NCBI GenBank assembly: GCA_016777845.1
Contig: JADHQS010000005.1
Coordinates: 1 to 36,754 of the forward strand
Source of the DNA: Candidatus Actinomarina sp.
GTDB taxonomy: Bacteria > Actinomycetota > Acidimicrobiia > Actinomarinales > Actinomarinaceae
Length of the DNA stretch: 36,754 bases
Direction: 5' to 3'
Positions 1-36,754 of the stretch are shown piece by piece; position 1 is the stretch's first letter, and each line of letters opens with the position of its first letter. The notes beneath the pieces were generated by a model, which was not told where the DNA came from, searched no databases, and was given only the letters and a program-made list of their open reading frames with translations. Both the position numbers and the translations under genes were made by a program.

Positions 1-119
1 GTAGAGGTTGTTGTTACAATTTTTACTTCAGTTGTTGTAGTATCTTCTACCGAAGTTTCCTCGATAGAACCTCCACAGGCAGCAATAAAAAAAAGTAAGA
101 GAATTAGTACTTTTTTCAT
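1..119 (-). CDS. N-terminus of a predicted lipoprotein (3' end runs off the window)
   Basis: Reverse complement from ATG at 119 reads MKKVLILLLFFIAACGGSIEETSVEDTTTTEVKIVTTTST: signal peptide with lipobox (IAAC) then Thr-rich linker; no stop before position 1. Confidence 0.7.
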   Translation of the reverse strand, partial: MKKVLILLLFFIAACGGSIEETSVEDTTTTEVKIVTTTS

Positions 120-185
120 AAGATTTATTTTACATTTGCGTGATAGTTTTATTGACAGTTTTGATTAAATAATTAGTAAACCTTG

Positions 186-236
186 TGGCCAGAGGCAGAA
201 TCGAACTGCCGACCCCTTGTTTTTCAGACAAGGTCT
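186..236 (-). pseudogene. 3' half of tRNA-Phe(GAA): anticodon arm, T arm and 3' acceptor strand only
   Basis: Minus strand: anticodon stem/loop CTTGT-CTGAAAA-ACAAG (GAA), variable GGGTC, T arm GGCAG-TTCGATT-CTGCC, acceptor 3' strand TCTGGCC-A. The matching GGCCAGA 5' strand and a D arm are absent; sequence becomes AT-rich after ~236. Confidence 0.65.
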
Positions 237-251
237 CACGTATAATAATAT

Positions 252-1082
252 ATGAAAAGAATTTATACATTTGGTCACGAACAAGTTCAAAGAAATATAA
301 CAGTTGGCGACATTATTAAAAATAAAGAAAATAATGTAAAAATGACCCAAGTAACTGCTGCAAATAAAGAAGAAGCAGAGATATTAGCTGATCAAAATAT
401 TGATATGATCATAACGGGTAGTGATTGGTACCAAGATGTTAGAAAAGGTGCTCCAAACACATTTATAACTGCAGCATTATTTGCTGGAAGATTTATTACA
501 AATGAAGAAATACTTCGTGGTGCATTTGATGTAATGATGGCAGGTGCTGATTCAGTACTCACACCAAGAAGTTTTGATGTTGTAGAGATGTTGGCAAAAG
601 AAGGCATGCAGGTACAAGGTCATGTAGGAATGGTTCCTTCAATGGCAACAAAATATGGTGGGATTAGAACAGTTGGTAAAACTGCCGACGAAGCAATTGA
701 AATACTTAAAGATATGAAAAGACTTGAAGATGCCGGTGCTTTTGGTGCAGAGGTAGAGTGTGTTGCTGAAGATGCGTTAAATGAAATTAAAAAACACACT
801 TCATTAGTTTTAAACTCTCTTGGCTCTGGGTCAGGTGGAGATGTAATGTTTTTATTCTTTGAAGATATCTGTGGTGAAACAGCTGGAATTAAAATGCCAC
901 GGCATGCTAAGTCATGGGGAGATGGTCAAAAAATAAAAGATAAATTAAATGAAGAAAGATCAAAAGCTATAAAAGGTTTTAAAGATGATGTTGATTCAGG
1001 AAATTATCCAAATAGCAATTACACAGTTGGCATGCACCCTGGAGAAAAAGATGTTCTACTTGAAAAATTAGATAGTTTATAA
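252..1082 (+). CDS. PanB-like (3-methyl-2-oxobutanoate hydroxymethyltransferase family) protein, divergent
   Basis: ORF with PanB-like TIM-barrel motifs: N-terminal LADQNIDMIITGSD, GHVGMVPS, EVECVAEDALNEI, LGSGSGGDV. Confidence 0.6.
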   Translation: MKRIYTFGHEQVQRNITVGDIIKNKENNVKMTQVTAANKEEAEILADQNIDMIITGSDWYQDVRKGAPNTFITAALFAGRFITNEEILRGAFDVMMAGADSVLTPRSFDVVEMLAKEGMQVQGHVGMVPSMATKYGGIRTVGKTADEAIEILKDMKRLEDAGAFGAEVECVAEDALNEIKKHTSLVLNSLGSGSGGDVMFLFFEDICGETAGIKMPRHAKSWGDGQKIKDKLNEERSKAIKGFKDDVDSGNYPNSNYTVGMHPGEKDVLLEKLDSL

Positions 1083-1229
1083 ATGAAAAATTGGCAGAAA
1101 CTTGCAGTAGGTTTAGGAATAATTGGTATAGGGTACAACTTTTTAATCAGATATGACTCACTACCCTATTATCAATTAATTGCAATTGGAATCGGTTTAT
1201 ATTTTATCTTTAGAAAGTTTAGGAACTAG
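1083..1229 (+). CDS. 48-aa small membrane protein
   Basis: ATG directly after the PanB-like stop: MKNWQKLAVGLGIIGIGYNFLIRYDSLPYYQLIAIGIGLYFIFRKFRN*. Too short for the ORF track. 3' end overlaps the convergent gene. Confidence 0.4.
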   Translation: MKNWQKLAVGLGIIGIGYNFLIRYDSLPYYQLIAIGIGLYFIFRKFRN

Positions 1230-2075
1230 TACAGGAGTATTCCTTTTATAACGTTGATACTCTTCTAAATGTCCGTACCTCTCTTCAGCAATTCGTTCAA
1301 GTAAATTTACACCACTCATACGGGTCAATAAGATGTAAACAAATACTGGTGATATAAGTGTTATGTATTCAATACCAGTTAATGTATTCAAAGCTATAAC
1401 AGCAATGCCAGTCCAAAGTGTTATCTCACCAAAATAATTAGGATGCCTTGATCTTGACCAAAGACCTGTGTGAATAAAAGCTTCACTAGGATTGTTTTCC
1501 TTTCTAAATACTCGTTTTTGATAGTCAGATATAGATTCAATAGCAAATCCAGAGAGCCACAGTACCATTCCAACTATTGCTAAAAAAGGTAATGTGTCTT
1601 CTTCAGGTGATAAGATTGCAATAATTGCTGCGCATGCAGTTAATGACACCCAGAGTGCTTGTCCCATCCAGTATTGTAAAAACCAGAAAAAATGTCTTTT
1701 AGCTTTTTCAAACCGTACATCTTTGCCATCATTTCTAACTCGTCTAAATAAATATATCCCTAGTCTTAAGGCCCAAACCATAACATAGAAATAGATTACT
1801 GAATCTATCATTGTTTTGTTTTCAACAGAAAAGTATGCAAGCGATACAGTCGTGATGTACGTTAGACTGCCAACCAAGTCATAATATTTTTCTGTTTTCA
1901 GTAGAAAAGAAGGAATAAAAAATATTACCTGCAGCAGTACAGCTATAATCAAAATAAACATAAATGCATTCATGCCTTTTATCTCTATTGCAATGTTTTG
2001 ACCTGCAAAATTAATTAAACCTATACAGGTAAGAAAAGTTGAAATTGCAATAATGTTTTTAATTTTTCTACTCAC
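1197..2075 (-). CDS. DUF1295 / steroid 5-alpha-reductase C-terminal-like membrane protein
   Basis: Multi-TM ORF with HTGLWSRSRHPNYFGEITLWTGIAV motif typical of the family. Confidence 0.8.
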   Translation of the reverse strand: MSRKIKNIIAISTFLTCIGLINFAGQNIAIEIKGMNAFMFILIIAVLLQVIFFIPSFLLKTEKYYDLVGSLTYITTVSLAYFSVENKTMIDSVIYFYVMVWALRLGIYLFRRVRNDGKDVRFEKAKRHFFWFLQYWMGQALWVSLTACAAIIAILSPEEDTLPFLAIVGMVLWLSGFAIESISDYQKRVFRKENNPSEAFIHTGLWSRSRHPNYFGEITLWTGIAVIALNTLTGIEYITLISPVFVYILLTRMSGVNLLERIAEERYGHLEEYQRYKRNTPVLVPKLSKDKI

Positions 2076-2148
2076 ACTGAAAGTATAAACGTATATTTGG
2101 ATTTACTTCCTAATCCAGTTAAGACTTAAGAATATTAATGTATACACT

Positions 2149-2640
2149 ATGGGAGATAATTACTACATATCTACTGATAACCAAAAAATGTATATAAATT
2201 ACTTTGATGCACTATATTTGTTAAACATTGTATTTAAAGAAAATAAAGAGTATGGGTTTATAGATAAATCACATATAGAGTCTATATGGAACTCGATTGA
2301 ATACAAATATCATAAATTCTGTGTCATAAAGGTTTTCAAGTATGAACTTGGTGGCTATGAAGTCCAAATTGGAGACGAATACAAAGGCGTTTGCGATAAG
2401 TTAATTCCTAAGGGTAATTCAAAAATTACTTATAATCCGCTAACTTTCGATGAAAATCCAGATTTTAAAAAATCATACTGGAAAAGAAGAGATAATGCCC
2501 TAAATACTTTTACTGAGGGCGATGAAAATTTAAATGAACATTACTATATTGCAGGTTTTGCTGAAAAATTTGATTATGAACATCAAAAAATACTGGGATT
2601 AAATACTCCATATGTAAATTTTGTTATTAATAAAAACTAA
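2149..2640 (+). CDS. hypothetical protein
   Basis: 163-aa uninterrupted ORF; no recognised motif. Confidence 0.5.
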   Translation: MGDNYYISTDNQKMYINYFDALYLLNIVFKENKEYGFIDKSHIESIWNSIEYKYHKFCVIKVFKYELGGYEVQIGDEYKGVCDKLIPKGNSKITYNPLTFDENPDFKKSYWKRRDNALNTFTEGDENLNEHYYIAGFAEKFDYEHQKILGLNTPYVNFVINKN

Positions 2641-2649
2641 TATTTTTAT

Positions 2650-3006
2650 ATGGATGATTTAATTTTAAAACAGTTTGATAAACCTGACGAAGTAAGAAAT
2701 TTTGAAAAAGGTAAGTTTGAAATTGTTAAAATGCCTACTATGACAATTGGTCGTGCAACCTACAAACCTGGATGGAAATGGTCTGACGATGTATCACATT
2801 TATCAGGTACGAAATTTTGTGAAGTAGAACACCTAGGGATAGTTATTCAAGGAAAAGCAACAGCTCAATTTGAAGGTGAAGATCCTGTTGTAATGAATGA
2901 AGGAGATATATTTTATGTATCTAATAAGCCACACGATAGCTGGGTGGTTGGTGAAGAAGACTACATATCAATTCATTTTTTAGGTGCAGATAAATACGCA
3001 GACTGA
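2650..3006 (+). CDS. cupin-domain protein
   Basis: Cupin pattern: FCEVEHLGIVIQGKATAQFEGEDPVVMNEGDIFYVSNKPHDSWVVGEEDYISIHFLG. Ends in TGA followed directly by tRNA sequence. Confidence 0.7.
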   Translation: MDDLILKQFDKPDEVRNFEKGKFEIVKMPTMTIGRATYKPGWKWSDDVSHLSGTKFCEVEHLGIVIQGKATAQFEGEDPVVMNEGDIFYVSNKPHDSWVVGEEDYISIHFLGADKYAD

Positions 3007-3010
3007 TTTG

Positions 3011-3084
3011 TGGGAGATACAAGATTTGAACTTGTGACATCTACCTTGTCGAGGTAGCGCTCTGCCGGACTGAGCTAATCTCCC
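3011..3084 (-). tRNA. tRNA-Val(GAC), with C at position 33
   Basis: Cloverleaf: GGGAGAT-TA-GCTCAGTCCGGCAGAGC-G-CTACC-TCGACAA-GGTAG-ATGTC-ACAAG-TTCAAAT-CTTGT-ATCTCCC-A; perfect acceptor stem. Confidence 0.85.
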
Positions 3085-3126
3085 GTATTTAGAAATATAG
3101 CATCATTTTGTTTATTTTTAAATTGA

Positions 3127-3330
3127 TTATTTCTCTACAGTAATAATTCTTTTGCCGAACCTCAAAAATAGCCTTTCAACAATTTCAATAAGTAGATTTA
3201 GTACCCAAAGTCCTATATATATAGCTAAAAAAATTTGTAAAAACTGCCACAAAATAAAAACAATAATTCCGTACACAAAGATCCACGTAATTGTAAATTT
3301 TAAAGAATATATAGGTGACTGACTATTCAC
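3127..3330 (-). CDS. small membrane protein
   Basis: 67-aa hydrophobic ORF abutting the SRAP gene start. Confidence 0.5.
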   Translation of the reverse strand: MNSQSPIYSLKFTITWIFVYGIIVFILWQFLQIFLAIYIGLWVLNLLIEIVERLFLRFGKRIITVEK

Positions 3331-3974
3331 TAAAACGGAACCTCTTCATATTTTTGTATAAGTGAATCATTATTATTTTTAGGATTATTCACTGCTCTGT
3401 CCACTTTATAAAATTCTATATCATCATATGTATAATCTAAAATCTCAGAATAAATCTCTTCACTAGATAAATCAGACACCCATAGATCTCTTTGCTCCCT
3501 TGTTAGTAATAATGGAGATCTATTATGTATCATTTGTAGTGAATTTACAGCTTCTCTTGTGATGATAGAGGTTTCAATATCACCACTACTTCTATTCCAA
3601 TAGAGACCTGCAGCAAATAATAAACTTTCAGAAGTATCAAAAAAATAATAAGGCTGTTTAATGCCATCCTCTTCTTTCCATTCGTACCAACCAGAGATTG
3701 GAATTAAACATCTTGAGTTTTTAAATGCTGAAGTAAATGTTTTTTTCTCAAGTAACGACTCGTATCTTGTATTAAATAAAGGTCTCGGATTTGATTGACT
3801 CTTCAACCAGTCTGGAAAATATCCCCAGTTAGCAATTACTAAATTGTTATCAATTATGCACGGTGCCTGACTTTGTGGTGCTACGTTAAAGTTTTGTTCA
3901 TATTCAATTTCTGAAAAGTTATTTACAAACTTCAGTTCGTCTTTTGCAATATCAATATAGTATCTTCCACACAT
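3330..3974 (-). CDS. SOS response-associated peptidase (SRAP; YedK/HMCES family)
   Basis: Starts MCGRY (catalytic Cys2); NVAPQSQAPCI, FNTRYESLLEK, RCLIPISGWYEWKE, IHNRSPLLL motifs. Confidence 0.92.
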   Translation of the reverse strand: MCGRYYIDIAKDELKFVNNFSEIEYEQNFNVAPQSQAPCIIDNNLVIANWGYFPDWLKSQSNPRPLFNTRYESLLEKKTFTSAFKNSRCLIPISGWYEWKEEDGIKQPYYFFDTSESLLFAAGLYWNRSSGDIETSIITREAVNSLQMIHNRSPLLLTREQRDLWVSDLSSEEIYSEILDYTYDDIEFYKVDRAVNNPKNNNDSLIQKYEEVPF

Positions 3975-3978
3975 GTAT

Positions 3979-4650
3979 TTATTGTAATAATGAAACGTCT
4001 ATTGTGTCACCATCAGAGAATGTACTATGGTCTTTCTTGTATATGATATGAACATTTTGTTTTCCGAGAACACTTATTTGATCACCATCTTTAAGAAAGT
4101 ATGTGTCTTTTTCTAAACAAAGTAATTTGTACTTCCCTCTGTTTAAAACCTTTACAGTATTTGAAATCCATGAATAAAAACTCTCACCATAATGTGGGAT
4201 GACAATTGTGTTTGGTAAATAATTTAAACCAACCCCTTTAATCATTTTCTCTCCCATAATCATTGCACCAGCACTACATCCAGCAATAATCCCTCTCTTT
4301 TCAACATCATGTAGCTCAGTAGAGAAGTTTGAATCATGTATAGAGTCATATAAGTGATTTGGTGAACCCCCAGAAAAAAATACAAAATTTGATTTTTTCA
4401 TTTCTTCAATTACGAAATCTTGATTTAAATCATCACTATTCCTTGCATCTATATGTTTATGATTAACATTTAAATTTTTGAAATGCTCTATTGCAAGATT
4501 TTCCCAGTAAGAAAGTCTTGCATTAGATTCTTTACCAGCAGCTGTAGAAAATGTAAGTACATATGGACTCTTATCTAAATAATTTAAAAGTTTCCTATCT
4601 ACTTCAAGAATAGACGGTAAAAACTCTCCTGAACCTGTAATAGCAATCAT
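3979..4650 (-). CDS. peptidase S51 / cyanophycinase-like protein
   Basis: GGSPNHLYDSI and GIIAGCSAGAMIMGE (nucleophile-Ser motif). Start reassigned to ATG at 4650 (MIAITGSGEF) because the ORF-track start lies in tRNA genes. Confidence 0.8.
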   Translation of the reverse strand: MIAITGSGEFLPSILEVDRKLLNYLDKSPYVLTFSTAAGKESNARLSYWENLAIEHFKNLNVNHKHIDARNSDDLNQDFVIEEMKKSNFVFFSGGSPNHLYDSIHDSNFSTELHDVEKRGIIAGCSAGAMIMGEKMIKGVGLNYLPNTIVIPHYGESFYSWISNTVKVLNRGKYKLLCLEKDTYFLKDGDQISVLGKQNVHIIYKKDHSTFSDGDTIDVSLLQ

Positions 4651-4659
4651 AATTATTGG

Positions 4660-4730
4660 AGGCGACGACCGGAATCGAACCGGTGTACAAGGTTTTGCAG
4701 ACCTCTGCGTAGCCACTCCGCCACGTCGCC
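4660..4730 (-). tRNA. tRNA-Cys(GCA)
   Basis: Minus strand GGCGACG...anticodon loop CTGCAAA...CGTCGCC-T cloverleaf. Confidence 0.9.
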
Positions 4731-4736
4731 ATGTAG

Positions 4737-4809
4737 AGCGGAAGACGGGATTTGAACCCGCGGCCTCCACCTTGGCAAGGTGGCGCTCTGCCAGCTGAGC
4801 TACTTCCGC
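4737..4809 (-). tRNA. tRNA-Gly(GCC)
   Basis: Minus strand GCGGAAG-TA-GCTC...CCACC-TTGCCAA-GGTGG...CTTCCGC-T cloverleaf. Confidence 0.93.
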
Positions 4810-4846
4810 GTAACTTTTATATTAATAATAGATTTAATTAATAAAA

Positions 4847-5290
4847 TTAATTTTTTCCTGTTGAACCGAATCCACCCATTGATCTTTCAGAGATATCTAG
4901 CTCTTCAACTTTTTCAAAATCAATACTGCCTGTATTAATAGCAACTAATTGAGCTACTCTTTCATTTGGTGCAACTGTATAAACTTCATTTGAATAATTC
5001 ATTAATGGTACCATCAACTCCCCAGTGTACCCAGGATCAATTAGGCCTGGTGCATTAATTGGAGCAACTAAACTCTTACTAGCTAATCCAGATCTAGGTA
5101 AAACAAACCCTCCAACACTTTTTGGCAGTTGAATTGCTATACCCAAATTTACAAGTACTACTTTTTGAGGTTCGATAACATATTCTCCGTCTGAATATAG
5201 ATCATAACCAATGTCTTCTTCATGACTTTTGCTTGGTATTTTTGCAAATTCATTAAGAATCTTTATTTTTATATTAAAATTATTCTTCAG
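4847..5290 (-). CDS. dut: dUTP diphosphatase (trimeric dUTPase); start codon uncertain
   Basis: In-frame upstream extension encodes ILNEFAKIPSKSHEEDIGYDLYSDGEYVIEPQKVVLVNLGIAIQLP (motif I), followed by PRSGLASK, NAPGLIDPGYTGEL and GFGSTGK. CTG at 5290 is the best-placed candidate start. Confidence 0.88.
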   Translation of the reverse strand: MKNNFNIKIKILNEFAKIPSKSHEEDIGYDLYSDGEYVIEPQKVVLVNLGIAIQLPKSVGGFVLPRSGLASKSLVAPINAPGLIDPGYTGELMVPLMNYSNEVYTVAPNERVAQLVAINTGSIDFEKVEELDISERSMGGFGSTGKN

Positions 5291-5303
5291 TGGTACCCTT
5301 TCA

Positions 5304-6374
5304 ATGATGAATATTAGAGATTATTTCTTAATAAATAAAACTAAAAAAGTTAATAAAATTAAAATTTTAGACCTTCTAGGTTTTGAAAGCGAAACACTTA
5401 TTGAATCCTCGTCTTACGCAGGAGAAGAAACTGAAATTGTTGAAGAGCTTAATCAAAAAACATTTGAAACATTATTAAACAATACAGAAGAAATATATGT
5501 CCAACAAAGCAGTATTGAATCATATATTTCAAGCTCTACTGAACCTACTAAAGTTACTGATCTAACTCCAACCGATACTTTTAACCCTTTAAATATAACT
5601 GAACAGATACAAAGAGTATGGTCGGATCTTGAAAGTAGAAGAAAATGGGTTTTACCGGCATTTATTTCAATATCAATGGTCTTTATGGTCACAATAGCAT
5701 CAAATACGTATCTTAACTACAGAAGTAGTCAGGAAGCTGTTATAGAAGAAGCTGTTTTTGTTACAAACAATTCGAATGAACTAGTTGAACTTCTACCTGA
5801 TTTAATTGAGATATCTACAAATACCTTTTACTCAAAATATGATATTTCTAATGCAAGTGCAAATTTGCAACAGATTGAATCATCTTTGCTTCAGTATCAA
5901 AATAATTTAGAAAACAGAAGTGATGTCTCAGATGTCAGTACTGTAAAAGAAAATTTAAACAATATATTTACTCTTGTTAACGAGCTTGACCTAGTTCTTT
6001 CATATAGAATTTCAATTTCAGAGGTCTTAATTTATGGTGATCTTCCAATTGATGAAGAAAATGCAGACATCGAAGAAATAACTAATAATTTATCGAATAT
6101 AATTGCGCAAAGCAAGGTCAATATAGCAACATTGCCAGAAATTAAAGATTTTGAGCAACATAAGTCTCTTGTTATAGACGCTGTTTCAACAGCAGAAGAT
6201 TTACATGGTAGGTATTTAGGTGCTTTAAGAAACAATGAGTATGAAGTTGCACAATCTATAGTCCAAGCAATTCTTTTAAATAAAGAGACAGAAAGTCGGA
6301 CTTTTGAAAATACATTAATGCAATTTAAGGAAAAATTACTTCTTAATTATGAAAATTTTAAAAATCTACCCTAA
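5304..6374 (+). CDS. hypothetical single-TM protein
   Basis: Long ORF; internal TM WVLPAFISISMVFMVTIASNTYL. Start moved to ATG 5304 because the upstream part of ORF 5229-6374 is antisense to conserved dut codons. Confidence 0.6.
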   Translation: MMNIRDYFLINKTKKVNKIKILDLLGFESETLIESSSYAGEETEIVEELNQKTFETLLNNTEEIYVQQSSIESYISSSTEPTKVTDLTPTDTFNPLNITEQIQRVWSDLESRRKWVLPAFISISMVFMVTIASNTYLNYRSSQEAVIEEAVFVTNNSNELVELLPDLIEISTNTFYSKYDISNASANLQQIESSLLQYQNNLENRSDVSDVSTVKENLNNIFTLVNELDLVLSYRISISEVLIYGDLPIDEENADIEEITNNLSNIIAQSKVNIATLPEIKDFEQHKSLVIDAVSTAEDLHGRYLGALRNNEYEVAQSIVQAILLNKETESRTFENTLMQFKEKLLLNYENFKNLP

Positions 6375-6375
6375 T

Positions 6376-6813
6376 TTATAACTCTGCTACTTCTTTTTCA
6401 AAGTCAGAAGCATCAGAAAATTCTTTATAAACAGAAGCAAATCGTAAATAAGCAACTTCATTTGTCTCTTTTAAGTATTTAAGAACAGTTTCCCCTACAA
6501 TTTCTGATTTAATTTTGTTTCCTTGAGTTTTTATTTTATTGTGAATGTTATCAACAAGTGTTTTTAGCTTTTTGTCGTTAATGTCTAGTCCACCAAAAGC
6601 ATTTTCTATACCTTTGTACAACTTTTCATAATTGAATTCTTGTATATCGCCATTTCTTTTTTGTATCATTAAACCAATTTCAGCCTTTTCATAGGTAGTG
6701 AATCGTAATTTACACTTAGGGCACTCTCTTCTTCTTCTTATAGAGTTACCTTCATTGTTTTTTCGTGAATCAACAACATTTGTTTCTTCTTTATTGCAAT
6801 AAGGACATACCAT
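6376..6813 (-). CDS. nrdR: transcriptional repressor NrdR
   Basis: Zinc ribbon MVCPYCNKEETNVVDSRKNNEGNSIRRRRECPKCKLRFTTYEK followed by ATP-cone. Confidence 0.95.
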   Translation of the reverse strand: MVCPYCNKEETNVVDSRKNNEGNSIRRRRECPKCKLRFTTYEKAEIGLMIQKRNGDIQEFNYEKLYKGIENAFGGLDINDKKLKTLVDNIHNKIKTQGNKIKSEIVGETVLKYLKETNEVAYLRFASVYKEFSDASDFEKEVAEL

Positions 6814-6848
6814 ATATAGTGATATTATAGTTACCTCTAAATCTTGTA

Positions 6849-7121
6849 TCAAATATTTACTGGTAATATCAGTATTTGATCTTCCATAAGTAATGAACTG
6901 TCTAAATTATTCATCTTTTTAATTAAATAGATAAATTCCTGATGATTTTTATTTGTAAATTTATGCGAAATACCCCATAGTGTGTCTCCTTTTTGTATTT
7001 TATACTCAACAGTTGGTGTATTTTGATATTGATATTGATCGCTAATTGGTTTTTTTACAAAAAATATCATTAAGCTACTAAAAAAATACAGAGATATTAT
7101 TAATTTGATTTTTAACTTCAT
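6849..7121 (-). CDS. LysM-domain membrane/secreted protein
   Basis: TM segment MKLKIKLIISLYFFSSLMIFF then LysM-like YKIQKGDTLWGISHKF...NNLDSSLLMEDQILILP. Divergent from lexA. Confidence 0.75.
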   Translation of the reverse strand: MKLKIKLIISLYFFSSLMIFFVKKPISDQYQYQNTPTVEYKIQKGDTLWGISHKFTNKNHQEFIYLIKKMNNLDSSLLMEDQILILPVNI

Positions 7122-7159
7122 AAAAAAATTGTAGTAATTGTGTATGACAAAAAATTGTT

Positions 7160-7173
7160 CGAACATTTGTTCT
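7160..7173. promoter_or_regulatory. LexA/SOS box between the LysM gene and lexA
   Basis: CGAACATTTGTTCT, matching the Gram-positive/actinobacterial-type GAAC-N4-GTTC operator; 23 nt before the lexA ATG. Confidence 0.88.
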
Positions 7174-7196
7174 AAATTATGTTATAATTTATTAAT

Positions 7197-7781
7197 ATGA
7201 ACAAACAATCAGAGATTTTAGAGTACATAAACCATAAATTAATTACCGAAGGATACTCTCCCTCAGTTAGAGATATAGCAAAAGCTGTAAATCTTAAGTC
7301 AACAAGTTCAGTACAGTACCACTTAGATAACTTGATTAAAAAAGGTTTACTGACTAAAAAGGCAAATTTATCAAGATCATTATCAAATAATAAAAAACTA
7401 AATACATTCATGTCAGTACCAGTTATCGGTGAAATTTCTGCAGGTACTCCTCTTCTGGCTGAGGAAAATAAAATTGGAGAGATTCCAATTGTTGAAGAGA
7501 AATATAATAAGGACCTTTTTGCATTGAAGGTTAATGGTGATTCCATGATTGATGCCGGTATTCATGATAAAGATATTGTTGTTGTTGATAAAAACATTGA
7601 ACCAAAAAATGGAGATATTGGTGCTTTTATGATTAATGACACAGAAGCAACTGTAAAATATTTAGACACAATATCTGGTAAAAAATATTTAATACCAGCA
7701 AATAAAAATTATGAAAATTTTGAAGTTAATGAAAATATACAACCAATTGGGAAAGTTGTTAGTTTATTTAGAGATATATAA
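7197..7781 (+). CDS. lexA: LexA repressor
   Basis: N-terminal wHTH (GYSPSVRDIAKAVNLKSTSSVQYHLDNLIKKG), Ala-Gly cleavage site (EISAGTP), GDSM Ser and ATVKYL Lys. Confidence 0.96.
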   Translation: MNKQSEILEYINHKLITEGYSPSVRDIAKAVNLKSTSSVQYHLDNLIKKGLLTKKANLSRSLSNNKKLNTFMSVPVIGEISAGTPLLAEENKIGEIPIVEEKYNKDLFALKVNGDSMIDAGIHDKDIVVVDKNIEPKNGDIGAFMINDTEATVKYLDTISGKKYLIPANKNYENFEVNENIQPIGKVVSLFRDI

Positions 7782-8502
7782 CTTCACCTGATAAGTATAA
7801 ATTATCATTTTCAAATCTAAGATTTAAATCGCCACCCGGGTACATAACATAAGAATTATTATCAATTTGATTTGTTTTATTTAGATAGTTAAACATGCAT
7901 AATGCTCCTGATCCACAGGCATCTGTCTCACCAACTCCTCTTTCGAAGACTCTAGCTTTAATATAATTTCTACTAACTATTTGATATATTTCAACATTTA
8001 CACCCTCTGGGAATATGTTTTTATTAACTACTTCTGAATTCAAATTTTCTAAATCTAATCCATCTACGTCTTCTACTTCTATCATAAAATGAGGATTCCC
8101 AACTAAAGATTTAACACCTTCGAAAGAATTTACATTAATCTTTTCATCTTCATAAGTAGGAATAGGAGTTGATACTTCTACTATATTGTCATCTACATAG
8201 ACTTCTAAATCTCCAACTGGTGCTTTAACAATAAATCTAGGAACATCCAAATAGTTATTATCGAGCGCAAATTTAGCAACGCACCGAACGCCATTCACAC
8301 AAAGTTCTGCATCAGAACCATCATTATTGTAATAATGCATTTTTACAGAATTATTATCTAATGGTTCTACGAATATAACTCCATCAACTTCATATTCAGC
8401 ATCACTTACAAGTGCAATAATTTGAATTTCTGAAACTTCGCCTTCATACTTACCAACTATAAAATCATTCCCAGTTCCAGACATATATGCAAAATTAGAC
8501 AT
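7768..8502 (-). CDS. dapF: diaminopimelate epimerase
   Basis: SGTGNDF, NNDGSDAELCVNGVRC, GVGETDACGSGA motifs. Confidence 0.93.
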   Translation of the reverse strand: MSNFAYMSGTGNDFIVGKYEGEVSEIQIIALVSDAEYEVDGVIFVEPLDNNSVKMHYYNNDGSDAELCVNGVRCVAKFALDNNYLDVPRFIVKAPVGDLEVYVDDNIVEVSTPIPTYEDEKINVNSFEGVKSLVGNPHFMIEVEDVDGLDLENLNSEVVNKNIFPEGVNVEIYQIVSRNYIKARVFERGVGETDACGSGALCMFNYLNKTNQIDNNSYVMYPGGDLNLRFENDNLYLSGEVIYL

Positions 8503-9319
8503 TAATTATCTCCATCATTGAATTGTATACAAGGTCCTCATCATCGCTTTCAATCATATGTAATTTTGATTCTTTTTTAAACCATGTAATTTGTTTTTTA
8601 GCTAATCTTTTAGTTTTTATATTAATATTTTCTTCAAAATTATCTGATAAATTCATACCGATAGCTTGCAGTACTGTTTTTGAAGGATTATTTATTTTGT
8701 TTATTTCTTCTATCAATCCATTATCAATCATTTTTTTGGTTCTAATTTCAATATTATTTTTATAATTAGGGTGATTCCAAAATATTCCAACTTTGTCTTT
8801 AGGTAAATTTACTTCTGGAAAAACATATTTTGATTCCTTCAACATAAAACTTTCTATGTTTCTCATCAATCTTCTTTTGTTAAGCTCAATATCAGGAATA
8901 GGGATCTCATTAAGTTCGTGAAATTTTATCAATTGATCATAATTTAATTGTTCTAACTCTGATCTAATTGTTTGATCAGTTGGTTTAAATTCGTATTTAT
9001 CAATTATTGCTTTTATGTATAATCCTGATCCTCCTACAGCCAATATATTTTCATTAAATGATTTTTCAGGGATATCTTGATCAATAAGATAGTTTAAATA
9101 ATCAATTATTGAAAAATTCTGGTCACAATCTGCAATATCTAAACCATAATATTTTACTTGTGCTTGCATAACGTCAGATGGTTTTGCAGTTAACAAATCG
9201 AGCCCCTTATAAACAGCCATAGAATCGACTGAGAGAATAGACATGTTATTCTCAATTGCAATTCTGTGTGCTAAATTTGACTTTCCAGATGCTGTTATGC
9301 CAGTGAGAAAATATAACAA
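8495..9319 (-). CDS. miaA: tRNA dimethylallyltransferase
   Basis: P-loop GITASGKSNLA, SVDSMAVYKGLDLLTAKP, AVGGSGLYIKAI, downstream of miaB. Confidence 0.92.
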   Translation of the reverse strand: MLYFLTGITASGKSNLAHRIAIENNMSILSVDSMAVYKGLDLLTAKPSDVMQAQVKYYGLDIADCDQNFSIIDYLNYLIDQDIPEKSFNENILAVGGSGLYIKAIIDKYEFKPTDQTIRSELEQLNYDQLIKFHELNEIPIPDIELNKRRLMRNIESFMLKESKYVFPEVNLPKDKVGIFWNHPNYKNNIEIRTKKMIDNGLIEEINKINNPSKTVLQAIGMNLSDNFEENINIKTKRLAKKQITWFKKESKLHMIESDDEDLVYNSMMEIINV

Positions 9320-9320
9320 A

Positions 9321-10697
9321 CTAAAATAATTCTGCTTTTAAATAAAAAGGTGTTGAGTCAATAATTTTAACTTTAACTATATCTCCAATAGAAACATTCT
9401 TATTATCAATATGGGTAATCTGTCCACTATCAATTTTGCCAGTGAGGACCTGACTATTTTTTTTCGATGGTTTTTCAACTAATAAGACTTGTTCAGTTCC
9501 AACAAATCTTTTTAATCTTTTTTCACTTATATCAGTTTGAACGTCTTTTAAGTGTTGAAATCTTTTCTTAATAATATCTTGGTCAACAAATTCATCCTCC
9601 ATATCATATGCTTTTGTTCCTGGTCTTGGTGAAAATTGAAACATATAAACAGAGTCAAATTCAACATATTTTACAATGTCCATAGTGTCTTGAAAATCAT
9701 CTTCAGATTCACCAGGAAAACCAACTATGATATCTGTCGACAATGAAACGTCTGGAAGTATGTCTCTAATCATATCAACTTTTTGTATGAATTTTTCCTT
9801 ATTGTAACCACGATGCATCTTTGACAGAATATCACTACTTCCACTTTGCAATGGTACATGTATCTGATTACATACTTTACTTAGTGACTTGACTGCATTT
9901 ATAGTTTCTTCTTTAAAATCTTTTGGATGTGGTGATGTAAAACGAATTCTCTCAAGTCCATCTATTTCATTAAGTTTATGTAACAACTGAGCAAAGTATG
10001 GTCTACTCTTATTATCAATTTTTAAATCTCTCCCATAAGAATTTACATTTTGTCCTAATAAAGTGATTTCTTTTATTCCTGATTCAACTAATTCCTGTGC
10101 TTCATTAATTATGTCACTTGGTCGTCTGCTTATTTCTGGACCTCTAACAGATGGAACAATACAAAATGTACATGAATTATTACAACCAATCTGAATTGTT
10201 AACCATGCAGAATGTTCAGACTCTCTAATCGATGGAGCATCAGTTGGAAGATCTTCTATTTCATCAATTATTTCAGTGATAGGACCCCAGTCTTCAGATT
10301 GATTAAGTAGATTAATAATATTTGTTAAATTATGAGTACCAATAACAACATCTACCCAAGGTGCTCTCTCTCTTACAAGTTCTTTGTCTTTCTGTGCAGC
10401 ACATCCACCCACAAGTAACTTGCGATCGACTCCTTCACCTTTCCATTTTTTTAACTGACCAAGTGTTCCATATAACTTATCATCAGCATTTTCTCTAATG
10501 GTACAAGTATTGATAAACAAAATATCTGCGGAATCCTCAATTGATGCTTTTTTCATGCCATCTAATTCAAACATTCCCGCAATTTTTTCCGAATCATGTT
10601 CATTCATCTGGCAACCAAATGTTTTAACAAAATATTTTTTACCCTCACGTGAAGGAGTAAAATTCATTTTTGGCTTAATTACAACTGTTTGTTCCAC
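9321..10697 (-). CDS. miaB: tRNA-2-methylthio-N6-dimethylallyladenosine synthase MiaB
   Basis: TFGCQMNEHDSE, radical SAM CNNSCTFCIVP, TRAM domain C-terminus. Confidence 0.96.
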   Translation of the reverse strand: MEQTVVIKPKMNFTPSREGKKYFVKTFGCQMNEHDSEKIAGMFELDGMKKASIEDSADILFINTCTIRENADDKLYGTLGQLKKWKGEGVDRKLLVGGCAAQKDKELVRERAPWVDVVIGTHNLTNIINLLNQSEDWGPITEIIDEIEDLPTDAPSIRESEHSAWLTIQIGCNNSCTFCIVPSVRGPEISRRPSDIINEAQELVESGIKEITLLGQNVNSYGRDLKIDNKSRPYFAQLLHKLNEIDGLERIRFTSPHPKDFKEETINAVKSLSKVCNQIHVPLQSGSSDILSKMHRGYNKEKFIQKVDMIRDILPDVSLSTDIIVGFPGESEDDFQDTMDIVKYVEFDSVYMFQFSPRPGTKAYDMEDEFVDQDIIKKRFQHLKDVQTDISEKRLKRFVGTEQVLLVEKPSKKNSQVLTGKIDSGQITHIDNKNVSIGDIVKVKIIDSTPFYLKAELF

Positions 10698-10735
10698 AAT
10701 TGAATTATAAAATTGTTTTTTAAATAATCCCTATA

Positions 10736-11788
10736 TTATTTTTCAGGTGTTGCATCTTTTGACTCTTCTACAGTTTCCTCTTCTGTAGCTTCATCAGACT
10801 CAATCATGCCAACTGCCTTATAAACATCTGATTCTAACTGCAAAGCAATATCAGCATTTTCTCTTAAGAATCTCTTAGAATTTTCCTTGCCTTGACCTAG
10901 TTGAATTTCTTCATAAGTAAACCAAGCACCAGCTTTTCTAACTATGCCATGATCTACACCTACATCTAGCAAGCTTCCTTCTCTAGAAATACCTTGACCA
11001 AACATAATATCAAATTCAGCTTCTTTAAATGGTGGTGCAACCTTGTTCTTGACAATTTTTGCACGTACACGGTTACCAATCATTTCAGCTCCAACCTTAA
11101 GAGTTTCAATTCTTCTAATATCAATTCTTACTGATGCATAAAATTTGAGTGCTCTACCACCGCTTGTAGTTTCAGGTGAACCCCACATAACACCGATCTT
11201 CTCTCTAATCTGATTAATAAAAATAACAGTAGTTTGTGTTTTATTGATAGATGAAGTAAGTTTTCTTAATGCTTGAGACATTAATCTTGCCTGTAGACCA
11301 ACATGGGATTGACCCATTTCACCATCAATCTCAGCTTGGGGAACTAAAGCAGCAACAGAGTCAATAACTACTACATCGAGACCGCCGGAATCAATCAACA
11401 TATTTGCGATTTCTAGAGCTTGTTCTCCTGTATCGGGCTGTGATACAAGTAATTCATCAACATCAACACCAAGAGCGCTTGCATAGATGGGATCAAGAGC
11501 ATGCTCTGCGTCAATGAATGCTGCTACTCCACCTGCTTTTTGAGCTTCAGCGGCAATATGTAATGATAATGTTGTTTTACCTGAGCTTTCAGGACCATAG
11601 ATTTCTATAACTCTACCTTTGGGCACACCACCTATACCTAATGCAAGATCTATTGATAGTGCTCCTGTAGAAATTGAAGGCATCTTTCTAACGTGGTCAG
11701 AACCAAGCTTCATCAAAGAACCTTCACCAAATTGTTTTTCTATCTGCGAAAAAACTGTATCGAGTTTTTTTGCCCTGTCTTTGTCCAT
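10736..11788 (-). CDS. recA: recombinase RecA
   Basis: [47 protein letters not shown]. Confidence 0.98.
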
Positions 11789-11854
11789 TATTTTCTCCTA
11801 TTTATTAACAATAATTAATAACTATTTAAACATCTCTATATGACAAATTTTAAT

Positions 11855-11868
11855 CGAACATTTGTTCG
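11855..11868. promoter_or_regulatory. LexA/SOS box upstream of recA
   Basis: Perfect palindrome CGAACATTTGTTCG, 67 nt upstream of the recA start. Confidence 0.92.
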
Positions 11869-11875
11869 AATACAA

Positions 11876-13069
11876 CTATTTAATTAAATTTAATAGATCC
11901 CATATACAGTTATTTACTGCTCTATTTATTATATCTTCCCTATTACCGCGTAAATTGTGTGTGAAATTAGTTATTTCACCATTAATACATATGGATATAA
12001 ATATTTCACCTATTTTATATTTACTTGAAGGAACGGGACCAGCTTCACCTAATACAGCTAAACCGACTGAAGAATTATATTTTTTCATAGATGCAACTGC
12101 TAACTCTTCAGTGAGTAGAGCCCAGTCCTCGTTAGGTTCAGCATTCAACAGTTCTTTTTTTGAATTCATAGAATACAAAACATTTGATGCAATCAGTGTT
12201 TCGCTTGTACCTGGATGAGAAACAAGCTCTTTAGAAAATGATCCCCCTGTAATGCTCTCTACTAGAGATAATGTATAATTCTTAGCTTTTAATTCCCTTA
12301 ATAAAACTTTTGAAGCAGGGATATTTTCATAACTTAATACATTGTCACTTAATGTTTCTTTTATTTGATTTTTAAAATCTTTAAACGCATCGTCACTGGT
12401 TGAATTTTTATCGATTCGTAATTTAATTATTCCCTTGCTCGCTAAATAAGCGATATCTAAACCTTCAGGTTTGAACTTATCAATCTTTTCTGCCAGAGCA
12501 GACTCTGCTTCATTAAAAAATAAAATAAATTCATAATCTTTTTCTACTTTTGTAAAGTTATCTTTTAAAAATGGTATTAACTCATCTGTTACTAGCGATA
12601 TGAACTCTCTCGGTGGACCAGGAAATATGAATACATGTTTACTTTTATATTCAATATGAATCCCTGGTGACGTTCCGTTTGTGTTATTTAATTTGGTTGC
12701 ACCTGCTGGGATTTCTGCTTGTTTTACATTTGTTGCAGGCATAGTCATGCCTCTACCCTCCCATCTTGACTTCATCCAGCTCAGATGATCTTTGTCAACA
12801 ACAAGTTTCAGGTCAAACATTTCAGAAATAACTTCTTTAGTAAAATCATCTTCTGTAGGTCCAATTCCACCACATGTAATAATCACATCATTAGTTTGAA
12901 GTAAGTCATTTACAGCATCTTGTATCAATTTTTTATCATCAGGAACCGTTCTTTCAGTTGAGAGAATAAATCCGTTGTCGTATAAAGTTTGTCCAAGTGA
13001 TGCAAGATTAGTATTAACAGTATCACCAAGTAAAATTTCAGTTCCAACGCTTAATAGAGCAATATTCAC
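11876..13069 (-). CDS. cinA: CinA-family protein (competence/damage-inducible; NMN amidohydrolase-like C-terminus)
   Basis: N-terminal SVGTEILLGDTVNTNLASLGQTL, CGGIGPTEDDFT, PGPPRE; C-terminal VESITGGSFSKEL domain. Confidence 0.92.
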   Translation of the reverse strand: MNIALLSVGTEILLGDTVNTNLASLGQTLYDNGFILSTERTVPDDKKLIQDAVNDLLQTNDVIITCGGIGPTEDDFTKEVISEMFDLKLVVDKDHLSWMKSRWEGRGMTMPATNVKQAEIPAGATKLNNTNGTSPGIHIEYKSKHVFIFPGPPREFISLVTDELIPFLKDNFTKVEKDYEFILFFNEAESALAEKIDKFKPEGLDIAYLASKGIIKLRIDKNSTSDDAFKDFKNQIKETLSDNVLSYENIPASKVLLRELKAKNYTLSLVESITGGSFSKELVSHPGTSETLIASNVLYSMNSKKELLNAEPNEDWALLTEELAVASMKKYNSSVGLAVLGEAGPVPSSKYKIGEIFISICINGEITNFTHNLRGNREDIINRAVNNCIWDLLNLIK

Positions 13070-13116
13070 ATAATTAGGATAGCAAGGTTATTCATCAATA
13101 ATATTATGATTAAATT

Positions 13117-13599
13117 ATGAAACGTTACTTGCCAGTATTTATCATTTTATTAATTTCTTGCTCATTTAGTGCTAATGAAGAAATGGAAAGTGAACTATTA
13201 GAAGTGGTGGCAAAATCTACAAATGCTATCACAGAAACAACTTTTGATTATTTAGACACATCAGAATCTGTCGTTACTGAGAATTTTACAGATAAAAAAA
13301 CTATTATAATTTTTTGGGCTGATTACTGAGGAATTTGCAGACGGGAGTTGCCTGTCGTGGAAAAAAAATTAGCTGACTTAACTGATGAATACGATGTTAT
13401 TGCTTTAGCTCATAGCCAATACGAACCAACAATGGAATGGGTTAATGAAAATTTAAATGGTGAACTAACAATAGGTTTCTCTACACCTGAATTAAGAGAC
13501 TATTTTAAGATTGTTGGTCAACCAATATCTATAGTTCTTGACACAAATGGTGAAATAATTTCTCGAACTTATGGAGAAATTGATTTAACTAATTTTTAA
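13117..13599 (+). CDS. predicted selenocysteine-containing thioredoxin-like (TlpA/ResA-type) lipoprotein, read through in-frame TGA at 13327-13329
   Basis: The two track ORFs (13117-13329 and 13348-13599) share one frame: MKRYLPVFIILLISCSFSA...KKTIIIFWADY-[TGA]-GICRRELPVVEKKLADLTDEYDVIALAHSQ...IVGQPISIVLDTNGEIISRTYGEIDLTNF*. Lipobox LISC; the TGA occupies the first Cys of CxxC; cis-Pro-like GQP is conserved. Confidence 0.85.
13334..13363 (+). promoter_or_regulatory. candidate bacterial SECIS hairpin
   Basis: RNA UUU-G-CA-GACGGG-AGUUG-CCUGUC-(G)-UG-G-AAA: 6-bp stem GACGGG/CCUGUC with 5-nt apical loop AGUUG, extended by CA/UG across a bulged G, and UUU/AAA across a G-G mismatch. Loop starts 16 nt after the TGA. 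Confidence 0.65.
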
Positions 13600-13664
13600 C
13601 TTTAAACAATAAACTTTTTTTATAAACATGTAATATATGCTTATAAATCTAAGCGGAGGAAAGT

Positions 13665-14699
13665 GTGAAAAAAACATTTTTTATTCTTCTAACACTCTCA
13701 CTTGTGTTTGTAGCATGTAGTGGAGCTGAGGAAGAAGTCGAAAAAATTACTTTTGGATTCGTTCCAAGTGCCGAACAGACTGATCTTCAAGACAACATCC
13801 AGCCATTAATGGATGTTCTATCTGAAGGTTTAGGTATTGAAGTGGAAGGATTTGTTACAAGTGACTACTCAGGTTTAATTGTAGCAATGGGATCCGGTCA
13901 AGCTGATATTGGTGCATTTAACACATTAGGTTATGTTAATGCTATGAATGCATATCCAGATTCTTTAGAAGCTATTGCTAAAGTAGTGAGATACGGTTCT
14001 GGTTCATATCATGGAACATTCTTTACAAATGATGCAAGTATCTGTAATGAGCCACCTGTAATTGGTGCTTTAGAGAATATTGATGGAACTGCAACTTTAG
14101 TCAAAGGTTCTGCTGACACAGCTCCTGATGTTAAAGCTCTTCAAGTCGGATGGGTTTTTGGAGATAATGGTTTAGAGCCAGATCCTGATCATGATGCTGG
14201 ACTAGCTTGTGAAGCTGATCTATCAGTAATGCTAGGTAAAACAGTTGCATTTGTTGAAGAAGGCTCAACGTCTGGTTATTTATTTCCTGCTATTCAGCTA
14301 AAAAATGCAGGAATAGATTATCAATCTGATTTTGATGTCATATTTGCTGGGTCTCACGATGCATCAGTTTTAGCTGTTTATAATGGCGATGCTGACTTTG
14401 GTATAGCATTTGATGATGCAAGAAGAAGTATTAGAAAAGAGTATCCTGATGTTGGCTCTAAAGTAATTGCTTTTAGCATTACGGAAGAAATTCCTAATGA
14501 TGTTGTAGCAGTACGATCTAACCTTCCAGAAGATATGAAAGAACAAATTTATCAAATTCTTAGTGATTATCTTGCAACTGAAGAAGGATTAGCTGTTATG
14601 GATGAAATTTATGGTTGGACAGATATCGTTCCAGCTGAAAATTCGGAGTTTGACATAGTTAAACAAGCAGCTGAAGAATTCGGGCTTTACGACGAATAA
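13665..14699 (+). CDS. phnD: PhnD-like (phosphonate/phosphite-type) ABC transporter substrate-binding lipoprotein
   Basis: GTG start after GGAGG; lipobox FVAC; FGFVPSAEQTDLQDNIQPLMDVLSE, GQADIGAFNTLGYV, KTVAFVEEGSTSGYLFPAIQLKNAGI. Confidence 0.88.
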   Translation: MKKTFFILLTLSLVFVACSGAEEEVEKITFGFVPSAEQTDLQDNIQPLMDVLSEGLGIEVEGFVTSDYSGLIVAMGSGQADIGAFNTLGYVNAMNAYPDSLEAIAKVVRYGSGSYHGTFFTNDASICNEPPVIGALENIDGTATLVKGSADTAPDVKALQVGWVFGDNGLEPDPDHDAGLACEADLSVMLGKTVAFVEEGSTSGYLFPAIQLKNAGIDYQSDFDVIFAGSHDASVLAVYNGDADFGIAFDDARRSIRKEYPDVGSKVIAFSITEEIPNDVVAVRSNLPEDMKEQIYQILSDYLATEEGLAVMDEIYGWTDIVPAENSEFDIVKQAAEEFGLYDE

Positions 14700-14721
14700 C
14701 ATAAGAAAATAGTTATTATTA

Positions 14722-14755
14722 TCAAGGGGTAGGAATCTACCCCTTGATTTTTTAT
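14722..14755 (+). terminator. intrinsic terminator between phnD and phnC
   Basis: 11-bp perfect stem TCAAGGGGTAG-GAAT-CTACCCCTTGA followed by TTTTTT. Confidence 0.85.
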
Positions 14756-14756
14756 T

Positions 14757-15524
14757 ATGATTAAATTTGAAAATGTAAATGTAACATATCCAGGTGGTGT
14801 TGTAGCTTTAAAAGATATCAATCTTGAAATTAAAGAGGGCGATTTCATAATTATTGTTGGTTTATCTGGTGCAGGAAAATCTACTCTACTTAGAACAATC
14901 AATAATTTGGTTAAACCATCAAGTGGAACTGTTTACCTTGAAGGTGCAGACGTTACGAATGCAAAGAAAAAAGAACTAAAACTAATCAGATCAAAAATAG
15001 GTATGATTTTTCAAACATTCAATTTGGTAAATAGATCAACCGTATTAAAAAATGTTTTAACTGGAAGATTAAGCAACGTATCAACTATTAAATCAATATT
15101 AGGACTTTGGCCTAAGGATGAAAAAAAATTAGCTTTTGAAGCATTAAATCAAGTTGAAATACTTGAAAAAGCATATGTAAGAGCTTCAAATTTATCTGGT
15201 GGTCAACAACAAAGAGTTGGAATTGCTAGAGCGCTTTCACAAAAGCCAAAAGTTATGCTTGCTGATGAACCAGTCGCTTCCTTAGATCCAATTACATCAA
15301 GAGTTGTTATGAGTTATCTTAAAAAAATTAATACAGAATTAGGTATTACAACTATTGTGAATTTACACTTTTTAGATTTAGCTAAAGAATTTGGTGATAG
15401 GTTAATTGGCCTAAGAGATGGCAAGCTTGTGTTTGATGGCAATGTTAACGAAGTTTCAGACGATGATTTTGAAAATATTTATGGTAGATCTATCAAATCT
15501 TCAGACCTAATCGGTGATGATTAA
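14757..15524 (+). CDS. phnC: PhnC-like ABC transporter ATP-binding protein
   Basis: Walker A GLSGAGKS, signature LSGGQQQR, Walker B KVMLADEPVASLDP. Confidence 0.92.
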   Translation: MIKFENVNVTYPGGVVALKDINLEIKEGDFIIIVGLSGAGKSTLLRTINNLVKPSSGTVYLEGADVTNAKKKELKLIRSKIGMIFQTFNLVNRSTVLKNVLTGRLSNVSTIKSILGLWPKDEKKLAFEALNQVEILEKAYVRASNLSGGQQQRVGIARALSQKPKVMLADEPVASLDPITSRVVMSYLKKINTELGITTIVNLHFLDLAKEFGDRLIGLRDGKLVFDGNVNEVSDDDFENIYGRSIKSSDLIGDD

Positions 15525-16299
15525 TATACCTCCTAAACCAAAAGCTTCTTACTTAGCAAAAATTGGTCTTCCATTTGCGTTTATGTTTTCTATTTTTTCT
15601 TTTAATATGATAGATTTTAACTTTTCAGATTTTCAAAACAATTTACAAAATCGTAAAATTGTAACTGAACCGTTATTTAATCCAAAATGGCAATGGGCAT
15701 GGGATAATACTTCTTCAGCACTGTTAGAGACAATCCAGATAGCAATACTAGCTAGTATTATAGGTTGTGCTATTGCACTCCCGTTATCCTTTTATGCTTC
15801 AAGAGCCACCAATTTAAATAAATTTTCATACTTTCTTTATAAATCGTTTTTAAATCTTGTTAGAACTATTCCTGATTTATTTTGGGCAATGATGTTTACT
15901 GTAGCTGTTGGAATTGGACCATTCGCTGGTGTGCTTGCTTTAGTAATGTTTTCATTAGCTATTATGGGTAAATTGTTGTCAGAAACTATAGACAGTATAG
16001 ATCCTGGTCCAATGGAGGCTGCAAAAGCAACTGGAGCTTCACACAACCAAACTGTATTTACATCTGCACTGCCACAAGTCTTACCAAATTTTACTGCCTA
16101 TTTTCTATATATATTTGAACTTTGTATTAGAGCGAGTGTAATCTTGGGGCTTGTTGGCGCAGGGGGTGTTGGAAGAATAATTGAGACTCAAAGAATTTTC
16201 TTAAGGTTTGATAGAATTTCTCCAATAATAGTAATAATCCTTGCTGTTGTAATTTTAATAGAACAATTTAGTGTTTGGATCCGAAAAAGAATATTATGA
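15514..16299 (+). CDS. phnE: PhnE-like ABC transporter permease 1
   Basis: EAAKATGASHNQ EAA-loop; GAGGVGRIIETQ; multi-TM. TGA stop overlaps the next ATG (ATGA). Confidence 0.88.
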   Translation: MMINIPPKPKASYLAKIGLPFAFMFSIFSFNMIDFNFSDFQNNLQNRKIVTEPLFNPKWQWAWDNTSSALLETIQIAILASIIGCAIALPLSFYASRATNLNKFSYFLYKSFLNLVRTIPDLFWAMMFTVAVGIGPFAGVLALVMFSLAIMGKLLSETIDSIDPGPMEAAKATGASHNQTVFTSALPQVLPNFTAYFLYIFELCIRASVILGLVGAGGVGRIIETQRIFLRFDRISPIIVIILAVVILIEQFSVWIRKRIL

Positions 16300-17099
16300 A
16301 TTTACCTAAACAACCTTTAAATCAAAAAATATTTAAATATTCAATAACATCATTAATTATTCTTGCTTCTTTATGGTCAGCTGCTGGATTAGAAATCACA
16401 TTAGATAGGATAATTGATGCGCCAAAACAAATTGGAATATTGGTAGGTGCAATGTTTCCTTTAGATCTTAGCCAAGAGGCTTTTAGTAGAATAATCCCTA
16501 AGGTTTTTGAATCTTTATTTATCGCTTGGGCTGGAACGGTTATTGGGTCATTTTTTAGTTTTCCTATATCGTTCCTTGCTGCGAATAACTTTACTAAAGG
16601 AATTGTGAGTAAAGCAACTAAACAAATCCTAAATATTATTCGTGCATTTCCTGAATTAATATTAGCCTTTATTTTCCTACCTATTACGGGATTGGGTCCC
16701 TTAACAGGAACACTTGCTATAGGAATTCACTCAATAGGAACTCTAGGAAAACTATCATCCGAAGTTATTGAAGGTATAGATGAAGGACCATTAGAAGCAA
16801 TAAAATCTTCCGGAGGATCTAAAATAAATGAGCTAACTTTTGGGATTATTCCTCAAGTAATGCCAACTATTACTTCTTATTGGCTGTATCGATTTGAAAT
16901 AAATTTAAGAGCATCTGCAGTTTTAGGTGTAGTTGGTGCTGGTGGCGTAGGTCAAGAATTAATTAACCAACTAAGATTTAGAGACTTCCCAAGAGCAGGT
17001 ACTGTACTTGTTTGCACAATAGTGTTAGTCCTTACAGCTGATGCTGTATCAGCAGCAATAAGAAACAGGATAATTAAAGGAAAATTAGTAAAAAGCTAG
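16296..17099 (+). CDS. phnE: PhnE-like ABC transporter permease 2
   Basis: EAIKSSGGSKINE EAA-loop, GAGGVGQELINQLRFRDF; start set at ATG 16296. Confidence 0.88.
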   Translation: MNLPKQPLNQKIFKYSITSLIILASLWSAAGLEITLDRIIDAPKQIGILVGAMFPLDLSQEAFSRIIPKVFESLFIAWAGTVIGSFFSFPISFLAANNFTKGIVSKATKQILNIIRAFPELILAFIFLPITGLGPLTGTLAIGIHSIGTLGKLSSEVIEGIDEGPLEAIKSSGGSKINELTFGIIPQVMPTITSYWLYRFEINLRASAVLGVVGAGGVGQELINQLRFRDFPRAGTVLVCTIVLVLTADAVSAAIRNRIIKGKLVKS

Positions 17100-19481
17100 T
17101 TATTCTTCGTACCAGTTATCTTCTGACTCTTCATCATTTTTAACAATATCCAAATTATCTGATTCATTCTCCACAGTAACTTCATTATTTGAGTCATTTA
17201 TAGAAGTTAAAGATGCTGATTCATATTCTTCAACAGTAATCAAGACTTCTCTGGCTTTTGATCCTTCCGATGGACCTACTATGCCTTGAGCTTCTAATAT
17301 ATCCATTAATCTTCCAGCTCTTGCAAATCCCACTCTAAGTTTTCTCTGGAGCATAGAAGTAGAACCTAATTGAGAACGTATTACTAATTCTTTTGCTGTA
17401 GATAATAACTTTTCATCTTCACCAAAGTCTTCAGAAGAAGAAACAGATGATGTTTTTTGTACTTCTATGACTGCTGGATTATAAACAGCTTCCTTTTGAT
17501 TTTTAACCCATGAAACAACATCTTTAATTTCATCTTCAGTTACCCATGCACCTTGAATTCTTTCTAAACGCGGGTTTGAAGCTGTTACAACTAACATGTC
17601 ACCTAAACCAATTAATTTTTCTGCACCAGATTGATCAAGAATAACTCTAGAGTCGGTTGTTGACGCTACTGAGAATGCGAGTCTTGAAGGTATGTTTGCC
17701 TTCATGACACCAGTGATAACGTCAACTGATGGTCTCTGTGTAGCAACTACTAAGTGTATACCAATTGCTCTTGCCATTTGAGCAAGTCTTACAATTGCAG
17801 ACTCAACTTCCCTACCAGCAACCATCATTAAGTCATTTAACTCGTCTATAAATACAACTATGTAGGGGAATCTATCGAACTTGTCTTCATCAAGAAGACC
17901 AGCGTCATATTTTTCGTGATAACCATTAATATCTCTAACCTGACCATCAGCTAGTAAGTCATATCTTCTGTCCATCTCTGAAACTGCCCAACCAAGTGCA
18001 TCTACAGCTTTTTTAGGATTTGTAATAACTTTTGTTAGCAAGTGAGGAACATTATTGTACTGACCTAATTCAACTCTTTTTGGATCAACCATAACCATCT
18101 TTACATCATTTGGATTAGTTCTTACAAGAAGGGATGTTACGATTGAGTTAATACATGAAGATTTACCAGCTCCAGTTTGTCCAGCAATTAGTACGTGTGG
18201 AAGTTCAGATAAATTTAATAATCTTGGTTTTCCTGATATGTCTAAGCCAAGACCGACATTCAATGGATGTTCAGCATTAGCTGCTTCCTTAGAAGAAAGA
18301 ACATCCCCCAGTGAAACAAGCTTTCGTTGCCTATTTGGTATCTCTATACCTATAGCGCTTCTTCCGGGAATTGGAGCAAGTAATCGCACATCTGGAGTAG
18401 CCAATGCATAAGCAATATCGTGAGAAAGAGAAGTAACTTTTGAAACTTTGACACCAGGTGCAAGTTCAATTTCATAACGAGTAACAGTTGGGCCTGGAAC
18501 AACATTTGTGAGCTCTGCTTCTACACCATGCTCTTTTAATAATTTTGTTAGATCACTCGCAGTTTCTTGTAATAACTTTTTGGAAGTAGACACAGAAGAT
18601 CCTTTTTTTAGCAATTTAACTGGAGGTAATGTATAAGTAGTAGATTTACTTTGCTTCCTAGCTTTTGGTTTAGCGGTTGGAAATTTCTTTTCTTTGAAAT
18701 CTTTTATATCTGATACATTTGTAGCTTTTTCTTTGATTTTTAATGCTGATTTTGAGACAGTATCAGGTTCTATCTCACTATTAATTGGATCCTTGTAAAT
18801 ATCATCAAGATATATATTTCTTGCTTCTTTTCTTGCTAATACAAATGCATAAATGAATTTATAAATGTACTTTATAATTGCTTGTATTCCTCCAATTAAA
18901 TCCTTTAGTTCTATATCAGTCATATACAAAACTGACATGATTAAGCCTAATAAAAGAATCGTATGTGTCATTTGTAGGCCAACGCTGTTAGTTAGTGGAT
19001 AAACTAAAAAAGCTGAAATATGACCACCTGACTTTAGTAAGGGTTCTGAACCAGCGCTCAAAGATAAAGGTTGTGCATGAATTAAAGAATGAAAAATAGA
19101 TGCTGAAAATATTTGTACCCAAAATGTTCCAACTAGAACTCTTTGTGCTTTTACTGATTCACGATCTCTTACAAGGATTCCGGCTCCATAGAAAAAGAAT
19201 ACAGGTAAAGCAAACACACCATAACCAAATGCCCACTGAAGTACGTTAAAAATAACTTCTCCAACAGGTCCTCCTTTAGAGAATATTGACAATACGGTAA
19301 GCATTCCAAAAGAAAACATAAAGACCGCTACAGCTTGATAAGATTGGACGAACTTAGTTAAAGTAATAGAAGTTGTAGATTTAAGTGTAGTTACTGCCCT
19401 GTCTACATTTATTAACTTGTTTTGTTTAGACACCCGCTTACGCCCATTCACCCTTTTGCGAGTGGATGTCTTTACAGCCAC
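17100..19481 (-). CDS. ftsK: DNA translocase FtsK/SpoIIIE
   Basis: N-terminal TM bundle, GQTGAGKSSCINSI Walker A, PYIVVFIDELNDLMM Walker B, C-terminal winged-helix (gamma) domain. Confidence 0.96.
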   Translation of the reverse strand: MAVKTSTRKRVNGRKRVSKQNKLINVDRAVTTLKSTTSITLTKFVQSYQAVAVFMFSFGMLTVLSIFSKGGPVGEVIFNVLQWAFGYGVFALPVFFFYGAGILVRDRESVKAQRVLVGTFWVQIFSASIFHSLIHAQPLSLSAGSEPLLKSGGHISAFLVYPLTNSVGLQMTHTILLLGLIMSVLYMTDIELKDLIGGIQAIIKYIYKFIYAFVLARKEARNIYLDDIYKDPINSEIEPDTVSKSALKIKEKATNVSDIKDFKEKKFPTAKPKARKQSKSTTYTLPPVKLLKKGSSVSTSKKLLQETASDLTKLLKEHGVEAELTNVVPGPTVTRYEIELAPGVKVSKVTSLSHDIAYALATPDVRLLAPIPGRSAIGIEIPNRQRKLVSLGDVLSSKEAANAEHPLNVGLGLDISGKPRLLNLSELPHVLIAGQTGAGKSSCINSIVTSLLVRTNPNDVKMVMVDPKRVELGQYNNVPHLLTKVITNPKKAVDALGWAVSEMDRRYDLLADGQVRDINGYHEKYDAGLLDEDKFDRFPYIVVFIDELNDLMMVAGREVESAIVRLAQMARAIGIHLVVATQRPSVDVITGVMKANIPSRLAFSVASTTDSRVILDQSGAEKLIGLGDMLVVTASNPRLERIQGAWVTEDEIKDVVSWVKNQKEAVYNPAVIEVQKTSSVSSSEDFGEDEKLLSTAKELVIRSQLGSTSMLQRKLRVGFARAGRLMDILEAQGIVGPSEGSKAREVLITVEEYESASLTSINDSNNEVTVENESDNLDIVKNDEESEDNWYEE

Positions 19482-19516
19482 GAATAAATTATACCATAAA
19501 AAGAACTAGGAAAAGC

Positions 19517-20398
19517 TTAATTATTCTTAATTTTTTGGAAATTATCCCATAAATTATTGGCTAATTTACTAGAAACATCAGTAATAGGCATTAAAGGTGA
19601 TCCAACATCTTCCCACGATTTTGTAAGTAAGTACTTAACTGGCCCAGGACTTGGTTCTTCAAATAATAAATCAAATAAAGGTAAAAGTAGATTCTGCATG
19701 TTCTCAGCTGATTCAATCTCATCATTAAGAACATGATTTATTAAATCGTATATTTCATTGCCAACAATATGGGAGGCAACTGAAACTACACCTTTTCCAC
19801 CCATTTTCATAAACTCTATAGTCTCACCATCATTGCCTGAATAGATGTCAACTTTGTCCTTAAGTACGTCTAGTTCATTTTTAGAAAACTCTAAATCCCC
19901 TACTGCATCTTTAATTGAGTGTATTCCAATATCATCAACAAGCTTTTCTAAAGTCTCAATTTCTATTAAAGTTGCTGTTCGCCCAGGAATATTGTACGCC
20001 ATAATTGGTAAGTCAGTATTTTTAGAAATCTGTTCAAAATGCTGCAAAATCCCAAGCTGTGATGGTTTTGAATAATACGGTGTCACAATCATAATGCCGT
20101 CGACACCTAAGTCATTTGCCATTTTGGTATACTCTATAGATTCTTTTGTAGAGTACGTACCAGTACCAGCAATTATCTTTGCACTGTCGCCAACTGAGTC
20201 TTTAGCTGTTGAGTAAATTATTTTTCTATCTTCTTTTGTTAAATTTGGTGATTCTCCAGTAGTTCCTGATAAGACTAAACCACTAGATTTTTCATGAACT
20301 AATTTTTTACAGAGTCTCCACAGAGTATCAGTGTTAAGAACACCATTATTATCAAAAGGAGTTATGACTGCTGTTAGTAGCTTGCCGAAATCGCTCAT
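19517..20398 (-). CDS. dapA: 4-hydroxy-tetrahydrodipicolinate synthase
   Basis: SGTTGESPNLT, PYYSKPSQLGILQHF, YNIPGRT, IHSIKDAVGD motifs. Confidence 0.95.
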   Translation of the reverse strand: MSDFGKLLTAVITPFDNNGVLNTDTLWRLCKKLVHEKSSGLVLSGTTGESPNLTKEDRKIIYSTAKDSVGDSAKIIAGTGTYSTKESIEYTKMANDLGVDGIMIVTPYYSKPSQLGILQHFEQISKNTDLPIMAYNIPGRTATLIEIETLEKLVDDIGIHSIKDAVGDLEFSKNELDVLKDKVDIYSGNDGETIEFMKMGGKGVVSVASHIVGNEIYDLINHVLNDEIESAENMQNLLLPLFDLLFEEPSPGPVKYLLTKSWEDVGSPLMPITDVSSKLANNLWDNFQKIKNN

Positions 20399-20400
20399 AC

Positions 20401-21150
20401 CTAGATATTAATCTTTTTTGCTATTAAATTTTCTAAACCTAGATTAAAACCTTCTAAATTGTGATAAAGATCAAGAACAACTTTGACTCCATAGAGATAT
20501 GCTCTTCTATCATTTACTTTGTGGTCTAAAGTAAATGACTCATATTCATTTATGAAATCTATCTCTTGCTCAGCTAAATATTTATCATCTCTTAATGAAA
20601 AAATATTTTTGTTGTTCATATTATTAATCTGATAAAAGTCACCATTTTTTTCATGAGAGTTTAACTCTAATGGTAAGGAGTTTGCTAAATCTATTGCAGT
20701 ACCAGATGGTGCATCTTCTTTCTTTCCATGATGTTTTTCAGTAATGGTTACTGAATCGAAATTATCAGCAAGAACTAATGAAAATAGTTTTTGATAAGCA
20801 GCACCTATTGAAAAGTTTGGAATGATGATTACTTTTCTATCTTTTATTGTTTTTAACTTTGATAACATTTCTGAACTCATACCAGATGAACCTATTATTA
20901 AATCTGCATCTGAATTAAGTAATAAGTCAATATTTTTATTTATTACCGCTGCAGGTGAAAACTCTATGACAACATCTTCTTCTATGCTAGATAAATCTTT
21001 ATAAACTTTATATTCTTTACCTTTGTAATTTGGATCATGAATTGCTGTTAAATTAAAATCGTCTCTTGAGTTGATGTAACTTGAAACAAGTTGGCCCATT
21101 GATCCTGCTCCACCAGATATCAAAACAGTTTTTTGTGCGATTTCATTCAT
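20401..21150 (-). CDS. dapB: 4-hydroxy-tetrahydrodipicolinate reductase
   Basis: SGGAGSMGQLV nucleotide-binding start, ITEKHHGKKEDAPSGTAIDLA. Confidence 0.94.
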   Translation of the reverse strand: MNEIAQKTVLISGGAGSMGQLVSSYINSRDDFNLTAIHDPNYKGKEYKVYKDLSSIEEDVVIEFSPAAVINKNIDLLLNSDADLIIGSSGMSSEMLSKLKTIKDRKVIIIPNFSIGAAYQKLFSLVLADNFDSVTITEKHHGKKEDAPSGTAIDLANSLPLELNSHEKNGDFYQINNMNNKNIFSLRDDKYLAEQEIDFINEYESFTLDHKVNDRRAYLYGVKVVLDLYHNLEGFNLGLENLIAKKINI

Positions 21151-21198
21151 ATTTGATAGTTCCTTATACTTATAGTTGTTAATGATAATGATAATTAG

Positions 21199-23151
21199 AT
21201 GAATTCAAAGAAGAAAAACATAGAAGCACAAATAGTTGAAGATTTTGAAAAAATCAGACCTGCTATTACTAGGCTTTTGCAAACTCAAATGAAAAATGAT
21301 GATTTATCACTTCGATATGGAAGATCAAGATCTAACAGTAAAAATGATATTGTAATAAATCCATCAATACTTGTTAACACAATCTCGAAAACAAATCTTG
21401 ATAGAAATGAGGTTATGATTGGTACAGTTGTGCACGAAGCTATACATGCAACAAATAATTACACTCTAGACACTGAAACTTTAAACAAATTATTTCCAGA
21501 TGAACTAGATGATGTAGAAGATATTGATGACATTCTTGAAATACTCACTGGTCCCTTTGGAAAATATGTTTTTGACATTCTAATTCATTCGATAGAAGAA
21601 AAAATCTTTGTTAAACAATATGAAGGTTTAAATTCTATTCTTGAAGATATTTATACTGAGTCATTTTCTGAAATAAAAAAGCTTGGTAATTTTAGTCAGT
21701 ATCTTTCATTATTATTTCACTCAATAACTTCGTATATAGATCTTGAATTTGAAAACTACAAGAAACCTGTAGTAAGTTCATTGAATGAATCTTTACATAT
21801 TTTGAAAACGTTAAACTATGAAAATGTGAATGTCTCTGAATTAATAGAAGCTACAGTTCAGATGGTTGATATATGTAAACGGTATAATATTCTTCCAAAC
21901 TTAGACAACTACTCACTCGGCGAACAAAAAGAAATTGAAGAATCGCTTGATGAAAGTGTGGTGAGTGATTTGAGTAAGATTCTTATCCCCTCCTCCAACA
22001 ATGTGACAACAGGCAACACTTTGCAGAAATTTCTTGGTCAAACAGAGTCGAAATCAACTGACGATAAATTAAATCTTATGGATGATCATATATCCAAAGT
22101 AGGTGCATCAACTACGATCTACTTTCCATCAGGAAATGTTGCAAAAGTTGTGGAAAATAAAATTCCAAATAATTACAAAAATTTATATAAAAATGGTCTT
22201 GAAACATATGAATCTTTATTACAACAATGGAATTTACCTATTTACAAAGTAACAAACAAGATAAAACCCTACTTTATACACAACCAAAAAAGACAAAGAA
22301 TTAGTGGATTTGATCAAGGAGATTTATCTCCACACGTTCCAATCATGCTTGCATCTGGCAGATACGAGAGAATGTTTGAACAGAAACAAAGGCTATCTAA
22401 TAAGTCATATGCAATATCTCTTTTAATTGATGGAAGTGGTTCAATGATTGAGAAAAATAAAGATGAACTTCATCCTTGGTCTTTAGCCTCAGCTTTGATT
22501 GGTGCTAGTTATTTATCTCAAATATGTTTTGAACTTGACATCGATTTTGAAGTTTCTATATTTAACAGAGCCTTTGCATCAGAACATACTGAAAATGAAG
22601 AAGTTTACAATAAAAGAAAATTTGCAGTTTCATCAATGCTAAATAGAACCTACGGAACATCAGCACAGGAGCTTTACAATACAGCAAATCATTATTTTAT
22701 TAAAGAATTCAAAGACTCATGGAGAGAAAACTATCAGCAATTTATAGGACTAATTGAATTTTCAAGAAATTTAAGAGATTCAATTGATATCGGAATCAGT
22801 AAAGATTCAATTCCACCAGTAAGTATGTTTGAAAAAGGTACGAACATAGATGAAATAAATATTATGCATGCATCAAAAAGATTGCTAAATCATCCTTCAA
22901 ATACAAAAATGTTAGTTGTACTTTCTGATGGGATGACTAGAGGGTCGGTAAATGAGCTTCAAAATAGTATTAACTTTGCGACTAAAAATGGTGTTGATGT
23001 AATTGGGATTGGAATCGGTAATAGAGGTTCTTGGCGAGAGTATATAAATAATATTCAAATTGAAAAACCCGAACAGCTAATTCATTCCATAGTAAACATC
23101 ACAAAGGATATACTTATTAAAAACATTAAATTAAAATCTGGAGTTGCCTAA
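21199..23151 (+). CDS. VWA-domain protein with N-terminal HExxH (zincin-like) motif
   Basis: GTVVHEAIHATNNY (HExxH); MIDAS DGSGSMIEKN (DxSxS); LVVLSDGMTRGS. Confidence 0.78.
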   Translation: MNSKKKNIEAQIVEDFEKIRPAITRLLQTQMKNDDLSLRYGRSRSNSKNDIVINPSILVNTISKTNLDRNEVMIGTVVHEAIHATNNYTLDTETLNKLFPDELDDVEDIDDILEILTGPFGKYVFDILIHSIEEKIFVKQYEGLNSILEDIYTESFSEIKKLGNFSQYLSLLFHSITSYIDLEFENYKKPVVSSLNESLHILKTLNYENVNVSELIEATVQMVDICKRYNILPNLDNYSLGEQKEIEESLDESVVSDLSKILIPSSNNVTTGNTLQKFLGQTESKSTDDKLNLMDDHISKVGASTTIYFPSGNVAKVVENKIPNNYKNLYKNGLETYESLLQQWNLPIYKVTNKIKPYFIHNQKRQRISGFDQGDLSPHVPIMLASGRYERMFEQKQRLSNKSYAISLLIDGSGSMIEKNKDELHPWSLASALIGASYLSQICFELDIDFEVSIFNRAFASEHTENEEVYNKRKFAVSSMLNRTYGTSAQELYNTANHYFIKEFKDSWRENYQQFIGLIEFSRNLRDSIDIGISKDSIPPVSMFEKGTNIDEINIMHASKRLLNHPSNTKMLVVLSDGMTRGSVNELQNSINFATKNGVDVIGIGIGNRGSWREYINNIQIEKPEQLIHSIVNITKDILIKNIKLKSGVA

Positions 23152-24140
23152 TGGGTTCACAAAAATTTATAAATCCTGATAATGAAAAGCAATCTGTTGA
23201 AATAGATGAATGTAAATTAGAAAAAAAATTAAATGATTTTGAATCACGAAGTAATCGAATTCCTGAAGTTGATGAATTTTATGTAGATCTGGGAATGCAG
23301 TACAGGCTTGCAAAAGTTATGAATTCAAAAAGTAAATCTTTCAAAAACGAGATTCCAATACATATTGCCCTAATGGGTCATATGGGTACGGGAAAAGATC
23401 ATGATATAGAACAATTTGCAGCAAAGCTAAGATTCCCATATTACAGAATTCCTTTATCAGGAGAAGTTAGAGACGTAACACTTTTAGGATCTGTTCAGTT
23501 GTATGGAGATGGTAAGGGTGGAACTGAGAGCAGATGGCAAGATGGTGAGTTAACAAGAGCTTTGAGAGGACCAGCAATTGTTAATTTATCTGAGCTTAAC
23601 GCAGCAGGTCCAGAAGTTTTGTTTGCCCTACATTCATTACTTGATAGACATAGGAAATTAGAACTACCAAATGGAGAAGTTCTTTCTTTAAGAGAAGATA
23701 CTTATATTTTTGGAACAATGAACCCAACGAGTTTAAGAGATTATGCGGGTACCCAGTCATTAAATAAGGCATTCGCAGATAGATGGGTCATATGGGATAA
23801 ACCCTTTCCGAATAAAGAACAATTAGATGCTATTTTTGAAAAAAGATATCCCAAACTTCAAAAAGAATATAGAGAATTAATCATTAAATTAGCTACAGAA
23901 ATTAACAACTCATTTATGTCGGATGATATAAGTATTAATATAGAAACCCCCATGAGTTTGCGAACAATAGTAGAGAGAATACCTATTGGCTTAGATGTTT
24001 ATGCAGACTCAAAAGATCCATTAAAAGAAACCTGGGAAAATTTTGTTTTACCCCATGTTAATAAAGAGGATTTAGATCATTACAAAACTTTATGGAACAC
24101 AATAGTAAGAAAAGGGCCTTCTATAAAACCTAAGCTTTAG
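23151..24140 (+). CDS. MoxR/CobS-like AAA ATPase partner of the VWA protein
   Basis: ALMGHMGTGKDHDIEQFAAKL, GDGKGGTESRWQDGELTRALRGPAIVNLSELNAAGPEVLFALHSLLD, TYIFGTMNP. Shares the TAATG junction with the VWA gene. Confidence 0.82.
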   Translation: MGSQKFINPDNEKQSVEIDECKLEKKLNDFESRSNRIPEVDEFYVDLGMQYRLAKVMNSKSKSFKNEIPIHIALMGHMGTGKDHDIEQFAAKLRFPYYRIPLSGEVRDVTLLGSVQLYGDGKGGTESRWQDGELTRALRGPAIVNLSELNAAGPEVLFALHSLLDRHRKLELPNGEVLSLREDTYIFGTMNPTSLRDYAGTQSLNKAFADRWVIWDKPFPNKEQLDAIFEKRYPKLQKEYRELIIKLATEINNSFMSDDISINIETPMSLRTIVERIPIGLDVYADSKDPLKETWENFVLPHVNKEDLDHYKTLWNTIVRKGPSIKPKL

Positions 24141-24579
24141 AAAATTTTATTAAAGGTATATCTCTGTTTGTTCTTTTTCTGTACATTTGAAACGTTGGAT
24201 AAACTTCGTCTAATAAACCCCAGTAATATTCTTTTTGGGAAGACTCAATTAATTCGTAGGTAGCTTCAAAGCGTTCATTTTTTACTGTAATGAATGGATT
24301 GTCAGATGAAAGGTTATAAAACCAATCTGGTGTTTTATCATTTCCACTGTATGAAGCTGCAACTATATAATCATTTTCATAATTTGCATAAGTCAAAGGT
24401 GTTTTTCTAAGTTGATTTGTTTTACTACCAATGGTTTCGAGTAAAAGAATATGATCCCCAATTATTTTTTCACCAAGGAAAGAGTGGTTGAGTCTTATAA
24501 TTTTTGAATGTATTTTAGAGATTAACTTATAAAACCACTCAGGCCAGAGGTGTGCTGACTTGCCTAGTAATCTCCACAT
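24130..24579 (-). CDS. F420 (deazaflavin)-dependent nitroreductase family protein
   Basis: LLLETIGSKTNQLRKTPLTYANYENDYIVAASYSGNDKTPDWFYNLSSDNPFITV pattern. Confidence 0.82.
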   Translation of the reverse strand: MWRLLGKSAHLWPEWFYKLISKIHSKIIRLNHSFLGEKIIGDHILLLETIGSKTNQLRKTPLTYANYENDYIVAASYSGNDKTPDWFYNLSSDNPFITVKNERFEATYELIESSQKEYYWGLLDEVYPTFQMYRKRTNRDIPLIKFSKA

Positions 24580-24591
24580 TTATTACTTAAT

Positions 24592-24807
24592 TTAAAAATC
24601 TTCCTGATTTTCTTCTAGATTTTTAAATTTTGGATCGTACTTTTTGAAAAAATCTTTTATTTTATTTTCTAAATCATCAGTTTCCAAATTAGCTAATTCA
24701 TTTCTAAGCTTTTTAATTTGGACCTTAATATCGACATTTTCATCCATAAGTTTTAAAACATATCTGAATCCAAGTATTACAAGGACAAATTTAAAGATTT
24801 TCTTCAT
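24592..24807 (-). CDS. small hypothetical protein with N-terminal hydrophobic segment
   Basis: 71-aa ORF, charged/coiled C-terminus. Confidence 0.45.
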   Translation of the reverse strand: MKKIFKFVLVILGFRYVLKLMDENVDIKVQIKKLRNELANLETDDLENKIKDFFKKYDPKFKNLEENQEDF

Positions 24808-24877
24808 AAATTCATCATAAATACAAACATATTTTAAAAAAAGTATTTTTTGATGAAATTGCCACTGGAGTTAATCG

Positions 24878-25639
24878 TTGACCTCAAGTAAACTTAATGA
24901 TGTGCAAGAAATATTAAGTAATCTCGTTGCAGAACAGCAATTATTGGATCAATACTTACAAAGTATTCCTGTAAGGAATTGGAATACTAAAACCTCTTAC
25001 AAAAATTGGGATGTGACAGCTCATGTTAGTTATCTTGCTGCTCTTGAAGATCTTGCTGACAATGCTTTAAAGAAAAAAGGATCGGATTTTAACAAATACA
25101 GAGGGCCTAAGGGTTTAGAGAAATTTGAAAAAGAAGCAATCTTAAAAGGTAACGACATGAGACCACAAGATGTTATTGAATGGTGGAGAATTTCTAGAGC
25201 TTCTGTAATTGAGACGTTAGCTAAATCATCTCCAGGAAAAAAATTAACTTGGTGGAAAAATGAAATTGATTGTAGAACATTCGCGCTGACAAAATTAGCA
25301 GAAACATGGGCACATAGTTTAGATGTTTATGATGCAATGAAAAAAGATTATGAAGACACTGTTCGCGTTGAACACGTAGCACTTTTTGGATGGTTAAATG
25401 CAGAACAAGCGAGTAAGGTCAATAAAACTAAATATCAAGATTTGCGAATTGAATTAATCGGCCCAGAATATAAAGCCTGGCAATTTGGTGATGAGGAAAG
25501 TGAAAATAGTATAAAAGGTAATGCAAGTGACTGGTGTCGAGTGGTTACTGGTAGAGTTCCCAAAGGTCATAAGCTAACACTTTCTACTGAAGGTGATTTT
25601 GCCAAAAAATTCGTTAAATTTAATCACGTAAAAATATAA
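24878..25639 (+). CDS. TIGR03084-like / DinB-fold maleylpyruvate isomerase-like protein
   Basis: N-terminal LVAEQQLLDQYL...NWDVTAHVSYLAALEDLA, ETWAHSLDVYDAM (His-rich metal-binding pattern). TTG start. Confidence 0.7.
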   Translation: MTSSKLNDVQEILSNLVAEQQLLDQYLQSIPVRNWNTKTSYKNWDVTAHVSYLAALEDLADNALKKKGSDFNKYRGPKGLEKFEKEAILKGNDMRPQDVIEWWRISRASVIETLAKSSPGKKLTWWKNEIDCRTFALTKLAETWAHSLDVYDAMKKDYEDTVRVEHVALFGWLNAEQASKVNKTKYQDLRIELIGPEYKAWQFGDEESENSIKGNASDWCRVVTGRVPKGHKLTLSTEGDFAKKFVKFNHVKI

Positions 25640-26400
25640 TGCAAGTCTATGGCGTAGTTCACTTAAAAAGCCTTCCCGGCTCCCCTTCTAACAGATTATC
25701 TATTGATGAAATTATAGATTCAGCACAAGAAGATGTTAATAGCTTAGTTCATGGTGGTGTTGATGGAATAATAATTGAAAATTTTGGAGACACACCTTTT
25801 GTGAAAGATGATATTTCTAAACGTACGCTTGCTAGCTTTACTACAGTTGTAGAAAATTTATCAATAGAACGAGATATTAAGGTTGGAATAAATGTTCTAA
25901 GAAATGATGGAATTGCAGCTCTTGCAATTGCCGAAGCTACTAAATCACAGTTTGTACGAATCAATGTTTTAAATAACACCATGTTTACCGACCAGGGCGT
26001 TATAGAAGGTGATGCTCACGGAGTTAATCAGTTTAAATCAAGCCTTAATAGTTATGTAGAAATCTATGCTGATGTATTTGTTAAACATGCTGTACCACCT
26101 CCAGGTTCAAAAATTGAAAACCATGCAGAAGAATTAATTCATAGAGCAGGTGCGGATGTAGTTATTGTTACAGGAGATGGTACTGGACACGAAATAAATA
26201 TTGTAGATTTACAAAAAGTAAGAAACATTGTTCCAACTGGTAAACTCGCAATTGGATCAGGTGTAACTTCAACAAATGTCGATGCTTATCAAGATTTGGC
26301 AGACATACTGATTGTAGGTACAAGTTTTAAATTTGATAATGATGTTGCTAAAAGGGTTGACATCAATAGAGTCGAAGAGTTAGTAAGAAAAATAAAATAA
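25639..26400 (+). CDS. BtpA/SgcQ family protein
   Basis: GVVHLKSLPGSP, GGVDGIIIENFGDTPF, GADVVIVTGDGTG. Overlaps the upstream stop (TAATG). Confidence 0.85.
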   Translation: MQVYGVVHLKSLPGSPSNRLSIDEIIDSAQEDVNSLVHGGVDGIIIENFGDTPFVKDDISKRTLASFTTVVENLSIERDIKVGINVLRNDGIAALAIAEATKSQFVRINVLNNTMFTDQGVIEGDAHGVNQFKSSLNSYVEIYADVFVKHAVPPPGSKIENHAEELIHRAGADVVIVTGDGTGHEINIVDLQKVRNIVPTGKLAIGSGVTSTNVDAYQDLADILIVGTSFKFDNDVAKRVDINRVEELVRKIK

Positions 26401-26450
26401 TTTTTATTACAACAATACAATTCTGTTACATAACTATCATTTTTATTTGA

Positions 26451-27389
26451 ATGGAAGCCATACTTAATCTAGCACTACTACTGTTTCTTTTAGGAATACT
26501 GATTGGAACTCTATTTAAATTAACCATTCCCAACTCTATTTCTAAATACTTGGGATATTATTTGTTGCTTTCGCTAGGGCTAAAAGGTGGTGAAAGCCTT
26601 CAAGAAAATGGATTTATAAATGAAGTTATAAGTGCATTAACACTTGGAGTAGTATTTGCTCTTTTAATTCCAATTATTGCTTATCTTTATCTTAAAAATT
26701 TACTCAATAGCGACGATGCAGCCGCACTCTCTGGAACTTACGGATCAGTAAGTGCTGTTACATTTGTGACAGCTATTGCATATCTTACAACTACTAATCA
26801 AAACTTTGATAACTATATGTCTGCTGTTTTAGTTGTAATGGAATTTCCAGCAATATTTATGGCACTATATTTAGTAACTCAAAAAAAACAAATTGAAAGT
26901 AATAAATTTGAGACTATTAAAACAGCATTTTTAGAAATACCAAATATCATTTTGATCGCATCATTGTTTATAGGATATTTTGTCAATCAAACACTTTTAT
27001 CTAATTTAGATTTCATAATTGTTGAAATATTTGATTATGTTTTATATCTGTTTTTATTTGTTATGGGAACTATGGTCTCAAATAGAATTGGTGAACTTAA
27101 AGGCAAAGGAGCAAGCCTAATTGCTTTTGCTTTATGTACTCCATTGATTGGTTCAATTATTGCTTTGTTAGCATCTATATACTTTAATTTTTCTGTAGGT
27201 AACGCAACATTGTTAATGGTGTTAACAGCAAGTGCAAGCTATATTGCAGTACCAGCAGTTGTAAAAGACGCTATACCAAATGCAAATCCTGCTATTTACC
27301 TAGGACTAAGTTTGGGTGTCACATTTCCATTCAATATCATTGTTGGAATACCTTTGTATAACGAATTAGCTAAATACTTTATTGGCTAA
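26451..27389 (+). CDS. sbtA: SbtA-like sodium-dependent bicarbonate transporter
   Basis: Multi-TM; LLLSLGLKGGESLQENG, GTYGSVSAVTFVTA, ASASYIAVPAVVKDAIPNANPAIYLGLSLGVTFPFNI. Confidence 0.8.
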   Translation: MEAILNLALLLFLLGILIGTLFKLTIPNSISKYLGYYLLLSLGLKGGESLQENGFINEVISALTLGVVFALLIPIIAYLYLKNLLNSDDAAALSGTYGSVSAVTFVTAIAYLTTTNQNFDNYMSAVLVVMEFPAIFMALYLVTQKKQIESNKFETIKTAFLEIPNIILIASLFIGYFVNQTLLSNLDFIIVEIFDYVLYLFLFVMGTMVSNRIGELKGKGASLIAFALCTPLIGSIIALLASIYFNFSVGNATLLMVLTASASYIAVPAVVKDAIPNANPAIYLGLSLGVTFPFNIIVGIPLYNELAKYFIG

Positions 27390-28097
27390 TTAGAGAAGGA
27401 ATCCTCCATCAATGGTTACAACTTCGCCTGTAATCCAGGATGCATCTTCACTTGAAAGAAAGTAAATCAAACTAGCAATATCTTCTGGTTTTCCCAGTTT
27501 TTTAAGAGCATGTAGGTCTGCACTTCCCTGTTCGTCACCTGCCCAGAGCATCTCTGAAAGCTTAGTTTTAACCACAGCTGGAGCAATACCATTCACTCTA
27601 ATATCAGGTGCAAGTTCCATTGCTAATTGTTTTGTCATATAAATTAATCCCGCTTTTGAAATATTATAAGCACCCATGTAGTGTGCTGGCTTTATTCCAC
27701 CAACGGAACAAACATTCAAAACAGATTCTCTTAAACCAGCTTTTACAGCTTCTCTTGTCCACATTAAAGGACCCATCAAATTTACATCCCATGTTTTTTG
27801 AACTGCTGATAAATCGACATCCATTAAGCTACCTCCGGAAGGATTTGTGCCAGCATTGTTAATCAAGACATCTAAAGACCCTGTTTCGTCAACAATTTTT
27901 TTACAAGTTTCAGATGCAGCAGCAAGGTCATCAGCTCTTGCAACAAATCCTTTTAATTGTGAATTATCAGAAAGTACTGTTTCTAGATTCTCTTCTTTTC
28001 TAGATGTAATATAAACATTCCATCCTTTATCTATAAATTTTTGAGCTGTGGAAAGTCCTATACCCCTTGTTCCACCGGTTACAAGTGCAGTTTTCAT
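27390..28097 (-). CDS. short-chain dehydrogenase/reductase
   Basis: TGGTRGIG, NNAG, S-YNISK, ITGEVVTIDGGF; start set at ATG 28097 (MKTALVTGG). Confidence 0.92.
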   Translation of the reverse strand: MKTALVTGGTRGIGLSTAQKFIDKGWNVYITSRKEENLETVLSDNSQLKGFVARADDLAAASETCKKIVDETGSLDVLINNAGTNPSGGSLMDVDLSAVQKTWDVNLMGPLMWTREAVKAGLRESVLNVCSVGGIKPAHYMGAYNISKAGLIYMTKQLAMELAPDIRVNGIAPAVVKTKLSEMLWAGDEQGSADLHALKKLGKPEDIASLIYFLSSEDASWITGEVVTIDGGFLL

Positions 28098-28149
28098 TAT
28101 TGTTAAAGTATAGTAGTTATTTCTAAATGCAGTTACAGTTGAACTGCAA

Positions 28150-29388
28150 ATGGAAAACTTTAAAAAATATAAGGTGTTGCTTACGGAAAATAAAAACTTT
28201 CGTAAACTATTTGCAGCTCGTTTAATTACCCTCGGGGGTGACTGGTTACTAACTGTTCCTCTTTTAGGAATCATTTATGGTTTAACAGAAAATCCATTTA
28301 TTACCTCACTAGTCTTGGTAGTTCAAAGTGCTCCATTATTTATATTGGGGAGCTTTGGAGGCTACTTAGCTGACAAATATAACAGAAAAAAAATTATTGC
28401 AATATCAGAATTTTTATCGGGTTTAACAGTTCTTTTAATCCTGTATGCTGTAACAACTGAGAATGTAGTATTTATTTTATTTTCATTTGGTATGTTGTCT
28501 GTTGTAGGTTCTCCTTATATGCCAACATCTGACGCAGCTTTGCCTAATGTTGTAAAAAAAGAAAATTTAGCTGAAGCAAATGTGATCTTTTTCTCAAGCT
28601 GGGGTGTTATGGCTGGTATAGGTGCAGGTATAGGCGGTTATTTAACAACTGTAATAAGTAGAAATATGCTTTTTGCATTAGACAGTTTAAGTTTTGTATT
28701 ATCAGCCTTAATTGTTTATTCAATCAAGAAAAATTTAAGTGAAGATTCTCAAATTAATGAAAAAAATGAAAGTATAACTTATGTCGAGGGTATCAAATAT
28801 GCTGCATCTAAGAGAGAAATTTTTTCATTAATTATTACAAAAGGAATATTTAGTATTTCTGCTAGTGGCCTTCTCTCTTTGTTTACTGTTTTATCATATG
28901 ATATTTATAAGACTGGAGACTTCGGTACTGGTTTGATGTTTGGAGCAAGAGGTGTTGGTGCCCTTGTGGGACCAATTGCTATTAGATATTTTTTTGGCAA
29001 TTCTGATGGAAAACTTCTTAATACAATAGGCTTAACTATTATGGTTTGGGGATTATTTTATTTCTTTATACCATTTTCTGTATCCCTTTATTTGACTATA
29101 TTTTTATTAGTTCTTGCACATTCCGGTGGAGGATCACAATGGGCGTTTTCAACCTACGGACTCCAAATACTTACACCTGACAGATTAAGAGGAAGAATTT
29201 CAGGTATTGACTACTCTTTTAACTTTTTAATGAACACAGTTTCAACACTAATGATTGGGTATCTTGCATCCATTTATGGTGTTCTTTTTGTCTACAGGCT
29301 TTTCCCAATACTAGGTTTTATTTTCGGTCTAACTTGGTATCTTTCAACAAGAAATTTTTGGAAAGATTTAGATTCCTCCAAAGAATAA
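28150..29388 (+). CDS. MFS transporter
   Basis: 12-TM-like ORF; GGYLADKYNRKKIIAISE. Confidence 0.88.
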   Translation: MENFKKYKVLLTENKNFRKLFAARLITLGGDWLLTVPLLGIIYGLTENPFITSLVLVVQSAPLFILGSFGGYLADKYNRKKIIAISEFLSGLTVLLILYAVTTENVVFILFSFGMLSVVGSPYMPTSDAALPNVVKKENLAEANVIFFSSWGVMAGIGAGIGGYLTTVISRNMLFALDSLSFVLSALIVYSIKKNLSEDSQINEKNESITYVEGIKYAASKREIFSLIITKGIFSISASGLLSLFTVLSYDIYKTGDFGTGLMFGARGVGALVGPIAIRYFFGNSDGKLLNTIGLTIMVWGLFYFFIPFSVSLYLTIFLLVLAHSGGGSQWAFSTYGLQILTPDRLRGRISGIDYSFNFLMNTVSTLMIGYLASIYGVLFVYRLFPILGFIFGLTWYLSTRNFWKDLDSSKE

Positions 29389-29391
29389 AAA

Positions 29392-30255
29392 TTAAATTTT
29401 AAATAAATTCTTACCCTCAAACTTTTTTGTATCATTCACATAACTAAAATATTTTCTACATTCACAAGATTGATACTCTATGTCAATAGGATAAAAATCT
29501 CTTTTAGCTTCAGGCCAATACTCTTTTTGGAGTTCTATCATTTTATTGCCTACATCTTGATGGCTATCTAAATTAAGAAACTTTTGTAATCTGTCTAAAT
29601 ATGGTTCTGCCCCTATACCCGTAGGAACATCAGTGGTGATTGGGATGACATCTTCTCTAAACCAAGCAATATCAATTAATGCCATAAATATTGGGAAGTC
29701 ATTATTCATCTTGAATTGAGTATTTACATTTCTAGTAGCAGCAATAGCATCTTTATTAGAATTTAATACTATATCAGCTAACTCTTCTTTTTTTTCATAA
29801 AATTTATATGTTGCAGCATCTAATCGACTATAAATATTTTCACCCCAATAAGAATCTTCAACTGGGTATGCTGTGTAATTCTCCCATTGCTCTAAATCAA
29901 GCAGTTTCTCTTTTAAAGCTTCCGGATTATCTAAATCATTTATCGTTAACTGATCAATAGTTAAATCTCTGTTGCACCACCTACTAAAAAATAAAGCTTG
30001 GATTAATAAAGGTAAGTCCTCTTTTGCTGGTTCAGCAAATTTAATAATGGATTTACTTACTTTGTCATCCTCTCTAAAAACATTTAGAAAACGACCTTTT
30101 TGTAAAATTGGATCATCGCTCCAAGGATATGCTTCTCCTGACTCTCTTTTTACACGTACAGCTTCACGTTTTTTACAGTAATCAAAAAAGCTTTGTACCG
30201 GATCCTTTATTTCAAGACCATCTAATGAGTGTGTATATGGATTCTCTAAAACCAT
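29392..30255 (-). CDS. protein resembling the 5-hmdU DNA kinase helical domain / alpha-glutamyl-putrescinyl thymine pyrophosphorylase family
   Basis: YCKKREAVRVKRESGEAYPWSDDPILQKGRFLNVFREDDKVS and C-terminal DIEYQSCECRKYFSY resemble that family as remembered; not database-verified. Confidence 0.5.
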   Translation of the reverse strand: MVLENPYTHSLDGLEIKDPVQSFFDYCKKREAVRVKRESGEAYPWSDDPILQKGRFLNVFREDDKVSKSIIKFAEPAKEDLPLLIQALFFSRWCNRDLTIDQLTINDLDNPEALKEKLLDLEQWENYTAYPVEDSYWGENIYSRLDAATYKFYEKKEELADIVLNSNKDAIAATRNVNTQFKMNNDFPIFMALIDIAWFREDVIPITTDVPTGIGAEPYLDRLQKFLNLDSHQDVGNKMIELQKEYWPEAKRDFYPIDIEYQSCECRKYFSYVNDTKKFEGKNLFKI

Positions 30256-30289
30256 AACTTTAATTTAAACAGATTACTTCATACTTTTC

Positions 30290-31555
30290 TTACTTCACAA
30301 CTGGTATTTGAAGCATATTTGTTGTGTAAGCAGCAGACTTTCTTTCCGACTTCATTCTCCAGTCTTTTTTTATACCCTGTGCTCCCAATGTCAATGTGCT
30401 TGATCCATACCTGCTATTAACGCCATCCAGTACCTCCATTACACGGTCTGATTGATCGTAGTTCTCATATTCATAAAAACTATACTGTTCATTCTCTGCG
30501 TCGGTGATGTCTAGCAGCATTACACCAATTTTCTGGTATTCATATCCGTACACAAAGAGTTTTCGTGTTAGATATTTTGCTTCTTTGGCTATCTTTGATG
30601 TATTGCTTGTTGGTATTGAAAAAAATGTACTCATACCGTTGCTGTATCTTTTCTCTGGATCGACAAATGGACTGGTTCTTAAAAATACATACAAGCCTTG
30701 TGCTCTAGAACCCTGTGCTCTCAACTTCTCACATGCTCTAGCAACATAGTTAGAAACAGCTTCCTCTAACTCACTTACTAACATTACTTTTCTACCAAAT
30801 GACTTAGAGGATATGATATTCTTCTTATTCTTCACCTCTTCTATGCCTATACAGGAAATACCATTTAGCTCATGATGTATCCTCTCCCCTACAATGCTGA
30901 TTGTTTTTCTGACATGACGAGCATTTGCCTGTGTTAAATCATAAGCGGTGTCTACTCCAATTCTTCGAAGCCTTCTTCCCCATCTTGTCGAAATTCCCCA
31001 TATCTCTTCAAGTGGTAGATCTTTTAAAATCTTATCTCTTACGCTCTGATCTCGTATATCGAAGACATTAGATGTTGTGCATTTTTTAGCTTGTCTGTTT
31101 GCTACTTTTGCCAATGTCTTTGTTGGGCCTATACCTATAGAAACTGGAATCCCTGTCCACTGTTTGATTAATCTTCGTATCTCTTGAGCGGTCTCTTCTA
31201 AATCACAGTAGTAAAAGCTACTGATATCGAGAAACGCTTCATCAATAGAGTAGATCTCTATATCGCTGACAAGAGATTTTAGTGAAGTCATCACTCTAGC
31301 CGACATATCACCATAAAAAGTGTAGTTCGATGAAAATACATGAACTTTGTTCCTATTGATAAGTTGTTTGTATTTAAAGTACGGGGCTCCCATCGGTATG
31401 CCTAAAGCTTTTGCTTCATTTGATCTAGCAACAACGCATCCATCATTGTTAGACAAAACAACAATGGGCTTTCCTTCTAGCTTTGGGTTGAATACTCTCT
31501 CACAAGACGCATAAAAGTTATTACAGTCCACTAGGGCAAAAATTTTATTATTCAC
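30290..31555 (-). CDS. umuC: Y-family DNA polymerase (UmuC-type)
   Basis: [67 protein letters not shown]. Confidence 0.95.
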
Positions 31556-31569
31556 TTACTTACTCCTTT

Positions 31570-31587
31570 GAATACTGTACACTATTC
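31570..31587. promoter_or_regulatory. near-perfect palindrome in the umuC/umuD divergent promoter
   Basis: GAATACTGTACACTATTC; arms match except for one mismatched pair. Confidence 0.5.
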
Positions 31588-31610
31588 TAAGAAAAAAGAA
31601 AGACATTTTT

Positions 31611-32126
31611 ATGCCACGAGGTGGAGCAAGAAAAGGAGCCGGAAGACCAAAAGGTCAAGGCAAGTATGGAGAGCAGACAAAAGCTATCCGTATTCCTGTA
31701 AGTAAGGTTAATTATATCTCTGAGGTCATTAACAAAGGGCTGTATGAAGTACCAATGTATAGTAATAAAGTTGCAGCTGGATTCCCATCCCCTGCAGACG
31801 ACTACTTAGAAGACAAAATAGATTTAAATCAATATTTAGTAAAGCATCCTGCATCAACATTTTTAGTAAGAGCTTCTGGAGAATCAATGATCAATGCTGG
31901 AATATTTCCTGACGATATCTTAGTTGTAGATAGAAGCTTAAAAGCTGAAGACGGAAAAGTAGTTATTGCTGTTGTAGATAATGAACTTACAGTGAAAAGA
32001 TATCGTAAAAAAGGTAAAAGAATCATTTTAGAACCAGAAAATGAAGCATTTGATCCAATTGTCATTGCAGATGAAAGTGAAGCATTTGTTTGGGGCGTTG
32101 TAACAAACGTTATTCATAATCTGTAA
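31611..32126 (+). CDS. umuD: UmuD-like autoproteolytic protein (S24 family)
   Basis: N-terminal RGGARKGAGRPKGQGKYGE, Ala-Gly site KVAAGFPSP, SGESM Ser, LTVKRY Lys. Confidence 0.93.
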   Translation: MPRGGARKGAGRPKGQGKYGEQTKAIRIPVSKVNYISEVINKGLYEVPMYSNKVAAGFPSPADDYLEDKIDLNQYLVKHPASTFLVRASGESMINAGIFPDDILVVDRSLKAEDGKVVIAVVDNELTVKRYRKKGKRIILEPENEAFDPIVIADESEAFVWGVVTNVIHNL

Positions 32127-32135
32127 AATAAAAGT

Positions 32136-33035
32136 ATGGTAAATATACTAAAAAACAGTCCTTCAGATTTTGAAGGCATTAAAGAATGGGATTATAAAGA
32201 ACATTTCTACACATTAAATACTGAATACGGAGATTTAAGAATTCATTACGTAGATGAGGGATCAGAAAATGATAAAACCGTACTATTACTTCATGGAGAG
32301 CCTGACTGGGGTTATATCTATAGACAATTTATTGATCCATTGGTTGAAAATAATTTAAGGGTTATTGTTCCAGATCTTCCTGGTTTTGGTAAATCAGACA
32401 AACTATCTGAAAGAACGGCTTATACATATGAAAAATATGTAGCGTGGATGAATGCTTGGCTACGGGATTTAAATCTAAACAATTTAACTTTATTTGGGCA
32501 AGATTGGGGAGGATTAATCGGCTTAAGACTTGTTGTAGAAAACCAAGATAAATTTGATAGTGTAGTTATAAGTAATACTGGATTACCAACAGGTGATGTA
32601 CCTCCAGGTGAAGCATTTGAAAGCTGGAAAAACTACTCTCAGACAGTAGAAAATTTCCATGCTGGAGGAATTGTAAAAGGTGGTACCGTCAACGGTCTGG
32701 AGCAATACGTAATTGATGCTTATAACGCTCCGTTTCCAGATGAATCATACAAAGAAGCAGCAAGACAGTTTCCAATGATAGTACCTATTACACCAGATGA
32801 TCCAAGTTCAGAAATTAATAGAAACGCATGGAAAGAATTAAAAAAATGGGATAAACCTTTTTTATGTGTTTTTAGTGAACAAGATCATGTATTCAAAGGT
32901 GTTGATAAAGCATTTACTAAAAATGTTCCTGGTTCTAAAAATCAACCGCACAAGATAATTCAAGGTGGACATTTTGTCCAAGAAGATAACCCAGAAGAAT
33001 GTATTGAGGCAATATTAACTCTTACTAATAGCTAA
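32136..33035 (+). CDS. haloalkane dehalogenase-like alpha/beta hydrolase
   Basis: LLLHGEPDWGYIYRQF, DLPGFGKSDK, LFGQDWGGLIG (Asp nucleophile), GGHFVQEDNPE. Confidence 0.87.
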   Translation: MVNILKNSPSDFEGIKEWDYKEHFYTLNTEYGDLRIHYVDEGSENDKTVLLLHGEPDWGYIYRQFIDPLVENNLRVIVPDLPGFGKSDKLSERTAYTYEKYVAWMNAWLRDLNLNNLTLFGQDWGGLIGLRLVVENQDKFDSVVISNTGLPTGDVPPGEAFESWKNYSQTVENFHAGGIVKGGTVNGLEQYVIDAYNAPFPDESYKEAARQFPMIVPITPDDPSSEINRNAWKELKKWDKPFLCVFSEQDHVFKGVDKAFTKNVPGSKNQPHKIIQGGHFVQEDNPEECIEAILTLTNS

Positions 33036-33079
33036 CTTCTGCCTTACCCAGTAGTTGTAAACAAGAATTTTTCGAAATA

Positions 33080-33111
33080 AATAAGTAGATTTATTTCTTC
33101 ACCTACTTATT
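33080..33111. terminator. hairpin between convergent genes, likely bidirectional terminator
   Basis: AATAAGTAG ... CTACTTATT, 9-bp stem at the 3' ends of the dehalogenase-like and flavin reductase genes. Confidence 0.45.
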
Positions 33112-33616
33112 CGTGCCCTCCTCGGGGAACTCCCCCGTACTTCATGCGTGTATCACCCATATACGCGACTCTTTCTTCAGGTGTTAATGTTTTACAATTA
33201 ATAATTTCACCAACAAAGAACGTATGAGTACCAAAATCTATTTTTTGTTCTGTTTTTAGTTCTATCCAAACACTTGCATTGTCGAATATTGGAACTGAAT
33301 TTTCAGTTAAAGAAACTGGTTCTTTATTTAAATAGCCTTCTGAATATTCTGCAGGCTTAGAAAATTTAACAAAAACTTTTGTGTAATCAGGTGAAAACAT
33401 GTTGATAGTAAAAAAATCACTTTGATTCATTAAGTTAAAAGTAACGCTTTTATTATCTATGCCTACACCAATTAATGGTGGGTCCATACTTACTTGGGTT
33501 ATCCAACTTGCAGTCATACCATTGAACTCTCCATTAGCGTGACTTCCAATTATGCCTAGTGGACTAGGAATTTTCCAAGTTGCTACATTTATATTTTCTG
33601 GTGTCAGATCATTCAT
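33107..33616 (-). CDS. flavin reductase family protein
   Basis: NGEFNGMTASWITQVSMDPPLIGVGIDNKSVTFNLM, DFFTINMFS. Confidence 0.88.
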   Translation of the reverse strand: MNDLTPENINVATWKIPSPLGIIGSHANGEFNGMTASWITQVSMDPPLIGVGIDNKSVTFNLMNQSDFFTINMFSPDYTKVFVKFSKPAEYSEGYLNKEPVSLTENSVPIFDNASVWIELKTEQKIDFGTHTFFVGEIINCKTLTPEERVAYMGDTRMKYGGVPRGGHE

Positions 33617-34657
33617 TTACAAACAACTTTTAACAAATTTTATAGTTTCAATATCTAATGGTATTGCTATAGACAGTTCAGTAACGTTACAATTCTTCCA
33701 GTCTTGAATCTTTTCTTTTATTCGCTCTTTAGAGCCAACAAGGGTTAGGTCATCAAGCAATTCATCAGGAAAAATTAATTCCGCTTCTGCTTTTTCACCT
33801 TTTAGATACAATTCCTGAATCTGTGTAGCGATTTCCTCGTAGCCATATTCACACATCAAATTAAAATAAAAGTTTTTATCTTTTGCTCCCATACCGCCTA
33901 CATAAAGTGTGTAATTGTTTCTAGCGGGTGCAAGATATGCATCCCTTTCAGATTCGTCACAAACTTTTGCAAATACTGGAGCAGAAATTTGAAATTTTTC
34001 TTTTTTATTTGGATCACCTGATTTTTCAAAACCTTTTTCTAAAAATTGATTAAAAAATTTATCACCAAGAGTAGGTGAATACATGAAAGGAAGCCATCCA
34101 TCTGCAATCTCTGCTGTCAGTTCAATATTTTTTGGACCAATAGCTGCAAGATAAATTGGAACATCACTTCTTAAAGGTTGTTCGATAAGCTTTAATGGCT
34201 TTCCTAAACCGGAAGCATCAACACCTTTATATGGAAGATTATAATACTCACCCTCAAAAGAAGTTTTACCATCTCTTTGTAATATGTCTCTAACTATCTG
34301 AACATATTCTCTTGTCTTCTTTAATGGTTTTCCATAAGCAACACCATGCCAACCCTCAACAACCTGAGGACCAGAAACCCCAATCCCCAATCTAAACCTA
34401 CCATTAGAGAGTTTATCTAAAGTAGCGGCTGTCATTGCCGTCATAGCAGGAGACCTACCAGGAATTTGCATGATCCCTGATCCCAGATCTAATTTATCTG
34501 TTAATGCAGCAAAATATGAAAGTGGAGTGACTGCGTCATAACCATATGCTTCAGCTGTCCAGATACAAGATATGCCTATTTCATCTAATTCTTTAATTAA
34601 AGATTTTTCACTTGATATATGTGGACCAAAATACCCAACATTTACACTCACTTCCAT
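33617..34657 (-). CDS. LLM class (probably F420-dependent) oxidoreductase
   Basis: GISCIWTAEAYGYDAVTPLSYFAALTDKLDLGSGIMQIPGRSPAMTAMTAATLDKLSNGRFRLGIGVSGPQVVEGWHG. Confidence 0.92.
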   Translation of the reverse strand: MEVSVNVGYFGPHISSEKSLIKELDEIGISCIWTAEAYGYDAVTPLSYFAALTDKLDLGSGIMQIPGRSPAMTAMTAATLDKLSNGRFRLGIGVSGPQVVEGWHGVAYGKPLKKTREYVQIVRDILQRDGKTSFEGEYYNLPYKGVDASGLGKPLKLIEQPLRSDVPIYLAAIGPKNIELTAEIADGWLPFMYSPTLGDKFFNQFLEKGFEKSGDPNKKEKFQISAPVFAKVCDESERDAYLAPARNNYTLYVGGMGAKDKNFYFNLMCEYGYEEIATQIQELYLKGEKAEAELIFPDELLDDLTLVGSKERIKEKIQDWKNCNVTELSIAIPLDIETIKFVKSCL

Positions 34658-34669
34658 AGGTAAAGGATA

Positions 34670-35182
34670 CTATAAAACTACATCAATAAATTCATCATGA
34701 GTTATCAAACTGTGCATTTGAATATCGTGACTTTCAAATGGAATTTCATTTATTAAATGATTTTTATCTGTGATACCAATAAATGTAGATTTTGAATGAC
34801 GAGATAAAAGCTGATCATAAAAACCCCTACCCTTGCCTAGCCTAGTACCTTTTTTATCAAAACCGAGTCCTGGTACTAAAAATATGTCTACTTTATCAAT
34901 TATTTTTAAATTAATTGGTTGAAAAACATTAAAACTGTTTTTTTCTAACGGTTCCTCATAAATGCATATATTTATTTCTCCATCTTCAAAACATGTTGTT
35001 GCCAAAACTGACTGTCCCTTTAAATGCATGTTTATGTTAAGTTCATTTTCAAGAGGTATATACGTACAAACAATCTTATCTTCGATAACATTTTGTAGCC
35101 TATCAATAACCATTTGAGAGTAATCAGCATTGACCAATGAAATTTTTTTTAGTTTCTTCCTTAATTCTATTTTTTCTAACAT
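34670..35182 (-). CDS. 5-formyltetrahydrofolate cyclo-ligase
   Basis: IFLVPGLGFDKKGTRLGKGRGFYDQLL. Confidence 0.92.
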   Translation of the reverse strand: MLEKIELRKKLKKISLVNADYSQMVIDRLQNVIEDKIVCTYIPLENELNINMHLKGQSVLATTCFEDGEINICIYEEPLEKNSFNVFQPINLKIIDKVDIFLVPGLGFDKKGTRLGKGRGFYDQLLSRHSKSTFIGITDKNHLINEIPFESHDIQMHSLITHDEFIDVVL

Positions 35183-35220
35183 AATTTATTATCTAGATAG
35201 TTCTACATTACACTTACATC

Positions 35221-35952
35221 ATGTTAAGGAACAAATTACTTACATGGTTCAATCTGTTAATCATGGGTATTTACACCATCCCAGTTGCATACTCGATTTG
35301 GTTTGTAGGTTTATTTAACAAATTTACAAAAGCTAAATATTACATTGCACAAAGTTGGACGATACCTTGGATGTGGGCTGCAAGATCAAAGGTAACATTG
35401 ATTAAAAATATCGACTATAAAAAAAATCAGCCTTATGTTGTTATTTCAAATCACTTATCTAATTTAGATCCGATGATCCAATTTAGATATCTTAAAATAA
35501 AGTGGGTGTTTATGGCAAAAAAAGAAGTGTACAAACTGCCATTCTTTAGGACTGCTGCAAAATCTTTTAATTTTATAAAAGTTGATAGATCAGATAAAAA
35601 TGATAGAAAAAGTATTAATGAGCAAGCAAAAACTTTATTTAGTAATGGATGGTCATTAATGGTCTACCCACAAGGAACAAGAGCAAAGCAAGATACTTTT
35701 TTACCATTCAAGAGTGGTGCTTTTCATATTGCATTAGATAATAATATTCCAATCCTTCCAGTTGTAATTGCAGGGACTGGAGACATTTGGCCTAGGGGTG
35801 GAAAATTTATGACTAGTGGCAAAGCAATCATAAATACATTAGAACCGATTGACATTTCAAAATATACAAAAGAGACTATAGACCAATTAGTAGAAGAAAC
35901 ATATCAAAAAATGTCTAAAGTGTATAAAGAATTAACTGCCTCCATAAAATAA
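35221..35952 (+). CDS. lysophospholipid (1-acyl-G3P) acyltransferase, PlsC family
   Basis: VISNHLSNLDPM (related to HX4D, NHxSxLD), VYPQGTRAKQDTFLPFKSGAFHIAL. Confidence 0.9.
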   Translation: MLRNKLLTWFNLLIMGIYTIPVAYSIWFVGLFNKFTKAKYYIAQSWTIPWMWAARSKVTLIKNIDYKKNQPYVVISNHLSNLDPMIQFRYLKIKWVFMAKKEVYKLPFFRTAAKSFNFIKVDRSDKNDRKSINEQAKTLFSNGWSLMVYPQGTRAKQDTFLPFKSGAFHIALDNNIPILPVVIAGTGDIWPRGGKFMTSGKAIINTLEPIDISKYTKETIDQLVEETYQKMSKVYKELTASIK

Positions 35953-35970
35953 TAAAAATCATACAATACG

Positions 35971-36489
35971 ATGATGGACATATTTGTAGCATCACTTTTA
36001 ATTTTTTTATTAAGATTATTAGACCAAACTTTAGGTACCTTAAGAACATTATATGTAAATAAGGGTAAGCCAGTGTTTGGAGCTGTACTAGGTTTTGTCG
36101 AATCAGCAATATGGGTAGTAGCTATATCTAGGGTAATTCAAGATTTAAACGACCCTTTATTAATCTTTGGATATGCTCTAGGTTTTGCATCAGGGACAAT
36201 AATGGGATCCTACATTGAAGGTACAATTGCAATTGGTGATATTGTTGTAAGAATCTTTGCTCCAAAAGATAGCGATAGTATGAAAGTTGCTGAGACTTTA
36301 AGAATTAATGGATTTGGTGTAACAATCATTAATGGTGAAGGAATGCAAGGAGAAGTTAGCATTGCTTGGTGTGTAACGCCAAGAAAAAGACTTAAAGAAG
36401 TTTTAAAGATTGTATCAGATATCAATCCTGATGCATACGTCACTACTGAGTCTACAAATCCAACTAAGTTAACTGGAAACAGAAAATAA
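35971..36489 (+). CDS. UPF0316/DUF2179-type membrane protein
   Basis: RLLDQTLGTLRTLYVNKGKPVFGAVLGFVESAIWVVAISRVIQDLNDPLLIFGYALGFASGTIMGSYIE. Confidence 0.85.
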   Translation: MMDIFVASLLIFLLRLLDQTLGTLRTLYVNKGKPVFGAVLGFVESAIWVVAISRVIQDLNDPLLIFGYALGFASGTIMGSYIEGTIAIGDIVVRIFAPKDSDSMKVAETLRINGFGVTIINGEGMQGEVSIAWCVTPRKRLKEVLKIVSDINPDAYVTTESTNPTKLTGNRK

Positions 36490-36490
36490 T

Positions 36491-36754
36491 CTAGAGACCT
36501 TTTTCAAAGTCGTCTTCGAATGAAACTCTTTTTCTATTTGAAGATTTTCTATCATTACTTGGTTTTTTATCTCTGCTATTTCTGTTACTGTTTCTAGATC
36601 TCGAAGGTTTTCTATCGCGGGAATTTTTTGATTCTCCCCCTTCTGCTTCTTCTGGTATTTCTAAGTCTTCAACTGGAGAAAGGCTTACTTTACCATTTTC
36701 AATTGAATCTACTTTGACCTTAATTTTGTCCCCAACAGAAACAACTGCTTCAGT
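36491..36754 (-). CDS. pnp: polyribonucleotide nucleotidyltransferase, C-terminal S1 region (5' part off the window)
   Basis: Reverse complement reads TEAVVSVGDKIKVKVDSIENGKVSLSPVEDLEIPEEAEGGESKNSRDRKPSRSRN...SFEDDFEKGL*: end of an S1 domain plus a basic Arg/Ser tail. Confidence 0.7.
   Translation of the reverse strand, partial: TEAVVSVGDKIKVKVDSIENGKVSLSPVEDLEIPEEAEGGESKNSRDRKPSRSRNSNRNSRDKKPSNDRKSSNRKRVSFEDDFEKGL

Follow-up and report, generated by a model that had tools for sequence, protein, structure and literature searches.

Few free-living marine bacteria are as streamlined as Candidatus Actinomarina. The stretch of Actinomarina DNA analysed here (36,754 nt, called the window throughout) has a TGA codon where a thioredoxin-like protein would have its first catalytic cysteine. 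The question raised by this locus is whether the TGA ends a short gene or is decoded as selenocysteine (Sec), as claimed in an earlier note that read it as a hidden selenoprotein with a UxxC active site. We concluded that the claim holds: the gene very probably encodes a ResA/TlpA-type thiol-disulfide oxidoreductase that contains Sec and is lipid-anchored outside the cytoplasm. Sec coding, a SECIS-like hairpin, the fold and the lipobox are each well supported by sequence comparison.

A single reading frame with one internal TGA

Positions 13117-13599 of the forward strand form a single frame from the ATG at 13117 to the TAA at 13597-13599, in which the only internal stop is the TGA at 13327-13329 (codon 71). 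Reading through this codon gives a protein of 160 aa with the segment IIIFWADYUGICRRELPVVEKK. Its layout is a short hydrophobic signal, a lipobox LISC and a thioredoxin-type domain with FWADY-U-GIC-RRELP and a GQP loop. Residue 71 stands in place of the nucleophilic Cys, and Cys74 (13336-13338), invariant in the genus alignment, would be the resolving cysteine of the UxxC motif. Pro136 of the GQP motif (13522-13524) is likewise invariant and, judged from the fold, probably occupies the thioredoxin cis-proline position. The lipobox anchoring proposed earlier is supported by an invariant Cys15 (13159-13161), the residue predicted to be lipidated.

Automatic ORF calling splits the gene into 13117-13329 and 13348-13599. 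It had been noted that these two ORFs share one frame around the TGA, which is correct; the implied gene start at 13348 does not stand. This TTG is no gene start: it lies inside the hairpin described below, 3' of the active site, and an ORF beginning there is without the first half of the fold. The Pfam Redoxin domain spans the TGA (residues 39-152, E 6.6e-07). Global reassignment of TGA can be ruled out, as the earlier note had expected, because TGA terminates three other genes in the window (2650-3006; 6849-7166 on the minus strand; 15514-16299) and the frame shuts within 3-16 codons beyond the TGA in all three. In the window, whose GC content is 32.6%, a TGA bridges three other open stretches of comparable length, and these have no redox motif. 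The length of the TGA bridge alone is unremarkable; it is conservation that sets 13117-13599 above chance.

Fold and likely function

The AlphaFold model of the read-through protein has a mean pLDDT of 79.8, with block means of 86-96 across residues 41-150. A Foldseek search places it in the ResA/TlpA-like fold: the top match is ResA (E 2.5e-09), followed by Etrx lipoproteins, DsbF, TlpA, StoA and CcmG, and the fold matches include the E80Q and Cys variants of ResA. The spacing U71-C74-E77-P79 is the same as in the CxxCxxExP motif of ResA. ResA and StoA also rank first among the NCBIfam models; the ResA model NF002854 is not reached (35 bits vs. a cut-off of 170), and the protein is ResA-like in fold and not to be filed as ResA itself. 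The suggestion that the gene is hidden from annotation is plausible, because no NCBIfam model reaches its own cut-off for this protein.

The sequence-level matches to Pfam Redoxin and AhpC-TSA, together with the occurrence of Prx-like UxxC selenoproteins in the ocean (PMC2398784), would also suit a Sec-containing peroxide reductase (a peroxiredoxin or Prx-like enzyme), which we regard as improbable since both the structure search (ResA, Etrx, TlpA, StoA and CcmG first) and the NCBIfam ranking point elsewhere, and the UxxC dyad is the layout of a disulfide reductase, not the TxxC/TxxU of Prx. From the sequence and the model we infer an exported, lipid-anchored disulfide reductase with a selenolate nucleophile, which would act in the direction of disulfide reduction. 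A ResA-like role in cytochrome or oxidase maturation is one possibility. The genome that holds the window also has a related protein without a TGA (L191, contig 19, positions 4012-4443; about 27% identity).

Conservation and selection on both sides of the TGA

A search of 59 genomes with the protein as query recovered orthologues in the window's genome and in 28 other genomes of the genus, the latter at 49-86% identity to the window protein; no such orthologue was found in six genus genomes, all of them incomplete. Each of the 29 orthologues has exactly one TGA, and in 29/29 it falls in one shared alignment column. Four additional genus genomes, found later, also have one TGA each. Compared with nine near relatives, the window gene has a dN/dS of 0.12-0.29 upstream of the TGA and of 0.04-0.15 downstream. 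The stretch behind the "stop" is therefore the more constrained part of the gene, which bears out the claim of an intact downstream frame running to the TAA. The frame is certainly translated past the UGA. An in-frame UGA that is kept in all 29 orthologues and flanked on either side by constrained coding sequence is the pattern of a bacterial selenoprotein.

A SECIS-like hairpin behind the UGA

A 6-bp stem (13340-13345 paired with 13351-13356, forward strand) with the loop AGUUG (13346-13350) begins 10 bases past the UGA. In the published model of bacterial SECIS elements the loop has 3-9 nt and the stem 4-16 bp, one of the first two loop positions is a G, and the UGA is 16-37 nt away (PMC13188914). 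The hairpin at 13340-13356 agrees with this model on every count: the loop is 5 nt, the stem 6 bp, the G is at loop position 2 and the UGA-to-loop distance is 16 nt. The stem pairs 6/6 in all 29 genus sequences. Among 14 distinct rows of the alignment, 100% of the cells are paired and the covariation score lies above those of all 500 shuffles; when the partner is shifted by 1-3 columns, only 49-70% are paired. In five rows, one C-G pair of the stem is replaced by G-C. Synonymous resampling of the window codons retained all six pairs in just 527 of 20,000 cases. The fold of the window sequence taken alone is modestly better than that of shuffles (z -2.4). These results support well the assignment of the hairpin as a putative SECIS-like element. 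The earlier note had asked for conservation of the TGA and the hairpin in relatives; it is found across the genus and, as described below, largely across the class.

Sec-decoding machinery in the genus

The window's genome encodes a tRNA-Sec with a UCA anticodon on contig 30 (75.4 bits, above the Rfam cut-off), and selD lies about 26 kb from it (contig 30, 37355-38272; TGA at 18242 on the minus strand of locus L190). This SelD is itself Sec-coding: a single TGA lies in its catalytic motif, HGSGUACK. Throughout the genus, tRNA-Sec is present in 40/42 genomes (the window's and 39 others over the Rfam cut-off), selD in 40/42, each with the catalytic-site TGA, and selA in 34/42; all three are present in every one of the eight genus genomes that are at least 90% complete. 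The matches to selA in G028, G006, G063, G016, G017 and G005 include one TAA or TAG within the stretch that matched, a stop that may just precede the actual start of the gene. Where selA and selB were found in relatives they adjoin, and SelB is full-length with GTPase and SelB winged-helix domains; its best score in the genus is below the curated cut-off of TIGR00475 (223 vs. 242 bits).

The expectation that the whole set would be present in the same genome held for tRNA-Sec and selD; selA and selB were not found in the window's own assembly (751 kb in 40 contigs, 77% complete) and were found in relatives. The 18 kb surrounding selA-selB in G034 have no match in the window's genome, and a 10-kb part of this region matches G003, G008 and G009. 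Because the flanking DNA is also absent from the window's assembly yet partly present in relatives, an assembly gap is most likely the reason for the missing selA-selB, as judged from these relatives; it is better supported than a loss of selAB in this species, which we rejected.

Sec and Cys homologues in the class

The genus belongs to the class Acidimicrobiia in GTDB (PMC7771536). Homologues outside the genus have a Cys aligned at residue 71, as the earlier note had anticipated for a Sec protein. Sec homologues in other families of the class read FWAEW-U-xxC, FWAPY-U-xxC or xWAPH-U-xxC. Thirteen of the 16 class Sec loci pair 6/6 in the same hairpin register with differing base composition, and the other three (G041, G036 and G138) pair just 3-4 in that register; a strong stem folds in a slightly shifted register in G036. 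At the hairpin position, by comparison, 1-4 of the 6 pairs form in eight Cys genes from the broad family. The proteins with xWAPHU or FWAPYU form a second, divergent class Sec group (L185-L188 in G041, G057 and G036, with two copies in G057); in G036 and G041 the hairpin of this group is weak or out of register. A DNA pattern search of named genomes gave many chance matches, and matches were retained only if they lay on Actinomarina-type contigs. Near the Sec gene in two class genomes (L180 and L182) there is a CxxC thioredoxin-like gene of the same broad type on the opposite (minus) strand; it was caught by the motif scan and separated before counting.

In the tree, the Cys protein of G155 falls within the Sec clade beside that of G045 (support 99/84). 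The G155 gene pairs 2/6 at the hairpin position and its genome is without selA. Compared with G045 (L181), the G155 gene (L212) likely represents a reversal from Sec to Cys in which the hairpin was lost and selA is absent. The deeper tree is unsure through long branches, notably as to strict orthology between the Actinomarina and FWAEWU proteins. selA is present in 15/15 Sec-type class genomes vs. 4/13 others, a descriptive comparison of genomes that we chose.

Translation beyond the UGA is certain, yet dN/dS alone names no residue, and a near-cognate ordinary tRNA that reads the UGA (inserting Trp or Cys, for example) would leave the same signature with no selenocysteine involved. We consider this very unlikely given that the genus retains tRNA-Sec, SelA, SelB and SelD, that a covarying hairpin sits at the right place, and that homologues carry Cys, with the G155 reversal to Cys having neither hairpin nor selA. 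The two automatically called ORFs might suggest a pseudogene, a sequencing error or a pair of distinct short genes; these readings can be dismissed in view of the identical TGA in 29 separate assemblies, the purifying selection downstream of it, the TTG "start" placed within the hairpin past the active site, and the one thioredoxin domain that runs across the TGA.

Proposed decoding and catalysis

If the UGA is decoded as Sec, SelB with Sec-tRNA-Sec would bind the hairpin just 3' of the UGA, and translation, rather than terminating, would continue with Sec at position 71; if Sec were lacking, the ribosome would halt at residue 70, ahead of the active site. The full-length protein would be exported and lipidated at Cys15, and its thioredoxin domain would fold outside the membrane. 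The Sec71 selenolate is predicted to attack substrate disulfides and Cys74 to resolve the intermediate, after which the oxidised Sec71-Cys74 pair may be re-reduced by a membrane thiol donor.

Relation to known selenoproteins

The UxxC thioredoxin-like selenoproteins of ocean metagenomes are already known as an established and abundant marine group. Trx-like 1 (COG0526) accounts for 321 sequences in the Global Ocean Sampling (GOS) data (PMC2398784), and a review from 2026 includes, from marine metagenome work, a UxxC family of cd02966 named "thiol-disulfide isomerase-like" (PMC13188914). Both resemble the Actinomarina protein in being thioredoxin-fold, UxxC and marine bacterial (PMC2398784, PMC1088965, PMC13188914). 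cd02966 is the TlpA-like family, and the Actinomarina protein likewise has UxxC in a TlpA-like thioredoxin fold. The families were published as metagenome reads or family entries, the papers found do not give Actinomarina as a host, and the comparison with them covers motif and fold.

ResA, TlpA, CcmG, StoA and Etrx share with the protein the fold, a motif at the CxxC position with the ResA spacing to Glu and Pro, and an export signal. It differs from them in having Sec for the first Cys, and its identity to the solved structures is 12-23%. NCBIfam NF041054, a ResA-like WAxxUGC selenoprotein, is likewise ResA-like with Sec after WAxx, but is a longer protein whose motif is UGC, not UxxC; the Actinomarina protein scores 23 bits against its cut-off of 300. 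The selenoprotein form of SelD (SGUACK) is the other Sec-coding gene of the genome and depends on the same machinery, although it is a cytosolic Sec-pathway enzyme of unrelated fold.

A genome study of the order of Actinomarina does not mention selenium (PMC7771536), and our literature search found no publication joining selenoproteins to Actinomarina. The host, the gene context and the retention of Sec decoding in a genome of about 1 Mb look new. Our search for further selenoproteins covered about 66 kb of scanned sequence and the AhpC/TSA family in eight genus genomes, where no TGA-containing member was found. It is possible rather than probable that this streamlined, free-living genome of about 1 Mb keeps the whole Sec apparatus essentially for two proteins, SelD and the exported ResA/TlpA-like lipoprotein, and that the exported selenoenzyme is what holds Sec there. 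If true, this one enzyme would maintain selenocysteine in a genome that is among the smallest of free-living ocean bacteria. An exported selenoenzyme that is conserved together with its SECIS and machinery would link a surface-ocean lineage to selenium. It would also account for a gene that automated pipelines would divide or label a pseudogene, and the lineage would be a host for some of the orphan thioredoxin-like UxxC selenoproteins in ocean metagenomes. The Sec and Cys versions in the class would offer a natural experiment on what holds the SECIS in place.

Gene neighbourhood

Downstream of the selenogene, the window contains a phosphonate-type ABC transporter, phnD-phnC-phnE-phnE (13665-17099). 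The published study of the order placed a phosphonate transporter in a flexible genomic island (PMC7771536). The cassette does not adjoin the selenogene in G029, G011 and G017, where the selenogene is kept, and is reduced in G032; the transporter therefore looks like a variable neighbour and not a partner, and functional coupling between the two is unsupported. Selenate import by this transporter was rejected as well: its binding protein matches the putative selenate family weakly (78.5 bits, cut-off 250) and scores 191 bits on the general phosphate/phosphite/phosphonate family. On the other side, divergent cinA lies upstream of the selenogene in 29/29 loci, with recA further out where the locus extends far enough.

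Follow-up and report, generated by a model that had tools for sequence, protein, structure and literature searches.

A conserved candidate SECIS hairpin in the coding region of a predicted TlpA/ResA-like selenoprotein gene of Candidatus Actinomarina

Introduction

Thioredoxin-fold proteins with selenocysteine (Sec) in a UxxC motif have been predicted before from marine sequence data, among them thiol-disulfide isomerase-like, TlpA-type and Redoxin selenoproteins (PMC1088965, PMC13188914). The published model of the bacterial SECIS element (bSECIS) has a loop of 3-9 nt with a G in one of its first two positions, an upper stem of 4-16 bp, a spacing of 16-37 nt and a minimum free energy (MFE) of -7.5 kcal/mol or lower (PMC13188914).

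The window, that is, the whole stretch of 36,754 nucleotides that was analysed, comes from a Candidatus Actinomarina draft genome and holds a gene with one in-frame TGA followed by a hairpin. Ca. Actinomarina, also named OCS155 in the public records of close relatives and which we take to belong to the class Acidimicrobiia, counts among the most abundant marine actinobacteria and among those with the smallest genomes. The predicted product resembles the marine UxxC selenoproteins by description, as a thioredoxin-fold oxidoreductase with Sec first in UxxC. With the oxidoreductases ResA, TlpA, StoA and Etrx it shares the fold (Foldseek probability 1.00) and probably the extracytoplasmic location, but Sec here would replace the first catalytic Cys, and the structural matches have only 12-23% identity. 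Compared with the bSECIS consensus (PMC13188914), the spacing is the shortest that the model allows, and the N1-N2 pair across the loop is A with G or A, a non-standard pair. A search mainly of open-access literature found no paper linking Actinomarina or Acidimicrobiia with selenocysteine.

Results

The features discussed below are the following.

13117..13599, + strand: predicted selenoprotein gene, TlpA/ResA-like with a thioredoxin fold; open frame with one TGA, Redoxin/Thioredoxin families, ResA/Etrx/StoA-like fold
13327..13329, + strand: in-frame TGA, predicted Sec codon at the first Cys position of CxxC (UGIC); 35/35 genus orthologues and alignment to solved thioredoxin-like proteins
13340..13356, + strand: candidate bSECIS core, 6-bp stem GACGGG/CCUGUC with loop AGUUG (13346-13350); pairing kept in genus and class, absent from Cys paralogues
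13334..13363, + strand: lower-stem extension, UUU/AAA and CA/UG with a bulge and a mismatch; folds here, not a conserved part

The frame is open except for the TGA and terminates at a TAA. Reading through would give a product of 160 residues with Sec at residue 71, while the product truncated at the TGA has 70. The gene is flanked, according to Pfam, by recA-cinA on one side and a phosphonate-type ABC transporter on the other, and the order recA-cinA-selenoprotein-transporter is identical in the four long relatives checked. The transporter (13665-17099, + strand), composed of a substrate-binding protein, an ATPase and two permeases, begins 65 nt past the selenoprotein gene.

The 160-residue protein was compared with the Redoxin, Thioredoxin_8, AhpC-TSA and Thioredoxin families and matched all four, the Redoxin match lying above the curated cut-off and the Thioredoxin match at it. 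Its score against NCBIfam NF041054 (WAxxUGC_long selenoprotein) was 23.4 bits, below the curated cut-off of 300 bits. The TGA aligns with the first Cys of CxxC in solved thioredoxin-like relatives, and the active-site context in the genus is FWADY-U-G-x-C. The AlphaFold model (mean pLDDT 79, block means 83-96 across residues 41-150) places a strand at 61-67, the Sec at 71 and a helix at 72-87; the redox motif stands at the start of the helix that follows the first core strand, as in the thioredoxin fold of TlpA/ResA-like proteins. This model matches structures of ResA, Etrx, StoA, DsbF and CcmG, with Etrx, ResA, DsbF and StoA as the best PDB entries. Near the N-terminus, Cys15 is invariant in 21 aligned orthologues and lies within the lipobox-like stretch LLISC; the selenoprotein is therefore likely a membrane-anchored lipoprotein. 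The frame 3' of the hairpin is under purifying selection (dN 0.048 against dS 0.76 in the comparison with locus L010).

The sequence-only reading had proposed the hairpin GACGGG(13340-13345)-AGUUG-CCUGUC(13351-13356), with a 6-bp stem and a 5-nt loop opening 16 nt after the UGA, inside the coding region. It is present exactly in that form, 16 nt were counted between TGA and loop, and the whole of it falls within the open frame. The rules that this reading had applied, a G at loop position 1 or 2 and 16-37 nt of spacing, agree with the published model (PMC13188914), to which the element conforms. The extension that it added through CA/UG and UUU/AAA fared less well: it folds here but is only 80% paired in the genus, hardly better than shuffles, and therefore only the 6-bp core and its loop are supported as the element. 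RNAfold on the 36 nt 3' of the TGA gave the hairpin plus the lower extension at -10.9 kcal/mol. Controls that encoded the same protein, with codons redrawn from the usage of the window itself, had a mean of -3.35 and a standard deviation of 1.57 kcal/mol; 0.07% of them were as stable and 0.7% formed all six pairs. The hairpin is thus far more stable than codon-resampled sequences, one of the two comparisons by which the sequence-only reading proposed to judge it. The other, retention of the stem among TGA-containing orthologues, also came out in favour of the hairpin, as described below.

Similar structures are not rare. The two strands of the window together have 1,512 TGAs, of which 13% were followed by an ungapped stem of at least 6 bp obeying the loop rules, and 2.7% also had an MFE of -7.5 or lower. 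Because about 2.7% of the window TGAs pass similar structural rules, the hairpin alone is no proof of function; we take its conservation to be the decisive evidence. An Rfam scan of the window returned tRNAs only.

The genome to which the window belongs has a tRNA-Sec with anticodon TCA (G000 C30) and a selD gene (G000 C30; L086:1233-2276, - strand) with an in-frame TGA of its own in the motif GSG-U-ACK, both expected of a Sec-decoding organism. Neither selA nor selB was found in this 77%-complete draft, where the best match to SelB was an EF-Tu-like protein of 407 residues. The two genes are adjacent in most genus genomes. Their neighbours, an Mrp-like ATPase gene beside selA and the gene beyond selB, are missing from the draft too, which contains only distant Mrp paralogues; the absence of selA-selB is for this reason best read as a probable assembly gap. 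The genus SelB carries a SelB-wing_3 domain. A full-length Actinomarina SelB (L077:4304-5983, - strand) adjoins selA and scores 194 bits against TIGR00475, whose cut-off is 242 bits. Pfam recognises only its GTPase and last winged-helix domain, and this SelB is divergent. Outside the genus, among the matches listed, SelA occurs in 30/30 genomes with a TGA homologue and in about 72/107 overall (hypergeometric 5e-7 among the matches listed, phylogeny ignored). No in-frame TGA was found in the AhpC-TSA family of eight genus genomes.

An orthologue was detected in 35 of 42 genus genomes, that of the window included, and all 35 have the TGA at the identical site. The seven genus drafts without the gene are incomplete (60-82%), so that loss and gap are indistinguishable in them. 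The six pairs are kept in each of the 29 distinct genus sequences (174/174 pair cells), the loop starts 16 nt after the in-frame UGA in all 29, and its sequence is AGUUG or AGUUA on a stem of 6 bp. Folding energies of the orthologues range from -7.2 to -19.0, a single one (L073, -7.2) narrowly missing the limit of the model, which the hairpin of the window passes. The third pair is G-C in one group and C-G elsewhere, and the swap comes with Glu for Arg/Gln at codon +5 and Leu for Val at codon +9. The pair was maintained while the amino acids changed on both arms, and the swap may represent a single evolutionary event. Codon usage follows the stem as well. Codon +6 is GAG in 29/29 sequences, codon +5 is CGG in 11/11 Arg cases, codon +9 is CTC in 11/11 Leu cases, and codon +8 is CCT or CCC. 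The rare codons GAG, CGG, CTC and GTC are fixed where pairing requires them, against the genome bias.

Other families of the class supplied 20 TGA-containing homologues. The same six pairs occupy the same place in 19 of them, and the loop opens with AG in all 20. Two belong to a different subfamily (WAPHUPTC), in which pair 2 is U-A instead of A-U. In the joint alignment of genus and class 99% of the cells pair. Changes on both sides occur at four of the six pairs, and the apical two, both G-C, are invariant. None of 500 shuffles and no slid register reached the covariation score of 0.414; the shuffles serve as a guide and not as a probability because the aligned sequences are related. The stem is absent from the Cys paralogues of the genus (n=14, found by tblastn), which form 1-4 of the six pairs at -2.0 to -6.5 kcal/mol. 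Pairing is in this way conserved in the Sec-encoding orthologues and missing from the Cys forms.

Discussion

The TGA, the coding constraint beyond it, the hairpin with its conservation, and the Sec genes of the genome or the genus were computed directly. Taken as a whole they indicate that the hairpin is almost certainly a genuine bacterial SECIS, situated in the coding region of a TlpA/ResA-like selenoprotein gene and directing Sec at UGA 13327-13329. By analogy with known SelB biology, SelB carrying GTP and Sec-tRNA(Sec) would bind the stem-loop 16 nt downstream as the ribosome meets the UGA, through its C-terminal winged-helix domain, which would contact the loop G (13347) and probably the U after it. 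Selenocysteine would then be delivered in place of termination. The product expected from this decoding is an extracytoplasmic, probably membrane-anchored oxidoreductase in which UGIC replaces CGIC; the same analogy underlies the proposed lipoprotein anchoring and redox activity. Counted against the SECIS interpretation were the lack of selA and selB in the draft, the genus SelB score below the TIGR00475 cut-off and the seven genus drafts without the gene.

The alternative that survives best, even so very improbable, is that the UGA is decoded in another way, through code reassignment or near-cognate suppression, and that the hairpin merely reflects the conserved peptide RRELPV. That peptide is indeed well conserved, and the apical G-C pairs never vary. 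However, synonymous choices are fixed against the genome bias, the favoured Pro codon CCA, for instance, never being used; amino acids change jointly with the pairs kept; and the stem is missing from Cys paralogues whose peptides are similar (QKEVPIV, QRELPVV). Both tRNA-Sec and selD are present in the genome, a single in-frame TGA is seen in this conserved gene, and TGA terminates another long frame in the window.

Still less credible is termination at the UGA followed by re-initiation of a second protein just downstream, with GGGAG of the stem as ribosome-binding site. The stem does contain GGAG, and TTG 13348 and GTG 13357 are in frame, but no ATG, GTG or TTG is conserved in frame within the first 30 codons (the best, a TTG, occurs in 23/35 and is otherwise TTA), and such a split would divide the active-site CxxC. 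That the TGA is a real stop in a decayed gene or a sequencing error, with a hairpin formed by chance, is just as implausible: the similar hairpins after about 2.7% of the window TGAs and the missing selA and selB would suit it, but the same TGA in 35/35 orthologues from independent assemblies, the purifying selection on the downstream frame and the compensated hairpin do not, and conservation rules out a chance hairpin or pseudogene.

In the SECIS interpretation the mechanism is known and conventional, and this gene with its element is a well-supported additional case. Ca. Actinomarina would have retained Sec decoding, its clients being SelD and a TlpA-like redox protein at the least, and would be selenium-using in principle. 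Standard annotation would split or truncate the selenoprotein gene at the TGA. With its clean covariation, the element is also a compact natural SECIS on which SelB recognition in actinobacteria could be studied.

We further considered whether the near-invariant GGAGUU(G/A)CC apex, found class-wide at minimum spacing, could be a SECIS dialect peculiar to this lineage. The divergent SelB of the group would read it, selD would likewise have a loop that begins with GU, and even ultra-small streamlined genomes would retain the dialect. This idea is speculative, and we regard it as possible but rather unlikely.

Downstream of the selD TGA, a first hairpin was discarded, its register being inconsistent by eye. 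A second one, with loop GUU or GUA, seems the better candidate on the basis of six distinct sequences. In the window's genome this candidate selD SECIS has the loop GUU about 33 nt downstream of the TGA, and its top pair is changed on both sides in 2/6 distinct genus sequences.

A covariance-model search of 20 genus genomes for more SECIS elements of this sequence type recovered only the same gene and two borderline matches with E about 0.09 (G036:C8:69774-69832 and G039:C4:71681-71727, loci L101 and L100), which may be further SECIS elements or may have arisen by chance. In the class as a whole the model gave one weak match although the class hairpins are alike, and it is therefore too sequence-bound for discovery. 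A second TGA-containing thioredoxin-like group was observed in the class, the WAPH-U-PTCRREAP subfamily (L120:482-535, - strand, and L121:280-333, + strand), which has at the same position an 8-bp hairpin of the GUCGGGA/UCCCGAC type.
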